A stretch of 64,000 nucleotides of DNA from Desulfosporosinus youngiae DSM 17734 (GTDB lineage: Bacteria > Bacillota > Desulfitobacteriia > Desulfitobacteriales > Desulfitobacteriaceae): NCBI RefSeq assembly GCF_000244895.1, contig NZ_CM001441.1, positions 1,942,226-2,006,225 on the forward strand. Reading direction: 5' to 3'. The notes beneath the pieces were generated by a model. The model searched no databases. It was not told the origin of the DNA and saw only the letters and a program-made list of their open reading frames with translations. Numbering within the stretch: position 1 is the first letter of the stretch; each line of letters starts with the position of its first letter. Position numbers and translations under genes: made by a program. Positions 1 to 64,000 of the stretch are shown in pieces.

Positions 1-231
1 GCTGCAATATGGGCGGCGTTAGCGGAAGCAGAGTTATTGACTCATGGGGACAGCCTGTGGTCACTTACTAAAAAAAGGGCAAACCCTATTCGCTAAACGG
101 GCTTTGACGTTAGGCTGGACCCAGACAAGGCCGAAAGGAGATGGTGGTTGAAACAGGGAGAAGTCGGTGTGCTGACAGGAGACATGGATGAGGATATCAG
201 AAAACAGAAGGAGAGAGACAAAAGAGCATAG
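1..231 (+). other. Partial open frame at the left edge, unrecognised
   Basis: The first frame is open from base 1 to a TAA at 94-96. The same frame stays open, with plausible codon use, until a TAG at 229-231. It could be the 3' end of a gene that begins outside the window and decayed beyond the first stop. I do not recognise the residues. A short direct repeat (gtgttaacaa, twice) lies at about 231-256, just before the methyltransferase. Confidence 0.25.
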
Positions 232-285
232 TGTTAACAAGAGCATGGTGTTAACAAAACCGCTCAGGAAAGGACGTGACAAAGA

Positions 286-1083
286 ATGCACCGGAATTTG
301 CAAGGGGTGCCTGAAACTCTCTTGATCCCTTTATGGGCAAGAGCAGCGGAGACAAGGGAGAAAAAGCCGATTATCCGGGATGAAAAGGCTGTTGAAATGG
401 TCGGAAAGATCGACTATGACTTCTCAAAATTCAAGGGTTCCTGGCTAACCCAAACAGGTGTTGCCGTCAGAACAGAAATATTGGACAGGGAGGTGAGAAA
501 ATTTATTCAAAAGCATCCGGAGGCGGTGATCGTTAACATAGGCTGTGGTTTGGATACCCGCTATTTAAGAGTGGATAACGGGAGAATCCGGTGGTATGAC
601 CTGGACCTTCCCGAGCCTATGGGCATCCGCAAGAACTTTTTCCAGGAAAGCGGCAGGTACAGGATGATCGGCAAATCCGTGTTTGATTATTCCTGGGTGC
701 GGGATGTTCAGGCGGAAGGAGCGCCAATTCTCTTGCTGGCGGAAGGTGTATTTATGTACTTCACGGAGCAAGAGATGAAGGAACTGATGGAGCACCTGAC
801 CAAACTGTTTCCCGGTTCCCACCTGCTGTTTGAAATGCTGCCCCGCTTTCTGGTGAAATTCGGCGGCAAGCATGAAACAGTCCGTAAAACGGAAGCCAGG
901 TTTCAATGGGGGATCAGAAGCGGCAAGGATATGGAGGTTTTAAATCCTCAAATCCGCTTTCTTGAAGAATGGAATTTCTTTGATTTGCACCGGAAGAGAT
1001 GGAAATGGATGGGCTGGCTGGCTTTAATTCCGGCTTTTAAAAATAATTTCAACGATAGAATCGTCCACCTGGTTTTTCTGTAA
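286..1083 (+). CDS. SAM-dependent methyltransferase, LCM/COG3315 family
   Basis: The 265-residue protein has the glycine-rich SAM-binding motif IVNIGCGLDTRY near residues 82-93, followed by an acidic WYDLDLPE strand near residues 103-110. Both are typical of the leucine carboxyl methyltransferase-like O-methyltransferases of COG3315. LLLAEGVFMYF near 148-158 matches the family's third core motif. An AAAGGA site lies just before the ATG. Two ABC half-transporters follow after a 61-base gap and are probably co-transcribed, which suggests that the methyltransferase modifies or helps handle the exported or imported small molecule. The family is clear, but the substrate cannot be read from the sequence. 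Confidence 0.8.
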   Translation: MHRNLQGVPETLLIPLWARAAETREKKPIIRDEKAVEMVGKIDYDFSKFKGSWLTQTGVAVRTEILDREVRKFIQKHPEAVIVNIGCGLDTRYLRVDNGRIRWYDLDLPEPMGIRKNFFQESGRYRMIGKSVFDYSWVRDVQAEGAPILLLAEGVFMYFTEQEMKELMEHLTKLFPGSHLLFEMLPRFLVKFGGKHETVRKTEARFQWGIRSGKDMEVLNPQIRFLEEWNFFDLHRKRWKWMGWLALIPAFKNNFNDRIVHLVFL

Positions 1084-1144
1084 AATGTCACATTCCGTAC
1101 TTCAGCATCCCCAGCCCTAGTGATTGGAAAAGGAGGATAGACCT

Positions 1145-2950
1145 ATGCCTGCAGAGAAAAAAGAATTCATTTTAAAAAGGTTCACACCTTATATGGGCAG
1201 CAAAAAAACCCTTTTGCCTTTATCCCTGGTATTGTCGGGGCTGTCCGCAGTCCTTAACATTGTACCTTTTGTCCTGGTATGGTATATAACCCGGGATATT
1301 TTGTCCTCTACCCAGTCCATGAGTCTGGCCAAGGTCAGCTTTTATGCCTGGCTGGCCTTTGGGAGTGCGGTAGGAGGCGTGGCCGTCTATTTCTTGGCCC
1401 TCTTAAGCTCCCATCTTGCCGCCTTTCGCGTCGAAATCGGCATGCAAAAAGTCGGTATGGACAAAATACTCTCTATGCCCCTGGGCTTTTTTGATCAGCA
1501 TGCCAGCGGAAAAATCCGCAAGATTGTCAATGACGGGGCTGGAACAACCCATAGCTTTTTGGCACACCAGCTTCCGGATATGGCAGGCAGCTTCGTGTCC
1601 CCCGCGCTGCTGATCGCGCTGATCCTGATCGTAGACTGGAGAATGGGGCTGGCTTCCCTTGTGCCCATTATTCTGGGCTTTATCACCATGCGCTTTATGA
1701 TGAGCGCTGAAGGCCAACGATTTCAGAGAATGTATTATGACTCTTTGGAAGAAATGAGTTCCGAATCCGTGGAATATATCCGGGGTATCCCGGTGGTTAA
1801 AACCTTCGGCCAAAGTATTTTTTCATTTAAGCGCTTTTATGCCAGCATCATCAAATATAAAGAGATGGTCCACGCTTATACCCTGCTTTGGCGAAAGCCC
1901 ATGCCCTTTTACAGCGCAGTGATGCAATCCGCCGCCTTCTTCTTAATTCCCATGGCGATTTTTTTAATCGGCAGAGGAGATAACCTCCCCCTTGTCCTGG
2001 CCGACTTTACCTTTTATATGCTTGTATCGCCAATCTTTGCCATGCTTTTGATGAAATCCATGTATTTCCGGCAGAATACCCTGATAGCCGAGCAAGCCAT
2101 TGACAGATTGGATGCTCTGACAGAGTATCCCGGCCTGAGCTATAGGGAGAAAGGCAAAACTATTCCAAACTACAGTCTGGAATTCAGAAATGTGGTGTTT
2201 TCCTATGCAGGCAGCGACCATCCCGCCCTGGACAACATCAGCTTTAAATTAAACCCGGGGGAAACTATAGCCCTGGTTGGAGCCTCAGGGGGAGGGAAAA
2301 CCACCATTGCCCGGCTGGCCGCCCGCTTCTGGGACGCGGATGCCGGTGAAGTTCTGGTTGGGGGAATTAATGTCCGGGATATTCCCAAAAAAGAACTGAT
2401 GGAGAGCATGGCCCTGGTTTTTCAAAATACGAAGCTATTTAAAGCTTCCTTAAGGGAAAATATTGTTTTTGGCAAAGAAAAGGTCAAAGAGGAAGCAATC
2501 CATCAAGCCATTGAATCTTCTCAGTCCGGGGAAATCATTGCCAATCTGCCCGAGGGGCTTGACACTGAGATCGGCTCAAAGGGCACCTATCTTTCCGGGG
2601 GAGAACAGCAACGAATTGCCATTGCCAGGGCCATTGTCAAGGATGCCCCCATCGTCCTTTTAGATGAAGCTACAGCCTTTGCCGATCCCGAGAATGAGCA
2701 TTTGATTCAAAAAGCTCTGAAAGAGCTGAGCCGCGGCAAAACGACCCTCATGATCGCCCATCGCCTGACCAGTGTGCAAAACGCAGATAGGATTCTGGTG
2801 ATTGAAAACGGGAAAATCGCCGAGGAAGGAACTCAGGAAGAATTGCTGCAGATGGGCGGTATCTACAAAGGGATGTGGGATGAATACCAGAAATCCCTGG
2901 CCTGGAAAATAAACGCTAAAGGACAGGAGGATGGAGGTCAAAATGCTTAA
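1145..2950 (+). CDS. ABC half-transporter, fused permease and ATPase (first of pair)
   Basis: This type I exporter-fold protein has an N-terminal six-helix membrane domain (roughly residues 20-310) followed by a nucleotide-binding domain. Visible motifs are Walker A GASGGGKTT, signature LSGGEQQRIAIARA and Walker B IVLLDEATAFADPE. The start is set at ATG 1145 because AGGAGG at 1131-1136 is correctly spaced for it, whereas the upstream TTG at 1124 has no site. The gene overlaps the next half-transporter, so the two probably form a heterodimer like the IrtA/IrtB or YbtP/YbtQ siderophore-associated pairs. Direction of transport and substrate are not shown. Confidence 0.88.
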   Translation: MPAEKKEFILKRFTPYMGSKKTLLPLSLVLSGLSAVLNIVPFVLVWYITRDILSSTQSMSLAKVSFYAWLAFGSAVGGVAVYFLALLSSHLAAFRVEIGMQKVGMDKILSMPLGFFDQHASGKIRKIVNDGAGTTHSFLAHQLPDMAGSFVSPALLIALILIVDWRMGLASLVPIILGFITMRFMMSAEGQRFQRMYYDSLEEMSSESVEYIRGIPVVKTFGQSIFSFKRFYASIIKYKEMVHAYTLLWRKPMPFYSAVMQSAAFFLIPMAIFLIGRGDNLPLVLADFTFYMLVSPIFAMLLMKSMYFRQNTLIAEQAIDRLDALTEYPGLSYREKGKTIPNYSLEFRNVVFSYAGSDHPALDNISFKLNPGETIALVGASGGGKTTIARLAARFWDADAGEVLVGGINVRDIPKKELMESMALVFQNTKLFKASLRENIVFGKEKVKEEAIHQAIESSQSGEIIANLPEGLDTEIGSKGTYLSGGEQQRIAIARAIVKDAPIVLLDEATAFADPENEHLIQKALKELSRGKTTLMIAHRLTSVQNADRILVIENGKIAEEGTQEELLQMGGIYKGMWDEYQKSLAWKINAKGQEDGGQNA

Positions 2951-4679
2951 CTATTTTCAAAACAAGTATGCTATGTCTGAAAAAGGGGCCAAGGATCTTT
3001 TGGCCGCCATTATCTGGACCGTCTGCATGGATCTCAGCTTTATGGCTCCGGTAATTCTCGGCTTTATGTTTTTAGAAGAATACCTGGGTTTGCTTTTTAA
3101 TCCTGCCAACACCCCCCAAAACAGTCTGGTCTACTATGCCGTTATGTCGGCAGCCTTCTTTCTGGTGATGCTGGTGATTGCCTATTTTCAATACAATTCA
3201 ACCTACACCAGGATTTACGAAGAGAGCGCCAAACGACGGATCAGTCTGGCTGAAACCCTGAGGAAGCTGCCGTTGGCTTTTTTTGGCAAAAAGGATATCG
3301 CGGATTTAAGCTCAACCATCATGGAGGATACGACTCAAATAGAAACCCTCTTTTCCCATTCGGTTCCGCAAATTTATGCCGCCGTATCCACGGTTCTGAT
3401 CATGGGCGTGATGATGTTTTTCTACAACTGGAAGCTGTCCCTGGCCGTATTTTGGGTAGTGCCTGTGGCGGTTCTGGTCTTTTACCTGTCGAGAAAGCTT
3501 CAGAAGACGATGCATGCCAGGCTTTATGAGATCAAACGGGAGATTGGGGATAAAATTCAGGAGGGGCTTGATTCCGCCCAGGAAATCAAATCCTATAACC
3601 GGGAAGGGGCTTTTTCCAGTCAGTTAAACGCCATGCTGGACAATTTGGAAAGGCTGATGATTAAAGGTGAGCTTTTGATAGGGGCGTTTATCAACCTGTC
3701 TTATGTGTTACTAAAGCTCGGCCTGCCCAGTGTTTTGCTGTACGGTGCCTATCTGCTGTCAACTGGAGAGATAAGTGTCTTTACTTACCTGGTGTTCCTG
3801 GTGGTGACGGCCCGCATTTACAACCCAATTATGGAGACGATGAATAACCTGGCCTTGCTGCTTTATCTGAACGTACGGATAAACCGGATGAAAGAGATGG
3901 ATAAAATGCCCAGACAGGAAGGAAGCACTGAATTCAGTCCTAAAAACTACGATATTGAATTCAAGAATGTCGGCTTCTCCTATCAAGAGGGGGTGCAGAC
4001 CTTGAAGAATGTCAGCTTTACCGCCAGGCAGGGTGACGTGACAGCACTGGTAGGGCCTTCCGGGGGAGGAAAGAGCACCATAGCCAAGCTGGCGGCAAGA
4101 TTCTGGGATATAGATCAAGGAACCGTCACTTTGGGGGGAGGGGATATCTCTCTGGTTGACCCGGAAACTTTGTTAAATCATTATGCCATTGTTTTTCAGG
4201 ATGTGACCCTTTTCAATTCCAGTATTATGGATAATATCCGTCTGGGCAGAAAGGATGCAACGGATGAAGAAGTCATCAAGGCCGCTGAGCTGGCCCAATG
4301 CGCTGAGTTCGTGAAAAAGCTTCCCCAAGGCTATAACACGTTGATCGGGGAAAACGGGGAACGATTATCCGGCGGAGAAAGACAGCGCATCTCCATAGCG
4401 AGGGCCATTCTGAAAGACGCGCCGATTATCCTCCTTGACGAAGCGACGGCTTCTCTTGACGCGGAAAATGAGAGCAAAATCCAAAGGGCGCTGGGGGAGC
4501 TGGTCAGGAATAAGACGGTTTTGATTATTGCCCACCGCATGAGAACGGTTTTGGGAGCGGATAAAATTGTGGTGATTAAAGACGGTGTGATTGAAGAAAC
4601 AGGCACACCTGCGGAATTAACAAGCAAGCAGGGGATTTTTGCGGGGATGTTGAAAACTCAGTATCAGAATTGTTGTTGA
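2943..4679 (+). CDS. ABC half-transporter, fused permease and ATPase (second of pair)
   Basis: The protein has a membrane domain of about 320 residues and then an ATPase domain with Walker A GPSGGGKST, signature LSGGERQRISIARA and Walker B IILLDEATASLDAE. ATG 2943 is preferred to ATG 2931, since GGAGG at 2934-2938 serves the former and the latter abuts its site. The coding sequence overlaps the upstream gene by 8 bases, a strong sign of translational coupling. With its partner it should form one heterodimeric transporter. Both ATPase domains retain their consensus motifs. The ligand is unknown. Confidence 0.88.
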   Translation: MLNYFQNKYAMSEKGAKDLLAAIIWTVCMDLSFMAPVILGFMFLEEYLGLLFNPANTPQNSLVYYAVMSAAFFLVMLVIAYFQYNSTYTRIYEESAKRRISLAETLRKLPLAFFGKKDIADLSSTIMEDTTQIETLFSHSVPQIYAAVSTVLIMGVMMFFYNWKLSLAVFWVVPVAVLVFYLSRKLQKTMHARLYEIKREIGDKIQEGLDSAQEIKSYNREGAFSSQLNAMLDNLERLMIKGELLIGAFINLSYVLLKLGLPSVLLYGAYLLSTGEISVFTYLVFLVVTARIYNPIMETMNNLALLLYLNVRINRMKEMDKMPRQEGSTEFSPKNYDIEFKNVGFSYQEGVQTLKNVSFTARQGDVTALVGPSGGGKSTIAKLAARFWDIDQGTVTLGGGDISLVDPETLLNHYAIVFQDVTLFNSSIMDNIRLGRKDATDEEVIKAAELAQCAEFVKKLPQGYNTLIGENGERLSGGERQRISIARAILKDAPIILLDEATASLDAENESKIQRALGELVRNKTVLIIAHRMRTVLGADKIVVIKDGVIEETGTPAELTSKQGIFAGMLKTQYQNCC

Positions 4680-5304
4680 GGAGGGTTATACTTAATGCCG
4701 TGCCTGTTGATGGATTTCATAAGCGGTCCATCATACGGGCATTTATTTTTTTCTATAATTCTAAAACAACCCTATCCGGGTACTTTATGCCAGCACTGGC
4801 TCTTTCAAGTTTTATCAGTGATGACGGATGCCCCCTGGGGGTGGTTGTCCGAGAATCGTACGCGCGTAAGATTCTCGGACAAGCGAGGTAAAATTCAGCA
4901 AAAGAATATAAAAAATATCTTATAGACAGCGCCCCGTGCAGTTTTCCCAGATCTGGTGGCATCGGTTCAGCGACTAGGCCTTTGGGATTGCTCATAGCAG
5001 AACCAGTTGCTGAAAGCAGGGGAGTATCGTTGTGGTTGACACAGAATCTGTGAGTTATGCAGGGCGGTTTATACAGGGTTTGAAATACAGCTGGTGGATA
5101 TGTTTGCGTGAACGAGCCATACAGAAACGGTCTGTCTGTTGGAAAGGGCGTAAAGCTTTATAAATAAAGGGTTTTGACGTGTTTAATGTTGTAGATTTAA
5201 TGAGCTATCTTTGAGAAGGAAAACAGGCTCTTGACAAAAACGATTGTAAATATAACCATTTAGAGTAAGAGTTTTGTAGAAATATCAGCCAAGAATCGAA
5301 AGAG
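4680..5304 (+). other. Intergenic stretch, 625 bases
   Basis: I see no convincing gene here. Only the palindrome at 4845-4882 stands out. A TTGACA-like -35 element at 5233-5238 could drive the next ORF, but the -10 element is poor. Base composition becomes AT-rich after about 5150, which marks the left margin of the following island. Confidence 0.5.
4845..4882. repeat. Palindromic repeat, TACGCGCGTA family, copy 1
   Basis: A 38-base inverted repeat with a single arm mismatch around the core TACGCGCGTA. The arm is TTGTCCGAGAATC. It belongs to a five-member family (also near 13302, 34513, 35717 and 48306) that keeps the core exactly while the outer arms change in a compensated way. There is no T-tract, so it is not an ordinary terminator. 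Confidence 0.8.
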
Positions 5305-5706
5305 GTGTTTGGTATACCCTATGAATTAGGAGGCAGAGCAGATAAAAGTGGAAACAAATTAAAAATCAGATGGGTAATATACCAAATGCTGAAAGTCCTC
5401 GACGAAAAATCAGACTATATTAGTTTAGAAGCTATCGGTGGGGATGAAAAAGGAGTAGATATCTGGATTGGGCAAAAGGATGGCAGTCGTGAAAGCCAGC
5501 AATGTAAAGGGAGAAACGGAAGTAAAGAGCATTGGAGTTATGGAGATGCAAACGCCAAAGGGATATTTGCTAATTGGAAGTCTCAATTAGACAGGGATGT
5601 CTCTGACACCGTTGTTTTAATATCACCTCTGGCGTTTACTTTGTTAGAGGATTTGATAATAGAGCGCATCCCGCCCCCATATCAAGAATTTTATCTTGGA
5701 TCATGA
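5305..5706 (+). CDS. Truncated PD-(D/E)XK-like nuclease domain ORF
   Basis: This 133-residue ORF uses a GTG start with a weak ribosome site. Residues of the kind EAIGGDEKGVDIWI followed by SQQCKGRNG look like the D...QxK core of Mrr-like PD-(D/E)XK nucleases. The length fits only an N-terminal domain. From memory such segments head large STAND-type NTPases of defence islands. The ORF stops soon after the domain, and the 580 bases that follow hold no continuation I can read, so it is probably the remnant of a deleted larger gene. The nuclease assignment rests on motif reading only. Confidence 0.5.
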   Translation: MFGIPYELGGRADKSGNKLKIRWVIYQMLKVLDEKSDYISLEAIGGDEKGVDIWIGQKDGSRESQQCKGRNGSKEHWSYGDANAKGIFANWKSQLDRDVSDTVVLISPLAFTLLEDLIIERIPPPYQEFYLGS

Positions 5707-6308
5707 GAAGAATAGATCACATTTTCAAGGTGATCAGTTGTCGAGATGGCTGCTTAATTTAACAGTTATATGTGCGCTAATTCACTGAGATGTCGAACAG
5801 AATATTCAGGAGAGATCAAGTTCAAGTCATGTATTTATAAAAAAGTAATTATTTATCTTGATTTTCAAGAAAGGTAAAGCTTCTACTGTTGTAATTTCTT
5901 CTGGCAAGCATACTATGGATGGATTGTATTTTGGTTTAAAATTATTATCTAGAAATAAGGTAAAATTCGTAAATACGTGATTAAGGATCAAAAATCAAAG
6001 TAATTTTTATTACCTAAAGACTACATAAAAATGCCGATATGCAAGGGATTTTTAAAATTTACGAAGATGGCATAATCAGAAATGAAGCTGATAAGTACAG
6101 ATTTTAATTCTTATATTCTGATTTTTCAAGATTATAGAAGAAAAGACTATTCTGGAATGACAGCATGGAGTAAGGTCATAAGTAAGTAAATGGAAGGAAT
6201 GTTAGATCATTAAATAACTCTGTCATATTTGTCCAAAATATGGCATAATAAAAGAAAATTCTCTATCGCTTATGAAGTAACTTCAAATTATTGGATTGGA
6301 GGATTATT
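5707..6308 (+). other. AT-rich intergenic stretch, 600 bases
   Basis: Strongly AT-rich DNA with no open frame of convincing length on either strand. It may contain decayed remains of the truncated gene upstream and the promoter of the four-gene operon downstream, but no -35/-10 pair with good spacing was found. Confidence 0.45.
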
Positions 6309-8213
6309 ATGGCTGTAATATTTCCTAAAATAGTAAAGTTGAGACTTCATGGATTTGATAAAATATTTACAAGTAATGAATTTGAAATTAGCTTTTCAAA
6401 TAATTTAAGCATTCTTCTTGGAGGGAATGGGTTAGGAAAGACTACATTGCTCCAATGTATTGTCTATGGGCTAACTGGTGGTACTAACAATATAGAAGTT
6501 GAGGAAACAAAATTACACAGGTGGGATCATACTTATTTTAAAGGCAGAATAAACGCTGATGCTTATATCTGGATAGATTTTCTATTAGGCGAAAAGTATC
6601 TAAAAGTAAAGCGTGGATTTAATTCCCCACGGGTGCTTGAATGTGCTATGATCACTAAAAATAATAGTGAAGATATTATTTTTGATCAGGCTATTATAGA
6701 ATATGGAAATTATAATAGTGTTAATGATTTTTCTTTTATTATAAATAGATTACTTTATTTACCTGAGAATCGTCGCTCATTATTGTGGGATTATAATGCA
6801 CAAATTCGAGCACTTATGATAATAAATAATGAATTTGTTGTAGAGCAAGAGTATCGGTCTTTACGGCAATTAATTAAGTTAAAAGATAGTAATAAGCGAA
6901 AAATAGGCTGGGATATTGGTCGTATTGAGAAGAGTGCGGCTTTGCAAAACGTAAAGGAAACAAGCAATGATTCAAAAAATAATTCTGACGCGAGTGCTTA
7001 CATAGAAAATAAAAAGGACTTGTTGACAAAACTTAAAAAATTGACTGATACAAGTAAACAACTTTATACCAAGATAAAATCTGATCAAGAAGCACGCAAT
7101 AAGTTGGTTCAAAACATTTTAATCATAGGGGATCAGATACGTTCTACCGAATCTGATTACTTACGAGAACATTTACTTGAGCATGATGAAAAAAATGCTT
7201 TAGTTTTTAATAAAACGCTAAAAACAGGTTATTGTCCTTCATGTGACCAAAAATCAGATAATCTTAAAAACATAATTCAAGAACGTATTAAAAGGGGAGA
7301 TTGCCTCGTATGTGGAGAACCTATTTCAAAGCATCAAGCCACAGCAGCTAACTTTAATTCAGATGATTTAAACTCTCAACTAAATGAGAAAATTACGGCA
7401 AGGAATACATTGGATATTCAAATATCTCAAAGTAACACTAAGCTGACGCAAATAGAAGAAAAAATTTCAACATTTAGAAATGAATTATCGGAATTAGACT
7501 TTGGTTATTCTGATGGCTATACAATTGATGAAAACGATGAAAATGAAAGTATGGATTTTGTAGATGAAGAACTAATAGCCAAAGAATATATAAATCTATG
7601 CCAACAAGAGAAAGAGTTTGAGCTAGAAATTGCTCAAATGACAAAACAGGCAGACAAAATGTATGATATATTCATTACTAACTTTCAAACAAGATATGAG
7701 CAATTACATAGTATTTACAGTGATCTGGCCTATAAATTTCTAGGTATACCAGTAGAACTCAAGTTTATTAAAAGTAAAGCTAGCTTTGTTAATATGAACT
7801 ATTTAGTTCCACATTTTAGCAATGTAGATCGCGATTCCTCAGAAACTTGCTCGGAGGCACAAAGGTTTTTTTTAGATATTGCTTTTAGAATGTCGCTGAT
7901 CGCTTTGAATAAAGCAATCAGCAATATCGATTCTACATTTATATGCGAAACACCTGAGAATGCATTAGATATAAGCTATATTGACAATGTCGTAAAAATG
8001 TTTATGACTTTCATGCAAAAGGGTGGAACTATGGTATTAACTAATAATTTGCAATATCTTGGGATTGCTCAGACTTTGATAAAAGAGGCAAAAAAACAAA
8101 AAATCAAAATTGATATATTCGACTTGTTAACGTATGGAAAGTTATCAGAAATACAAAGCGCCTCTAAACAATTACTTGAAATACGAGATGCTATTATAAA
8201 AGAGGTAGAATAA
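6309..8213 (+). CDS. ABC/SMC-like ATPase with zinc hook, conflict-system type
   Basis: About 634 residues. Walker A GGNGLGKTT lies near residues 38-46. A coiled-coil middle part is interrupted near 308-335 by two CxxC pairs (CPSC and CLVC), which resemble a Rad50-style zinc hook. A signature-like SETCSEAQRFF lies near 510, and an atypical Walker B, FICETPENALD, near 543. This layout is that of the ABC ATPases of ABC-three-component (ABC-3C) conflict systems described by the Aravind group. Start ATG 6309 is chosen because GGAGG lies at 6298-6302, and an upstream TTG at 6291 lacks a site. It is the first gene of a tightly overlapping four-gene operon and is AT-rich relative to the flanks. Confidence 0.78.
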   Translation: MAVIFPKIVKLRLHGFDKIFTSNEFEISFSNNLSILLGGNGLGKTTLLQCIVYGLTGGTNNIEVEETKLHRWDHTYFKGRINADAYIWIDFLLGEKYLKVKRGFNSPRVLECAMITKNNSEDIIFDQAIIEYGNYNSVNDFSFIINRLLYLPENRRSLLWDYNAQIRALMIINNEFVVEQEYRSLRQLIKLKDSNKRKIGWDIGRIEKSAALQNVKETSNDSKNNSDASAYIENKKDLLTKLKKLTDTSKQLYTKIKSDQEARNKLVQNILIIGDQIRSTESDYLREHLLEHDEKNALVFNKTLKTGYCPSCDQKSDNLKNIIQERIKRGDCLVCGEPISKHQATAANFNSDDLNSQLNEKITARNTLDIQISQSNTKLTQIEEKISTFRNELSELDFGYSDGYTIDENDENESMDFVDEELIAKEYINLCQQEKEFELEIAQMTKQADKMYDIFITNFQTRYEQLHSIYSDLAYKFLGIPVELKFIKSKASFVNMNYLVPHFSNVDRDSSETCSEAQRFFLDIAFRMSLIALNKAISNIDSTFICETPENALDISYIDNVVKMFMTFMQKGGTMVLTNNLQYLGIAQTLIKEAKKQKIKIDIFDLLTYGKLSEIQSASKQLLEIRDAIIKEVE

Positions 8214-8872
8214 TGAATAATGATTTTTTGTTACGCATCAAAGATGTAACCCTTTGCTTAATAGCGGCAAATAAATACGATATATTATTGGGGAGGCTTG
8301 AAATACAGAAAATTATTTACTTAGTAGATAGCATGAGTGCATATTTATTTGTTTTGTCCGGCAAAAACGGTCATCAAACATATTTTTATGGTCCTTATGA
8401 TAAAAATATTCAGAATGCACTTGATGCTTTAACAATTAGGGATATTACGGAAACAAAAGATATAAAGATTGTTAATAAATCCATAACATGCAATTATTGT
8501 TTGACTGAAAGCGGGCTAGCATGGACTAAAAATATGCTGAAAGAATCTGAGTCAATTTGTCATCGAGCTAAAATTGCTGATGGAGTAATTTATAGTCTAG
8601 TTAAACGAAATTTATTAAACCAAGTGAAAGAACTTGTATATGCTGAGCCAGTATATCTTAACGCTAAAAGGCATGGTTATTATTATAATTTGAATATCGC
8701 TTGTGAAAATATTGGTCATAGTTATCTTTCATTGCTTGAACATTATCTGAGAACTAATGATAATCAAATGGATATAAATTTCGCCACTGATATGTATATT
8801 GACTATTTGAGTATGCGCAATGAAATACTTTTAGGCAGTACAGGAGGCAATTTAAATGCTGACAAGAATTGA
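8213..8872 (+). CDS. Small middle-component protein of the ATPase operon
   Basis: A 219-residue protein whose ATG shares its first base with the last base of the preceding TAA. RLEIQKIIYLVD and YFYGPYDKNIQNALDAL resemble the helix-turn-helix-like opening of DUF4065/Panacea and of ABC-3C middle-component proteins (QKLxYLxD, then YGPY). No catalytic motif is visible. By position it would couple the ATPase to the effector encoded next. The middle-component assignment is an inference from length, motifs and context. Confidence 0.55.
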   Translation: MNNDFLLRIKDVTLCLIAANKYDILLGRLEIQKIIYLVDSMSAYLFVLSGKNGHQTYFYGPYDKNIQNALDALTIRDITETKDIKIVNKSITCNYCLTESGLAWTKNMLKESESICHRAKIADGVIYSLVKRNLLNQVKELVYAEPVYLNAKRHGYYYNLNIACENIGHSYLSLLEHYLRTNDNQMDINFATDMYIDYLSMRNEILLGSTGGNLNADKN

Positions 8873-9851
8873 TAATATGATTGCTGCAAAAAAGATAAAA
8901 TCACTTTTTGCAAATATTGCTGGACAATTAGACTTGCCAGAAATTGATATTCAAGATTGGATACAAAAACTGTTTCCGATCTTGCTTGATTTTCATTCTA
9001 AATATGGGAATAGACAGTATGTATTTATACTAAATAAATTATCGTTGCCATCAGAAGAATCTCAGTTACTGAATCCAGAGACTTTATGGAATTTGATTTC
9101 GAAAAGAATTGAGTGTTTTAATCTTGATTTAAATATTATGTTTTCTATTTCTGGACTAAATAGCTCAGAAATCGTGGATGTTTGTGATTATTGCTATGAT
9201 AATGCGATACCGGCATTATATGTTTTTGGAGAGGAAATTTGTTTATATAACAGAGAAGGGCGTTGTGTGGCTTTCTATAACTTTGTTCATCCTGAGGTTA
9301 CAACCAGAAATCGTATAGGCCTGAATGCTCGAAGCTATAGAGATTATAAGTTAGTGATTGAAGAACAAGGAACTAAACAATTAATAAATAAAATTGATGA
9401 AATATGGATTGATAGAAGTAAGCGAATATTAATTGCCAATCGACAAACAGAGAAAATATTACAAAACTTTCTTGCTAAGTGGTTGAATGATAATATTCAT
9501 GATGCAAGAGTGGTTTCCGAAGTAGGTAAGATATCAGGTGTTGATAGAACGGACATAGAACTTACAAGTATATCGTCAGGAGATCATCTTATAATTGAAG
9601 TAAAATGGATGGGGATAAATGCTAGTGGGTCAAGTCATGATATTAGACGCCTTGAGGAAGGAATTCGCCAAGTGTGCACATACCTTGAGAGAGAACCCAG
9701 TGCGTTAGAAGGTTGTGTGGTTTGTTATGATGGAAGAAAAGAATCAGAAAAAGCGAATACTTTTACTCTCAATGAACCAATAGCACGACTTGACTATCGA
9801 ATTGTTTGGCTTGAGTCCAAAAGTGGCAGCGAGATAGGAGCTTGTATTTAA
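8856..9851 (+). CDS. Probable PD-(D/E)XK-type nuclease effector
   Basis: A 331-residue protein that overlaps the upstream gene by 17 bases and has GGAGG at 8842-8846. The N-terminal 200 residues are unrecognised. The C-terminal part carries VDRTDIEL followed by HLIIEVKWMG and then an RRLEEGIRQVCTYLE helix. This is the D...ExK strand-strand-helix order of a restriction-like nuclease fold. The arrangement after an ABC ATPase and a small middle protein, and before a DNA methyltransferase, suggests it cuts DNA under ATPase control. A fold prediction would be needed to be sure. Confidence 0.55.
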   Translation: MLTRIDNMIAAKKIKSLFANIAGQLDLPEIDIQDWIQKLFPILLDFHSKYGNRQYVFILNKLSLPSEESQLLNPETLWNLISKRIECFNLDLNIMFSISGLNSSEIVDVCDYCYDNAIPALYVFGEEICLYNREGRCVAFYNFVHPEVTTRNRIGLNARSYRDYKLVIEEQGTKQLINKIDEIWIDRSKRILIANRQTEKILQNFLAKWLNDNIHDARVVSEVGKISGVDRTDIELTSISSGDHLIIEVKWMGINASGSSHDIRRLEEGIRQVCTYLEREPSALEGCVVCYDGRKESEKANTFTLNEPIARLDYRIVWLESKSGSEIGACI

Positions 9852-11131
9852 TGGTAGACGCGATATGGGAACATGATTACTATGATGACTGTATTCCAAA
9901 TTTTAGTAATAATTTTAATAAGCCTCGACATAGGTGGTATGAATTTAAAGAAGGATATAGCGATGCATTCGTCTCAAGGGCGATTAGGCACTATGAATCA
10001 ACTACTAATTTAAATTCTGGGGTTATTCTCGACCCGTTTTCCGGGTCAGGCACGACGTCATTGGTTGGAGTTCAGAATGGGTATAAAGCGTTAGCGTTTG
10101 AAGTAAATCCTTTTATGGCATTTATAAGTAGAACAAAGACAAAATCTTTTTCTGAAGATATTGCATTACTCGAAGATGAGCTAAAATCTATACTTTCATG
10201 CCGTCCAATGGAGTTAGAAAATATTCTTGAGGGATTTTCTACCTTTTCCCCATCTGAAAAAAATGAAAAATGGTTATTTAATAGAAGTGTGTTGCGTGGC
10301 TATGAAGCATTAAGACAGAGTATAGATAATTGTAGTATTGATAATCATCGCGATTTTTTTATTCTTGCCTTATACGCGGCTACTATGGACTGTTGCAACG
10401 CCAAGAGAGATGGAAAGTGTTTGCGGTATAAAAAATCTTGGAAAACGCTTGGTTATTCTTCTCTTGAATTAAGAGAGTCGTTTATTCGCTTCTCAAAAAT
10501 GATCATTGAGGATTTAGTACGTACACCAATTAGAGAAGAGAAAGCTCAAATAATTAATAACGATTCAAGGCTCGGTTTAAAAAGTATTGAAAATAAAGTT
10601 GCCAATGTAATCACTTTTTCTCCCCCATACCTGAACTCATTTGATTATAGTGATGTGTACCGGCCAGAATTATTCTTAGGTGGTTTCGTTAATACTAACG
10701 ACCAATTACGTCATTTACGCTCAAAAACACTGAGATCGCATGTGCAATATGCTTGGAATGATAATACTCCTTGTTCATCGAGTTGGGTTACGGACATTGT
10801 CACAAAAATAAGAGATAAAGAAAATTACTTGTGGAATAAAAACATTCCTGCAATGATACACAATTATTTTTCTGATATGCAAGAAATACTTCGTGAATGC
10901 TATCGTGTTGCATCAAGTGGAGCAGTAATGTGGTTCATCGTTAGCACTTCGGCTTATGCAGGTATTGAAATTCCTGTTGACCTAATTCTTGCAGACACTG
11001 CAACTCAATGTGGTTGGGAACTGGAAAGTGTGAATGCATTGAGGAATCTTAGGACCTCCAGTCAATGTATAGATTCTGATGTACGTAAGGTAAGACTAAG
11101 AGAATCAATGGTTGCCTGCCGAAAACGATAG
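9851..11131 (+). CDS. Amino-type site-specific DNA methyltransferase
   Basis: ATG 9851 overlaps the preceding TAA in TAATG, with TAGGAG at 9835-9840. Near residues 61-69 is DPFSGSGTT, the SAM-binding motif I, and near 257-260 is SPPY, the catalytic motif IV of N6-adenine or N4-cytosine methyltransferases. About 190 residues between them could hold the target-recognition domain, as in the alpha arrangement. YEFKEGYSDAFVSRAI before motif I is typical of solitary or accessory phage-defence methylases. It should protect host DNA from the neighbouring nuclease. The gene ends inside a terminator hairpin. Confidence 0.8.
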   Translation: MVDAIWEHDYYDDCIPNFSNNFNKPRHRWYEFKEGYSDAFVSRAIRHYESTTNLNSGVILDPFSGSGTTSLVGVQNGYKALAFEVNPFMAFISRTKTKSFSEDIALLEDELKSILSCRPMELENILEGFSTFSPSEKNEKWLFNRSVLRGYEALRQSIDNCSIDNHRDFFILALYAATMDCCNAKRDGKCLRYKKSWKTLGYSSLELRESFIRFSKMIIEDLVRTPIREEKAQIINNDSRLGLKSIENKVANVITFSPPYLNSFDYSDVYRPELFLGGFVNTNDQLRHLRSKTLRSHVQYAWNDNTPCSSSWVTDIVTKIRDKENYLWNKNIPAMIHNYFSDMQEILRECYRVASSGAVMWFIVSTSAYAGIEIPVDLILADTATQCGWELESVNALRNLRTSSQCIDSDVRKVRLRESMVACRKR

Positions 11132-11146
11132 GCAACCATTTTATTT
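11108..11146 (+). terminator. Intrinsic terminator of the four-gene operon
   Basis: A 10-base perfect stem (ATGGTTGCCT with its complement) closes a 12-base loop and is followed by TTTATTT. The stem includes the stop codon of the methyltransferase gene. Confidence 0.8.
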
Positions 11147-11217
11147 AACTATTATAGGGTAGACCGGCTTAGAAATTCGTAAATGTCAAATAGTAGGCAC
11201 ATTGACTAAAAAATAAA

Positions 11218-11238
11218 ATCCAACCAATTAGGTTGGAT
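11218..11238 (-). terminator. Small hairpin after the IS66 fragment
   Basis: An 8-base stem (ATCCAACC with its complement) with a 5-base loop, flanked by A-rich and T-rich bases. It sits just past the stop of the minus-strand transposase fragment and could terminate it. Confidence 0.5.
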
Positions 11239-11243
11239 CCATT

Positions 11244-11927
11244 TTAGGCTTTATCTTGTTTGTAACAGTCTGCTGGCAACTCTGTTGACCACGGAACAAA
11301 TTTTTCGATCAGTTCAGGATGGTTTATGAAATCCGTATTCGGCATTTGTTTCAATACGTACACCAAATAATTATAGGGCTTTAGATTATTGTTTCTGGCT
11401 GTTATCAAAACGCTGTAGATCATAGCGCTGGCTGTTGCTCCCCTAGGCGTTTCCATCGTAACCCAGTTTTTGCGCCCGATTGTAAACGGACGAAGACTCC
11501 GTTCGGCCAAATTGTTCGAGAGTTCAAGCCTTCCGTCTAAAAGAATATTTTCAAAATATGGCCACTGGTTTAAGCCATAGTTTACCGCTTCATAGAAATG
11601 GGTTTTAGGAACAGCATTTTTATTCATCTCTTTAAGCCACGCCAAAAAAGCGTCCATTACCGGTTTTAATAAGGCAAGACGTTTTCGATGACGTTCTTCA
11701 ATGGAATAGTGTTTTAACCTTTCCTCTATATCAAAAAGAGTATCACAAAATTGAAGTCCCTCATAAGAAGCCGTTGTTTTCTTTTCTTCTTCCGAAAGAG
11801 ACTGGATGCAATTTGTGAACCGCCGTCGCAGATGAGCTAGGCATCCAACCACTGTTATATCGGAATTTAATTTATGATACACCTCATATCCATCCGTGTG
11901 GACCCGGCATTGCCGCCGGGATACCAA
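11244..11927 (-). pseudogene. IS66-family transposase, C-terminal fragment
   Basis: About 227 codons match the C-terminal half of IS66 TnpC. HTDGYEVYHKL is followed by HLRRRF, then LDGRLELSNNLAERSLRPF with its IGRKNW continuation, and an IS66_C-like tail YVLKQMPNTDF. The N-terminal zinc-binding and DDE parts are missing. The first residues of the open frame (before HTDGY) do not look native. No terminal inverted repeats or accessory tnpA/tnpB genes were seen. The fragment abuts the left edge of the duplicated ABC-F/DUF3784 segment at about 12060, so it may have taken part in that rearrangement. Confidence 0.85.
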
Positions 11928-12059
11928 TCACCAACTGCAAATTGTCCCAGAATTGCTGAATATTAGTAAATGACGGATAAGTTAATCCTCCTCGAAGAAT
12001 TATATTTCTCGTAAAGTTTTGCTGTCTAGAAAAGATTTGATAAAGGATAAACAAAGAGA

Positions 12060-12164
12060 GTACTGATGAAGGGGTATGCGGGAACTATCGTGTTTATCAT
12101 CCATGACCAACAGCTGCTTGACAATGTGGCTGACATGATTTATGAAATTAAAACTGATTTATAG
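12060..12164 (+). pseudogene. ABC-F gene, 3' fragment
   Basis: The frame reads [17 protein letters not shown] and continues to a TAG stop. It matches the last 34 or so residues of the complete ABC-F protein that ends at 17289, with several substitutions. It is the left end of a duplicated segment and cannot encode a functional product. Confidence 0.85.
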
Positions 12165-12321
12165 GTTTATAAGATTTGAAAAAGGAGGTTGGTTCACTGA
12201 ATTTTGTTGATTATGTAAATTAATGATGCCGGGACCAAGCGGATCCCGGCAATTTACGAGAGAAAGCGGCGGTTTATGAAAAAGAGTTCTCATACTCAAT
12301 CTATGAGAGGAGGGGTAAGCA

Positions 12322-13062
12322 ATGTTGAGCATGATCATAATGGAGGTTTGTGCTGTCCTGCTTCTTGTGCTGGGCTTATTCTTGAAAAAGGGAAAAGGGC
12401 TTATGCTTTTGGCGGGATACAACACTATGTCCAAAGAAGAGCGGGATCTGATCGATAAAAGGGAGCTTTCAAAAGCTGCCGGAAACTTAATGTTCAGAGC
12501 TGCGCTTGCTTTAGCATTATTAGGTCTCACGATCTATTTCAAATTGAGTTGGGGAACGATTATCCTTATGGTTATTCTCATAGCCGATCCAATTATTTTA
12601 TCAGTCAGAATGTCCGCCAAAATGCCAAAGACCACTTCCCGAGGCGGTATCATCGTTGCCCTGGTTTTTACTGCTGTGACCTTTATTTTCGTAGGTGGAC
12701 TGCTTTTTTATGGGGAGAAAGAACCTGTAGTCAAAATTTCGGATAATCAAATCCGAATTGCTGGCATGTATGGCTTGAGTGTTGACTTTTCCGATATTTC
12801 TTCCATATCCCTGATCGAGAAAAGTGTGGCAGACCTGGGGGCCGGCCGCCGGACCAATGGCTATGGAGGATTTAGTGAATCCTTGAAAGGCCACTTTGAT
12901 TCTCCTGATCTTGGGAAGGTTTTGCTTTTTGTTAAATCTGGAGCATCGCCTACCTTATGGATTGAACGGGAGAGCCAAGAAGATATTTATCTTAATTTTA
13001 AGGATGGGGAAAAAACGAAGGCTCTGTATCAGGAATTGAAAGGAGTAGTTCCCGTTAAATAA
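12322..13062 (+). CDS. DUF3784/PH-domain membrane protein, copy A
   Basis: A 246-residue protein with AGGAGG at 12307-12312. The N-terminal 115 residues hold three hydrophobic segments plus LLAGYNTMSKEERDLID, the hallmark of DUF3784. The last 110 residues look like a bacterial PH domain. It differs from copy B (17556-18296) by only a few residues, for example NFKDGEKTKALY here and SFKDGEKTKSLY there. Function unknown. The family is common in Firmicutes as small membrane proteins. The duplication and a third partial copy at 23 kb are more notable than the gene itself. Confidence 0.8.
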   Translation: MLSMIIMEVCAVLLLVLGLFLKKGKGLMLLAGYNTMSKEERDLIDKRELSKAAGNLMFRAALALALLGLTIYFKLSWGTIILMVILIADPIILSVRMSAKMPKTTSRGGIIVALVFTAVTFIFVGGLLFYGEKEPVVKISDNQIRIAGMYGLSVDFSDISSISLIEKSVADLGAGRRTNGYGGFSESLKGHFDSPDLGKVLLFVKSGASPTLWIERESQEDIYLNFKDGEKTKALYQELKGVVPVK

Positions 13063-13131
13063 CTCTCCAGCCATTTGCCAATGGGGAGCGGGGCAATGGC
13101 TGAAGGTGTCAGTCAATTACTCCCTATGAAA

Positions 13132-13301
13132 GTCCTTCACCCCAATTTCAACTTTGTTTTTTATTTAAACACATTAATCGGTTCTACATAAATTTCTGTT
13201 ACCAATAATCTCTATGAGAGCCTGTAATGGCAAGGGTCTTGCCCCCTAAGGTACTAAAGGCTGACTACCTTGGTTGTTGCCTGCTTGTCATGTCAAAGAT
13301 A
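13132..13301 (-). pseudogene. DUF2922 gene relic and flank
   Basis: Bases 13215-13280, read on the minus strand, are recognisably the start of the DUF2922 gene at 35094-35333 (shared words include GGCAAGGGTCTTGCCCCCT-like and GGTACTAAAGG). The downstream half and the neighbouring DUF1659 gene are gone. Bases before the palindrome (CTGCTTGTCATG) match those before the palindrome at 35717. Confidence 0.65.
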
Positions 13302-13349
13302 GGGCTTGTACCAAGAATCTTACGCGCGTAAGATTCTTGGTACAAGCCC
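13302..13349. repeat. Perfect 48-base palindrome, TACGCGCGTA family, copy 2
   Basis: The 24-base arms are exact reverse complements with no loop and meet in TACGCGCGTA. The outer arm is GGGCTTGTACCAAGAATCT. It is identical to the palindrome at 35717-35764 and, like it, lies about 80 bases before a DUF3102 start codon. Confidence 0.9.
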
Positions 13350-13426
13350 GGGAGAAGACGTTTCATCCTTGTGGGGATAATCCCATATTATGTGGATAAA
13401 TGAAGAGAAAGGATTCGTGAAATAAG

Positions 13427-13555
13427 ATGAGGGATATTATCCCGGAGCGTACGCCGTTTTTAATCGCGGCTGAAAGAGGAAGTCGGCTTTTCCCAGAACC
13501 GGGCTGAAAAATTGATGCGCCTTTACGAGGAGTTTGGGAGAGAACAGTCCTAACT
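13427..13555 (+). pseudogene. DUF3102 gene relic with large internal deletion
   Basis: The first 16 codons match the intact DUF3102 gene at 35842 almost exactly. The sequence then jumps to the EVGFSQNRAEKL region, skipping about 39 codons, and the joint puts the rest out of frame. The copy ends near REQS. The order palindrome then DUF3102 is kept from the intact locus. Confidence 0.85.
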
Positions 13556-13774
13556 TCTGAACATAAATATTTTAGTTCTTTCCTGATAAAAAACAAGCGT
13601 TATATCATTAACTTGGGATAAATATTACGCTGCTAAACGCTGTTCGGGAAGTAACCCATTGTAAAATAATGACTGCTTCCGTTTTTTATACTATAATATT
13701 CATTGAACTTCAGTCTAATTATAGACGAAAAGTACCGGACAAACAGGAATTTGTAGAGGTAAGGTGTAATTACA

Positions 13775-14311
13775 ATGATTGAAACAGAAAGATTAACAAT
13801 GCGACCATTTAATGAAGACGATTTGGACATTATTATGAGTCTTTATTCTAATGAAGAAATAATGAGATATATGCCAAATGATGTCATGAATGTAGAGAAA
13901 GCTCAAAAGCATTTAAATAAAGTTATATATGATTAGGACGAGAAACCACAAGTGAATTTTGAAATGGCAGTAATTTTGAAATATAATCAGAAAAAAATCG
14001 GTCGCTCTAGAATTCACTTAGATTATGAAACTGATACAGCAATGATTGGTTGGTTGCTATTAAAAAAAGAGTGGGGTAAGGGTTATGCAACAGAAATGAC
14101 ACGGGCTTTAATTGATTATAGTTTTGATGTATTAAATGTGCATAGAGTTTGTGCATTATGTCACCCTAAAAATATCGGCTCATGGAGAGCTTTAGAAAAA
14201 TGCAATATGCGCAGGGAAGCATATTTTATACAAAATTGTAAATATGTTAAGGATGGTAATATAATATGGGAAGATGAATTGGAATATGCCATATTAGAAT
14301 CAGAAAGATAA
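13775..14311 (+). pseudogene. GNAT acetyltransferase interrupted by an in-frame TAG
   Basis: The frame starts at ATG 13775 with MIETERLTMRPFNEDD and continues to TAA at 14309-14311, interrupted by one TAG at 13934-13936. Beyond it the same frame keeps the RimJ/RimL-type acetyltransferase core: IGWLLLKKEWGKGYATE for acetyl-CoA binding, then NVHRVCALCHPKNIGSWRALEK. Total length without the stop is about 178 residues, normal for the family. There is no other lesion. It may be a recent nonsense mutation. Amber decoding is a possibility to test, since some Desulfitobacterium strains carry pyrrolysine genes, but TAG is also an ordinary stop in this window. Confidence 0.8.
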
Positions 14312-14645
14312 ATTTCCAATTTATCGAAGTAATAAATCTTCTCGAAAAGCAATAGCTGCATCATAATCCCGTCAAGTTACTTTTTGCAGTGTCTTTGACA
14401 AACCCAAATGCGGAATTAACTTTTTTTCACAAAAGTTGGGAAGAGGATTTACAGAAAGGTACGACATCATTTTTGTATTCTCAAGGTATGTGGAGACCGT
14501 TTGCCTACTATCCGCAGATATCAAGGGTTCAAGGTTATAAAAAATTCCCACACGGGTTATCTGCCATCTTTTTCGTTGGTTCCATTCTTTTTGCTATAAA
14601 AAGCGGCCGGCTAAGGCTGCTGAAATTATTATTTCTATATTATAA
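14312..14645 (+). other. Intergenic stretch without a recognisable gene
   Basis: About 330 bases between the broken acetyltransferase and minus-strand relics. An 87-codon open frame at 14389-14652 lacks a ribosome site and resembles nothing I know, so I do not call it. Confidence 0.4.
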
Positions 14646-14756
14646 TTACTGAATACCAAGAGAGTATTCATCTAAGTCAACACCAATGAGACTAACAAAG
14701 CCGTTCTCGTATTCATTGGGGATGACATTTTTTATATCTGTAGCTTTAGGCAGTTG
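14646..14756 (-). pseudogene. Unrecognised C-terminal gene fragment
   Basis: On the minus strand an open frame ends DIKNVIPNEYENGFVSLIG and VDLDEYSLGIQ before TAA. The residue pattern looks like true protein and has a natural stop, but there is no start. It abuts the DUF2800 fragment in another frame. I do not recognise the family. Confidence 0.35.
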
Positions 14757-14917
14757 TTTGTTGTAACCACGCAGTCTCCCGTCCCGAAGCCGCCCTCCAC
14801 ATACTTGGAGAAGTCAAGCTGGTGTTCAAAAAGCACCGTGGGGCCGGCGCAAGTCTTCTCCGCTGTTTCCATCAGTTTGAGGATGTAGGCAGCATAACTG
14901 ACGGCGCATTCTTCCAC
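14737..14917 (-). pseudogene. DUF2800 phage-type gene fragment
   Basis: The minus-strand frame contains CAVSYAAYILKLMETAEKT, then VLFEHQLDFSKYVEGGFGTG and DCVV. This matches the DUF2800 (Cas4-like/RecB-type) proteins of Firmicute prophages, in which a conserved LDFS...GFGTGD segment carries metal-binding residues. Only about 55 codons of a family of 370 or so residues remain. It is evidence of a lost prophage, not of a functional gene. Confidence 0.65.
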
Positions 14918-15007
14918 CCCCCCTGGTTAAAAAAGGAAATAAAGACACCATCAAGGCTTTCTCTTTGGTATAATAAGGTATTCCGAGTAACTGAAGGGAG
15001 AGTACCA

Positions 15008-15268
15008 ATGAAAAATATCAACATTAACATATCTGTGCCTAATGAGATATTACTGACGCTTCGTGAATCTGACAACGAACTTGCCCTAAATATGAAGCGT
15101 TGGGCTGCGTTAAAACTTTTTGAAGACAAAAGGCTTTCAATAGGTCAAAGCGCAGAGCTTGCCGAAATGACCGAAGAGGATTTCGTCAGATATCTTAGTT
15201 CCAACAAGGTTTCTGTCTTTCCCTACCGAAACGTCAATGAATTAGTAGAGGATATGGATAATGCATAA
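15008..15268 (+). CDS. UPF0175-family antitoxin-like protein
   Basis: An 86-residue protein starting at ATG 15008. NELALNMKRWAALKLFED, RLSIGQSAELAEMTEEDF and VFPYRNVNELVEDM are the conserved parts of UPF0175, a small DNA-binding family usually encoded just before a DUF3368 PIN-like ribonuclease. It is complete and in a normal length range. The gene overlaps the start of a broken PIN gene by 8 bases. It is thus probably an orphan antitoxin or a regulator left after loss of its toxin. Confidence 0.75.
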   Translation: MKNININISVPNEILLTLRESDNELALNMKRWAALKLFEDKRLSIGQSAELAEMTEEDFVRYLSSNKVSVFPYRNVNELVEDMDNA

Positions 15269-15370
15269 TCGGATTGTTGTTGTAAAAACCTTTATGGTAA
15301 GATAATTATTCCAAAAGCTGTACAAGATGAGGTAATGGCTAAAGAGGATTCTATCACACGGAGGCCATAG
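15261..15370 (+). pseudogene. DUF3368 PIN-like toxin relic with internal deletion
   Basis: ATG 15261 opens MHNRIVV, the first strand of the PIN fold. From 15281, in a different frame, the sequence reads CKNLYGKIIIPKAVQDEVMA, the segment normally found about 30 residues in. The catalytic DTS acidic motif between them is deleted, and the deletion changes the frame. A TAG at 15368-15370 ends the second piece. The toxin cannot be active. Confidence 0.75.
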
Positions 15371-15384
15371 CTTTGTTTTGGAAA

Positions 15385-15414
15385 TTGACAGTAATAGATT
15401 ATTCATGATAACAT
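15385..15414 (+). promoter_or_regulatory. Promoter for the ABC-F leader transcript
   Basis: TTGACA at 15385-15390, an 18-base spacer, and TAACAT at 15409-15414. It would start transcription some 35 bases before the leader peptide's ribosome site. Confidence 0.55.
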
Positions 15415-15457
15415 GACTTGAACTTAGTTACTTAAATTAAAGGAGGACATTTTATCT

Positions 15458-15481
15458 ATGCATTCTATTCGTTTAAGATAA
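15458..15481 (+). CDS. Leader peptide MHSIRLR, probable antibiotic sensor
   Basis: A seven-codon ORF with a perfect AGGAGG at 15441-15446, ending in TAA. It closes with Arg-Leu-Arg, the +X+ motif at which ribosomes stall in the presence of macrolides, and is close to the opening of the ErmDL leader (MTHSMRLR). A terminator and an ABC-F resistance-type gene follow. This matches translation-controlled attenuation known for Erm and ABC-F genes. It is too short for standard gene callers. Confidence 0.7.
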   Translation: MHSIRLR

Positions 15482-15619
15482 GCTGGCAATAAAGAAGCGG
15501 TAAGATCATCCATGGTGGGCTTTTTTGTTGTGCTTATTTTGCGAATTGAGACATAGATAGGGGTGAAGTGTAACCATTTGAGGTTATACCTTTTGGCCAA
15601 TGTCTCTTTGACGTGATAT

Positions 15620-15660
15620 GCAGACTAAAAGCCCGCACTGCGGATTTTAGTCTGCTTTTT
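15620..15660 (+). terminator. Attenuator terminator upstream of the ABC-F gene
   Basis: An 11-base perfect stem (GCAGACTAAAA with its complement) closes a 14-base loop and is followed by at least five T. It lies between the leader peptide and the ABC-F coding sequence, so it would stop transcription unless the leader RNA refolds. A further small hairpin (GCAGGG with CCCTGC) occurs at 15765-15782. Confidence 0.75.
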
Positions 15661-15825
15661 ATTGCCCTATATGGAATTGCCGGTTTGGATAGTGTGCAAG
15701 TATTTTCATAATATGGAGGAACATTTATGTATTATATATTCATATAATCCTTCCTGCTCAAATCGCAGGGTTTTCCCTGCGAACAGGTCAATGAAAACAT
15801 GCGATTTTCGACAGGAGGAACGATC

Positions 15826-17289
15826 ATGGAATTAATCGTAAAAGCAAAAGACATTCGTTTGGAATATACAGGCCGCGATGTTTTGGATATTGATGAATTA
15901 GAATTATATGATTATGACCGCATTGGTTTGGTGGGAGCAAATGGCGCAGGCAAGAGCTCCTTACTCAAGGTGCTGTTGGGAGAATTAACCCTGCCGGGAT
16001 GTAAAATCAATCGTCTGGGAAGGTTGGCCTATATCCCTCAGTTAGAGGAAGCCATTTTAGAAGAGGTCAAAGATTTTGCCCTCATCGGTAAACTGGGTGT
16101 TAGTCAAATAGAAGTACAGACCATGAGCGGCGGGGAGGAAACAAGGCTTAAAATAGCCCAAGCTCTTTCGGAACAGGTGCATGGCATCTTGGCAGATGAA
16201 CCAACCAGTCATTTAGACCGTGAAGGGATGGATTTTTTAATCGGACAGCTGAACTATTTCTCCGGCGCCTTACTCGTGATCAGCCATGACCGCTATTTCC
16301 TTGATGAGGTGGTTGATAAAATATGGGAACTGAACGACGGAAAAATTACAGAGTACTGGGGTAACTATTCCGATTATCTCCGCCACAAAGAGGAAGAACG
16401 CCAAAGCCAGGCTGCGAGATACGAACAATTCGTTGCTGAACGGAACAGATTGGAACGAGCTGCTGAGGAAAAGCGCAAGCAGGCACGTAAAATGGATCGC
16501 AAAGCCAAAGGTGCGGCAAAGAAAAATAGTTCTGAAAGCGGCGGACGCCTGGGACATCAGAAAACCATGGGAAGCAAGCAAAAAACACTGTTTAATGCTG
16601 CTAAGTCCATGGAACACAGGATTGCAGCTTTAGGGGAGGCGGAAGCTCCGGAGAACATCCGCACCATTCGTTTTCGCCAGAGTAAAACCCTTGAACTTCA
16701 TAATCCCTATCCAATTATTGGTACAGAAATCAATAAAGGGTTTGGAGATAAGGTATTATTGGAAAAGGCATCTTTCAGTATCCCCCTTGGGGCGAAAGCG
16801 GCACTGACAGGAGGTAATGGTTCAGGAAAAACAACCTTAATCCAAATGATATTAAACCGTGAAGAAGGTATCTCAATTTCTCCTAAAGCTGAAATAGGTT
16901 ACTTTGCCCAAAATGGTTACAAGTACAACCGTAATCAGGAGGTCATGGAATTTATGATGGAGGATTGTGATTACAATATCTCAGAAATCCGTTCCGTTTT
17001 GGCCTCAATGGGTTTTGTCCAAAATGATATTGGCAAAAGGTTAGCTGTTTTAAGCGGCGGCGAAATGATCAAATTGCAGCTGGCCAAAATGCTCATGGGC
17101 AGGTATAATATTCTGTTAATGGACGAACCCAGCAACTTTCTTGATCTGCCAGGCTTAGAGGCTTTGGAAGTACTGATGAAGGGGTATGCGGGAACTATCG
17201 TGTTTATCACCCATGACCAATGGCTGCTTGATAATGTGGCTGATATGATTTATGAAATCAAAAGTAAGAAATTAAACTTAATCCGGTAA
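15826..17289 (+). CDS. ABC-F ribosomal protection protein, Vga/Lsa-like
   Basis: About 487 residues, no membrane segments. Two ATPase domains are visible. The first has [22 protein letters not shown] and [11 protein letters not shown]. The second has [22 protein letters not shown] and [11 protein letters not shown]. Between them lies a long, basic, alpha-helical linker (near residues 190-270) of the kind that reaches the ribosomal peptidyl-transferase centre in antibiotic-resistance ABC-F proteins. Start ATG 15826 follows AGGAGG at 15812-15817. The leader peptide and attenuator upstream support inducible resistance, probably to macrolide, lincosamide, streptogramin A or pleuromutilin drugs. 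The spectrum is an inference. Confidence 0.85.
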
Positions 17290-18365
17290 ACTGATTTATG
17301 AGTTTATAAGATTTGAAAAAGGAGGTTGGTTCACTGAATTTTGTTGATTATGTTAAAAAGCAGTCGTTAGGCATGAGCAGATAAATTAATGATGCCGGGA
17401 TCAAGCAGATCCCGGCAATTTACGAAAGAAAGTGGTGGTTTATGAAAAAGAGTTCTCATACTCAATCTAGGTCTTCTGGGAATTTATGTCCTCATCTTTC
17501 TGAGGGTTACTTGGCGTATGATGATGAGCGCATAATATGAAAGGCGGGATAAGCAATGTTGAGCATGATCATAATGGAGGTTTGTGCTGTCCTGCTTCTT
17601 GTGCTGGGCTTATTCTTGAAAAAAGGAAAAGGGCTTATGCTTTTGGCGGGATACAACACCATGTCCAAAGAAGAGCGGGATCTGATCGATAAAAGGGAGC
17701 TTTCAAAAGCTGCCGGAAACTTAATGTTCAGAGCTGCGCTTGCTTTAGCATTATTAGGTCTCACGATCTATTTCAAATTGAGTTGGGGAACGATTATCCT
17801 TATGGTTATTCTCATAGCCGATCCAATTATTTTATCAGTCAGAATGTCCGCCAAAATGCCAAAGACCACTTCCCGAGGCGGTATCATCGTTGCCCTGGTT
17901 TTTACTGCAGTGACCTTTATTTTCGTAGGTGGCCTGCTTTTTTATGGGGAGAAAGAACCTGTAGTCAAAATTTCGGATAATCAAATCCGAATTGCTGGCA
18001 TGTATGGCTTGAGCGTTGACTTTTCCGATATTTCTTCCATATCTCTGATCGAGAAAAGTGTGGCAGACCTGGGGGCCGGCCGCCGGACCAATGGCTATGG
18101 AGGATTTAGTGAATCCTTGAAAGGCCACTTTGATTCTCCTGATCTTGGGAAGGTTTTGCTTTTTGTTAAATCTGGAGCATCGCCTACCTTATGGATTGAA
18201 CGGGAGAGCCAAGAAGATATTTATCTTAGTTTTAAGGATGGGGAAAAAACGAAGTCTCTGTATCAGGAATTGAAAGGAGTAGTTCCCGTTAAATAACTCT
18301 CCAGCCATTGCCAATGGGGAGTGGGGCAATGGCTGAAGGTGTCAGTCAATTACTCCCTATGAAAG
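17169..18365 (+). repeat. Segmental duplication, copy B (complete ABC-F tail plus DUF3784)
   Basis: This is the intact arrangement from which copy A at 12060-13131 seems to derive: the end of the full ABC-F gene, a short spacer, and the second DUF3784 gene. Confidence 0.85.
17556..18296 (+). CDS. DUF3784/PH-domain membrane protein, copy B
   Basis: A 246-residue paralogue of the product of 12322-13062, differing at a handful of positions. It has three hydrophobic N-terminal segments, the DUF3784 LLAGYNTMSKEERDL signature and a C-terminal PH-like domain. It sits 266 bases downstream of the ABC-F gene and may share its transcript. The partial third copy at 23021-23279 shares its SFKDGEKTKSLY variant, so that copy derives from this one. 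Function unknown. Confidence 0.8.
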   Translation: MLSMIIMEVCAVLLLVLGLFLKKGKGLMLLAGYNTMSKEERDLIDKRELSKAAGNLMFRAALALALLGLTIYFKLSWGTIILMVILIADPIILSVRMSAKMPKTTSRGGIIVALVFTAVTFIFVGGLLFYGEKEPVVKISDNQIRIAGMYGLSVDFSDISSISLIEKSVADLGAGRRTNGYGGFSESLKGHFDSPDLGKVLLFVKSGASPTLWIERESQEDIYLSFKDGEKTKSLYQELKGVVPVK

Positions 18366-18493
18366 TCTTGGAACATATCCTGATTGGAAGAAAGAATAAG
18401 CATATAACAACAAAGGCTTTCCTGGGATTTATTTCTCCCGGGGAAGCCTTTGTCTCGTTGGAGGTCGGCATAGTAAGAATTTAAATAGTCCTC
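18366..18493 (+). repeat. R2 repeat with internal hairpin, copy 1
   Basis: About 128 bases nearly identical to 34381-34501. It begins near GAACATATCCTGATTGG, contains an inverted repeat AAAGGCTT...AAGCCTTT around TTTATTTCTCCCGGGG, and ends GTAAGAATTTAAATAGT. The first third also occurs at about 31380-31425. It may be a terminator unit carried by the DUF3102 module. Confidence 0.75.
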
Positions 18494-18515
18494 GACACCT
18501 TTTATTACCATCGAT

Positions 18516-18818
18516 TTGCGGAAGTCTAAGCAAGAACTGCAGCAGGATGTTGAGAAAAAGACCATGGAGAATAAGAAGCTGGCGGAAAATTCGAATTTAA
18601 AGAGCTACCAAAGGGTGAGCAATCAGCTGGCGGCTGCCCAGATCAAGCTGCTCACGTCTAAAATCGTTTTTTGCTTCGAGAGCTTGGAGAAAGCGTTCAA
18701 AGAACTGAGTTATGAGATGGATTTGCTGGCCAAGGTTGATGCCCAAGTGCATGAGGAGTATGCGAAGAAGCTGAATGGGTTTTTGATTAAGACGATGGAG
18801 GAGAGGATGGGGAAGTAG
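18516..18818 (+). pseudogene. DUF3102 gene, C-terminal relic
   Basis: The frame matches the last 100 or so residues of the intact DUF3102 protein (ELQQDVEKKTMENKKL and onward to KTMEERMGK) with few changes. The N-terminal conserved domain is missing, and there is no ribosome site at the first TTG. It joins directly to the R2 repeat upstream. Confidence 0.85.
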
Positions 18819-18835
18819 AAAGGGGGGAGTCAAGA

Positions 18836-18913
18836 TTAAACTCGCTAAGTTTTATAAAACCAGCATTGACTATTTGGTCGGGCTTACAGAAAATAAGAAA
18901 CCATATCGCTGAA
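18836..18913 (+). pseudogene. XRE regulator, C-terminal relic
   Basis: The frame reads IKLAKFYKTSIDYLVGLTEN then KKPYR and a TGA. It is the end of the XRE gene at 37093-37305. Together with the DUF3102 relic before it, it is a deleted copy of the 35.8-37.3 kb module. Confidence 0.85.
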
Positions 18914-19120
18914 GTTCGGGAAATCGACGCTGTGCGACTAATCCACAGAGCAATTTTAGTTGATTTTCAAATAGCTCCTAGGATGATTATCCCTGCGATG
19001 AAGGGTCAGGGTGTCAAATTAGTAGGACGCTCTAATGTCAATGCTCGGATACATAGCTGGACCACACATCATGCCGTTAGACGAAAAGACAGGATTCACA
19101 TAGGATGCAGGTTTGTTTTA

Positions 19121-20269
19121 TTATGGTTTCAGAATGACCTTGGTACATTCATCCTCATGGTCATTAAATATCCGATAGGCTTCGCTCGCCTGATCCAACG
19201 GGATTTGGTGGCTAATAATTCGGGTTGGATCGAGTTCTCCCGATATGATTTTCTCAAATAGCATTGGCATGAGATGGATGACAGGCGCTTGACCCATTTT
19301 TAGATTGATATTTCGCTCCCAAATGCCTCCAAGCGGAAACTGATTGTACTTTGCGCCATAAACGCCTGTAATCTGGATAGTGCCGCATTTGCGGACGGCA
19401 TCAGAGGCGATTTTGAGCGGACTTAATGTGCCGCCAATCAACTTTATACTTTGTTCAACAGCTTCAAGGGGTGTTTTTTTGCCATCCATGCCTACACAAT
19501 CAATGACTACATCCGCTCCGCCGCTTGTTAGTTCATGGATATGGTGTCCGGTATCGGCAATTTCTTCAAAGTTAATCGTTTCTACATTGTTGATTTGTTT
19601 TGCTTTTTGTAGTCTGTAGGGTAGGCTGTCAACGGCAATAACCCGTTTAGCTCCATTCATCCAAGCGAATTTTTGTGCCATTAAACCGATTGGGCCGCAG
19701 CCGAGAACGACGACCGTATCATCCTTTTTTACTCCGCCATGGATAACGCTCCAATAAGCTGTTGGTAGTACGTCGGATAGAAAAAGTACCGACTCGTCGG
19801 GCAGTTCGCATGATTCCGGGATGAGGAAAGGAATGTTATTCCCATACGGCACACGCAGTAATTCGGCCTGGCCGCCGAGATAGTCGCCGTAACGGTCTGT
19901 AAAACCAAAGTAACCGCCCGTATCTATTTTATGCGGATTAGGATACGTATTGGCATTGTCACATTGGCTTTCCATGTCATGTTGGCAGTAGTGGCAATGA
20001 CCGCAGGCAACATTGAAAGGCAATACGACTCTGTCGCCTTTTTTGACACGCGTGACCTCCGGGCCTACCTCTTCGACAATTCCCATTGGCTCATGGCCGA
20101 CTACATAGTCTTTTTGAGCTGGCAATGCACCCTGATAAATATGGAGATCGGAACCACAAATCGCAGTGGATGTGATTCTTACAATAATATCATCGTTCTT
20201 TATCAAAACAGGATCTGCTACATTTTTGACCTGCATATCTCTTTTGCCTTGGTACGTAACTGCTTTCAT
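19121..20269 (-). CDS. Zinc-dependent alcohol dehydrogenase, formaldehyde-dehydrogenase-like
   Basis: About 382 residues of the medium-chain dehydrogenase family (COG1063). Catalytic zinc ligands C38 and H59-E60 are in AICGSDLH and VVGHEPMG. Structural zinc cysteines lie in CGHCHYCQHDMESQC, residues 89-103. The NAD(P)-binding VVVLGCGPIGLMA lies near 187-199. The long NANTYPNPHK-type insertion resembles the glutathione-independent formaldehyde dehydrogenase group. Start ATG 20269 is chosen because the family begins MKAVTYQG; the open frame extends 65 codons upstream but those residues are not conserved in character. An AAAGGA lies 12 bases upstream. Substrate unknown. Confidence 0.85.
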   Translation of the reverse strand: MKAVTYQGKRDMQVKNVADPVLIKNDDIIVRITSTAICGSDLHIYQGALPAQKDYVVGHEPMGIVEEVGPEVTRVKKGDRVVLPFNVACGHCHYCQHDMESQCDNANTYPNPHKIDTGGYFGFTDRYGDYLGGQAELLRVPYGNNIPFLIPESCELPDESVLFLSDVLPTAYWSVIHGGVKKDDTVVVLGCGPIGLMAQKFAWMNGAKRVIAVDSLPYRLQKAKQINNVETINFEEIADTGHHIHELTSGGADVVIDCVGMDGKKTPLEAVEQSIKLIGGTLSPLKIASDAVRKCGTIQITGVYGAKYNQFPLGGIWERNINLKMGQAPVIHLMPMLFEKIISGELDPTRIISHQIPLDQASEAYRIFNDHEDECTKVILKP

Positions 20270-20641
20270 TTTTATGACCATTCCTTTCAGCGAGAGGCAT
20301 AAAATGGGATGAAACCGTCGGTCTCCGTCTGTCGTTTGTTGTACAATATCAACGAAGATACCGGCACACGACAGAACATGGGGAGGTGAGTGGGCCCAGG
20401 GTTTCGCTGACCGAATTTTATGTCCTGCGTTGGACTTGCATATTGTAAGTGTCTCCAGCATCAAAAGAGATATTCAAAAACAATTTTATTTGCCGAAACT
20501 GCGGGACTTTCTCAAAACTAACTTTGCGGTCGATATATGATTGCATTGGCTGCCCTTCAGCACAGGAGAAAAGAGATTTATCACGGTTTCTGTTCCGTAA
20601 CGCGGCCAGCCTAAAAAATGAAAACTGATCACGGACCGTCA
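20270..20641 (-). other. Intergenic stretch upstream of the alcohol dehydrogenase
   Basis: No gene is supported. It should hold the promoter of the minus-strand dehydrogenase, but no convincing -35/-10 pair was found by eye. Confidence 0.4.
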
Positions 20642-20719
20642 TTCAGCGATTACGAGGGAGGGATTTCCAGAGAGGAGTTGAGCCACATCTTCGACCGCTA
20701 TTTCAATGATTGTGATTGA
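20642..20719 (+). pseudogene. Histidine kinase ATPase-domain fragment
   Basis: The frame reads GISREELSHIFDRYF before TGA. This fits the G2/F-box region of sensor kinases (GIP-EE-L-HIF-RFY). Only about 25 codons remain, so it is a relic. The match is short and based on a single motif. Confidence 0.45.
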
Positions 20720-20891
20720 ACTGGCTGATTTGATAAAAAAGTACGTAGTCTGAACGGATTGCTGCCGGCGAATTTGTATGTCAGCCGGCTTTGGCGAAAC
20801 GTATAGGGATTTCATGGTTGGTTCATCCTATACAAAGTACTTAGAGCTGATCCCCTATGCCTGAAGCCATTTGTAGAGGAAGTGTATGCTT

Positions 20892-20952
20892 ATGAAGGTG
20901 CTTTCAATGATTCAACCTTGGGCAAGCCTTTTCTTATTTAACCTGCGTTCAC
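20892..20952 (+). pseudogene. ASCH-domain gene, 5' piece
   Basis: ATG 20892 opens MKVLSMIQPWASLF, the characteristic start of ASCH-domain proteins (MKVLSIxQPWASLI). The piece runs into TTCAC at 20948-20952, the cleavage site of the IS605-like element. The remainder resumes at 22452. Joining the two pieces leaves the frame off by two bases, so the gene was altered beyond simple insertion. Confidence 0.65.
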
Positions 20953-21019
20953 AAAGAATTCTCCCACCTCGTTAGGTGGGGGATGAATTTGTGATATCTT
21001 CTTGTTATTTGTTGTACCT

Positions 21020-21210
21020 ATTATATAATTATAATCAGTAGCAATTTCTGGAAGGCTGATAGTTTGAGGGAAGAAGGAATTTCCCTCCTAAGAAAACAGT
21101 TGTGGAAGGAATACGTTGGGTCAAGAAGTTTCTGCTTAGTGACAACGGGTGGAGTTCCCATTGAAGTGATTAAGAGATATATTGAAAATCAAGGAGGTGA
21201 AAAGGTATGA
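21020..21210 (+). pseudogene. TnpA (Y1 transposase), C-terminal remnant
   Basis: The frame reads FWKADSLREEGISLLRKQLW and later CLVTTGGVPIEVIKRYIENQ, ending in TGA at 21208-21210. This is the C-terminal helix-bearing end of IS200/IS605 TnpA. The catalytic HUH and tyrosine parts are absent. It overlaps the tnpB start by 4 bases, as in intact elements. The element must therefore rely on TnpA supplied in trans. Confidence 0.75.
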
Positions 21211-22331
21211 ACAAGGCTTACAATTTTAGATTGATGCCAACCAAAGAGCAGGAACTATTATTTGCCAAAACATTTGGTTGTGTAAGGTTCGTCTACAACA
21301 AAATGTTAGAGGAACGAATTGAGCTATACGAGCAATTCAAAGACAATGAAGCTGAATTGAAGAAGTATAAGTCACCGACTCCTGCTAAATATAAGGCTGA
21401 ATTTGTTTGGCTAAAAGAAGTTGATTCCCTAGCCTTGGCAAATGCGCAGATGAATTTGCAAACTGCCTACAACAACTTCTTTAGAGATAAACGGATTGGA
21501 TTTCCAAAGTTCAAGGCTAAACATCGAGATAAGAATTCTTATACAACCAATAACGTCAACAACAATATTAGGCTTGGAGATAAGCAAATCAAACTTCCAA
21601 AGCTTGGTTTTGTTAAGTTGAAACAACACCGCGAAATACCCGGCAATCAAATTATTAAGTCTTGTACTATATCCAAATCATCCTCTGGCAACTATTTTGT
21701 GAGCATCCTGGTTGAATATTTTCAAGATGTACAACCAATCTCTCCAACAAGGGAAAATGTTTTGGGGTTAGACTTTGATATGAAAAACCTTTATACAGAT
21801 AGCCAATGTGTGAGGGCAGAGTATCCAGGATTCTACCGTAAAGCAATTGAGAAACTTGCAAGAGAGCAACGTAAGTTAGCAAAGTGTACCAAGGGAAGCA
21901 ACAACCGACGTAAGCAAAGGGTCAGAGTTGCCAAGGTGCATGAAAAGGTTGCCAATTGCAGAAAGGATTTCCTCCATAAGAGGTCAAGAGAATTAGTGGA
22001 TAGCTATGATGCAATAGTGATCGAAGACTTGAATATGAAAGAAATGAGCCAATGTCTGAATTTCGGAAAATCAGTCAGTGACAATGCTTGGGGAATGTTC
22101 ACGACATTCCTAAAATACAAGCTAGAGAATGAAGGAAAATTATTAGTCAAAGTTAATAAATGGTTTCCTTCCTCCAAAACCTGTCATTACTGCGGTGGGA
22201 TTAACAAGGAGTTGGAACTTTCCGATAAAGAGTGGATTTGTTCCTCCTGTGGATGCACCGTTGATCGAGACTATAATGCTTCTAAAAATATCAGAGATGA
22301 AGGGTTGAGACTACTTGCCTTGATAGCATAA
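21207..22331 (+). CDS. tnpB: TnpB RNA-guided nuclease of IS605 type
   Basis: A 374-residue protein. It has the N-terminal WED/REC part (FRLMPTKEQE, CVRFVYNKML) and a RuvC-like nuclease with D189 in VLGLDFD, E273 in IVIEDLNM and D355 in VDRDYNASKN. Zinc cysteines C326, C329, C345 and C348 are in CHYCGG and CSSCGC. All catalytic residues are present, so the nuclease is probably active. TnpB proteins cut DNA next to a short target-adjacent motif using a guide RNA from the element's right end, which promotes element retention. GGAGGTGAAAAGGT before the ATG gives a strong ribosome site. Confidence 0.9.
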   Translation: MNKAYNFRLMPTKEQELLFAKTFGCVRFVYNKMLEERIELYEQFKDNEAELKKYKSPTPAKYKAEFVWLKEVDSLALANAQMNLQTAYNNFFRDKRIGFPKFKAKHRDKNSYTTNNVNNNIRLGDKQIKLPKLGFVKLKQHREIPGNQIIKSCTISKSSSGNYFVSILVEYFQDVQPISPTRENVLGLDFDMKNLYTDSQCVRAEYPGFYRKAIEKLAREQRKLAKCTKGSNNRRKQRVRVAKVHEKVANCRKDFLHKRSRELVDSYDAIVIEDLNMKEMSQCLNFGKSVSDNAWGMFTTFLKYKLENEGKLLVKVNKWFPSSKTCHYCGGINKELELSDKEWICSSCGCTVDRDYNASKNIRDEGLRLLALIA

Positions 22332-22438
22332 GATAGCACCCAAAGAACCGTAGGGATTACGGGGTTAGCCTGTTGATACTCCTAGCAATAGCTAGGTTGA
22401 GCAGGAAGCACCCACCTCTTAGGTGGTGTGTAGTTCAC
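22332..22438 (+). ncRNA. Right-end omega RNA (reRNA) scaffold of the TnpB element
   Basis: Downstream of tnpB the DNA folds into consecutive hairpins: CCTAGC...GCTAGG at 22381-22396, nested in CCTG...CAGG, and the terminal CCCACCT...AGGTGG. In this group the guide RNA overlaps the tnpB 3' end, finishes at the element edge, and takes its guide from flanking DNA. Here the guide would start at base 22439. The RNA is predicted from position and structure only. Confidence 0.55.
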
Positions 22439-22451
22439 TGAGGCACACTAT

Positions 22452-22754
22452 GAATCAAGGACGTGGAAAACGAACTACCGCGGTTCATTGGCGATTCATA
22501 CAAGTAAAAAGATAGATCGTCAATTTTGTAGCCATAAGACCGTCCAGGATTTGCTCGACAGATACGGATTAACCCCCAAAAATCTGCCGACAGGTGCAAT
22601 TATTGGTGTATGCAACTTGGTAAATTGTTTAAGGGTAATAGAAGACAATCAAGAGAGTGCAGTCTTGGAAGATGGGCGCATCGTCTCGGGGAATGATTAT
22701 TTTTTAGGGAATTATAAAGTAGGAAATTACGCTTGGGAAGTGAGCGTCAAATAG
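22452..22754 (+). pseudogene. ASCH-domain gene, 3' piece
   Basis: The frame reads ESRTWKTNYRGSLAIHTSKK and later NLPTGAIIGVCNLVNCLRVI, ending GNYAWEVSVK and a stop. These are the RNA-binding-like core motifs of the ASCH fold (RTW..YRGxLAIHASK; P.GAIIGxxxL). The start was separated by the IS605-like element at 20953-22438. A downstream TTG could start a shorter product, but it would lack the first strand of the fold. Confidence 0.7.
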
Positions 22755-23020
22755 CCCCCACCTAACGGACTGAAAAGCTGCGGCAACTGCTCGCCGAGTA
22801 GGCTCTATGACACCGAATACAACGAATTTGCTTTATGCAAGTTCGACGTTCACCACCTTCTTCGACTATGTAGCTCTCGTATTTCCCTTACTTATGAAAT
22901 TTACCGCATCCGCTTTTTTGTGGCAATCGTGCTAAAAAACCTCCTCTGTATTAAGCTTTATACTAAGTGGTTTGTATTTCTTTTTTAGTTTTTCGGATTC
23001 ATGGCGTACGTATATTGATT

Positions 23021-23279
23021 TCTTCTATATCCTTGATCGGGAAAAGTGTGGTAGACCTGGGGGCCGGCCGCCGGACCAATGGCTATGGAGGATTTAGTGA
23101 ATCCCTGAAAGGCCACTTTGATTCTCCTGATCTTGGGAAGGTTTTGCTTTTTGTTAAATCTGGAGCATCGCCTACCTTATGGATTGAACGGGAGAGCCAA
23201 GAAGATATTTATCTTAGTTTTAAGGATGGGGAAAAAACGAAGTCTCTGTATCAGGAATTGAAAGGAGTAGTTCCCGTTA
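23021..23279 (+). pseudogene. DUF3784/PH protein, partial third copy
   Basis: Begins in the PH-domain half (ISSISLIGKSVVDLGAGRRT) and is nearly identical to 18042-18293. The stop codon is lost, and the frame runs on into unrelated residues until 23377. The membrane half is missing. Confidence 0.85.
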
Positions 23280-23327
23280 GTTTGATTTATAGTATCACTA
23301 ATCATAATCAGGTTCAAAGGAATGGGC
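23277..23327 (+). repeat. 50-base repeat shared with 31205-31255
   Basis: TTTGATTTATAGTATCACTA and the following bases to GGTTCAAAGGAATGGGCT recur with few changes at 31207-31252. It lies at the edge of one relic (DUF3784 copy 3) here and of another (DUF2200) there, which suggests it is the footprint of a small mobile sequence. Confidence 0.6.
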
Positions 23328-23360
23328 TTTGTTTTAGGTTTAGGGATTCTGAAGAAGGTA

Positions 23361-23410
23361 ATTCTGAAGAATTCTAAAGATTCGCCAAAATAGATTGAAA
23401 TTGGACAAGA
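23361..23410 (+). repeat. 50-base direct repeat flanking the riboswitch, left copy
   Basis: Starts ATTCTGAAGAATTCTAAAGA and ends ATTGAAATTGGACAAGA. The right copy is at 23725-23774 and has the same length with about eight mismatches, all in the middle. The pair encloses the whole cobalamin riboswitch and its terminator. Confidence 0.8.
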
Positions 23411-23440
23411 AATTTCTTATTATATCTATAATTTCATATG

Positions 23441-23645
23441 GGGATGAGTGCGATTTTTCATAGGAAAAATCTTAAGGGAAGTCAGTCGAAGCTGACGCGG
23501 TGCCCGCCACTGTAGAAGGAAGTTAACTCACCATAATGTCACTGGAAAGCTATATCCGGGAAGACGGGAGTTAATGAGGAACTTAAGCCAGGAGACCTGC
23601 TCATGTCCCAGATTCGAGATAACCTACGGGATGTTAGGGAGGTGG
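23441..23645 (+). promoter_or_regulatory. Cobalamin (B12) riboswitch
   Basis: The conserved core is clear. GCTGACGCGGTGCCCGCCAC at about 23492-23511 continues with TGTA, and the B12 box GCCAGGAGACCTGC is at 23587-23600. A downstream terminator at 23684-23720 gives the usual off-switch. It precedes a peptide/nickel-type ABC transporter operon, so that operon should be repressed by adenosylcobalamin. This makes cobalt, or a cobalt-carrying compound, a reasonable guess for the substrate. Confidence 0.93.
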
Positions 23646-23683
23646 ATAGTGTGTTCAGAACACTATTATTAAACACAGGATAG

Positions 23684-23720
23684 AACCCCTTTCCGTTTGG
23701 AAAAGGGTTTTTTGTTTTTT
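23684..23720 (+). terminator. Riboswitch expression-platform terminator
   Basis: An 11-base stem with one mismatch (AACCCCTTTCC against GGAAAAGGGTT) is followed by a run of T interrupted by one G. It sits between the cobalamin aptamer and the transporter genes. Confidence 0.85.
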
Positions 23721-23724
23721 AATG

Positions 23725-23774
23725 ATTCTGAAGAATTCTAAAGATTAGCTGAAAGAAATTGAAATTGGACAAGA
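23725..23774 (+). repeat. 50-base direct repeat flanking the riboswitch, right copy
   Basis: Right partner of 23361-23410. Both share ATTCTGAAGAATTCTAAAGA at the start and GAAATTGGACAAGA at the end. Confidence 0.8.
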
Positions 23775-23901
23775 GGTTTTTATAGTTAGAGGCAGCTAAC
23801 TTACTTGAGCAGACCTAAATTGCCGGGAGGAATAGGAGTTTACCCGATCATCGGCAAAGGTGCAGGTAAGTACTTAAACAATTTTTATGGAGGTCGAAAA
23901 G

Positions 23902-25545
23902 ATGAACAAGCCCAAGTTATATTTGCTTCGGAAGCGGTTCGCCCCCCTGCTGATTCTTCTGGTTGTCGTTCTTTTGGCTGGTCTGCCCGGGTGCGGTCCC
24001 TCCCCGACGACTGCAAAGGCGCCGGAGGAAGGGAAGAAGGACGAACTGGTCCTGGCTGTGGGAATGGCCGATTATGGGATGTTCGATCCTAAAAAGACAT
24101 GGGGTGCCATCGGGCAAATCCGGCTAACCCACAGTTCGCTGCTTAAGCCCACGAAGGACTTAACCTTTGTCGGCGATCTTGCCAAATCCTTTGAGACGAG
24201 TAAAGACGGATATACCTGGACCTTTAAAATCCGCAATGATGCGAAATTTTCCAACGGTGACCCGGTTACTATAGAGGATGTCCTGTTTACCTATGAAATG
24301 CTGAAGGAGGACGGAATCGCCTTTGACCTTTCCTTTGTCGATAAAATTGAGATTAACGGTAGTGACACCATTATTTTCACCTTGAAAGAAGCGCGTTCCA
24401 CATTTGTCAGCCAGCTTTCTGAAATCGGCATTGTGCCCAAACATAGTTACGATGACAACTATTCAAAAAATCCAATTGGCTCCGGACCCTATCAGGTAAC
24501 GCAGTATGATAATGGCGAACAGATCATTATGGACTATAATCCCTATTGGTACGGTGACGAGCCCCAATTTAAGAAACTCACCTTCCTGCTGCTGGGGGAA
24601 GATGCCGCTTTTGCAGCGGCGAAGGCCGGACAAGTTGATATTTGTTACATTCCCCCTAAATTTGCGGGACAGACCCTCCAAGGAATGACCTTACATGTTC
24701 TGGAGAGCGTTGATTCCAGAGGCGTTACCCTTCCGGTTCTGCCCAGCGGCGAAACCGGGTACATTAACAGCAACGAAGTCAAAGTCGGCCATGACATTAC
24801 CTCTTACCTGGCCATCCGTCAGGCGCTGAACATCGGGTTAAGCCGTCAGGGAATTATTGATATCACCATGAACGGATACGGAAAAGCCGCCTACTCTATT
24901 GTTGACGGCACACCCTGGTTTAATGAAAAAACGGTCATTGAGGACGGCCGGGTTGAAGATGCTAAACAATTGCTGGCAGAGGCCGGATGGGTGGATACCA
25001 ACGGAGATGGCATTGTCGAGAAGGATGGGCTGAAAGCGGAATTTGCTTTGTATTTTCCTTCCAGTGACCAGCTGCGCGGCGACATCGCCTTGGCTGTTGC
25101 CGATCAAGCCCTTGGCCTGGGGATCAAGATCAATATCACCGGCGCCACCTGGGATGAAATATTTGTTCAGGGCAAGGCCAATGCTTGCTTGTGGGGGGGA
25201 GGCCGGCTTCATCCCCATCAATTGTATACCATGTATTCTTCGAAGGTATTTAATCACGGTTATAATAATTTGACTCACTATATAAATCCTGCGGTGGACG
25301 ATTATCTGGACAAAGCCATGCATGCCTCTACCCAGGAAGAAGCCAATAAGTATTGGAAGCTGGCCCAATGGGATGGGAAAACCGGTTTCAGCCCCCTTGG
25401 TGACGTTCCCATCGTTTGGCTGGCCCGGGTCGACCATTTGTACCTGGTGAATGATAAGGTGGATATCGGCAACCAGCTCATGCATACCCATGGCTATGAA
25501 TTTGGGCTGTTTGGCAATATCACTGAGTGGTCCAGCAAGGAATAA
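23902..25545 (+). CDS. ABC transporter substrate-binding lipoprotein, family 5
   Basis: About 547 residues. A lipoprotein signal (hydrophobic LLILLVVVLLAG then LPGC) is followed by the SBP_bac_5 (oligopeptide/nickel) fold: FEtSKDGYTWTFKIRNDAKF, then NGDPVTIEDVLFTYEML. ATG 23902 is chosen since GGAGG at 23889-23893 is well spaced for it, and ATG 23887 would place that site within the gene. It heads a five-gene import operon behind a cobalamin riboswitch. Family 5 binding proteins take up peptides, nickel or metal-chelator complexes. Regulation by B12 suggests cobalt or a corrinoid-related ligand, an inference only. Confidence 0.88.
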   Translation: MNKPKLYLLRKRFAPLLILLVVVLLAGLPGCGPSPTTAKAPEEGKKDELVLAVGMADYGMFDPKKTWGAIGQIRLTHSSLLKPTKDLTFVGDLAKSFETSKDGYTWTFKIRNDAKFSNGDPVTIEDVLFTYEMLKEDGIAFDLSFVDKIEINGSDTIIFTLKEARSTFVSQLSEIGIVPKHSYDDNYSKNPIGSGPYQVTQYDNGEQIIMDYNPYWYGDEPQFKKLTFLLLGEDAAFAAAKAGQVDICYIPPKFAGQTLQGMTLHVLESVDSRGVTLPVLPSGETGYINSNEVKVGHDITSYLAIRQALNIGLSRQGIIDITMNGYGKAAYSIVDGTPWFNEKTVIEDGRVEDAKQLLAEAGWVDTNGDGIVEKDGLKAEFALYFPSSDQLRGDIALAVADQALGLGIKINITGATWDEIFVQGKANACLWGGGRLHPHQLYTMYSSKVFNHGYNNLTHYINPAVDDYLDKAMHASTQEEANKYWKLAQWDGKTGFSPLGDVPIVWLARVDHLYLVNDKVDIGNQLMHTHGYEFGLFGNITEWSSKE

Positions 25546-25563
25546 CACTGGATACCCGATCAG

Positions 25564-25619
25564 AACAGGTGCGTCTAAAACGCTTGACCAAAGCATTGGC
25601 GTTTTGAACGCACCTGTTT
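25564..25619 (+). terminator. Inverted repeat between binding-protein and permease genes
   Basis: Long arms (AACAGGTGCGT, CTAAAACGC and complements) enclose a 15-base loop without a T-tract. It may act as a processing or partial-termination hairpin that keeps the binding protein in excess over the membrane subunits. Confidence 0.6.
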
Positions 25620-25657
25620 GAACAGGATCCCTATCGACAACAGGAGGTGCCGTGTTC

Positions 25658-26635
25658 ATGTCTCAAAAAATCCTCATGCGCTTTCTGCGCATGATTACGC
25701 TGATGTTGGGCTTATCCATCCTGACATTTTGGTTAATCCATTTGTCTCCTATTGACCCTGTTAATGCCTATGCGGTAAGTGATACTTCGATGTCACAGGA
25801 ACAACTGGAAAAACTGAAGGAATACTGGGGGGTTGACAAATCTCCTGTGGAACAATATTTTTCCTGGGCAGGTGCTTTGCTGCACGGCGATTTTGGCATG
25901 TCCAAGCTGTATAGAGTCCCCGTTATGGACATTATTAAAAGCAGGGCTATGACCTCCTTCGCCCTCATGGGCACAGCATGGCTGCTGTCCGGTGTTTTCG
26001 GTTATATACTGGGAGCGGTGGCCGCCATCAAACGGGGCAAGCTGCTGGACCGTTTCATTAAATGGTACAGTTATGTTCTGGTTTCTATTCCCACCTTTTT
26101 GCTGGCTTTAATTTTACTGCTGGTTTTTGCAGTCTGGTTGGAAATGTTTCCAATCGGCTTGACAAAACCCATTGGCTTAGTGGATGCCGACGTTACCTGG
26201 GCGGACCGCCTCCGCCATTTCATTCTCCCTGCCTTGACTTTAAGCCTTTTAGGCGTTGCCAATATCGCCATGCATACCAGGGAAAAAATGATCGATATCC
26301 TCAATACGGAATACGTTACCTTTGCCAGAGCACGAGGAGAAACAACCTGGGAAATTTTTAAAAACCATGGTTTCCGCAACTCCATTATCCCGGCTATTTC
26401 CATTCAGTTTGCTTATTTCAGTGAATTATTCGGCGGTTCCGTTTTGGCGGAGCAGGTATTTGCTTACCCGGGATTGGGCAGCACCCTGACCACCGCCGGC
26501 TTAAAAGGAGATCTTCCTCTGCTGCTGGGAATTATTTTAATTGCTTCCGTGTTTGTGTTTGTTGGCAATTTTATTGCGGACATCTTAAATACCATTGTCG
26601 ACCCGCGGATTAAAAGGGGGGATATAAGATGCTAG
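25658..26635 (+). CDS. ABC transporter permease, DppB/NikB type
   Basis: About 325 residues with six hydrophobic segments. The typical first segment carries FLRMITLMLGLSILTFWLIH, and the conserved cytoplasmic loop (TEYVTFARARGETTWEIFKN) is the EAA motif that contacts the ATPases. ATG 25658 follows GGAGG at 25643-25647. A GTG at 25652 is a less well-spaced alternative. It overlaps the next permease gene by 7 bases. It forms the membrane channel together with the following gene. Confidence 0.88.
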   Translation: MSQKILMRFLRMITLMLGLSILTFWLIHLSPIDPVNAYAVSDTSMSQEQLEKLKEYWGVDKSPVEQYFSWAGALLHGDFGMSKLYRVPVMDIIKSRAMTSFALMGTAWLLSGVFGYILGAVAAIKRGKLLDRFIKWYSYVLVSIPTFLLALILLLVFAVWLEMFPIGLTKPIGLVDADVTWADRLRHFILPALTLSLLGVANIAMHTREKMIDILNTEYVTFARARGETTWEIFKNHGFRNSIIPAISIQFAYFSELFGGSVLAEQVFAYPGLGSTLTTAGLKGDLPLLLGIILIASVFVFVGNFIADILNTIVDPRIKRGDIRC

Positions 26636-27498
26636 AGCAATTAGGAAGGAAAGAGGATGTTCTTCTTGACACAGGAAAAACAGGCAATGCCCGCAAAAAG
26701 ATCCTTTGGATGATTGGCTTTTCCGTCTGCCTGATCGGTTTTATCCTTATTCTCAGCTTTATTTTAAGCAATGACAATCTTCGTGTAAACAATACCAGCA
26801 AGAATCTTATGCCAAGCTTGCAACATTTGTTTGGCACGGATTGGCTGGGCCGGGATATGTTTACCCGAACGATGAAAGGGCTGCGGCTGTCCCTGGCCGT
26901 TGGAATTTTTGCTACGGTCATCAGTGTTGCTGTGGCCACCCTTCTCGGAACTGCGGCAGCCATATTCGGTAAAAAAATAGATGAAGTGATTTCCTGGCTC
27001 ATTGACCTCTTCATCGGTATGCCTCACCTGATCTTCATGATTTTAATCTGTTATATCGTGGGCGGGGGGATACGGGGCATCGTCATCGGCGTAGCCATGA
27101 CCCACTGGACCTCACTGGCCAGGGTGGTACGGGCCGAAGTCCTGCAGATAAAAAGTGCGGAATACATCCAACTATCCCAAAGCTATGGTAAGTCTGCCTG
27201 GTATATTGCCAGAAAACATGTCATGCCTTCTGTGTTTCCACAAATCATGATTGGATCGTTCTTAATGTTTCCTCATGTCATCCTGCATGAGGCTGCTCTC
27301 ACTTTTTTAGGCTTTGGGCTGTCGCCGCAAACGCCGGCTGTGGGGATTATTCTGTCCGAAGCCATGAGCCATCTTTCTACAGGCCAATGGTGGCTGATCC
27401 TGTTCCCGGGAATTCTGTTGATTCTTGTGGCCAAGAGCTTTGATAATATTGGCGAACAACTAAGAATTTTGCTGGACCCGGCCAGCTCCAACGAATAG
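26629..27498 (+). CDS. ABC transporter permease, DppC/NikC type
   Basis: A 289-residue protein with an N-terminal cytoplasmic segment, a first hydrophobic helix (IGFSVCLIGFILILSFIL), the family's FGTDWLGRDMFTRTMKG motif, and an EAA loop near SAEYIQLSQSYGKS. A GGGGGG site precedes the ATG, which overlaps the upstream stop region. It pairs with the DppB-type permease. Confidence 0.88.
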   Translation: MLEQLGRKEDVLLDTGKTGNARKKILWMIGFSVCLIGFILILSFILSNDNLRVNNTSKNLMPSLQHLFGTDWLGRDMFTRTMKGLRLSLAVGIFATVISVAVATLLGTAAAIFGKKIDEVISWLIDLFIGMPHLIFMILICYIVGGGIRGIVIGVAMTHWTSLARVVRAEVLQIKSAEYIQLSQSYGKSAWYIARKHVMPSVFPQIMIGSFLMFPHVILHEAALTFLGFGLSPQTPAVGIILSEAMSHLSTGQWWLILFPGILLILVAKSFDNIGEQLRILLDPASSNE

Positions 27499-27510
27499 GA
27501 GGTAGGAATC

Positions 27511-28323
27511 ATGCTTAAAACAGCGCAACCGTTATTGAAAGTGGAAAACTTGTCCATTGGGTTTTCCCAATACTTTAGAGGAACTCAAAAACGTGTCATT
27601 CAGCCCATTTCCAATCTTCAGGTGGATATTGAGGCGGGGGAGATCGTTGCGGTTCTGGGGGCCAGCGGCTCAGGGAAAAGCCTGCTGGCCCATGCCATCC
27701 TGGGCATTCTCCCTACCAATGCCATCTGCTCCGGCAGTATTATATATCGTGGGGAAGAGTTAACTGAAAAGCGCAAAGCGGGACTGCGGGGCCGGGAAAT
27801 TTCGTTTATCCCTCAGTCGGTGAATTATCTGGATCCCCTGATGCCCATGGGAAGGCAGGTTCAGATCGGATTGGATAAACAAAGTGCCCAGGAAAAGCAG
27901 CAAAGGCTGTTTGCCCATTACGGATTAAAGGAAAGCGACGGCAAACTATATCCCCATGAATTATCCGGAGGGATGCTGCGCAGGGTGTTGTTTGCCACCA
28001 GTGTCAGAGAGGGGGTAAAGCTGGTCATAGCCGATGAGCCAACTCCCGGCATCCATCCCCAGGCCCTGGCAGAAATTCTCAAGCAGCTGCGGCAGTTTGC
28101 CCGGGAGGGTGCCGGGGTCATGCTCATCACCCATGACATCATGTCCGCGGTTAAAATTGCGGATCGCGTTGCTGTGATTAACGACGGGCAGACCATAGAG
28201 GTCTCCCAGGTATCCGCCTTTTCCGGAACGGGGGAACAGTTGAAAACAGACTATGCCAGAAGATTATGGCGGGCCTTGCCGCAAAATGGTTTTACGTACC
28301 GGGAATTGGGGTGGGAAGCATAA
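27511..28323 (+). CDS. ABC transporter ATP-binding protein, NikD/OppD type
   Basis: A 270-residue ATPase with Walker A GASGSGKSL, signature LSGGMLRRVLFA and Walker B LVIADEPTPGIHP. It lacks the C-terminal oligopeptide-binding cysteine motif of long OppD proteins, so it resembles the shorter NikD group. GGAGGT precedes the ATG. The stop codon overlaps the start of the next ATPase gene in TAATG. Confidence 0.87.
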   Translation: MLKTAQPLLKVENLSIGFSQYFRGTQKRVIQPISNLQVDIEAGEIVAVLGASGSGKSLLAHAILGILPTNAICSGSIIYRGEELTEKRKAGLRGREISFIPQSVNYLDPLMPMGRQVQIGLDKQSAQEKQQRLFAHYGLKESDGKLYPHELSGGMLRRVLFATSVREGVKLVIADEPTPGIHPQALAEILKQLRQFAREGAGVMLITHDIMSAVKIADRVAVINDGQTIEVSQVSAFSGTGEQLKTDYARRLWRALPQNGFTYRELGWEA

Positions 28324-28925
28324 TGGCTTTGAGGGGAGAGAACCTGGGGGTTTATTATAAAAAGGATCAGTGGATTTTTAAGAACATGAACATCAAGGTA
28401 TCACCTGGTCAAGTCCTTGGTTTATCCGGATACAGCGGCTGCGGGAAAACGACGCTGGCCAGAATTTTAGCCGGATATATAGTACCTCAGACCGGCAGGG
28501 TGAGCGTGGATTCTAAGCCTTTGGCCTCAAAAGGTTTTCGCCCGGTCCAATTAATCTATCAGCACCCGGAAAAGGCCATCAATCCCCGCTGGAAAATGGA
28601 CGATGTACTAACCGAAACCTATTCCCCTTCCCAGGATATTTTGGATGCTTTCGGTATCCGGGAGGATTGGCGGAAGCGATGGCCCATTGAGCTCTCCGGC
28701 GGAGAGCTGCAGAGGTTTTGTATTGTGCGTGCTTTGAACCCAAACACGCGCTATATTATTGCCGACGAAATGACTACTATGCTGGATGCTATTACCCAGG
28801 CCAGGATCTGGCATGTTTTTCTCGATATTTGCCAAAGCAGAAAGATCGGTCTTATTGTGGTCAGCCATGAGATCAGCCTTCTGAACCGCCTGTGTGACCA
28901 GGTGGTTCAAGTGGGGAATAGGTGA
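28323..28925 (+). CDS. ABC transporter ATP-binding protein, NikE/OppF type
   Basis: A 200-residue ATPase with Walker A GYSGCGKTT, signature LSGGELQRFCIVRAL and Walker B YIIADEMTTMLDA. Here the usual DEPT is DEMT, a common variant in this family. ATG 28323 overlaps the preceding TAA. It is short for OppF (about 300 residues), so this half-ATPase is close to minimal. It completes the transporter and is followed by a bidirectional terminator. Confidence 0.85.
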   Translation: MALRGENLGVYYKKDQWIFKNMNIKVSPGQVLGLSGYSGCGKTTLARILAGYIVPQTGRVSVDSKPLASKGFRPVQLIYQHPEKAINPRWKMDDVLTETYSPSQDILDAFGIREDWRKRWPIELSGGELQRFCIVRALNPNTRYIIADEMTTMLDAITQARIWHVFLDICQSRKIGLIVVSHEISLLNRLCDQVVQVGNR

Positions 28926-28952
28926 GATAACCTTTGGACGAGGATGCTTGGT

Positions 28953-28986
28953 AAAGAGGGTGGCCTGATTTCAGGCCACCCTCTTT
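28953..28986. terminator. Bidirectional terminator between convergent operons
   Basis: A 16-base perfect stem (AAAGAGGGTGGCCTGA with its complement) and a 2-base loop. It carries A and T tracts on opposite sides and so can end both the transporter operon and the minus-strand kinase gene. Confidence 0.85.
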
Positions 28987-28995
28987 ATGCAGTGC

Positions 28996-30306
28996 TTAGA
29001 TGAGCGGAAAAGCAAGTTGAATTGTGAATCGATGATCTTTTTGCTCATAACTAAACCGCCCCTGATGCAGAAGCATGATTTTTTGACAATTATTTAAGCC
29101 AAGCCCTGCTTGGGGAGCAGGTTCCAGGGAATTCCGGATATGATTTTCAAAAACGAAAACCAGCTCGCCGGGGCCAATTGTACTATGCAGCCGAACGGGA
29201 TGGGCAGGGTCAGCGTACTTTTGAACGTTGGAGAGCATATTGTCAAATATTCTCTGAATCATGCCGGCGTCCACTTTGATCGTCCCCCCAGGCAGTTCAA
29301 TAGCAGGGGAAACAGTAAAGCCGCTCTGTTCCAATAAATAGATATACTCATGGATTATCTCACTCAAGGCTTTGGGAGCAGGGTAATGTTTTAATTCAAT
29401 TTCCTTATAATCGTTGGTGGATATGAAAAAATAGTCAAACAGATGGTTAATTAAGTCTTTAATTTGCAGGGCCCGCTGTTTACATTTGAGAAGGAAAGGA
29501 CTCTCCTTAGCAGGGATGCCTTCACCCTCCAGTACCTCCAGATAACCGATTAAGGCCGTAAGAGGAGTGCGGAGATCATGAGAAACACCGGCCATCAATG
29601 TGTTGGTGGCCACTCTGACCCGTTCAGCGTAGTCTTCCCGCGCGATGACCGCTTTGCGCATTTCATCAATTTCCTGTGCCAGAGAGGCCAGCTCATCGTT
29701 GCCCTTGATGGTAATCGGGTAATGGAGATCGCCGCCTTCTAAAATTCTTATTTCCTTTTCCAAGGTATTGATATAAGATACCTTTTTATGGATGAAAAAG
29801 ACCATGATGGAAATAAAAGTGAGGAAGAAGAGCAGCAAATTGAAGTAAGTCGTATAGTCTAGATAACGGTGTTCAAAAAAATCCTTGATATAAACTTCCG
29901 CGGTTCCCTCCGGGAAAATCAATACATATTTGTTATGCCATAGATAAAAGTCGGGAAACTTGGGCTGGCTGGGAAAGGTAAAGCTGGGTGACAGGGTATG
30001 GGAACTATAGACCAGCATAGAGTCGTGATAAATCACGATCTCCGTTAATTCATTTCCCCGCATCCAGTGATCCAGCTCGGAGAGTTCCGACAAAGAGATG
30101 TTGTTGTCTTGGATATACTGCCGCAGGCTGTTTATTTTTTTCTCAATGTGAGCGGAAATCACCTCCGGCTTTTTACAATAATCATAGATGAGGCCCCGGG
30201 ATAGGTACTGCAGACCGATAAAAAGCAAAGCAGAAGCAAGACATGCCAAAACAGCCGTTATCATCAAGGTTCGGGACAGCTTATATTCACGGTTTACTTT
30301 ATTCAA
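28996..30306 (-). CDS. Membrane sensor histidine kinase
   Basis: A 436-residue protein with two transmembrane helices (about 13-35 and 154-173) bracketing an extracytoplasmic sensor domain of about 115 residues. A HAMP linker follows (near 175-225), then HisKA with the phosphoacceptor H243 in VSHDLRTPLTALIGY, and a C-terminal HATPase domain. It overlaps the upstream regulator gene by 8 bases. The sensed signal is unknown, though the position opposite the transporter operon might hint at a link. Confidence 0.9.
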   Translation of the reverse strand: MNKVNREYKLSRTLMITAVLACLASALLFIGLQYLSRGLIYDYCKKPEVISAHIEKKINSLRQYIQDNNISLSELSELDHWMRGNELTEIVIYHDSMLVYSSHTLSPSFTFPSQPKFPDFYLWHNKYVLIFPEGTAEVYIKDFFEHRYLDYTTYFNLLLFFLTFISIMVFFIHKKVSYINTLEKEIRILEGGDLHYPITIKGNDELASLAQEIDEMRKAVIAREDYAERVRVATNTLMAGVSHDLRTPLTALIGYLEVLEGEGIPAKESPFLLKCKQRALQIKDLINHLFDYFFISTNDYKEIELKHYPAPKALSEIIHEYIYLLEQSGFTVSPAIELPGGTIKVDAGMIQRIFDNMLSNVQKYADPAHPVRLHSTIGPGELVFVFENHIRNSLEPAPQAGLGLNNCQKIMLLHQGRFSYEQKDHRFTIQLAFPLI

Positions 30307-30994
30307 TATAATACCCCTTTCCCCAAACAGTACGAATATATTGGGGATGGACTAAATCCTTCTCTAATTTTCTTCTCAGGTTTTTAATATGGACCATGAT
30401 CGTGTTGTTGGAAAGAGGAAGAAAGGGCTCCTGCCATATGTGTTCGTATATTTCTTTAGCAGCAAAAACCTTGCGGCGATTGAGCAATAAGAGTCGGAAC
30501 ACCTGATATTCCATGCTGGTCAGGGCAATTATTTCTCCTGAACGGGAGACGGCTCCCGTATCCAAATCCAGACATAAATCCCGGAGCCTGATTTCTTTTT
30601 TAGCGGCAGGCGCTTGCTTTTGATAGATTAGATATCGGCGCAGAAGGGCCTTTACCCTGGAAATTAGTTCGATTGAAGAAAAAGGTTTGACAAGATAATC
30701 GTCGCCACCGCAGGAAAATCCCTCGGCTTTATCCGCATCCTGGTTTTTGGCGGTCAGGAATAAAATGGGGATGGTGGTGACTTTCCGGATTTCCGAACAC
30801 AGCTCAAATCCGGATTTTTCCGGCAGCATAATATCCAGAATAGCTAAATCAACCGCAGGTGTAAGCCTTGCCAATGCGGTGTCTGCGTCGGCAGCTTCCT
30901 GCACCGCAAAGCCTTCTCTTTGCAGTAATATATGAATAATTTCCCGTATTTCAGGATCGTCGTCCACCACAAGAACGGTTGAGTTTTCCGGCAT
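30299..30994 (-). CDS. OmpR/PhoB-family response regulator
   Basis: A 231-residue protein. The receiver domain has the acidic pocket D11-D13, phosphoacceptor D54 in [13 protein letters not shown] and the conserved lysine in [10 protein letters not shown] winged-helix DNA-binding domain follows ([27 protein letters not shown]). It partners with the overlapping kinase gene. GGAGG lies about 7 bases before the start. Confidence 0.9.
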
Positions 30995-31009
30995 AGTACC
31001 CTCCTCCTG

Positions 31010-31190
31010 AAAGATATCCTTGTACTCTTTCTACATTGCTGTTCCTTGCCAACTCATCCACCAGCTTATCCAGGTAACAACGGATGATTTCATTAACTTC
31101 TGCTTTCGTACGTTCTTTTTTCTCCGCTTTTGCAACATAAAGGGGATAGACGTTTGCGACACTCATGGCATAGATTCGCTGTTTGGTCAT
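31010..31190 (-). pseudogene. DUF2200 gene with internal deletion
   Basis: The minus-strand frame reads [20 protein letters not shown], continuing to EVNEIIR, and then jumps to [12 protein letters not shown]. In the intact DUF2200 family about 50 residues with the conserved WLTGYD part lie between these. The deletion keeps the frame. The tail runs into the regulator gene. It is a decayed copy rather than a working gene. Confidence 0.7.
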
Positions 31191-31204
31191 GACCAATCCC
31201 TCGC

Positions 31205-31255
31205 TTTTGATTTATAGTATCACTAATCATCATCAGGTTCAAAGAAATGGGCTGT
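31205..31255 (+). repeat. 50-base repeat shared with 23277-23327
   Basis: Second copy of the repeat beginning TTTGATTTATAGTATCACTA. See the entry at 23277. Confidence 0.6.
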
Positions 31256-31749
31256 GCGAAAATAATGCAGATTTCTAAAGTGACAGAGCCACAAACATTT
31301 GAAGAAAGCAGCAACTAGCAAGCCGGAACTGGACCTGGCCAGGCAGCGGATCAAGTGGCAGGCTCAGTGGCTGGGGGAACTTTAGAACAATATCCTGATG
31401 GGGAGGAAGAATAAGCATATAACGCCGTAGACTGCGACAGCGCCCTTGTTGTTCCCCATGACGAGAAGTGGATAGAAAGGCAGCTTTAAGAGCTGCCTTT
31501 TCCCATACTTGGGACAGAATCTCTCAAAACTGTGATAATTTATTTGGTGATTGAGACAATTGCGAGACATTGTAACCAAGCTGAAAGGTGATTTTCCTCT
31601 CAGCTTGGGTTGCTTTTGTCAATTTTAAGGCTCCCTGTCTCTATTGCTGGCTAAGGGTTTTTTACTTTTTTTCAATGTCCTGGAAGGAAATAAGGAATTC
31701 AGGTGGAAAAACTAAAGGTTAACTCGAAAAAAAGAATAAAAGGATGATT
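31256..31749 (+). other. Intergenic stretch with partial R2 repeat and two hairpins
   Basis: Bases 31380-31425 resemble the first third of the R2 repeat. A hairpin with AAAGGCAGCT arms and a 5-base loop lies at 31476-31501, and a second with AACCAAGCTGA arms at 31574-31617 is followed by T-rich DNA. Both look like terminators. No gene is supported. Confidence 0.5.
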
Positions 31750-32391
31750 ATGCTTATGATGAGAGAAATTTCATACAACGCTGTAAAAGACAGCCTCAAA
31801 ACCGGGGATCTGATTTTATTCCATGGCGTTCAAACCACAAGTAAGCTGATCGAATTGATTGAATGGTCATACTGGTCACACGTAGGTATGGTTGTTTTAC
31901 CCCAGGACATCGGTCTGACGGTTGAAGGTCCTCTGTTTTGGGAGTCAACAGCCTCCGGTGACGGCCTGACGGATTACCTGACAGGCCAACCTAAAGTAAA
32001 CGGCCCCATGCTCGTAGCACTGCAAGATCGGATCGGCGTGGATGTCAAGCAACATTACGATACGCATTTTCTGGTCAAATATCTGAACCGCTCGCTACAG
32101 CAACGGGAGCTGGCAGCACTGAAGGATTTCATGAATAAAGTTCATGACCGGGGCTTTCCATCGGCTGAAAACGCCTTGAAATACTACATAGACGGCAGAT
32201 CTTTTAATAAACCGGCTCCCGATACGGAAGTGTTCTGCAGTGAATTAACGGCAGAGACCTTCATGGCGTTGGGCTTCATCTCTCAGGACTACGTACCTAA
32301 CGGGTATTGCCCCGATGACTTTAACAAAGGCGATAACATACCTGTCTTGCAGCCTTTTTACTTTACTAACGGGGCCAGACTGAATAAGTAG
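31750..32391 (+). CDS. Papain-like YiiX/C92-family protein
   Basis: About 213 residues. LKTGDLILFHG opens a circularly permuted NlpC/P60-like fold. WSYWSHVGMVVL supplies the histidine and EVFCSELTAETFMALG supplies the nucleophile cysteine. These are the catalytic pair of the YiiX/YaeF group of permuted papain-like enzymes, thought to be amidases or lipid-acting thiol hydrolases. ATG 31750 fits an AAAGGA site better than the ATG at 31744. Only 2 bases separate its stop from the next ORF's ATG, so it is probably co-transcribed with the diguanylate cyclase. Confidence 0.75.
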   Translation: MLMMREISYNAVKDSLKTGDLILFHGVQTTSKLIELIEWSYWSHVGMVVLPQDIGLTVEGPLFWESTASGDGLTDYLTGQPKVNGPMLVALQDRIGVDVKQHYDTHFLVKYLNRSLQQRELAALKDFMNKVHDRGFPSAENALKYYIDGRSFNKPAPDTEVFCSELTAETFMALGFISQDYVPNGYCPDDFNKGDNIPVLQPFYFTNGARLNK

Positions 32392-32393
32392 AG

Positions 32394-34244
32394 ATGGATA
32401 GTATGAAAAAGAAAATCGCAGCGCTCTGCGCAATTCTGGCGCTGATTATCCTTTTACCTGCGGCGTTGTTTTTCAAGACAGCAACTGCCGTCCAGCCACC
32501 CAAGCCCAGCAACGGTGTGCTAGACTTAAGCAATTGGTCTTTCGAGAAGGATGGAGTTGTCAGTTTAGCCGGTACCTGGTCCTTTTACTTCAATCGGTTT
32601 CTGACCCACGAAGACTTTGTGCAGGGCCATGACCTTCTGTCGACTCCAACCCCTCTTCAAATACCCAGCACCGTAAAGAGTATGGAGGGCGTCAAGCCAT
32701 TTGCGGACAACAAATTCTACGGCACTCTGAGGCTGGTTATAAAACTGCCTGAAGGCAAGCAAACCTATGGCCTGAGAACAGATATCATCCTGACATCCTT
32801 TAAACTTTACATTGACGGCAACCTGCAGGGTGAAGTGGGCAAAGTCGGAACCAGCGGGGAGAATAGCCTTCCTTATTACAATATCCTCACCACCTATTTT
32901 AATCCGGAAAGTAATGAAGTGGAGCTCATTTATCATACAGCGGATTTTACAGCCCAAGATTGTACCATGGTGGCACCCAAAATCGGCTTGGCTGCCCAGA
33001 TTTCCCGGGAAGGACAGTTGGGCTTAGGCCGGGATCTGTTCCTCTTTGGTATGCTGCTCATCATGGCCATCTATCATTTTGGCCTGTACATTATGCGGAC
33101 AAAGGATCGGGCACCCTTGTTTTTCGGAGTTTTTTGTCTCTTGTTTGCACTCCGCATGTTATTGGTGGGAGAGCGGTTTTTGCCAAGTCATTGGCAGCTG
33201 AGTTTTTTTGTATACGGGCGGATGGCTTATTTATCTGTGTTTATTGGTTTCTCAGCTTTGTGCGGATTCTTGCATTATGCTTTGGCCGGCCTGCTGGCCC
33301 GATGGTTCGTGAGAATCAGTATTGCTCTGGGATTGCTGTCCGCTGTTTTCATCCTCTGGGTTCCTTACAGTTCTGCCGACAGGCTATTGATGATTTATGC
33401 TGTCCCGGCAATTGTCTTATTAGGCTATGCCATGATGCGTTTGGTTATTGGCACCTGGCAGGGGGTTCCGTTCGCCAGAATCGTCTTGCTGGGTTTCGCT
33501 GTTTTAGGGGCTACCTTTATCAATGATTTTATTTACCAAATCACCCTGGCCAATACTCCTTCCCTGATTCCCCTCGGTGTGGCAGTCTTTACCTTTACCC
33601 AGGCTTATACCTTGTCGGCCAGATTTTCCGGTGCCTTTACCAGGGCTGAGCAGCTCACTGTGGAGAATAAAGCTATTTTGGCAGATCTTAAGTATATGAA
33701 CACTAAGCTTGAATCCCTGGTTCAGGAACGGACTGCCGATTTAGAGAATGCTCTGAAGGAAATGGAAGTCATGTCTAAAACAGATTATCTGACCAAATTA
33801 CCGAACAGACGGTCGGCCTTTACCAAAATCAAGGAGCTTATTGAACAGAAAAGGGACTTTTACATTTGCCTGGCGGATATTGATCATTTTAAAGAGATTA
33901 ACGATCAGTACGGGCATGTTAAAGGGGACGAAATCCTGGTGCTGTTATCAGGAATACTAAGCACAGCCATTGGCGACTGTGGTTTTGTCGGCCGCTGGGG
34001 CGGCGAGGAATTCCTGATAGTCTTGGAGACGGCGCAATTGGATTCAATTCCGGACAAGTTTAATGAGATTCGCAGAGCTGTGGAGGAATACCGGTACCCA
34101 GACATCGGCAAAGAAATTACTATGACCTTTGGCTTATGCCAATACCGGGAAAACTCTTCCTTGGACATTCTGATCGCCAAGTCCGATGAGGCTCTCTATC
34201 GGGGTAAAATGGCCGGAAGAAACCGGTGTATTATTGCTGTGTAA
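32394..34244 (+). CDS. 7TM-DISM receptor diguanylate cyclase
   Basis: About 616 residues. A signal/anchor helix is followed by a beta-rich extracellular 7TMR-DISMED2-like domain to near residue 200, a seven-helix membrane domain (near 215-405), a coiled-coil segment (TVENKAILADLKYMNTKLES) and a C-terminal GGDEF domain with GRWGGEEF near 533-540. The GGEEF active-site motif is canonical for cyclic-di-GMP synthesis. The RxxD inhibitory site is not obvious. ATG 32403 is an alternative start. The likely role is to sense an outside ligand and control motility or surface growth. Confidence 0.88.
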   Translation: MDSMKKKIAALCAILALIILLPAALFFKTATAVQPPKPSNGVLDLSNWSFEKDGVVSLAGTWSFYFNRFLTHEDFVQGHDLLSTPTPLQIPSTVKSMEGVKPFADNKFYGTLRLVIKLPEGKQTYGLRTDIILTSFKLYIDGNLQGEVGKVGTSGENSLPYYNILTTYFNPESNEVELIYHTADFTAQDCTMVAPKIGLAAQISREGQLGLGRDLFLFGMLLIMAIYHFGLYIMRTKDRAPLFFGVFCLLFALRMLLVGERFLPSHWQLSFFVYGRMAYLSVFIGFSALCGFLHYALAGLLARWFVRISIALGLLSAVFILWVPYSSADRLLMIYAVPAIVLLGYAMMRLVIGTWQGVPFARIVLLGFAVLGATFINDFIYQITLANTPSLIPLGVAVFTFTQAYTLSARFSGAFTRAEQLTVENKAILADLKYMNTKLESLVQERTADLENALKEMEVMSKTDYLTKLPNRRSAFTKIKELIEQKRDFYICLADIDHFKEINDQYGHVKGDEILVLLSGILSTAIGDCGFVGRWGGEEFLIVLETAQLDSIPDKFNEIRRAVEEYRYPDIGKEITMTFGLCQYRENSSLDILIAKSDEALYRGKMAGRNRCIIAV

Positions 34245-34278
34245 GGCTGGTTTCACAACCTCAGATGATTGTGTAGAA

Positions 34279-34380
34279 ATGGATAAGTCACAAAGCAGGG
34301 GAGGAGGGGGCAGAGCATTGCTGAAAGCCAAACTGATGCTGGTTACCGCCTCCGCCGGCTATGGAAAAACCACTGACGTC
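34279..34380 (+). pseudogene. MalT/LuxR-type regulator, Walker A fragment
   Basis: The frame reads LLKAKLMLVTASAGYGKTTD, the P-loop opening of MalT-like STAND transcription activators. It then enters the R2 repeat, so only about 34 codons survive. Confidence 0.6.
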
Positions 34381-34501
34381 CTGAAACATATCCTGATTGG
34401 GAGAAAGAATAGGCATATAACAACAAAGGCTTTCCCGAGATTTATTTCTCCCGGGGAAGCCTTTGTCTCATTGGAGGTCGGCATAGTAAGAATTTAAATA
34501 G
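34381..34501 (+). repeat. R2 repeat with internal hairpin, copy 2
   Basis: Near-identical to 18366-18493. The hairpin arms here are AAAGGCTTTCCCGAGA-like and TCCCGGGGAAGCCTTT-like. The palindrome of the TACGCGCGTA family begins only 12 bases later. Confidence 0.75.
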
Positions 34502-34512
34502 TCAGTTTTTCG

Positions 34513-34558
34513 GGCATGTACCAAGAATCTTACGCGCGTAAGATTCTTGGTACATGCC
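34513..34558. repeat. Perfect 46-base palindrome, TACGCGCGTA family, copy 3
   Basis: Arms are exact reverse complements around TACGCGCGTA. The outer arm is GGCATGTACCAAGAATCT, so one base of the arm differs from copies 2 and 4 with a matching change on the other side. Confidence 0.9.
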
Positions 34559-34604
34559 AGGAGAAGGTTGTCACTCTTGCCAGGTTAATTCAGTTGTATG
34601 ACAG

Positions 34605-34712
34605 CTATTTTATTTCTTGCTCCAGATCAGAAAACAAATCGGAGTCAAAAAATTCCCGTACACTGATTCCGAATCCGTCGCATAGTTTCTTAATAGTTAC
34701 AATTCCCGCATT
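34605..34712 (-). pseudogene. XRE regulator, C-terminal fragment
   Basis: The minus-strand frame reads NAGIVTIKKLCDGFGISVRE then FFDSDLF and ends LEQEIK before TAG. This is the last helix and tail of a Cro/C1-type repressor (TIxKICDGLGIxxxEFF). The first half of the domain is missing. Confidence 0.65.
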
Positions 34713-34750
34713 GTAAATAAATTAATGGCGGGGCAGAAGGAGATTTTAGC

Positions 34751-34938
34751 ATGGGAAAAATATCTCTGGATGAAAGGCTGAGAAGAGAAACAGAAAAGCT
34801 GCACAAGCTTGTTGAGGAAGCCATAAAAAAGGCATCCCGATCATACAGGATGAGGCAGTTATGACACAGAACCGCAAAGTTGATGCCTTGGTGGTCAGAA
34901 TACAAAGAGAGCTGGGGCATCCCATGAGCAGGAAGTAA
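34751..34938 (+). pseudogene. Spo0E-like aspartyl-phosphate phosphatase with a one-base frameshift
   Basis: ATG 34751 with AAGGAG at 34737-34742 opens MGKISLDERLRRETEKLHKL. After a run of six A at 34825-34830 the homologous frame shifts, and the remainder reads GIPIIQDEAVMTQNRKVDAL then VVRIQRELGHPM. NRKVDALV replaces the family's SQELDxLI signature. Adding one A restores a 62-codon gene of normal length. It would encode a phosphatase that removes phosphate from Spo0A. A sequencing slip in the A-run, or slippage during expression, would also fit. Confidence 0.65.
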
Positions 34939-34976
34939 GATATCGAAATGAATAGCTTATTTTTTTCATGAAACAG

Positions 34977-35025
34977 CGATTTGCGGAAATCCCGGCAGGA
35001 ACTGTGGTTGGATGTTGAGAAAAAG
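34977..35025 (+). pseudogene. Short DUF3102 relic
   Basis: TTTGCGGAAATCCCGGCAGG and GATGTTGAGAAAAAGACC match the coiled-coil segment of the DUF3102 gene (compare 18525-18567). Only about 50 bases remain. Confidence 0.6.
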
Positions 35026-35041
35026 ACCCTTTATCGTGAAG

Positions 35042-35082
35042 AAAACTGCCGGCAGCTATGACCCTGCCGGCAGTTTCTTTTC
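35042..35082 (-). terminator. Terminator of the DUF1659-DUF2922 operon
   Basis: A 13-base perfect stem (AAACTGCCGGCAG and its complement), then T-rich bases on the minus-strand side. It lies just after the DUF2922 stop. Confidence 0.75.
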
Positions 35083-35093
35083 CCTTTGAACAG

Positions 35094-35333
35094 TTAAGCC
35101 TGGGGAGGGTCGTAAAGGTCATTCGTTGTCGTATCGATGACCTTTATATCCCGTATTCCCGTCAGGGCCCCACTGGGTGTTAAGAATATATCGCTGTCAA
35201 TAAGGGAATTCATAGCAGCCATAACCTCAGCCGGCTGCAGGTCCTCCTTTGGATTATCAATAGTAATGGCAAAGGTCTTGCCCCCTGCGGTACTAAAGGT
35301 TAATCTGACAACCTTGGTTGATGATAGGGCCAT
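35094..35333 (-). CDS. DUF2922 small protein
   Basis: A 79-residue protein. STKVVRLTFSTAGGKTFAIT, then IDNPKEDLQPAEVMAAMNSL and a C-terminal TTNDLYDPP are the family's hallmarks. DUF2922 genes are usually next to DUF1659 and YvrJ genes in Bacillales and Clostridia, as seen here. GGAGG lies before the start. Function unknown. Part of it recurs as a relic at about 13215-13280. Confidence 0.85.
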   Translation of the reverse strand: MALSSTKVVRLTFSTAGGKTFAITIDNPKEDLQPAEVMAAMNSLIDSDIFLTPSGALTGIRDIKVIDTTTNDLYDPPQA

Positions 35334-35374
35334 TTTGTCCCTACCTCCTCTTTCATAGATTTAGTTTCTGAGGT

Positions 35375-35599
35375 TTATTCCTCAGTGAGTTCAACAGTCT
35401 TCCGGTTGAGTACGTCCAGCACCGGATTCTGGGACAGGCCGAATAAAGTATAAGCCGCATCGTAAAGAGCCTGTTCCGAGGCGTCGAACCTCAGGTAATT
35501 CAGGCTTTTTTGTTTCTTGATTGGTGCGCCCAGAGCGGTGAGTCCGGCCTGGTAGACAACGACCAGGGCCGAATTCAAAGGAGTAGCTTGCACAGCCAT
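35375..35599 (-). CDS. DUF1659 small protein
   Basis: A 74-residue protein MAVQATPLNSALVVVYQAGL with later FDASEQALYDAAYTLFGLSQ. Start ATG 35599 follows a GGAGGAGAGGG site. The open frame extends 30 codons upstream, but these are not family-like. It forms an operon with DUF2922, separated by 41 bases. Function unknown. Confidence 0.85.
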   Translation of the reverse strand: MAVQATPLNSALVVVYQAGLTALGAPIKKQKSLNYLRFDASEQALYDAAYTLFGLSQNPVLDVLNRKTVELTEE

Positions 35600-35716
35600 T
35601 ACCCTCTCCTCCTTTCTCAGGATTGATAGGATGTTTGAAGTATGACCGTCTGTATAATGTATGAGTTGTCCTCTCAAAAGGTTACACAAGCTTCCTGCTT
35701 GTCATGACATAGATTA

Positions 35717-35764
35717 GGGCTTGTACCAAGAATCTTACGCGCGTAAGATTCTTGGTACAAGCCC
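35717..35764. repeat. Perfect 48-base palindrome, TACGCGCGTA family, copy 4
   Basis: Identical to copy 2 at 13302-13349. It lies in the divergent space between the DUF1659 gene (minus) and the DUF3102 gene (plus), an ideal place for an operator. There is no T-tract. Confidence 0.9.
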
Positions 35765-35841
35765 GGGAGAAGACGTTTCACCCTTGCCGGGATAATCCCA
35801 TATGATGTGGATAAATGAAGAGAAAGGATCCGTGAAATCAT

Positions 35842-36663
35842 ATGGGGGATATTATCCCGGAGCGTACGCCGTTTTTAATCGCGGCTGAAATTAATATCAT
35901 CAAACACCAGACCGAGAAAATGGTGCTTAACAACTTTATCGAAATCGGCCGGCGGCTGGCAGAAGCTAAGGGTCTGATCAAGTATGGGGAATGGGGCAAG
36001 TGGCTGAAAGAGGAAGTCGGCTTTTCCCAGAACCGGGCTGAAAAATTGATGCGCCTCTACGAGGAGTTTGGGAGAGAACAGTCCCCTTTAGGCGACGCCG
36101 GAGTCTTGGGCCGGGAACTGCCTAATTTGAGCTATACTCACGCCCTTATTCTTCTGGGGGTGCCGGAAGAGGACCGGGCGCAATTTATCCGTGACATAGA
36201 TATTGAAAGTATGACCACCCGTGAGCTGGAGCAGGCAGTTAATGAGATGAAACAGTTCCAAAAGGAAAAGGCAGGTCTCAAGGAAGCCCTGGCTGAGGAA
36301 AAGGAGAAAAACACCCGGCTGGCCCAGGAGCGGGACAACCTGAAAAAAGAAACCGGTGAATTGCGGAAGTCTAAGGAAGAGCTACAGCAGGATGTTGAGA
36401 AAAAGACCATGGAGAATAAGAAGCTGGTGGAAAATTCGAATTTAAAGAGCTACCAAAGGGTGAGCAATCAGCTGGCGGCTGCCCAGATCAAGCTGCTCAC
36501 GTCTAAAATCGCTTTTTGCTTCGAGAGCTTGGAGAAAGCGTTCAAGGAACTGAGTTATGAGATGGATTTGCTGGCAAAGGTTGATGCCCAGGTGCATGGG
36601 GAGTATGCGAAAATGCTGAATGGGTTTTTGATTAAGACCATGGAGGAGAGGATGGGGAAGTAG
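35842..36663 (+). CDS. DUF3102 coiled-coil protein
   Basis: A 273-residue protein. The first 110 residues are the DUF3102 domain: FIEIGRRLAEAKGLIKYGEW, then EVGFSQNRAEKLMRLYEEF. A long charged coiled coil follows (about 125-200) and then a helical tail ending TMEERMGK. DUF3102 proteins occur on Firmicute mobile DNA and resemble ParB/KorB-like DNA-binding helpers, though the function is not established. AAAGGA lies 13 bases before the ATG. Pieces of this gene recur at about 13427, 18516, 34977 and 48372. Confidence 0.8.
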   Translation: MGDIIPERTPFLIAAEINIIKHQTEKMVLNNFIEIGRRLAEAKGLIKYGEWGKWLKEEVGFSQNRAEKLMRLYEEFGREQSPLGDAGVLGRELPNLSYTHALILLGVPEEDRAQFIRDIDIESMTTRELEQAVNEMKQFQKEKAGLKEALAEEKEKNTRLAQERDNLKKETGELRKSKEELQQDVEKKTMENKKLVENSNLKSYQRVSNQLAAAQIKLLTSKIAFCFESLEKAFKELSYEMDLLAKVDAQVHGEYAKMLNGFLIKTMEERMGK

Positions 36664-36679
36664 AAGGGGGGGAGTTGTA

Positions 36680-36989
36680 AAGGTTTGACCGGCATGAATT
36701 GAGCGTGATCCTCTGCGGATGTCACAAATACTATACTGCAGGCTGACGTTGACTTAGATAGCCGTATTTGTCTGGCGGTTTCAAGACCGCTCAGCTTTTT
36801 CATGCTGTTATTAAGAAAGAGGAGGTCAAAAGCCAATCCCTGCTTTTCAATTTCTGCGAGAAGCTCCTCGCCGCTGCTGAATTCGTAGATATTAAATAAA
36901 ACATCCTTTTCTTCTTCGTATAGATGAATTAATGCTTCCAATAAGCGACGGGACAAAGGCCTGTCATCGCAAATGCCGATGGTAAACAA
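36680..36989 (-). pseudogene. AgrA/LytTR-type response regulator, truncated receiver
   Basis: The minus-strand frame begins MFTIGICDDRPLSRRLLEAL. The expected phosphoacceptor position is Asn (LLFLNNSMKKLSGLE instead of LLFLDxxM). The protein loses homology after EDHAQFMPVK and then only runs antisense through the DUF3102 gene. The LytTR DNA-binding domain is gone. Both lesions argue for a non-functional remnant. Confidence 0.7.
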
Positions 36990-37027
36990 AATATCTCCTC
37001 CAACATCAGGGGTTTTGAGTCATTTTA

Positions 37028-37065
37028 GGACAAATAGTCCAATATGTCAATAGGACTAAGCGTCC
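37028..37065 (+). promoter_or_regulatory. Twin operator GGAC-N5-GTCC upstream of the XRE gene
   Basis: Two short palindromes of the same form, GGACAAATAGTCC at 37028-37040 and GGACTAAGCGTCC at 37053-37065, are spaced 25 bases centre to centre in the divergent region between the regulator relic and the XRE gene. They are likely binding sites of the XRE protein. Confidence 0.6.
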
Positions 37066-37092
37066 TAAGATATACTTGCTTTGGTGATGATA

Positions 37093-37305
37093 ATGCGCTT
37101 AAAAATACGTGATGTTCGAGAAGATCATGATCTAACCCAGCAGCAAGTTGCACAATACCTGATGTGTGATCAATCTTTGTATTCTAAATATGAGCGAGGA
37201 GAGCGTGATGTTCCGCTGAATATCATGATTAAACTCGCCCAGTTTTATAAAACCAACATTGACTATTTGGTTGGGCTTACTGAAAATAAGAAACCTTATC
37301 GCTGA
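37093..37305 (+). CDS. XRE-family transcriptional regulator
   Basis: About 70 residues, essentially one Cro/C1 helix-turn-helix domain. LKIRDVREDHDLTQQQVAQY, SLYSKYERGERDVPL and FYKTNIDYLVGLTEN follow the standard five-helix order. ATG 37093 is used; a TTG and another ATG lie just upstream. The twin palindromes before the gene suggest autoregulation. The last 25 codons recur at 18836-18913. Confidence 0.85.
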   Translation: MRLKIRDVREDHDLTQQQVAQYLMCDQSLYSKYERGERDVPLNIMIKLAQFYKTNIDYLVGLTENKKPYR

Positions 37306-37715
37306 GTGTACGCCTTTGATGAGTATAGTAGAAATTCCAACCCTACTTATTATCTTCGTGAAGGAATATAATACAGTTTGTCAAGTCACAGCATAAAAGT
37401 GTGCTTTTGTTTAGATGATAAGGATATTATTTCCAACATGCATTGAAACGAGAACAAATGTTTGGTACAATGTGTATAATATTTAATTAAACCTATCGAA
37501 TTCGATAGGTTTAATTGTTGCTGGTGATGAGGATCTGAGTGGATAAACCAGGCTTGTGTCGGAGCGTAAAGTATGAGATTTCCTACGTTGAGGAAACTAA
37601 AAATATTAAAGCAAAAAAGGATTATTGTGGAGCCATAGAGAAATTCACCAAGATATAACAAGCATGAAAATGTATCCAATATCCCTGCCGCTATTAGAGA
37701 ACGGGGGAAGATAAC
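37306..37715 (+). other. Intergenic stretch with a 30-base perfect palindrome
   Basis: ATTAAACCTATCGAA and its exact complement form a loopless palindrome at 37486-37515. A TATAAT-like element lies just before it at 37475-37480. This may be an operator for the TcmP operon. No gene is supported. Confidence 0.5.
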
Positions 37716-38963
37716 ATGCCGAAGGATAACAAGGATTTCTTCAAAACAAAAAATCACTGGTCTGAAATTAAAGACCAGCTTCTTGGCTGTTATCTGACAC
37801 CGTATTTCCAGAAGGTGCTAAAGACAGGTCAGCCTATCTTCTATGTCGACTGCTTTGCCGGAAAAGGAAAATTCGAGGACGGCAACCCTGGTTCACCTAT
37901 TATTGCTTTGCAAGCGCGGGATGATTGCCTGAGCAGGACAAAGGTGCAAAGCGGCAAGATTGATACTTGCTTTATAGACCTCAACCACGCCCAAGAATTG
38001 AGAGCGAATATTGCCGGCTTTAACAATCGCTACGGGAATCCAAATATCGTTTCAGGGAAATACGAAGATAAGATTGAGGGACTTCTATCAAACAAGCGAG
38101 GGGTCAACGTATTCTTATACATAGACCCCTATGGGATTAAGGCATTGGACTCCGCTCTGTTTGATAAGTTCAAGATCCTCGGCCTTGGCACTTTAGAGAT
38201 GTTGATTAACTTCAACTCGTTTGGGTTCTTCCGCGATGCCTGCCGGGTAATGAGTGTTGACTATCAGAGCGATGAGGCTGTCCGCGATTTAGATGACCTT
38301 GTAGAATATGAGCCTACCCCTGTAAACGCATCAAAGCAATCTGAGGAATTGCTGACCAGTATTGCCGGCGGAGATTACTGGAGAGCCATCGTGCTGGATT
38401 ATCAGGCGGGAAAGATAAACGGATATCAAGCTGAAAGACGGCTATCGACTGAATACAAGCAGCGTTTGCGGCAGAGATATGGGTATGTTCTCGACATGCC
38501 AATTCGATTGAAAGCTGGTCAGCGTCCAAAGTATCGTATGATTCATGTTTGTGACCACGAGGATGGCTGCTTCCTTATGGCGCAGAATATGCAGAAGAGA
38601 AAAGACGAATTGTTCATCAATGTACAGCAGGATGGGCAATTGACGCTTTTTGATATCGACCCGACAGTATCGTCTACTGTGGAAAATGAACTCATGACAG
38701 TAGATCAAATCAAGGTAAAGTTAAAGGAACACCTGTCCCGGCTTCCAGGTGATATAGGTCTTACGAAACTTCTTTCCGCTTTTGTTAATGACTATGGCAT
38801 GTTGTGTGAGTTTAAAATGATATACACCATGCTGGAAGAATTAAAGGTAAGCCGAGATATTGACATTGTGAGAACTCCGGCTTTTACTGAGAGGGGAAGA
38901 CCGTCTGCGTTTTGGGAGGAAAGTAAAGACAAAAAAATTATTATAAGGAGGCGCAAACCATGA
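37716..38963 (+). CDS. tcmP: Three-Cys-motif partner protein TcmP
   Basis: A 415-residue protein. HWSEIKDQLLGCYLTPYFQK and FYVDCFAGKGKFEDGNPGSP are typical of TcmP, a family defined by co-occurrence with a small protein bearing a three-cysteine motif. The glycine-rich DCFAGKGKF strand suggests a Rossmann-like, perhaps methyltransferase-like, fold. The stop overlaps the ATG of the partner gene in ATGA. The GGGGGAAG site is well spaced. The biochemical role is unknown. The locus lies in a cluster of defence-like genes. Confidence 0.85.
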   Translation: MPKDNKDFFKTKNHWSEIKDQLLGCYLTPYFQKVLKTGQPIFYVDCFAGKGKFEDGNPGSPIIALQARDDCLSRTKVQSGKIDTCFIDLNHAQELRANIAGFNNRYGNPNIVSGKYEDKIEGLLSNKRGVNVFLYIDPYGIKALDSALFDKFKILGLGTLEMLINFNSFGFFRDACRVMSVDYQSDEAVRDLDDLVEYEPTPVNASKQSEELLTSIAGGDYWRAIVLDYQAGKINGYQAERRLSTEYKQRLRQRYGYVLDMPIRLKAGQRPKYRMIHVCDHEDGCFLMAQNMQKRKDELFINVQQDGQLTLFDIDPTVSSTVENELMTVDQIKVKLKEHLSRLPGDIGLTKLLSAFVNDYGMLCEFKMIYTMLEELKVSRDIDIVRTPAFTERGRPSAFWEESKDKKIIIRRRKP

Positions 38964-39733
38964 AAGTGGTAAAAGGATACATAGAACGCAAATCTATGCT
39001 CTACGTAACCGGCGTGGAATATGGAGACTACACCATGAACCACGTTCTTGGCTGCGCTCATGGCTGTAAGTATCCCTGCTATGCATTTTTACAAAAGAAA
39101 CGTTTCGGGCAGGTGGCTTCATACGAGGAATGGCTGGAGCCGTATCTGGTAAGTAATACGCTGGAAATCCTTGACCGGGAAATCCCGCGGCTGAAATCCA
39201 AAATCAAGTCCGTACAGCTTTGCTTCACCACTGATCCGTTCATGTACGGGTACGATGAGATAGAAAAGATGAGCCTTGATGCAATCAAGAGACTAAATGA
39301 AGCAGGCATTAAGTGTACCGTTCTTACAAAGGGACTATTACCCGCTGTCCTGGACGACTATTCCCAAGAGAACGAGTATGGTATCACATTTATTTCCCTT
39401 GACGAGACATACCGTGAACGGATCGAACCGGGAGCGGCTTCCTACCAGGATCGCCTTGCCGCTCTAAGAGCCCTGCATGACAAGGGTTGTAAAACCTGGG
39501 TCAGTGTTGAGCCGTACCCGACACCGAATCTGATGGAGCAGGATTTAAGCGGAATTTTAGAGGAGATTGCTTTCACCGATAAAATAATCTTCGGTCGCAC
39601 GAACTACAGTAAGGAAATCAGCGCATACACGGCACACCGTGCTTTCTACAATGAACAGGCTGAGAAAGTCATCGCTTTTTGTCAAGAACGCAATATTCAG
39701 TTCCATATTAAGGATGGAACGATCAGAAAGTAG
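38960..39733 (+). CDS. Radical-SAM-like protein with three-Cys motif (TcmP partner)
   Basis: A 257-residue protein with CAHGCKYPC at residues 32-40, a C-x3-C-x3-C cluster compatible with a radical-SAM 4Fe-4S site as in the SplB-like group. VQLCFTTDPFMYGYDE and CTVLTKG follow the TIM-barrel strands of such enzymes. It overlaps tcmP by 4 bases. Together the two are probably one functional unit. The reaction is not known. Confidence 0.8.
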   Translation: MKVVKGYIERKSMLYVTGVEYGDYTMNHVLGCAHGCKYPCYAFLQKKRFGQVASYEEWLEPYLVSNTLEILDREIPRLKSKIKSVQLCFTTDPFMYGYDEIEKMSLDAIKRLNEAGIKCTVLTKGLLPAVLDDYSQENEYGITFISLDETYRERIEPGAASYQDRLAALRALHDKGCKTWVSVEPYPTPNLMEQDLSGILEEIAFTDKIIFGRTNYSKEISAYTAHRAFYNEQAEKVIAFCQERNIQFHIKDGTIRK

Positions 39734-39824
39734 AAAGAAACAACGAGAAGTAATGGCAAGGAAAACCTGACTGACCTGCCAATGAAATCAACTAATATCC
39801 TGGTCAAGAAAAGGTGTGTTAAAT

Positions 39825-40835
39825 ATGGCAAGAGCAGATCTGCTCTATGAATTAATCAAATATGGTCTTAGCAACGACAACTTGAATTTTCGAAAAGTAG
39901 CGGAGACTATTTGTGCGGAAGAACGCGCAAAGCAACATGGAGTGTTGGCCAATAAGATTGAAGAGATACTTAAGACGTCAAATAGATCCTTGGCCCGGGA
40001 TAGTTCAGTTCCTTTCGTCAGAAATGGCAATGGGGGACAGAATCTTTTCATAGAGAAAATCCCTGAAAGAAAATTGGATCAATTGCTGCTCCCACAGTCA
40101 GTATTGGTCAGCTGCCGGGACTTAATCGAAGAGCAATCAAGAGCTGATTTGCTGCATTCGTATGGCTTAGAGCCCCGCAATAAAATTCTCCTGGTGGGGC
40201 CTCCCGGAAATGGGAAAACATCATTGGCTGAAGCATTGGCCGAAGAGCTGATGCTTCCTTTCCTGACGGTAAAGTATGAAAGCATTGTTGGCGCTTATCT
40301 CGGAGAGACGGCTTCACGGCTTGGGAAGCTGTTTGATTACGCTAAGACAAGACAATGCGTCTTGTTCTTTGATGAGTTTGAAACTCTCGGCAAAGAGCGT
40401 GGCGATACCCATGAAACCGGGGAAATAAAAAGGGTCGTTAGTTCTTTACTGCTGCAAATTGACGCTTTGCCAAGTTATGTCATCGTTATTGCGGCAACGA
40501 ATCACGATGCGCTGCTGGACAGAGCCGCTTGGAGGCGTTTTCAACTGCGCTTATCCCTGCCCAAGCCTTCCCGCCGGGAGCTGGAAATGTGGTTTGCCCA
40601 GTTTAAAAAACGTACCGGCTTTGATTTTGGCTTAGAACCTTCTACCTTAGCCAAAAAATTTCTGGGCAAAAGTTATGCTGAAGCTGAGGAATTCGCTTTA
40701 TCTGTTTACCGAAGGTATATTCTCAGAAGTCCGGATGGCAATGCCAAAGATATTACTCGGGCTGAACTAAAGCTTTATTTATCAGGACTCCAGGAAAATA
40801 GAGATAATAGCCAGGGAGGAGAAGGTGATGAATAA
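39825..40835 (+). CDS. AAA+ ATPase paired with a subtilase
   Basis: A 336-residue protein. The AAA+ core has Walker A VGPPGNGKTS, Walker B CVLFFDEFETLG and the sensor/arginine segment IAATNHDALLDRAAWRRF. The N-terminal 100 or so residues are helical and unrecognised. ATG 39825 follows AAAGG. The stop overlaps the start of the next gene in TAATG. In other bacteria such ATPases pair with S8 peptidases in genomic islands, probably as ATP-controlled proteolysis units. That role is an inference. Confidence 0.8.
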   Translation: MARADLLYELIKYGLSNDNLNFRKVAETICAEERAKQHGVLANKIEEILKTSNRSLARDSSVPFVRNGNGGQNLFIEKIPERKLDQLLLPQSVLVSCRDLIEEQSRADLLHSYGLEPRNKILLVGPPGNGKTSLAEALAEELMLPFLTVKYESIVGAYLGETASRLGKLFDYAKTRQCVLFFDEFETLGKERGDTHETGEIKRVVSSLLLQIDALPSYVIVIAATNHDALLDRAAWRRFQLRLSLPKPSRRELEMWFAQFKKRTGFDFGLEPSTLAKKFLGKSYAEAEEFALSVYRRYILRSPDGNAKDITRAELKLYLSGLQENRDNSQGGEGDE

Positions 40836-43424
40836 TGACCGGAAGACCGGAAAGACCGATTATTTTATTTGGAACACCCAACCCAGCCAATAGAAACAAC
40901 AAAGGTGGCGGTGCGCCTAAAATAAACTTTCCCTCACATTCCCAGACAGGTTGTCCGTCTTGAACCCAAACTGGCGGCTCTCCAAGATGCAATCGATCAT
41001 AATAGAATCCTGATTCAGCAGTCACCCACAGGAATTCAGCCGGAGAAGACCCTTGTCTTTGAAGTTTCCGGCGATTTAAAGTCTTTTTATACAGCCGTTA
41101 AAAATCTTGGTGATGATGTAGAGTGGATATTTGATTCGTCGGCGGATATAGCTGTTTCGGATGATTTTTTTGTCTATAAGGAAGATAAAAAGACAAAGAA
41201 GAGTTCCAGAGATGAAAGGAAAACCGCGTTTTCCGGCAAGGTATATTGTGTATTGGCCAATAACCGCGCCCTTGAGGAAATTTTATCATTATGGAAGCAA
41301 TTTGCCAGAAATCCCAATATGAGTTTCCCTAAAGGTAAAACTGGTTTTAAGGATGTTTTTAAGCAGCTGATCGATATCCACTTTTGGGGTTATAAAGAGC
41401 GTATCGAAGAAACCGGAATTTTAGAAGCCTGGCAAGATGATTTGCAGTTAGAGCCTGAATTAAGCACAGTAAAATGTGAAATTGAACTGTTTTACCGAAA
41501 ATCAAAGGAAATTCAGATACAACGCGAAGATAATTTAACGGCACTAATCCGTGAAGCAGGTGGCAGTATATTGGGGCGTAGTGTGATTGACAAGATTCAT
41601 TATCATGCACTATTGGCATCACTGCCGCGGCAAATCGTTGAAGACATTATTGCCAGGCGTGAGGTGGCGGTTGCTGCCGCCGAACAAATCATGTTTTTTC
41701 AGTCTGTCGGACAAAGTGTGATTATTTCAGACGATAATATTGGGGACAGTACTCTGCAGGTTAACATGCCTGTCACGATTAATGATGAACCGATTATTGC
41801 CTTATTTGACGGATTGCCTCAAGAAAACCATCCTTACCTGAACGGCTTATTGAACGTTGACGATCCTGACAATTTTGCTGTCCATTATACTGTACCGGCC
41901 CGAAAACACGGAACCTCTATGGCTTCTCTGATTGCCCATGGGGATCTGAATAATATAATGCATCAAGTCACCCATAAGATTTATGTTCGTCCCATTATGA
42001 AATCCGTTAATGTGGGTGGCAGAATTTGGGAAGAAATCCCCGGCGATATTTTAATCGTAGATAAAATTCATGAAGCCGTACGCAGGCTTTTTGAACCACT
42101 TGCAGGGCGTGTCGCTCCCAGCGTGAGGGTTATCAATCTTTCCATTGGTTTTCCGAGCAAAATATTTGACAGATTAATGAGCCCTTTAGCTCGTCTGCTG
42201 GACTGGTTAAGCTATCAATACAGAGTCCTGTTTATCGTCAGCGCAGGAAATCATTTAGAGGACATCGATGTTGCAATGTCCTTTGCTGATTTTTCCGGCC
42301 TTACAGAGGAAGAGCGGGATGTTGTTATCGTTCGGCATTTAAATGACAACGCTCGCATACGCCGCTTGCTGGCACCAGCAGAAAGCGTCAATGCTTTAAC
42401 TGTGGGAGCGGCCTTTTCTGATGAATCGTCTTTCACACCGCTTGCGCGGCAAGTTCTTCCTTGCTCAGCCGGGATGGTCAGTCCGATCAGCGCCCTAGGC
42501 CGTGGTTTGAATAATTCCATTAAGCCTGACATCATTTTTGATGGGGGCAGAAATACCTTGATGCAACATCCGCTAGACGGAACAAAACTGCCTTGGCGGG
42601 TCTCGTTAACGAGAGCGCCGGGCACTGTTTCGGCAGCTCCCTTTAATATAGCAGGAGGCTCTGAAAAAATTATGTATTCCTATGGGACAAGCAATGCTGC
42701 CGCACTGACCTCTCATGAATCATCCCGCTGTTACGATACATTAGTGGATGTTTTTGATGGAGCGGGCGAATCATTGCCTCATGATTATGCCGCATTGCTA
42801 ATCAATGCCATGTTGGTGCATGGAGCGGAGTGGGGGGAGTTATTCGAGAAATTCAATCCGGCTCTCGGCAACCCTCCCAGAGCTACGGATTATATGTACA
42901 GATTTTTTGGGTACGGAAAACCGAATATTGAAAAGGCAGTTGAGTGTGCCAGGAATCGTATCACTTTAATCGGCTATGGCGAATTAAAGGATGGGCAGGC
43001 TCACCTTTTCGATTTACCGCTGCCATTCGAAGAATTCAGCCGCGAAAAAATATTGCGCCGCTTGACGGCGACAATGGCGAGTTTTTGTCCAATCACGCCT
43101 GCGCGTCAATCCTATCGCTCCGCCCATTTGTGGTTTTCAATAGAAGGTGCAAAAAAGCACTTGATTGACAAACGCATAAATGCTGATTGGACAGCGGTAA
43201 GAAGAGGAAGTTTACAGCATGAGATTTTTGAAAATAATCAGATCGTTGTTTGGGGCGATGACGATGGAATTCAGCTTAAAGTGAATTGCGCCAATGTTGC
43301 TGATGATAATTTCGCAGGTTCTGTTCCCTATGGATTGATGGTTTCCTTTGAAATTGACAGTGCTGTTGATATTGATGTTTATACTCGGGTTGCGACAAGG
43401 ATTAGTCCAAAGATTACTCTATAA
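40835..43424 (+). pseudogene. S8 subtilisin-like peptidase with a one-base frameshift near its start
   Basis: ATG 40835 with AAGGTG opens MTGRPERPIILFGTPNPANR. After CCC at 40941-40943 this frame stops at TGA. The homologous frame continues through RLEPKLAALQDAI into the long frame that ends at 43424. Removing one base would restore a protein of about 862 residues. The catalytic triad is intact: Asp in IIALFDGLP, His in KHGTSMASL, Ser in YGTSNAAALTS, plus the oxyanion Asn in VSAGNH. The lesion could be a recent mutation, a sequencing slip, or expression from an internal start. Confidence 0.8.
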
Positions 43425-43426
43425 TT

Positions 43427-45093
43427 AGGGCTTGCTAACGAGTGCTAAACGCCAGGGAAAAACCTGATTTTACAAGGGTTTTTGGGCATTTACGTCGAAT
43501 CTTTAGTGCAAGGAAATATGAATTTAGATTAAAAAAACCGTGCACTTGGAGGTTGAAAATGTACCGTAAACCGAGTCCCCAGCTAACCATAGATGATTTC
43601 ATCCTGCCTTTTTCGGGGAAACTGGATCCCGAAAATCGTTGGGTTCAATTAGCTAATATAATTCCTTGGGATGAGTATGAAAAAGAATACGCCCATATGT
43701 TTCCGAGTGATCGTGGCAATGTGGCCAAACCGGTCCGTATGGCACTCGGTACGTTAATCATCCAAGCTCGCTGCGGTTATACTGACCGTGAAACGGTTCA
43801 GCAGATTACGGAGAATCCTTATCTCCAATGGTTCATAGGCCTCAAGGAGTTTCAATTGACTCGTCCTTTGACTCCAGTCGCCCTGGTGAAATTTCGCAAG
43901 CGCTTTAAGAAAGACCGCATGGCTAAAATCAACGAGCGCATTGCTTTAGCTGAGCGGGCGGCAAAAACAACTGAAAAGGAAGCCGAGAAGAACGATGATG
44001 ATCAACAAGGACCTAATCTTCCGGATGCGGATAAGGAAGAGAAGAAAACCCCTGCTGACTCTGATTCGGAGGAATCCAAACCGAATCAAGGTATGTTGAT
44101 CCTTGATGCCACCTGCACACCGGCCGATATAAAATATCCGACAGACCTCGGACTGCTTAACGAATCCCGCGAGAAACTGGATGAGATCATTGATACGCTT
44201 CATAAAGCGAAGGGTAAAGCAACCAAACGGCCGAGAACTTACCGTGAAAAAGCGAGAAAAGCTTATCTGAGTGTGTCTAAACAGCGGAGTCCGAGAAAGA
44301 AGCAACTTAGAAAAGGCATCAAGCAGCAATTGCAATATTGTAAAAGAAACCTTCGCCACGTTGACCAAATGCTGAAAGAAATTCCCTCAGGCTTTGAAGC
44401 CTTAAGCAACCGACAAGTCAAGTTATTGGAAACCATTCGAACCGTAATTGAGCAGCAGGAAACAATGTATAAGACAAAACAACATCAGATACCGGATCGA
44501 ATCGTCAACCTCTATCAGGATCATGTCCGACCGATTGTACGCGGCAAAGCCAGTGCCAAAGTAGAATTCGGGGCTAAGGTAGCCATAAGCATCGAGAAGG
44601 GATTCTGCCGCATCGAAAAATTGTCTTGGGACGCGTTTAATGAAGCAGAAACATTGATAGATAGCGTAGAGCGTTACAGAGCCCGTACTGGATGCTATCC
44701 TGAGGCGGTGCTGGCCGACAAGATATACCGTAACCGCAAAAATCTGGCGTATTGCAAAAACCACAACATCCGGCTCAGCGGTCCCAAACTAGGCAGGCCC
44801 TCAGGAGATGCCCTGAAAAAAGTAGAGAAGGCCATTGAACGGATGGATGCCAAGATGCGTAATGCGGTAGAAGGCAAGTTTGGCGAAGGTAAAAGGAAAT
44901 ATGGCCTTGATCGTGTTTATGCTAAGTTGAAAGAAACAGCAGAGTGCATGATTAGCATGCAATTCTTTGTCATGAACTTGGAGCATAAGCTCAGAGTTCT
45001 TTTTGTCCAAATTTTGAAGAGGTATTTTCAAATTACAGATATTGGTGTATTTGCGTAATCGAACGAATAAAAAGGATTCGGTTAGCAAGCCCT
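43427..45093 (+). mobile_element. IS1182-like insertion sequence
   Basis: Terminal inverted repeats AGGGCTTGCTAAC (left, 43427-43439) and GTTAGCAAGCCCT (right, 45081-45093) are perfect. AATT occurs directly outside both ends (43423-43426 and 45094-45097) and could be a 4-base target duplication. The element landed at the last codon of the subtilase gene, whose TAA is preserved, and is complete. Confidence 0.85.
43559..45058 (+). CDS. IS1182-family transposase
   Basis: About 499 residues. The N-terminal DUF772-like domain is seen in FSGKLDPENRWVQLANIIPW, then MALGTLIIQARCGYTDRETV. A basic central part and a DDE-type C-terminal nuclease follow: MLILDATCTPADIKYPTD has the first acidic residue, and ADKIYRNRKNL and RNAVEGKFGEGKRKYGL the later ones. 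GGAGG at 43546-43550 sets the ATG. The gene is complete, so the element may be active. Confidence 0.88.
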   Translation: MYRKPSPQLTIDDFILPFSGKLDPENRWVQLANIIPWDEYEKEYAHMFPSDRGNVAKPVRMALGTLIIQARCGYTDRETVQQITENPYLQWFIGLKEFQLTRPLTPVALVKFRKRFKKDRMAKINERIALAERAAKTTEKEAEKNDDDQQGPNLPDADKEEKKTPADSDSEESKPNQGMLILDATCTPADIKYPTDLGLLNESREKLDEIIDTLHKAKGKATKRPRTYREKARKAYLSVSKQRSPRKKQLRKGIKQQLQYCKRNLRHVDQMLKEIPSGFEALSNRQVKLLETIRTVIEQQETMYKTKQHQIPDRIVNLYQDHVRPIVRGKASAKVEFGAKVAISIEKGFCRIEKLSWDAFNEAETLIDSVERYRARTGCYPEAVLADKIYRNRKNLAYCKNHNIRLSGPKLGRPSGDALKKVEKAIERMDAKMRNAVEGKFGEGKRKYGLDRVYAKLKETAECMISMQFFVMNLEHKLRVLFVQILKRYFQITDIGVFA

Positions 45094-45118
45094 AATTAGG
45101 CGTTAAGAAAGGATCAGA

Positions 45119-45172
45119 ATGGTAAAAGCAAAAAAGAAGGTTGAAATCAGTCAAGAAGGTTTAGTTGAATAA
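45119..45172 (+). CDS. Seventeen-codon ORF, possible gene start remnant
   Basis: ATG 45119, after AAGGA, opens MVKAKKKVEISQEGLVE and then TAA. It lies just downstream of the IS1182-like element, where the gene following the subtilase would have begun. It may be a tiny peptide or the truncated start of a lost gene. Confidence 0.25.
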   Translation: MVKAKKKVEISQEGLVE

Positions 45173-45348
45173 ATTCGAGTAATTCTATTATTTTGTCTGA
45201 GCTTATTGCATGTTTGGGTAGACGATATAACAGAGTTTATATTAGGATAAAAAGTAGATGTTTATTTGTCAAGATAACAGGAAAAAATTCAAAAAGATAA
45301 AACTCAGATGGGGAGGGAATGGGGTGGCCCCGCTTGAAAGAATAACCG

Positions 45349-45973
45349 TTGGCAGCACGAAAGACATTAAGGGATTACCTTTGTACCTATTGTTATCTCC
45401 CGCGTCTTTCTTCCTATGCAGTTTTGGAAGAAGCGGTACGCAGCGGACTGAACTCAATGGAATATTTTGCACTAGCCGAAGGGGTAAGTGAGGGACGCTA
45501 TTTGGACCTTAAATTCAATCAGTATATTGGCGTAATTGATCGTAATTGTTTATTGGTCAAAGTAGCAATTGCAGAAGCGCAGATTGAACAGGAAGCAAAA
45601 GAAAGAACTAAAGCAGAAATCCAAGTCGGTGCAATCCCAGTGACTACCTATGGAAGCTCAACCGTGCCGGTTCAACCGGATGGTAAAGAGACAGCTCCCT
45701 GAGTACCGTACTGAGACTCAAGTGATTACCTCGGGAACGCAACCCACACCGGTCCGACCCAAAAACAAACGCTTCTATATGTCGGCAACGCTTGATAATA
45801 CGCGGATTAATCGTGAGGTCAGTAGGCTTGTTGACGAAGTTATAAGCCATTTGACTGCTATTAATGGAAGCAAGGTTGAGATTACGCTAGAGGTTAATAC
45901 GGAAATTAAAGACGGTGTTTCAACCCCGACGGTTAGAACTGTTACAGAGAACTGCCGGACGCTAAAGGTTTAA
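45349..45973 (+). pseudogene. DUF499 anti-phage-type ATPase, C-terminal relic
   Basis: The first frame reads RDYLCTYCYLPRLSSYAVLE and later FNQYIGVIDRNCLLVK. A frameshift near 45690 leads to KRFYMSATLDNTRINREVSR and TLEVNTEIKDGVSTPTVRTV, ending NCRTLKV. Both pieces match the end of DUF499 proteins found with DUF1156 methyltransferases and helicases in phage-defence islands. Only about 200 of some 1000 codons remain. Confidence 0.7.
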
Positions 45974-46179
45974 AATTATGGATTTGAGGAATAGGTTTGT
46001 ACTTTATCTATATAGTTTTTATATTTTGCACAACTTTTATTAAATCGCCAAGATTTCTTATGGGTAATAGAGGAAGGTTTTATATTTTTGCAGGAAATTT
46101 CAAAGAATGTGGAATAGTTTAGGGAAGTTAAGAAATTTTGAGCTCTATATTATTATTAAGGACGGAGTATTATCGATTT
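45974..46179 (+). other. Short AT-rich spacer
   Basis: AT-rich DNA with no feature other than a GGAG at 46163-46166 that may serve the next gene. Confidence 0.4.
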
Positions 46180-46773
46180 ATGCGAAACCCTAATTTGGAT
46201 AGAATGGAGAACAAATATTTTATCAGACAAGCATTTTATCATATAATTTCGAATTTTATTTTAATAATTATGGTTTATTTTATTGGCAAAGAGTTTTTTC
46301 CTAAATTAAGTGAAATTATTTTTACAAGTTATTGTTGGACTATCTATTTTTTAATTGTTCTTTATCTCGGCTACAGAAGATATAGGGAGCTAAAAGATTT
46401 TTCAAATCACTTTGATTTTATTTATAGTGAAGAACAATCTTATGCTAAAATGGAACAACTTGCTATTTGGGCAGAGACCTTGACTGAAATTCAAAAAACA
46501 AAATTAGATTTATTAAAATATTTTTCTCCCATTCCTTTACTTATTTTTATTTTAGGAGTTTATGTTAATAATAATTCTTCGATTAATAATAATATTAATA
46601 TGTTTTCAATTGAATTACAATGTGGAGACGTTCTAATGTATTTAGGTATTGGGGTTCCAATATTTTATTATTCCTTTCTATATTCCACTTTTCAATCATA
46701 CAGAAAAAGCGCAAGAAAAATGATGGATTATAAAGGGCAGTCAGTTATTTTAAAAGATAAGGGCTTGAATTAA
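46180..46773 (+). CDS. Hypothetical membrane protein, AT-rich
   Basis: About 197 residues from ATG 46180. A TTG at 46138 would add 14. Four hydrophobic segments are visible: IISNFILIIMVYFIG, CWTIYFLIVLYLGY, PIPLLIFILGVYV and VLMYLGIGVPIFYYSFLY, separated by a charged loop (YSEEQSYAKMEQLAIWAE). I do not recognise the family. Base composition is much more AT-rich than the flanks, which suggests transfer with the defence island. Confidence 0.55.
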   Translation: MRNPNLDRMENKYFIRQAFYHIISNFILIIMVYFIGKEFFPKLSEIIFTSYCWTIYFLIVLYLGYRRYRELKDFSNHFDFIYSEEQSYAKMEQLAIWAETLTEIQKTKLDLLKYFSPIPLLIFILGVYVNNNSSINNNINMFSIELQCGDVLMYLGIGVPIFYYSFLYSTFQSYRKSARKMMDYKGQSVILKDKGLN

Positions 46774-47450
46774 TAACCCGGAGTATATTCACTAAATGAG
46801 TCAATTTTTAAACTGGAGGCTCGTGAATGTTTGTTATTTGCTTTTTGTCCAATTGATTTTGTAATTCAAGCGTAAGCCTGAGAGCCACATCTGCACGGTA
46901 AAGTAGCCACCATGCCGGAGCAAGAGCCACACCTCCAAGGACGAGCCGTACTCCGAACTCAGTCTGCCGGAAGATGGGAGCACCCTCCGACAGACCGTAA
47001 ATGTTTTATAAGCAGATCGTTAGCCCAGTGTGCAATGATCTTTCTTGACTGCTCATAGATGTCCTGTCTGTCCAACAATGCAGCTCATCCGGTTCTTCAG
47101 AGAATAAGCCAGGATTTCCTGTTTCGCCTGCTCTGCATGATGAGAGCCTCGGAACTACTCAGCATAAGTGCTATCTAAATCAGCTCTGGAAATCATCATG
47201 GAGTAGCCTCCACAATTTCCAATAGATCATAGGACTCCTGCGGGGTGAGGCAGCGAATGAGCCATTCATCCAGAATCAGATCTTTAGCAGGATTTTTTCC
47301 GGAATCACCAGCAGCTTAAATGAGTTGATTAAAAAATCGGCGGTTTTGAGGTCTGACTAATATTTTAGTCATCTCAAAATCGTCGATTTTTTAAACTGGA
47401 GACTGTGTAGAGGTCTGTTGACCTAAAGTAATGAGGCCAACGATGTTATA
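46774..47450 (-). pseudogene. IS21 IstB relic and partial XRE duplication
   Basis: On the minus strand near 47207-47283 a frame reads LILDEWLIRCLTPQESYDLL, the Walker B segment of the IS21 helper ATPase IstB. A further short piece (IIAHWANDLL) lies near 47010-47040 in another frame. Stops and frameshifts elsewhere show decay. At 46820-46865 about 45 bases repeat the 3' end of the XRE gene at 47454. The rest holds no recognisable gene. Confidence 0.6.
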
Positions 47451-47453
47451 AGA

Positions 47454-47762
47454 CTACTTTTTTAACCCTTTGATTAGCTCGTGAATGTTCGTTATTTGCT
47501 TTTCGTCCAATCGATTTAAGTCGTCAATGACCGCTTTTATTAAAGGAGGATTGCTTGTCCCCTCATCAAAGAATTCCTTAGGGGAGATGTTGAAGTACTC
47601 ACAGATATAAAAGAATACTTGCATAGAGGGCATGGATTTCCCATTCTCAATATGATTAATATAATTCTCATTTTGTCCAATGGAAAGACTCATATCACGA
47701 GCGGAAACTTTTTTCATTGTTCTCAGTTTTGCAATTCGCTCGGATAAATATTTCTCATACAT
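47454..47762 (-). CDS. XRE-family transcriptional regulator
   Basis: About 102 residues with a Cro/C1 domain: RIAKLRTMKKVSARDMSLSI, then ENYINHIENGKSMPSMQVFF and YFNISPKEFFDEG. A short helical C-terminal tail follows (DDLNRLDEKQITNIHELIKG). The start at 47762 (MYEKYLSERI) is preferred to an upstream one. It is transcribed divergently from the Spo0A-C-like gene, and GGTGATCACC just upstream is a possible self-operator that also overlaps its ribosome site. Confidence 0.82.
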   Translation of the reverse strand: MYEKYLSERIAKLRTMKKVSARDMSLSIGQNENYINHIENGKSMPSMQVFFYICEYFNISPKEFFDEGTSNPPLIKAVIDDLNRLDEKQITNIHELIKGLKK

Positions 47763-47913
47763 ATTGGTGATCACCGCCTTGTATACAATATTGTACATTT
47801 TAATAACTTGTTATTCGCAACATCTAAAGTCTTATTTTGGTTGACATACAATTTATGAAGTTGCAAAATAAAAGAAGTACAATGTTAAATGGTGTGAAAG
47901 GTGGTAAGCTAAC

Positions 47914-48129
47914 ATGAATATGAGAAATATATATCGAAAAATTGCCAAAGAGCATGGCGTAACTGTTGCTGAAGTTAAAAGAGAAATGCAAGCGGCTATT
48001 GACCATGTCTACAAAAAAATTGATAAATCAGAGAGTGAAAAGATTATTCAGGAAAGTATATCGAGTAAGGCTGGAATCCCTACTACAGAAGAGTTTATAA
48101 AATCATTAGCCCATAAAATAAAAAGATAG
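47914..48129 (+). CDS. Spo0A C-terminal-domain-like small DNA-binding protein
   Basis: A 71-residue protein. IYRKIAKEHGVTVAEVKREM then QAAIDHVYKK aligns with the Spo0A DNA-binding helices (YPDIAKKF.TT.SRVERAIRHAI). This family of stand-alone Spo0A-C-like proteins is common in Clostridia. AAAGGTGG lies 10 bases before the ATG, and TTGACA is at about 47840-47845. It might compete at 0A boxes or regulate local genes. That role is speculative. Confidence 0.65.
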   Translation: MNMRNIYRKIAKEHGVTVAEVKREMQAAIDHVYKKIDKSESEKIIQESISSKAGIPTTEEFIKSLAHKIKR

Positions 48130-48305
48130 GTATTATGAAGACCTGGCATACTGGTGATGAGATGGCATTGGAAGAGTGGGCCGGCTCGGGCAATGCAGAG
48201 TTCGGTGCTCAGGAATTCCCATCCTGGAGTGCCGAATCCTTTTCAGAGAAGGTTTTGGTCCGCGGCCGTGACATACGTTTAGCTTTTGCGGGGAGCCTAG
48301 CCCGG

Positions 48306-48345
48306 CCTGTCCGAGATTTGTACGCGCGTATGATTCTCGGATAAG
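48306..48345. repeat. Degenerate palindrome, TACGCGCGTA family, copy 5
   Basis: The core TACGCGCGTA and the outer CCGAGA...TCTCGG arms are kept, with mismatches between. Arm sequence resembles copy 1 at 4845. Confidence 0.75.
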
Positions 48346-48371
48346 CAGGATAGAGGGACTTCTCGCCTTCG

Positions 48372-48500
48372 CCGGATACCGGAGCGTACGCTGCATTTAG
48401 GAAAGTTCAAATTGAAGAGCTGCCAAAAGGGGGAGCAATGAATCGGCGGCCGCCCGACTTAAGCTGCTTACTTGACATCATGTGTCGCTAAAATTACTAT
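48372..48500 (+). pseudogene. DUF3102 relic, heavily decayed
   Basis: CGGAGCGTACGCTGC near 48390 matches the fifth to ninth codons of the DUF3102 gene. AAGAGCTGCCAAAAGGG and AAGCTGCTTAC match its RVSNQLAAAQIKLLT part. The middle is deleted. As at the intact locus, it follows a palindrome of the same family. Confidence 0.65.
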
Positions 48501-48604
48501 ATACAATATGAAAAATCAGGAAGAGAGGAATATGCTAAGATTCAAACTTCTGCTTAAACTTGTGCAGGCAGAATTAAAATCCAATTATACGGAGGTACTG
48601 AAAA

Positions 48605-49996
48605 TTGCTAATCCAAAATGGAACCATTATTACAGACAAATCTTCAATAAAAGCTGATTTGCGAATTAAGGACGGCATTATTACAGAAATAGCAGCCAAT
48701 CTTATACCGGAAAGCAACGAGGAAATTGTTAACGCCGGGGGCATGCTGGTCATGCCCGGCGGAATTGATGTGCACACGCACATGGATTTAGATGTGGGAA
48801 TCGCACGGGCTACCGATGATTTTTATACCGGAACAGTGGCGGCCGCATGCGGCGGCACCACAACCATTGTTGACCACTTGGCCTTTGGCCCTGAAGGCTG
48901 CAGTATCCGGCATCAATTGGACCATTATCACACCCTTGCCGAAGGTAAAGCGGTCATTGACTATTCATTCCATGGGGTCATTGGACATGTGGATGACGCT
49001 ATTTTGAAGGAAGTAGAGGAGCTTGTTGGCGAAGGGATTACCAGCCACAAGTTTTACCTTACCTACGGGCAGAAACTAACGGACCGGGAATTTTTCCTGC
49101 TCATGAGAAAAGCAAAAGAATTGGGAATTATGCTGACGGTTCATCCTGAAAACCATGATATGGTGGGTTGTCTGAAAGAGTTATTAATCGAACAGGGAAA
49201 AACTTCACCAATCTACCATGCGGTAAGCCATCCGGTAGAAAGTGAGGCGGAAGCAATAAACCGTCTGATTCTTTTTGCTCATGTGGCGGACGACGCGCCG
49301 CTGTACATTGTACATTTGTCTTGTGAAATGGGCTTGGATTATATCCGTCAGGCACGGCAGAGGGGGCAGAAAAACCTTTTTGCCGAAACCTGCCCTCAAT
49401 ATCTAGTCTTAGATGAAAGCCGCTACCGCGAACCCGGCGATGCCGGTCTGAAATATATTATGAGTCCCCCGCTCCGCACGACGAAGGACAACCAGGCTCT
49501 GTGGCTGGGTCTGCAGGATGGCAGCATTCAAACCGTTGCAACGGACCACTGCCCATTTTTCCTGAAAGGTGAAAAACAATTAGGAAAGGACAATTTTGCC
49601 AAGACACCTAACGGGGCACCTGGAGTCGAGCCGCGCATGGCACTTTTGTTCTCGGAAGGTGTGTCGGCGGGAAGAATTGATGCGCAGCGCTATGTAGAGA
49701 TCACGTCAACAAATCCGGCGAAATTATTCGGGTTATATCCCCGTAAAGGAACCTTGGAAAAAGGCAGTGACGGCGATATTTTGATTGTTGATCCCTCAGT
49801 CGAACTGACTCTTACCCACGGCATGCTGCATGAAAATGTTGATTATACCCCTTATGAGGGTATCTCTCTACGAGGCTATCCATATATGACAATATCCCGT
49901 GGAAAAATCGTCGCCAAGGAAGGATGCTTTTTAGGGGAAAAAGGATCGGGAAAATTCATCAAACGAAACCTGCCTATACTCAGAAATATAAGATAG
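48605..49996 (+). CDS. hydA: Dihydropyrimidinase / D-hydantoinase
   Basis: A 463-residue cyclic amidohydrolase. Metal ligands are visible in GGIDVHTHMD, the carbamylated lysine in ITSHKFYLTYG, later histidines in LTVHPEN and IVHLSCEMG, and the aspartate in VATDHCPFF. IMSPPLRT is typical of hydantoinases. The length is normal. The TTG start follows GGAGG at 48592-48596. It would open dihydropyrimidine or hydantoin rings in nitrogen catabolism. No neighbouring pyrimidine gene is seen. Confidence 0.9.
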   Translation: MLIQNGTIITDKSSIKADLRIKDGIITEIAANLIPESNEEIVNAGGMLVMPGGIDVHTHMDLDVGIARATDDFYTGTVAAACGGTTTIVDHLAFGPEGCSIRHQLDHYHTLAEGKAVIDYSFHGVIGHVDDAILKEVEELVGEGITSHKFYLTYGQKLTDREFFLLMRKAKELGIMLTVHPENHDMVGCLKELLIEQGKTSPIYHAVSHPVESEAEAINRLILFAHVADDAPLYIVHLSCEMGLDYIRQARQRGQKNLFAETCPQYLVLDESRYREPGDAGLKYIMSPPLRTTKDNQALWLGLQDGSIQTVATDHCPFFLKGEKQLGKDNFAKTPNGAPGVEPRMALLFSEGVSAGRIDAQRYVEITSTNPAKLFGLYPRKGTLEKGSDGDILIVDPSVELTLTHGMLHENVDYTPYEGISLRGYPYMTISRGKIVAKEGCFLGEKGSGKFIKRNLPILRNIR

Positions 49997-50192
49997 ACAT
50001 TCAATTAGCCCAACTTCCTAAAGAATGCAGGTATATATGTGACGTTATGCTGGCTAACTGTAAGGCACAATCCGGATATTTACAAATCCATCGCGTTGTT
50101 AGGAAAAAATTAAAAGTGTTTTTGTTCCTGTTGTGTTTTGTTAGTTTACGTTATAGAATGGTGCAAAAGTTTATGATATAGTATTTATATAG
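49997..50192 (+). other. Spacer before the molybdenum-cofactor region
   Basis: No gene is supported in these 196 bases. A promoter for the downstream RNA is expected here, and TATAGAATGG/ATATAGTATT-like AT-rich elements are present without a clear pair. Confidence 0.35.
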
Positions 50193-50262
50193 GTCTATGT
50201 TTCATGATGTTTATAAGTCTATGTTACGATGTTTATAAGTCTATGTTACATAGTAGTTACAA
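50193..50262 (+). repeat. Three tandem operator-like repeats
   Basis: GTCTATGTT followed by a GATGTTTATAA-like tail occurs three times at 50193, 50217 and 50239 with unit lengths of 24, 22 and 24 bases. The last unit diverges at its end. Placed just before the RNA structure, they look like binding sites for a regulator, perhaps of molybdate or tungstate genes. Confidence 0.65.
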
Positions 50263-50270
50263 ACAACATA

Positions 50271-50388
50271 GTTACTCCAAGCCGGGATGGTCCTAAAGGT
50301 TTCGCCCATGGACACCGGCCAGAACAGATAATGTTCTCAGGGTATGTTTGGAAACGAATATGCCTTCCGACTTTGAAAAGGAGTGAAC
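50271..50388 (+). promoter_or_regulatory. Moco/Tuco-type riboswitch
   Basis: A closed structure of about 118 bases. P1 pairs GTTACTCC (50271-50278) with GGAGTGAAC (50380-50388). Inside are GCCGG/CCGGC and GTCC/GGAC stems with CCTAAAG and CATGG, close to the 11-base tetraloop receptor, and a hairpin with a GAAA loop (TTTGGAAACGAA). A receptor plus GNRA loop is characteristic of the molybdenum-cofactor RNA motif. A terminator and a MoeA gene follow. I did not align it to the published consensus. Confidence 0.65.
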
Positions 50389-50408
50389 GTGGGGGTTTAT
50401 TTCGTATG

Positions 50409-50445
50409 AAAAAAAACTTCACTGCTTTTCAGTGAAGTTTTTTTT
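50409..50445 (+). terminator. Terminator of the Moco-type riboswitch
   Basis: A 14-base stem (AAAAAACTTCACTG with its complement) followed by eight T, directly before the moeA-like gene. Confidence 0.85.
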
Positions 50446-50489
50446 ATTTTTATTATCACTTTGCGTCAGAAAGGAGTTTTAGGTTCTTC

Positions 50490-51785
50490 ATGGAAAAAAG
50501 TGTAATCATACCACCCAAACCCTGCACAGAGGTATGCAACGACTGCTCCTGTCATTGCGTAAAAAAGATCGTTCCTGTGCCTACGGTAGACGAAGCACTG
50601 GAACTTTGGCTGGGGAAAATACCCCTGCGCGGAGAGAAGGCGGAGTGCATCCCTCTGGCGCAGGGATTGGGCCGGGTGCTGGCCGAAGATGTTTTCGCCA
50701 AAGTGGGTGTACCAGTGGCCACTTGCGCCGCGCATGATGGTATTGCGATCCATTTTGAAAAGAGCAAAGCTGCCTTTGAGACGGGAAGGCGAATTTTACA
50801 GCCCGGGGATTTTCACCACTGCCCCATGGGGTCCGCCCTACCGGAGGAATTTGACTCTATTGTCCATGGAGAGCAGTGCAAAATCAACTCCGACGGAACG
50901 GCCACCTTGCTGGAACTTCCGGTGCAGTATCAAAGTGTCAAAATCAAGGGTACCTATGTGGGGCAGGGGGAACAACTGGCCGGTGCCGGCGAAAAGCTGT
51001 CCCCCTCTCATCTGGCCCTCATGCAGTACACCGGCCACACCTTGGTTTCCGTGAAATGCCGGCCTAAAATTTCCATTATTCCCATAGGGGATGATCTGGT
51101 GCCGCCGGGCACCGTACCTGCGGCGGGTCAGTGCATTGAGAGTGACAGCGTCTATATCCAAGCCATCGCTGCCCAGTGCGGCGTCCAAAGCACGGTTTTC
51201 CCCATTGTGGCCGATGGGGGAGAAGCTATCGAGGCGGCCATTCAAAAGGCGCTGCCGGGCTGCGACATTTTAGTGGTAATCGGGGGCGTTGGTAAAGGGG
51301 AAGCCAACTACGAAGACTACACTCTTGAGGCCGTACGGAAAATGGGACAAATTGCCTGTCATGGGGTGCAGCTTAGTCCCGGCGGCAAAAATCTGCTCTT
51401 GGCACAAATTGAGGGGAAACCGCTGCTGGGCATTCCCGGCCCGCCTCACGCTGCTATCATTATGACGGAATATTTCCTGCCGCCGGTTATTGAATGGTAC
51501 ATGGGCTGCCTTTTGTATGAACGGCCGGTGATAGAGGCGGTTTTGGAGGATGATTTTCCCCCGCGGGGCGGCGGGTCCAGTATTTGGGAGCCGCGCGTTC
51601 ATGTGCGCGGGACCCCTGGCGGATACAGCGCAGGGCTGGTAGGACGTATGGACGAGACGGTTGAAAACTTTATCGGGGCCAATGCCTCGGTCTCCGTTAC
51701 AGGCGATCTGGATCAGTACCGGAAAGGCAGGAGGATCAAAGCTAAATTGCTTGTCAATGAGCGGACGATTCCTTCTAATACTTAG
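50490..51785 (+). CDS. MoeA-like molybdopterin molybdotransferase, divergent
   Basis: A 431-residue protein. MoeA domains are recognisable from LPLxxGLGRVLAEDV near 55-70 through IIPIGDDLVPPGTVPAAGQC and VIGGVGKGEANYEDYTLEAV to GIPGPPHAAIIM. Two features are unusual. A cysteine-rich N-terminus (CTEVCNDCSCHC) precedes the domain, and the usual GGVSxGxxD and PGNPVS motifs are changed to GGVGKGEANYED and PGPPHA. It may serve tungsten or a special molybdenum enzyme. It is probably controlled by the riboswitch upstream. Confidence 0.82.
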   Translation: MEKSVIIPPKPCTEVCNDCSCHCVKKIVPVPTVDEALELWLGKIPLRGEKAECIPLAQGLGRVLAEDVFAKVGVPVATCAAHDGIAIHFEKSKAAFETGRRILQPGDFHHCPMGSALPEEFDSIVHGEQCKINSDGTATLLELPVQYQSVKIKGTYVGQGEQLAGAGEKLSPSHLALMQYTGHTLVSVKCRPKISIIPIGDDLVPPGTVPAAGQCIESDSVYIQAIAAQCGVQSTVFPIVADGGEAIEAAIQKALPGCDILVVIGGVGKGEANYEDYTLEAVRKMGQIACHGVQLSPGGKNLLLAQIEGKPLLGIPGPPHAAIIMTEYFLPPVIEWYMGCLLYERPVIEAVLEDDFPPRGGGSSIWEPRVHVRGTPGGYSAGLVGRMDETVENFIGANASVSVTGDLDQYRKGRRIKAKLLVNERTIPSNT

Positions 51786-51909
51786 TGATTTGCCGCCGAA
51801 AACGATTTTTTCCCAAAATTGCCGATCCTCTGGAAAAGGTAAGAAATAATGATGAGATCGTTACTGACGAAATATTAAATAGGATTACGAGTTTGAAGGA
51901 GAAGTTAGA
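51786..51909 (+). other. Spacer with a possible coding remnant
   Basis: Bases 51820-51912 keep an open frame ending NNDEIVTDEILNRITSLKEK before a stop. It has no start and I do not recognise it. It also carries the AAGGAG site of the next gene. Confidence 0.3.
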
Positions 51910-52947
51910 TTGATAGGTAAGCGTGTGGAGCCCAAAAAGCAGGCCAAGCAGCCGCTGATTTTGCTGGGTATGGGCGTCGTCTTGTTCCTTATTATTGTGT
52001 TTTCCTTTACTTTAGGCCGGTATACCTTGAGCCTCCAAGAAGTCATCACCACCTTTTTTTCTCCCATTACCGGGTCGACGGTGGATGTGACCTTAAAAAA
52101 TGTGGTTTTTCAGGCGCGGCTGCCGCGTATTCTGGTAGCGGTGCTGATCGGCAGCGGGCTGTCTGTAGCCGGCGCTGCCTATCAGGGTATTTTCCGCAAC
52201 CCCATGGTGTCGCCGGATCTGCTGGGAGCCTCGGCCGGGGCGGGTTTCGGCGCGGCGGTTGCCATCCTGTTTTCCTTCAGCTATTTTGAAATTCAAGTCA
52301 CCTCATTTTTCTTCGGCATCATCGCAGTGTTTTTGTCTTTCGGCATTTCTTCCGTTATCAGCCGCGACAGCAATAACGTTCTGTCGCTGGTCCTGACGGG
52401 AATGGTGGTCAGTTCCCTGTTCCAGGCCTTTATTTCCCTGATTAAGTACCTGGCCGATCCCAATAATACCTTGCCTGCCATTACGTTTTGGCTGATGGGC
52501 GGCCTTTCCTCCGTGGTTGTTTCGAAAATCCCGCTGCTTTTAGTGCCGATTCTCATTGGCGGGATTCCGCTGTTTTTGCTGCGCTGGCGGATAAATACCC
52601 TGTCCTTTGGCGATGAGGAAGCCCGGATGTTGGGGATCAACCCGAAACGCCTGCGGATTATTATCATCCTGTGCGCCACGATGATCACGGCGGCCTGCGT
52701 CGCCACCGGCGGCATGATCAGCTGGGTCGGCCTGGTTATCCCCCATTTGGCGCGAATGATCGTCGGCCCTAATTATAAGCGCCTGATTCCGGCATCCTGC
52801 CTGCTGGGGGGAGCCTTTCTGCTGGTGGTGGACGACATTGCCCGGAGCCTGATTACCTCGGAAATTCCCCTGAGCATTTTGACCTCGGTCATTGGCGCTC
52901 CGTTTTTTCTCTATCTTCTGCTGCGGGGGAGGAAAGGATGGCTATGA
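51910..52947 (+). CDS. FecCD-type ABC permease, probable molybdate/tungstate uptake
   Basis: A 345-residue protein with eight to ten hydrophobic segments. LPRILVAVLIGSGLSVAGAA and YQGIFRNPMVSPDLLGASAG are the FecCD/BtuC hallmark, and GGMISWVGLVIPHLARMIVG the cytoplasmic ATPase-contact loop. TTG start with AAGGAG at 51897-51902. FecCD transporters carry iron chelates, B12 or haem, but the MolBCA type carries molybdate or tungstate. A MoeA gene and a Moco-type riboswitch upstream favour that reading. Confidence 0.85.
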   Translation: MIGKRVEPKKQAKQPLILLGMGVVLFLIIVFSFTLGRYTLSLQEVITTFFSPITGSTVDVTLKNVVFQARLPRILVAVLIGSGLSVAGAAYQGIFRNPMVSPDLLGASAGAGFGAAVAILFSFSYFEIQVTSFFFGIIAVFLSFGISSVISRDSNNVLSLVLTGMVVSSLFQAFISLIKYLADPNNTLPAITFWLMGGLSSVVVSKIPLLLVPILIGGIPLFLLRWRINTLSFGDEEARMLGINPKRLRIIIILCATMITAACVATGGMISWVGLVIPHLARMIVGPNYKRLIPASCLLGGAFLLVVDDIARSLITSEIPLSILTSVIGAPFFLYLLLRGRKGWL

Positions 52948-53729
52948 TGTTAGAAGTAAAAAACCTATCCTGCGGCTATGGCCAAAAGCAGGTGCTGGAA
53001 AATGTCAGCTTCTCGGCGGACAGCGGCCAGATCTTATGCCTGCTCGGACCGAACGGGGTCGGCAAAACAACGCTGTTCAAGGCGATTTTAGGAATCATCA
53101 AGCTTCAGTCCGGACGGATATTGCTGGACGGACGGCCGCAGGATAAGCTGTCCATCGGCGAGATTGCCCGGCTGGTAGCCTATGTTCCCCAGTATCATAC
53201 GCCCCCGTTTCCTTTCACGGTCCGGGAGGTGGTGTCAACGGGCAGGACGGCGCATATCGGACGCTTTTCCTCGCCGGGAAAACGGGATGAGGCCATCGTG
53301 GATCAGGCCCTGGAAGCGCTGCATATCACTGACCTGGCCGATCAGATCTATACCCAGATCAGCGGCGGGGAGCGGCAAATGGTGATGATTGCCCGCGCCC
53401 TGGCCCAGCAGCCCAAGATTATGGTTTTGGATGAACCCACCTCCAACCTGGACTTCGGCAATCAAATCAAGGTGCTGGAAGAGATCAAACGCTTGGCCGG
53501 GCAAGGACTTTGTATTGTGATGACCACCCATTTTCCCAATCATGCCTTTATTTGCCAGGCCACAGTCTTATTGATCCAACGGAACCGGGAAATCCGGATT
53601 GGCAGCAGCGACGAAATTATTACCGAACAAAATATCAAGGATGCTTACGGCGTTGATTCGCGCATCACTTCTGTTTTGGATAACCGGGGTAATCCGGTCA
53701 AAGACTGCGTCCCCTTGGCCAATGCCTAA
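52938..53729 (+). CDS. FepC/BtuD-type ABC ATP-binding protein
   Basis: A 263-residue ATPase with Walker A GPNGVGKTT, Q-loop in AYVPQYHTPPFPFTV, signature ISGGERQMVMIARAL and Walker B IMVLDEPTSNLDF. It overlaps the permease gene by 10 bases and drives import through it. GGAGG precedes the ATG. Confidence 0.9.
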   Translation: MAMMLEVKNLSCGYGQKQVLENVSFSADSGQILCLLGPNGVGKTTLFKAILGIIKLQSGRILLDGRPQDKLSIGEIARLVAYVPQYHTPPFPFTVREVVSTGRTAHIGRFSSPGKRDEAIVDQALEALHITDLADQIYTQISGGERQMVMIARALAQQPKIMVLDEPTSNLDFGNQIKVLEEIKRLAGQGLCIVMTTHFPNHAFICQATVLLIQRNREIRIGSSDEIITEQNIKDAYGVDSRITSVLDNRGNPVKDCVPLANA

Positions 53730-53765
53730 AATGAGAGCAAACAATAAAAAGTGAGGAGATTGAAA

Positions 53766-54824
53766 ATGAAAACAACCAAGAGAAAATTGACCGTCGTCCT
53801 GGTGCTCTGTATGTGTCTGCTGCTGTCCCTGGCCGGATGCGGCGAGACCCCTAAGACGACTTCTCAGGACGCCCCGGCGGCGACGCGGACGGTGGTGGAC
53901 AGTTTCGGACGCGAGGTAAAATTGCCGGCTGAGATCAAAAGCGTCGCCCTGACCAGTTCGTTCCCGGTTTATTTAAGCTTTGTTTCGGCCTTCGGGGAAC
54001 AGAGCAAGGTGTGTAACGGTTTGCCCGCCGGTTTTGCCCCGGAAACGTATAAATTCGATTTTGTGTTTGCCCCGCAGGTTAAAGAGGCCCCGACAGTGAT
54101 GAGCAATGCCAGCGGTGATGTCAATGCGGAGCAGTTAATGGCCTTGAAACCGGATGTGTGTTTTGTCAATTCCGAGGATATGGCCAAGGTTCTGGCCGAT
54201 AAGGGGCTGACCGTGGTCGGCATTAAGCTGACCGATTTTAATTCTTTCCGTGATATTTACAGAATTATGGGCGAGGTGTTTGACAAGAAGGATGTGGCCG
54301 CGCAGTACCTGAACTACCTGGATGACACCCTTAAACTGGTTCAGGACAGAGTTGCCGCGATACCACAGGATAAAAGAACCCGGGTTCTGTACTTTGACAA
54401 AGCGCGGATGCTGAGGCCCAATACGGTCAGTGAGTGGTGGATTCCGGCTGCCGGCGGTGTCAGCTGTACGGCGGATCAGGCGACCCTGTCCCAGGTGGGG
54501 ATGGATATGGAGGCCGTGTGGAAGGCCAATCCCGACGTTATCATCGAAATGCTCGCTGCCAACGTACCTGCGATCTACGCTGACCCGCTGTGGGCTGATG
54601 TGAAAGCGGTAAAGAACAAGCAGGTCTTTAACACGCCGGTCGGCTGCCATCTCATGGGCAACTGGACCTCCGAACAGCCTCTGCTCATTTTGTGGGCTGC
54701 CCAAAAGTTCTATCCGGATGAGTTTGCCGACATTAATCTGGTTCAGCGTTTCGGTGATTTTTATCGCACCTTCTACCATGTGAATTTGACCGAGGAGCAG
54801 ATCAAGGATATTATTGACGGCTAA
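53766..54824 (+). CDS. Substrate-binding lipoprotein of the FecCD transporter
   Basis: About 352 residues. A lipoprotein signal (VVLVLCMCLLLSLAGC) is followed by a class III periplasmic binding protein of the BtuF/TroA fold (VVDSFGREVKLPAEIKSVAL; NAEQLMALKPDVCFVNSEDM). ATG 53766 follows GAGGAG. The early ATPase and permease genes are its partners. The ligand is probably molybdate or tungstate by context. No ligand residues can be named with confidence. Confidence 0.86.
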   Translation: MKTTKRKLTVVLVLCMCLLLSLAGCGETPKTTSQDAPAATRTVVDSFGREVKLPAEIKSVALTSSFPVYLSFVSAFGEQSKVCNGLPAGFAPETYKFDFVFAPQVKEAPTVMSNASGDVNAEQLMALKPDVCFVNSEDMAKVLADKGLTVVGIKLTDFNSFRDIYRIMGEVFDKKDVAAQYLNYLDDTLKLVQDRVAAIPQDKRTRVLYFDKARMLRPNTVSEWWIPAAGGVSCTADQATLSQVGMDMEAVWKANPDVIIEMLAANVPAIYADPLWADVKAVKNKQVFNTPVGCHLMGNWTSEQPLLILWAAQKFYPDEFADINLVQRFGDFYRTFYHVNLTEEQIKDIIDG

Positions 54825-55461
54825 TGGCGGGCGGTAAGGTCAGGTGCCAAGGGATTTGACGGTATAACTTTTAAAGAACGGTAAAATTATTGCTGGTGCG
54901 GCTTGGATAGCGAGGAATAATGCTGCAAATTGAACAGACAGCAAACCGGCGGAATAGGCACTTGATGTGCCGCACTTGCTCAGGTAATTATTATAGTGAT
55001 TATAGAGACTCTGGATATTACAGGGCCTCTTTTCATATCAGTGATAATCCTACATGGCGGTTATTCGCAATTTCTTGACATCCAACTAAAAAAAGAGTAA
55101 TCGAGTATCTCGAAATCGAGATTGGTGATGGTAAAAGCCTGCCCAGCTGGATGATCACTGCGGAAGAGGGTGGCGATGTCCACTGCGGCCTGAATAATCC
55201 GGCCCTCAAGGCTCAGATCGTGTTCGACTGGCTTCGAGGACGTGTTTGGCGTCACAAAGCGTCTATGACGAAGCTAAATAGCGTTTTCAAGTAAGGTCAG
55301 ATATAGGTGAGCAATGAACTGAGGACCAGATTTGTCATCGTAAACAGGCAAAACTTGAGAAGGACGCCACTTCTAGAGAGGAATTCAGAGCCTCGAAAGA
55401 GAACTGATTGGGTAACAAATCTGAATTTCCAAAAACTAAACATTTTGTTGGGTGAACGCAA
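54825..55461 (+). other. Intergenic stretch with one unrecognised open frame
   Basis: Bases 55085-55294 stay open and look protein-like (EIGDGKSLPSWMITAEEGGD; NPALKAQIVFDWLRG) up to a TAA, but no start or family is recognisable. It is probably a gene relic. The remainder holds nothing clear. Confidence 0.35.
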
Positions 55462-56358
55462 GTGCAGATTAATCGCTTATTTGAAATCCTCTATATCCTG
55501 CTTGACAAAAAAACGGCAACGTCTAAGGAACTGGCAGAGCGTTTTGAAGTTTCGCCCAGAACCATCTATCGCGATGTCGAGATCCTGTCCGCCGCAGGTA
55601 TTCCGGTTTATATGCGCAAAGGGAAAGGCGGGGGAATTTTCTTGCTTCCCGGTTTTATACTCAATAAAACGGTTTTAACCGAGCGGGAAAAAGAAGATAT
55701 CTTGTCTTCATTAAGAGCTTTAAAAGCCGTAAGCTTAACTGAAACAAACACTGCCTTAAATAAACTCGGCAGCTTGTTCGGCGAATCGAGCAGCGATTGG
55801 ATTGAGGTGGATTTTTCTACTTGGGCCAACCCCAGGGAAGAAACTCAAACCTTCAATACCTTAAAGTTCGCCATATTAGCCAAAAAAATCGTTTCCTTTA
55901 CTTATGCCAATGCCCAAGGACAGGAATCGGCGCGTGAGGCCGAGCCTTTAAAGTTATGCTTTAGGGGCAGCGCCTGGTACTTGTATGCCTACTGCAGGAC
56001 AAAACGCGACGTTCGTTTTTTTAAATTAAAACGGATAAAAAAGCTTCATATTGAGGAAGAAAATTTCCAGCGCCATTCTCCGGCCAGAGTTTTTGAGGAA
56101 AAGAATCCCTTTCCCCAAGAAACTGTGACCATAAAACTCAAACTTTCGTCTCAAGTTGCCTACAGGGTATACGATGAGTTTGATCAGTTTGAGCGGCAGC
56201 CGGACGGAAGCTTTAGGGCAGAAATCACCTGTCCCAAAAACGAATGGATCTTTTATTACATTGCTACCTTCGGCAGTCATTGCGTGGTTCTGGAACCGGA
56301 GGATATTCGCAATCAAGTCAAGGCGCAGCTTGAAAAAGCCTTGGACAATTATTATTAA
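55462..56358 (+). CDS. YafY-type HTH/WYL transcriptional regulator
   Basis: A 298-residue protein. An N-terminal HTH_11/DeoR-like domain reads LFEILYILLDKKTATSKELA and then RTIYRDVEILSAAGIPVY. A central WYL domain follows, with RGSAWYLYAYCRTKRDVRFF carrying the W-Y-L-type motif, and then a WCX-like C-terminal part. The start is GTG with a weak site. WYL domains bind nucleic-acid or small ligands. The target is unknown, perhaps the adjacent GyrI-like gene. Confidence 0.87.
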   Translation: MQINRLFEILYILLDKKTATSKELAERFEVSPRTIYRDVEILSAAGIPVYMRKGKGGGIFLLPGFILNKTVLTEREKEDILSSLRALKAVSLTETNTALNKLGSLFGESSSDWIEVDFSTWANPREETQTFNTLKFAILAKKIVSFTYANAQGQESAREAEPLKLCFRGSAWYLYAYCRTKRDVRFFKLKRIKKLHIEEENFQRHSPARVFEEKNPFPQETVTIKLKLSSQVAYRVYDEFDQFERQPDGSFRAEITCPKNEWIFYYIATFGSHCVVLEPEDIRNQVKAQLEKALDNYY

Positions 56359-56425
56359 ATATGACATACAGTTGTCTTATTATCTAAGCTATAATTGCCT
56401 CATTAAGGGATGGGGAGGTTATCCG

Positions 56426-56866
56426 ATGGATTATACAATGGTCCATTTAGCACAAAAAATTGTAGTAGGGGTCAAGGCAGTCACCGGTAACGACGACCCT
56501 AAAATGAACGAAGTTATAGGAGGGCTCTGGGAAAAACTTTATCAAGGCGGCGTGAGCGCCTCAATCAAAAATAAGCTCAACGAGTATGCCATTGGGCTCT
56601 ACTCCGATTATTCAAACAACGGATAGTGCGTAACAGCAGGCCATGAGGTATCCCAAGCAGAGAACGAAGGGCTGGCCGTAAAGATCATTCCGGCCGGAAG
56701 ATATGCCAAATTTTCCGTACATGGGAACATGGTCAAGGCTGTCGCCGACGCTTGGGGAGAAACTTGGAAAATGGACCTGGACAGAAGCTATGCCGCAGAT
56801 TTTGAAGAATACCTCAACAGCGACTGGGAGAATGCGGACATTGATATTTACATCGCTCTGAATTAA
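56426..56866 (+). pseudogene. GyrI-like (effector-binding) protein interrupted by an in-frame TAG
   Basis: From ATG 56426 after GGGGAGG the frame encodes about 146 codons to TAA 56864-56866, interrupted once by TAG at 56624-56626. Before it are MNEVIGGLWEKLYQGGVSAS and YAIGLYSDYSNNG. After it CVTAGHEVSQAENEGL, IPAGRYAKFSVHGNM and IDIYIALN complete a GyrI-like/AraC effector-binding fold. Nothing else is broken, and a strong terminator follows. The lost residue is probably Tyr. As for the GNAT gene, simple nonsense mutation is most likely. Confidence 0.8.
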
Positions 56867-56903
56867 ACAACAACACACCTGCTGAAGCAGGTGTGTTGTT
56901 GTT
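56865..56903 (+). terminator. Terminator after the GyrI-like gene
   Basis: An 18-base perfect stem (AACAACAACACACCTGC region with complement) closing a 4-base loop, then TTTAATTTT. Confidence 0.85.
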
Positions 56904-57006
56904 TAATTTTCATAAAAATCCCCTTCATTTTTCCCTTTTTCGCGTATTAGATTTTTGCTGCTATTCTCCTTTCTTGACTTCATAATAGTTTCATAGTACT
57001 CTATAA

Positions 57007-57040
57007 TAGTCCCGTTTAGGACTATATTGAAACGGGACTA
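57007..57040 (+). promoter_or_regulatory. MarR operator
   Basis: TAGTCCCGTTT at 57007-57017 and its exact complement at 57030-57040, with 12 bases between, directly after a TATAAT at 57002-57007 and 16 bases before the MarR start. This is a typical self-repression site. Confidence 0.75.
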
Positions 57041-57056
57041 AATAAGGAGAACAGCT

Positions 57057-57494
57057 ATGACTAAATCAGAAACGGATGCGAATGAGTATTTGCGCATTTA
57101 CTTTAAACTCAATGCCCAATATGAAGCGTATGCGAAAAGTCTTGGAGTTTCTTACAGTACATTATCGGCACTCCGAATTATCTTTGAACACGATGGGAAT
57201 TGTACGCAAAGGACCATTTGTGAATACACCTTTCTTCCCAAACAGACGGTCAACGCTATCGTGACAGGTTTGCTGCATCACGGGGCAATTAGAATGGTCG
57301 AGCTTGATTCCGACAGGAGGCAAAAGGTTATTCATTTTACAGACAAAGGCCGGGCCTTTGCCTTTGAAGTGATTCAAACGATTAAAAATGCCGAGAGCAA
57401 AGCAATGGAAAGTTTGGATGAAAACCAGAGTACAGCTATGCTTGCGGCTGCAAAATTATATGTGGAGCGTTTGCGCAGCTATTTATTGGAATAG
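57057..57494 (+). CDS. MarR-family transcriptional regulator
   Basis: A 145-residue protein. YSTLSALRIIFEHDGNCTQR then TICEYTFLPKQTVNAIVTGL form the winged helix, followed by the wing ELDSDRRQKVIHFTDKG. AAGGAG sets the ATG. It is 56 bases upstream of an MFS efflux gene and probably represses both from the palindrome upstream, with release by a drug-like ligand. Confidence 0.9.
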   Translation: MTKSETDANEYLRIYFKLNAQYEAYAKSLGVSYSTLSALRIIFEHDGNCTQRTICEYTFLPKQTVNAIVTGLLHHGAIRMVELDSDRRQKVIHFTDKGRAFAFEVIQTIKNAESKAMESLDENQSTAMLAAAKLYVERLRSYLLE

Positions 57495-57550
57495 TTTTAA
57501 TAAATCTATCGCAATACTGCCAATTCGGAACTGAAAGGAATCAATACAAT

Positions 57551-59425
57551 ATGGAAAAAGAACAAAAAGCCACAGTCATTGTCTTGATCTGTGGCGCTTT
57601 TTTATCGGTGCTGAACCAAACGCTGATGAATCCGGCTATCCCCTCAGTTATGGCTGAACTGAAGATAAACGCGACCACTGCGCAGTGGCTCGTTTCCGGC
57701 TTTACTTTGGTAAACGCCATTGTCGTGGCTGTTTCAGCGTTTTTAATGGATAGATTTTCTACAAGGAAACTATTCATCGCCGTTTTCGGTTTATTTTTTG
57801 CCGGCAGCCTGCTTGCGGCTTGGGGGATCAACTTTCCTGTTCTGCTGGCCGGACGGATATTGCAAGCCATATGTGCGGGCGTTATGCTGCCAATGTCAAT
57901 GACTGTGCTGCTCCTCATTTTTCCCCACGGAAAGCGCGGCAGCGCAATGGGAATGTATAACTTTGTGATAATGTTCGCGCCCGCCATGGGTCCCGCAATT
58001 TCGGGCATTCTTACAGATATGGCAGGCTGGCACGTTATGTTTCTAATTATGGCGGTGTTAGCGGCAATCATCATACTTATTGCGGCATTTGCGATGAAAA
58101 ATTTCGGCAAGACAAAACAGGTTTCTCTTGATAAACTATCAGTCACGGAGTCGTCATTAGGGCTTTTTTGTCTGCTTTACGGCTTTACTATGTTCGGTAA
58201 GGTTGAAACACTGCCTGCCGCAGTCGTGCTGATTGCCCTGGGTGCCGGGATACTTCTTGTTTTTGCCCGCCGTCAGCTTAAACTTACAGAGCCATTTTTA
58301 GAGCTTCGGGTGCTTTTTGACAAACAGTTCCTCTATGGAATTGTGATTTCTATGCTAATATCAGCGTCCCTTGCGGCAGTGTCCCTCACCCTTCCTATCT
58401 ATGTTCAAACTGTACGTGGGTTTTCGGCTACAATTTCAGGATTGATTATGGTTCCCGGTTCAATCTTAGGCGCAATTGGGGGATATTTTGCGGGTAATTT
58501 ACACGATAAATTCGGGGCGCGCTACCTTTCGATTGCAGGAGTAGCCTTGTTGTCACTCGGTTCCCTGGGAATGGCAATGTGGGGGCTGGAAACTCCAATT
58601 ATAATAATGATTATTGTTTACTGTGCCCGTTCTTTTGGGTTGATGATTGCCAATACGCCGATTAACATTTGGTCAATCAGCAATCTGCCGGATGAGATTC
58701 TGCATCACGGAAACGCGGTGTCAAGCGCTATGCGTCAAGTTGCTTCCACTTTTGGTGTTGCCCTTATGGTATCGACCATGTCACTTGCCACAAATTTGTA
58801 CGCTGTTGATAATTCTGCAAGGTCGCAGTTAATCGGAATTCATGCCGCGTTTTATCTCAGCATTGCCATTGCTGTTATCGGTCTTGTGCTGGTTATTGTT
58901 AAGGTAAAAGACCGCAAGAAGACCCAGGTTATTTCTGAAAGCGAAACTGCATCAGAGCTTGATGCGGCGATGCACTCGAACCCTTACACGCTATCGTCCG
59001 GCGATTCAATTGAACGGGTGATCGAAAAATTCATCGAATACCGCACAAGCGGGTTGCCTGTCATCGACAATAGCAGGCACATTATCGGCTATGTGTCGGA
59101 TGGGGATGTTCTGCGCTATATGGCAAAACAAGATGTGCATGTTGTCGGAGAATCATTTTCTCTTGTGTTACCGGACAATGAAGAGTTTATGTCCAAAGCC
59201 AGGGAGCTTTTGCAAAGAAACGTACTGGAAATCGCAACAAAGCACACGATAACGGTGGAACTCAGTACCTCCTTAGCGGAGGTCTGCCGGCTATTTTACG
59301 AACACAAGCTGAGGAAAATACCCGTAACGCAAAATGATGTTCTTGTGGGAACAATCAGCAGGGGCGATACCATGCGTTACTTGATGAAACGGCTGCCATT
59401 TAACACTGAGCACAAAACAGGCTGA
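57551..59425 (+). CDS. DHA2-type MFS efflux protein fused to tandem CBS domains
   Basis: A 624-residue protein. The first 450 residues are an EmrB/QacA-like MFS transporter with about 12-14 hydrophobic helices, including LNQTLMNPAIPSVMAELKIN and GRILQAICAGVMLPM. After VKVKDRKKTQ a charged linker leads to two CBS motifs (near 475-615): NPYTLSSGDSIERVIEKFIE with GLPVIDNSRHIIGYVSDGDV, and KHTITVELSTSLAEVCRLFY with KIPVTQNDVLVGTISRGDTM. CBS pairs usually sense adenine nucleotides or ionic conditions. Such a fusion is rare in my knowledge. The MarR gene upstream likely controls it. Confidence 0.88.
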   Translation: MEKEQKATVIVLICGAFLSVLNQTLMNPAIPSVMAELKINATTAQWLVSGFTLVNAIVVAVSAFLMDRFSTRKLFIAVFGLFFAGSLLAAWGINFPVLLAGRILQAICAGVMLPMSMTVLLLIFPHGKRGSAMGMYNFVIMFAPAMGPAISGILTDMAGWHVMFLIMAVLAAIIILIAAFAMKNFGKTKQVSLDKLSVTESSLGLFCLLYGFTMFGKVETLPAAVVLIALGAGILLVFARRQLKLTEPFLELRVLFDKQFLYGIVISMLISASLAAVSLTLPIYVQTVRGFSATISGLIMVPGSILGAIGGYFAGNLHDKFGARYLSIAGVALLSLGSLGMAMWGLETPIIIMIIVYCARSFGLMIANTPINIWSISNLPDEILHHGNAVSSAMRQVASTFGVALMVSTMSLATNLYAVDNSARSQLIGIHAAFYLSIAIAVIGLVLVIVKVKDRKKTQVISESETASELDAAMHSNPYTLSSGDSIERVIEKFIEYRTSGLPVIDNSRHIIGYVSDGDVLRYMAKQDVHVVGESFSLVLPDNEEFMSKARELLQRNVLEIATKHTITVELSTSLAEVCRLFYEHKLRKIPVTQNDVLVGTISRGDTMRYLMKRLPFNTEHKTG

Positions 59426-59451
59426 GGAGATTGTTTTAATTTGTCCTTTTG

Positions 59452-60168
59452 TTAAATGAATACAGATCTTACAAGTGGGTAAAGCAAAGATCTTAAAAAT
59501 GGGTAAAACACAAAGAACATACCGGCGAATGCGATGACCATATAAAACCATGCCTCTTTACGAAGGAGCAAGGGAAATTTTTCAATTTTGGTACTTTGGA
59601 CGGAAACCTTGACCTGTAATTTTGCTAAATGGTCTTTCAGCAGCCTGAAAATCACCCAGCCCATTAACGCTCCGAGAGTATTCATCAGTAAATCATCAAT
59701 ATCCGTTATTCTTCGATTGAATAATTGACTCAATTCTATGATAAGAGAGAAGGTAATACCGGATAATGCTGTTTGCCATAACCCTTCATACCTTTTCCAA
59801 ATACATGGAAGCATAAAGCCAAGCGGGATAAAAAGCAGGATATTTTCTATATAGGGGCGAACACCCTCTGTAAGCCAGCGAAATAGAATCAGATTAATCT
59901 CATCCGGTGGAAAATTCAACCCTTTTGGTGTTATTATTCCAAAGCTGTTATGAACAATATCCATTATGGAAGGAATGCCGGTAAAACTTAGCACACCGGT
60001 AAGGTAGTACACAAAGACATATACGGCTAGAATATGTTCAATTGACAGTTTATAGCCAATCTTTTTGCTTTGAGAGGTCAGTAGTATATGGTAGGGAATC
60101 AAGAATGGCAAAGCACTAATAAACCATGTAATTGTCACTATAATAAACCTTAAAATCATAATGATCAC
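59452..60168 (-). CDS. VanZ-family membrane protein
   Basis: About 238 residues with five or so hydrophobic helices. ENILLFIPLGFMLPCIW, SLIIELSQLFNRRITDIDDL and LMNTLGALMGWVIF are the VanZ hallmarks. GTG 60168 is preferred since GGAGGTGA is correctly spaced for it. Upstream ATGs overlap that site. VanZ-type proteins are linked to low-level teicoplanin or lipoglycopeptide tolerance. No van cluster is nearby. Confidence 0.83.
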   Translation of the reverse strand: MIIMILRFIIVTITWFISALPFLIPYHILLTSQSKKIGYKLSIEHILAVYVFVYYLTGVLSFTGIPSIMDIVHNSFGIITPKGLNFPPDEINLILFRWLTEGVRPYIENILLFIPLGFMLPCIWKRYEGLWQTALSGITFSLIIELSQLFNRRITDIDDLLMNTLGALMGWVIFRLLKDHLAKLQVKVSVQSTKIEKFPLLLRKEAWFYMVIAFAGMFFVFYPFLRSLLYPLVRSVFI

Positions 60169-60307
60169 TAAATTCACCTCCGTTGTCATTAACTTATTTA
60201 TTATAGGATATTTAAAAAAGAAATGTCTTAATTAAACCTTAAGATATGGTTAAGATGCAGTAGTGTCTCAAGGAATATGATGGAATTCCAAGGTTGAGAA
60301 AAGGGGG

Positions 60308-60715
60308 ATGAAAGTGGAAAACAAAAATGTTGAATTGGCAATCGAATTTATTAAGGCAGTAAGTGAAGGAAAAACAGGAGAGGAACTTAATAATTTTTAT
60401 GATGAATCCGCAAATCAAATTGAGTATCCTAATTTATTAACAAAAAAGATTGTTGAGAGAAACCTGGATGCTATAAAAGATGCATCAATAAAAGGACAGC
60501 AGGTTATTTCATTTCAAAATTACGAGATTATAAAAGCATATTCTTGTGGAGATACAGTTGTTATTGAAGCGATTTGGACTGGCAGGTTAGCAATTCCATT
60601 AGGAAAGCTGAAAGCCGGTGATGAAATGAAAGCATATTTTGCCCAATTTTTTGAGTTCAGAGATAGTAAAATTGTAGAGCAACGAAATTATGATTGCTTC
60701 GAAAACTTTCTTTAA
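60308..60715 (+). CDS. SnoaL/NTF2-like protein
   Basis: A 135-residue protein with the one-helix-cone fold pattern: VELAIEFIKAVSEGKTGEEL, then EYPN, VIEAIWTGRLAIPLGKL and YFAQFFEFRDSKIVEQRNYD. The last is a classic SnoaL-like/NTF2-like ending. A polyG site directly abuts the ATG, so GTG 60314 is an alternative start. Enzymatic role unknown. Confidence 0.75.
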   Translation: MKVENKNVELAIEFIKAVSEGKTGEELNNFYDESANQIEYPNLLTKKIVERNLDAIKDASIKGQQVISFQNYEIIKAYSCGDTVVIEAIWTGRLAIPLGKLKAGDEMKAYFAQFFEFRDSKIVEQRNYDCFENFL

Positions 60716-60932
60716 TGGAGGGTTCAATGATTCACAGCCCGTGGATCAACGAAGGCGGGAAATTCGCGGAGGAAGTGATTGCCTGTTTTTTATTGAGGTC
60801 ATAGCGCAGTTAGCAAATGTTGTGAAATTTGTTGAGGAATTAAATAAATTTTAATTGATTTAAACTGGAAATAATTATAAAATATCTAAAAGCACTTTTT
60901 TTAATAATCTATTACAAGAGGGAGGATATCTT
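60716..60932 (+). other. Short spacer
   Basis: A 25-codon open frame (MIHSPWINEGGKFAEEVIAC) follows a GGAGG-like site but is unrecognised and is probably a relic. The remainder is AT-rich upstream DNA of the rubrerythrin gene. Confidence 0.3.
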
Positions 60933-61466
60933 ATGGAGGAGTTTAGTTCAAAAACGGAAAAAAATTTATGGGAAGCTTTTATAGGAGAATCTCAAGCCCG
61001 CAATAAGTATACCTACTTTGCATCCGTAGCCAAAAAAGAAGGGTATGAGCAAATTAGTTCATTTTTCTTGGAAACGGCTGAAAATGAGAAGGAACATGCT
61101 AAAATTTGGTTCAGAGAACTTGGCGGTATTTCAAATACTATTGAAAATATGAAAGCGGCGGCAGCCGGAGAAAACAGCGAATGGACTGAGATGTATCCGA
61201 GAATGGCTGCTGAAGCCCGGGAGGAAGGGTTAGAGCATATTGCCAAGTTATTTGAACACGTGGCAAAAATCGAAAAAGAACACGAGGAACGTTATAAGCA
61301 GCTTTTAGAGAACCTGGAAGAGGGCAAAGTCTTTAAAAAAGATGGCAAGGTTTATTGGAAATGCAGAAACTGCGGTCATATTCACGAGGGAAGAGAAGCA
61401 CCTGAGATATGTCCGGTCTGTGAACATCTCAGAGCATATTTTGAGGTTCGAGGAGAAAACTATTAG
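60933..61466 (+). CDS. rbr: Rubrerythrin
   Basis: A 177-residue protein. The four-helix diiron domain has EAFIGESQARNKY, ETAENEKEHAKIWF, EAREEGLEHIAKLF and EKEHEERYKQLL, carrying the conserved Glu and His ligands. The C-terminal rubredoxin-like domain has CRNCGHIHEG and CPVCEHLRAYF with four cysteines for iron. It reduces hydrogen peroxide in anaerobes. GGGAGG precedes the ATG. A terminator follows at once, so the gene is monocistronic. Confidence 0.95.
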   Translation: MEEFSSKTEKNLWEAFIGESQARNKYTYFASVAKKEGYEQISSFFLETAENEKEHAKIWFRELGGISNTIENMKAAAAGENSEWTEMYPRMAAEAREEGLEHIAKLFEHVAKIEKEHEERYKQLLENLEEGKVFKKDGKVYWKCRNCGHIHEGREAPEICPVCEHLRAYFEVRGENY

Positions 61467-61474
61467 GATGAGTG

Positions 61475-61499
61475 ACGCCCCTACAGGGGCGTTTTTTTA
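61475..61499 (+). terminator. Terminator of the rubrerythrin gene
   Basis: An 8-base stem (ACGCCCCT with AGGGGCGT) and a run of T. Confidence 0.85.
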
Positions 61500-61577
61500 T
61501 TTTTTAAACTATAAAGGTAATTTTCATTCTTAAGAAGAAATATTTATGGTGGAACAAATATTGCGGTAAAGAGAACT

Positions 61578-62432
61578 GTGAAGTTAGCTGCTCATAAGAA
61601 AAGAGGATGTCTAGTGTTGAGCAAAGTTGATGGGGATTCAATGGCACGTTGGTTGTTGTTTAAAGGAAATAAAATTCTCATTTCAGAAGATAAAGTGCTG
61701 GAATTTACGTTACCAGATATTGATTTTTATAAATTAAGCAAGAAGCTGGTCCGTAGTCAATTCCTGGGCCAGGTGGAGGGGCGTTCTTATTATGCCGCGG
61801 AACTTACCCCGGAGATTGCTGCTCCGGAAACTATGGTATTTTGCGACTTGCGTCGTTTACTTGGCAAGATCCCGGATGCTTTGTTTTTCTTAGCAGGTAA
61901 AGCCTGTCAAATTTTACATTGGGATCGTACCCATCAGTACTGCAGCCGGTGCGGAGCCCGGACAGAAAATAAAATCGATGAAAGGGCTAAGCTTTGTCCA
62001 GCATGTGGGCTTGTAAACTATCCAAGGATTTCTCCGGCAATTATAGTGGCGATTACAAAAGACCGCAAACTATTATTAGCGAAGGGGAGTGGCTTTCAAG
62101 CCGACTTCTATAGCGTCTTGGCTGGGTTTGTAGAACCGGGGGAAACATTTGAAGAGTGTGTGCAAAGAGAAGTCAGAGAAGAAGTGGGCCTGGAAGTTGA
62201 GAATATTGGATATTTTGGCAGCCAGCCTTGGCCCTTCCCAGATTCTCTGATGGTTGGTTTTACAGCCGAATATGCCGGTGGGGACATAACTATTGATGAA
62301 AAGGAAATCTTGAATGCCGGATGGTTTGACGCCGATCAGCTTCCGCTGATACCTAGAACCGGAAGCATAGCCCGGAGCTTAATCGATTGGTTTATAGAAA
62401 GGGTGAAAAGTGAGGAGACAAGCTCTATATGA
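61578..62432 (+). CDS. nudC: NAD(+)/NADH pyrophosphatase NudC
   Basis: A 284-residue protein. A zinc ribbon has CSRCG and CPACG with a YPRISPAIIVAI start to the Nudix domain. The Nudix box is GFVEPGETFEECVQREVREE followed by VGLE. The NudC-specific SQPWPFPDSLMVGF comes after it. The enzyme hydrolyses NADH to NMNH and AMP and can remove NAD caps from RNA. The start at GTG 61578 is uncertain; GTG 61614 is an alternative with a nearby AGAGGA. Confidence 0.92.
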   Translation: MKLAAHKKRGCLVLSKVDGDSMARWLLFKGNKILISEDKVLEFTLPDIDFYKLSKKLVRSQFLGQVEGRSYYAAELTPEIAAPETMVFCDLRRLLGKIPDALFFLAGKACQILHWDRTHQYCSRCGARTENKIDERAKLCPACGLVNYPRISPAIIVAITKDRKLLLAKGSGFQADFYSVLAGFVEPGETFEECVQREVREEVGLEVENIGYFGSQPWPFPDSLMVGFTAEYAGGDITIDEKEILNAGWFDADQLPLIPRTGSIARSLIDWFIERVKSEETSSI

Positions 62433-62677
62433 TAAAAACAAGTAGGGGCTATACTCTCATACTATTGTTCATATAAACTTTATGGACAAAAATAAGGATC
62501 TTTTTTGATACCATTTGATAACCAGGCATTTGTCAATACAATGTGCTCCAATTGTTGTTGGGAATAAAGATCAGTCTATAGAAAAATTGTTCAGTACTTT
62601 TTCATTTATTTTAAACTTATGTGATAGAGCAAGATCAGACTACTAACTAGCGTCTAACAAGTTGAGGTGATTTTAAG
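62433..62677 (+). other. Intergenic stretch
   Basis: About 245 bases of AT-rich DNA with no clear gene or RNA. The GAGGTGA of the next gene lies at its end. Confidence 0.4.
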
Positions 62678-63472
62678 ATGAAGAAGTATTCTTGTTTGTT
62701 ATCATGCATAGTGGCTATAGGCTTAACCCTCTTGTCAGGATGCGAAAGCTCTAATGGAACCTTAACCGAAGGGACAAATAATACTGTAATCAAAACTGAT
62801 TCCGGTCAATCTTTTGAAACAACTGACTGGGAGACTACCGCCTATGAAATCGTCAACAACTTAGATGGTGTAACAATGAGAGTAAAGGAAGGGACCGAAT
62901 TTTCTACTGGCTTGACTTTAACCTTTGCGAATAGTTCAGACAAGCAGTGTATCTACGGGGATTATTTCTTACTGGAGAAGAAAGTCAACGAAAGATGGTA
63001 TCAGGTTCCAGCCATTATTGATAACTACGGATTTCATAGTATTGGTTATGATTTGGCTGCAGGTGGGAATGGGGAATGGAAAGTTGATTGGAGCTGGCTC
63101 TATGGGAAGCCGGATCATGGTGAATATCGCATAGTAAAGGATATATTGGATTTTCGAGGTACGGGAGATTATGAAAAATACTATTTGGCAGCGGAGTTTT
63201 CAGTTGATGAGCGGACGGAATTAGCTGACTTAGTCCCAATGGTAATGATTAAAGGGAAGCTATATTTAGATACCGGCAAAGAAAGTGATATCAAAGCAAG
63301 GTGCGGGGTCATGGATGGGAAAGTAACGTCAACAGTAGAGCCTTTTGAAAAACCTACTCAAGATAATCAATCTAATTTTGGCAGTGAGTATGGATACCAG
63401 TTTGTTGATGAACGTAGTATTGATATCTATATGAATGAAAAATGGATTAGATTTGAGCTTGGTAATATTTAG
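62678..63472 (+). CDS. Lipoprotein with Ig-like domain
   Basis: A 264-residue protein. A lipobox LLSGC follows a hydrophobic signal (LLSCIVAIGLTLLSGC). YGDYFLLEKKVNERWYQVP and WSWLYGKPDHGEYRIVKDIL resemble the bacterial Ig-like domain in which YG..F.LEK and YG.L..G.YRIVK are conserved. The rest is unrecognised. It is probably a surface-exposed lipoprotein. Ribosome site GAGGTGA. Confidence 0.7.
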   Translation: MKKYSCLLSCIVAIGLTLLSGCESSNGTLTEGTNNTVIKTDSGQSFETTDWETTAYEIVNNLDGVTMRVKEGTEFSTGLTLTFANSSDKQCIYGDYFLLEKKVNERWYQVPAIIDNYGFHSIGYDLAAGGNGEWKVDWSWLYGKPDHGEYRIVKDILDFRGTGDYEKYYLAAEFSVDERTELADLVPMVMIKGKLYLDTGKESDIKARCGVMDGKVTSTVEPFEKPTQDNQSNFGSEYGYQFVDERSIDIYMNEKWIRFELGNI

Positions 63473-63486
63473 GATTTGAAAGAGAC

Positions 63487-63719
63487 TAAAAGGGTCCATC
63501 GTTGATAAAAACCTTTTGATCAGAAGAATCAATATCACAGCGAATTATGTCGTTTATGAGCTAACCGTTCAAAAGACGGACAACTATGAACAGCTTGATC
63601 TCTTTACGGATTACGCAGCTGAACGGGCGAAAAAAGAGGATGATTGCTATCAAATAGCAAAGGTTAATAAAAAGAATCAAAAATATCAAATAGACTCAAA
63701 TAAAAGCCTGTGTCTATAA
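63487..63719 (+). pseudogene. Y-family DNA polymerase, C-terminal fragment
   Basis: The frame reads VDKNLLIRRINITANYVVYE and later QLDLFTDYAAERAKKED, ending in TAA. This is the little-finger end and the QLDLF beta-clamp-binding motif of UmuC/DinB-like polymerases of Firmicutes. The catalytic portion is missing and the preceding DNA is unrelated, so this is a relic. Confidence 0.7.
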
Positions 63720-63748
63720 GACTAAATTTGGACTATAATATTTAAAGA

Positions 63749-63779
63749 AAGGCAGACAGCAGATATAGCTGTCTGCCTT
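63749..63779. terminator. Terminator-like hairpin
   Basis: AAGGCAGACAGC and its complement enclose a 7-base loop after the polymerase fragment. The T-tract is weak. Confidence 0.6.
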
Positions 63780-64000
63780 CATGGTGGTTAAACAGCTATT
63801 TTACAGGATCTTTACGTAAATGCACCGAGGGTGGATAAGGTCACTTTTAAAAAAGATAGGCTTACCCACCGGCAACCTTGACAAGAAAAATTAACAAAAG
63901 TAAAAAGATAACAAGTATTGAACATCATTTAGCATGGCTTAATCTCAAAAGAAACAGGGGTAGAACTGTCATCACCATCTTATCCTTGTTCATGAGTATT
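63780..64000 (+). other. Right edge of window, no recognised feature
   Basis: I see nothing supportable in the last 220 bases. Confidence 0.4.

Follow-up and report, generated by a model that had tools for sequence, protein, structure and literature searches.

Why does one ten-base sequence, TACGCGCGTA, stand at the centre of five palindromes in a single stretch of the Desulfosporosinus youngiae chromosome, and what lies behind the symmetry of the arms around it? The core occurs five times in the 64-kb window (the whole stretch of DNA analysed, 64,000 nucleotides), against a mean of 0.01 expected from 100 dinucleotide shuffles. The first-pass annotation of this window, made from the letters alone, had reported five copies with a common core, and exactly five were found, with core start positions at 4859, 13321, 34531, 35736, and 48321 (Table 1). 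Its description of them as perfect loopless palindromes holds for copies 2, 3, and 4 and fails for copies 1 and 5, in both of which the sixth base from the dyad is mismatched. The compensated arm change that it had seen between copies 2 and 4 and copy 3 is real: a T-to-A substitution at arm position 20 with its mirror on the opposite arm. Apart from this one mirrored change, the perfect scattered copies in the window have the same arms as the site at 35717-35764.

Table 1. Palindrome copies and associated features in the window (positions counted from its first base).
Feature	Position	Strand	Description
Copy 1	4842..4885	no strand	Imperfect; 19/24 arm pairs in a 48-bp frame
Copy 2	13302..13349	no strand	Perfect 48-bp palindrome without loop, preceding a DUF3102 relic
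Sigma-K-like -10, CATATTATG	13384..13392	+	58 bp from dyad of copy 2
Broken DUF3102 relic (locus L213)	13427..13574	+	Alignment covers codons 1-16 and 55-89 of the intact gene
Copy 3	34513..34558	no strand	Perfect loopless 46-bp palindrome; bears the mirrored T-to-A change
DUF1659 gene	35375..35689	-	Divergent from the DUF3102 gene
Copy 4	35717..35764	no strand	Perfect 48-bp palindrome without loop; proposed as cognate site for the DUF3102 gene that starts at 35842
Sigma-K-like -35, TCACC	35778..35782	+	Consensus as tabulated in PMC3416734
Sigma-K-like -10, CATATGATG	35799..35807	+	58 bp from dyad of copy 4
Intact DUF3102 gene	35842..36663	+	PF11300, E 3.2e-53, followed by a predicted long helix
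Copy 5	48304..48347	no strand	Imperfect; 18/24 arm pairs in a 48-bp frame

Copies 2 and 4 had been described as identical and as lying about 80 bases before a DUF3102 start. They are identical, and each lies 77 bases before an ATG, but only copy 4, which is intergenic between divergent DUF1659 and DUF3102 genes, precedes the start of an intact DUF3102 gene; copy 2 precedes a relic from which codons 17-54 are missing. The two copies lie within a common 197-bp stretch of 94% identity. Across the whole chromosome (5,660,978 bp in one contig) the core is found 14 times, compared with once for a reversed control pattern, and 9 of the 14 cores fall within 224 kb including the window. One of the 14 (locus L013; loci are numbered with L and genomes with G) looks like a chance occurrence, since its arms pair at just 10 of 24 positions.

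The first-pass annotation had named lack of enrichment and of linkage to any gene family as the outcome that would speak against it. Our genome-wide search found the palindrome enriched and linked to DUF3102. Among 60 genomes, 25 contain both DUF3102 and the palindrome, 7 DUF3102 only, 1 the palindrome only, and 27 neither (Fisher p = 1.5e-9); the palindrome-only genome (G047) has a single, imperfect site (L181). The same four classes within the genus number 16, 5, 0, and 8 (p = 3e-4), and the counts of palindromes and DUF3102 matches per genome are correlated there (Spearman 0.84). The survey genomes have up to 40 DUF3102 matches each. In the D. youngiae genome, a PF11300 search with an E cut-off of 0.01 gave 46 matches, of which 16 are complete or almost so and 30 are fragments. 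Of 21 model sites (E up to 1), 4 precede one of these matches at a distance of at most 260 bp (p = 1.2e-7), the other 17 being upstream of none. With 30 of the 46 matches fragmentary or broken, turnover in the family seems to be rapid. We also observed that the palindromes cluster in one stretch per chromosome in three single-contig chromosomes (1.90-2.13 Mb in G000, 2.42-2.56 Mb in G003, and 1.91-2.04 Mb in G007), each cluster including a DUF3102 gene with a TACGCGCGTA-type site.

The DUF3102 protein itself offers few clues. It has no other Pfam domain over the cut-off and no ParB domain, its residues 1-143 have no credible sequence relative in the PDB (best E 1.1), and an AlphaFold model built from two sequences is too poor to show a DNA-binding fold (mean pLDDT 55.9, pTM 0.24). 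Titles and opening lines of abstracts in the literature yielded no function for the family. Beyond the chromosomes, DUF3102 is present in Bacilli in three plasmid records and, as distant relatives detected by tblastn, in six phage records; a peptide-pattern search of viral contigs confirmed no member.

From D. youngiae and related genomes, we gathered 85 palindrome places, most of which have a common 22-bp arm. In named genomes, 31 of 32 stretches with the extended core belong to Desulfosporosinus and the remaining one is a contig labelled as a Bacteroidales MAG. A covariance model, searched with filters that lose weak matches, detected the family in 30 of the 100 relatives searched and missed it in all 27 that lie outside the order; its distribution across the order is patchy. 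Contrary to what had been supposed, the core is not fixed: TACGCGCGTA is the version of one subfamily, and related palindromes in other genera of the order alter the centre while keeping the outer TGTCC. Their inner bases differ from one another and are mirrored or nearly so, the six bases before the dyad being, for example, TGAGGC in L164, GAAAGC in L168, GAATGC in L171, GTAAGC in L173, and GAAGGC in L174.

Arm symmetry is strongly maintained across this family. Among 33 distinct sequences (726 cells), 96.4% of cells pair, a percentage biased upward in absolute terms by gathering sequences with patterns and scores that favour pairing, and the apparent invariance of arm positions 7-10 was imposed by the search pattern. 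Both sides are changed in 138 cells, compared with a mean of 46 in shuffles; 6 cells have become G-U pairs through a change on one side only, and 26 are unpaired. Sequences within four pair changes of the main version show 10 distinct mirrored and 15 distinct one-sided changes, and the mirrored changes include some transversions, which a route through G-U pairs cannot yield in one step. Arm length can also change with mirror symmetry, as judged by eye from GTACCAAG and GTCCAAG arms.

A second regularity is the position of the palindrome relative to a promoter. In Bacillus subtilis, the sigma-K consensus is given as KCACM and GCATANNNTA in a table of PMC3416734. By match to a form of this B. 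subtilis consensus alone, sigma-K-type promoters were assigned in 23 of 39 DUF3102 leaders, or 20 of 36 after near-copies were collapsed, where 0.01 would be expected. At 10 DUF3102 loci from five genera, drawn from 16 with any upstream hairpin, the distance from dyad to -10 is 57, 57, 58, 58, 58, 58, 59, 59, 60, and 62 bp; the remaining six have a short, looped, or terminator-like hairpin that is placed differently or has no recognised promoter nearby to measure from. The distance from the palindrome to the protein domain, unlike that to the -10, varies from 117 to 146. Seven new loci have the dyad 54-59 bp from the -10, and in L136 and L137, which are outside the 16-locus list, it is about 52-53 bp away. 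An exact -10 at 54-63 bp accompanies 15 of the 85 sites (1.1 expected) and 8 of 29 best-per-genome sites, in a scan that picked a different palindrome in L162 and for which L181 was too weak to be scored. An operator of DUF3102 would be expected to keep a fixed distance to its promoter, as the palindrome does at the 10 loci and at the seven new ones.

Many intact DUF3102 genes have instead, or as well, a loopless or nearly loopless palindrome of about 26-36 bp within the coding sequence, in the loop before the motif NLxYxQA; examples are GGTCAAATTCGTCAGC with its mirror in L125 and TCAAATTCGGAATC with its mirror in L123. An outer TCAAATT is largely conserved; the inner bases change symmetrically, and the encoded residues change with them. 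A coding score of at least 11 is reached in 20 of 47 loci with a readable upstream side and in none of 50 shuffling rounds. Ten of the 16 intact D. youngiae genes have a coding site, four an upstream site only, and two a weak site; the intact gene of the window, with copy 4 upstream, has no coding palindrome (best score 4.0). In three DUF3102 genes on Bacilli plasmids, quasi-palindromes with scores of 7, 8, and 9 lie at the corresponding coding place, as does a short palindrome with 8-bp arms in a Paenibacillus phage gene. Only the place of these is suggestive, since such low scores can arise by chance in 1.7-kb stretches.

The upstream and coding sites tend to replace each other. In a discovery set of 48 loci, 2 have both, 12 upstream only, 18 coding only, and 15 neither, with the upstream side unreadable in 1; 10 of the 15 in the neither class have a weaker coding palindrome scoring 7-10. 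The validation set comprised 80 further loci plus 4, of which 83 were scored (L294 was excluded). At a coding threshold of 11, these fall into 7 with both, 12 upstream only, 43 coding only, and 21 neither (p = 0.031), and at a coding score of at least 7, which shuffled coding stretches reach in 1.35 of 72, into 8, 11, 59, and 5 (p = 1.2e-5). Seventeen validation loci are near-copies of earlier loci or of each other, leaving 66, among which a coding site (score at least 7) is found in 0 of 7 loci with a site at the promoter position and in 55 of 59 others (p = 4e-7), the promoter position being a range of 53-63 bp that had been widened after validation loci at 53 and 54 bp were seen; with the original range of 57-62 bp, the counts are 0 of 6 and 55 of 60. 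Counting any upstream hairpin and applying the strict coding threshold, the 66 new loci divide into 7 with both, 9 upstream only, 34 coding only, and 16 neither, and this exclusion is not significant (p = 0.14) because ordinary looped terminators then count as upstream sites. On a protein tree of 108 genes, in which 60 of 105 inner branches are unresolved, the coding or upstream state is clustered with at least four changes, so the Fisher p values overstate the independence of what are few events.

The coding and upstream sites both carry CAAATTCGTCTGC in L128 and TCGCCATC in L241, and in both loci the upstream site lies away from the promoter position. In L127, a coding site is accompanied by a looped upstream hairpin, and in L024 and L244, where both kinds of site are present, their inner sequences are unlike.

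Nearly every DUF3102 gene examined has a site either centred about 58 bp upstream of the -10 of its own sigma-K-like promoter, a type active in the mother cell late in sporulation, or in its coding sequence just before NLxYxQA. The retention of the site in one of two places, the upstream one at a fixed distance from the promoter, points to a function, and because it can lie either ahead of the promoter or within the gene, a role at the level of DNA is more likely than one at the level of RNA. On balance we consider it probable that the palindrome is a cis-acting DNA site of the DUF3102 family, carried by each gene and bound by the DUF3102 protein. Against it stand the 17 D. youngiae model sites that precede no DUF3102 match, the unlike sites of L024 and L244, and the clustering of the two states on the tree. 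The protein would most likely bind as a symmetric dimer or higher multimer, and binding could either control the protein's own gene or nucleate a complex on the DNA. The conserved outer bases may serve as the common contact, with the variable, mirrored inner bases giving each paralogue its own address. The scattered TACGCGCGTA copies in the window would be extras of the cognate site of one subfamily, either dispersed copies or remnants of the DUF3102 site of the window itself, spread, as can be traced in part, with duplicated DUF3102 leaders, a small inverted-repeat element, and other rearrangements.

A more specific version of this proposal is possible, though we hold it with clearly less confidence: DUF3102 would be a large paralogous family of DNA-binding proteins, each requiring a private palindromic address upstream of its gene or within it, in which case the address dictates part of the protein sequence, with template switching keeping it symmetric. 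If addresses are indeed private, a new one could arise in a single mutational step and drive paralogues apart. A self-carried palindrome in one of two fixed places provides a concrete handle on the role of DUF3102.

The first-pass annotation had taken the compensated changes to mean that symmetry is selected or that copies are rebuilt as a unit. Symmetry is indeed strongly maintained, and the data also support a third reading, template switching, which had been left out. Three broken DUF3102 copies (L138, L143, and L140) have coding palindromes with arms of 29-33 bp, compared with 14 bp in the intact gene L133. In the outer part of the arms, L138 and L143, which are related and lie 4 kb apart, differ by one mirrored and no unmirrored change, and L143 and L140 by five mirrored and one unmirrored; the mirrored substitutions fall in parts of the arms not shared by the intact gene. 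Stops or frame breaks make selection on the products of these copies unlikely, so a mirrored change alone is no proof of selection. Perfect stems are reported to be generated and preserved by template switching (PMC8794818), and the mirrored substitutions in the broken copies fit what replication template switching would be expected to leave. By copying arm onto arm, it would help to make the arms perfect and may even be the cause. At an intergenic copy in L054, the arms around position 2159 reach 29 bp, with the usual right flank AAGGAG mirrored on the left, likely a footprint of the same process. Intact DUF3102 genes, which are open to selection, and broken copies, which should not be, both show the mirrored pattern, making the family a natural test of whether mirrored hairpin changes come from selection or from template switching.

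The palindrome could instead be a selfish repeat of the REP or MITE kind, spread as a single-stranded DNA hairpin by a transposase and with DUF3102 as merely one of its hosts. We consider this unlikely, while noting that it would account for the 17 model sites in D. youngiae away from DUF3102, for the crowding of 9 of 14 cores into 224 kb, and for six loci at which the palindrome adjoins terminal repeats matching a full insertion sequence of the window (both ends in L005; one end each in L018, L043, L049, L073, and L075). That insertion sequence (43422-45098) is complete, with a transposase of 538 aa containing DUF772 and DDE_Tnp_1_2 domains, and L005 has at 1818-2148 a non-coding element of about 330 bp with the palindrome in its middle, bounded by the same terminal repeats. 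None of the copies in the window is flanked by such repeats. Comparison of orthologous sites, suggested earlier as a way to see insertion or excision, showed no movement of the palindrome as a unit at nine sites without terminal repeats: when their joined flanks were searched against 60 genomes, with at most five candidates scored per genome in nearly all rows, the matches were one-sided, were rearranged, or came only from the source genome, with no clean insertion. Nor would a selfish repeat be expected to keep a fixed distance to the DUF3102 promoter or to be nearly absent from genomes without DUF3102. Copy 2 sits before a relic with the same leader as copy 4, and no vehicle could be traced for the other scattered copies whose flanks were compared.

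An origin of the 48-mer in phages or plasmids was rejected. No blastn match was found in 50,697 phage records, and plasmids gave only weak matches in nine records of Acinetobacter and Salipiger (E 0.2 to 10). A single match in IMG/VR looks like chance: it falls within a coding sequence, and its arms cease to pair.

With a sigma-K-like promoter at a fixed distance downstream, the site might also be bound, in place of DUF3102, by a mother-cell regulator such as SpoIIID or by some other factor active at sigma-K promoters during sporulation. SpoIIID recognises the motif RRACARNY, which the outer arm GGACAAGC fits; the window variant GTACAAGC breaks it. A regulator of this type leaves unexplained both the version in coding sequence, with its outer TCAAATT, and the difference in inner sequence from paralogue to paralogue, and we judge it quite improbable. 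The SpoIIID motif is presented as a logo in PMC517825.

We give still less credence to a palindrome that acts as RNA, as a hairpin ending or insulating transcription. Copy 2 is predicted to fold well as RNA (-38.4 kcal/mol, z -12), and some DUF3102 loci without a palindrome have ordinary looped hairpins upstream (such as L097, L099, and L116). The first-pass annotation had noted no terminator features; by eye none of the five copies is followed by a T-run on either strand, and a scan of 33800-37400 for intrinsic terminators (a GC-rich stem with a run of T after it) listed neither of the two copies in that stretch. The genes flanking copy 4 are divergent, a site ahead of the promoter would not be part of its transcript, and a terminator would not be expected to have a coding version. 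The pattern of change also argues against RNA pairing, with 138 of the 726 cells mirrored and so few one-sided changes to G-U. No Rfam family matches at the palindromes at gathering scores.

Resolution of hairpin telomeres, as at the sites of phages N15 and PY54, is hardly credible and was set aside, because no resolvase domain was found and the centre differs in relatives: although TACGCGCGTA at the centre of a long palindrome is identical to the ten-base core that PY54 pal (a perfect 42-bp palindrome) and N15 telRL share, as described in PMC3540006, the resolvase domain PF16684 was found in none of 28 genomes (D. youngiae included; 17 of the genus and 11 of the order) in a search that matched 1 of 14 control genomes, the chromosome, a single contig of 5.66 Mb, contains the core 14 times, the centre is a different one in many related palindromes from outside the genus, and the 48-mer has no blastn match in the phage records, so we take the identity as coincidence.

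Several other features came to light. A second, unrelated perfect loopless palindrome of 32 bp with the centre GAATTC lies at 37485-37516 of the window, and a longer version of it with 26-bp arms is found around position 670 of L020 in a relative. Long palindromes with the centre TCTAGA and T-rich tails, perfect or nearly so and terminator-like, occur around 1014 in L081, 7713 in L051, and 319 in L072. Loopless hairpins may be frequent in Desulfosporosinus. The stretch at 13761-14301 of the window, with a reading frame that looks interrupted, has 88.7% identity to a Niallia taxi (Bacilli) plasmid, suggesting recent transfer. The window also contains a match to Rfam sRNA_1300, described from Enterococcus, at 15458-15662 (78.1 bits, gathering score 48.8), a cobalamin riboswitch at 23429-23618, and a Moco riboswitch at 50263-50399.

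The proposed DUF3102 site resembles several known systems without coinciding with any. It shares its ten-base centre with the telomere sites of N15 and PY54 (PMC3540006), from which it differs in that no resolvase domain was found here and the centre is not conserved in many relatives. Like REP/RAYT systems and bacterial MITEs, it consists of dispersed palindromes near a multi-copy family, some of them beside the terminal repeats of a resident insertion sequence; unlike these, the arms are perfect and loopless, and no target duplication was seen by eye. Rickettsia palindromic elements are likewise palindromes within protein-coding genes, but the DUF3102 coding palindrome is confined to one fixed place in one family, other members of which have an upstream site instead. 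Autoregulatory operators are likewise symmetric and lie a set distance from the promoter of the gene that encodes their regulator; the difference is that DUF3102 members may place the site in the coding sequence, with arms of 13-24 bp and a short spacer or none. Finally, ParB-parS and other partition systems of plasmids, phages, and chromosomes pair a protein with a palindromic site, a parS lies inside the B. subtilis spo0J gene, and DUF3102, too, is found on plasmids and in phages of Bacilli. In contrast to ParB, DUF3102 lacks a ParB domain and is only proposed to bind DNA, and its sites differ between paralogues, accompany a family with up to 40 matches per chromosome, and stand beside a sigma-K-like promoter.
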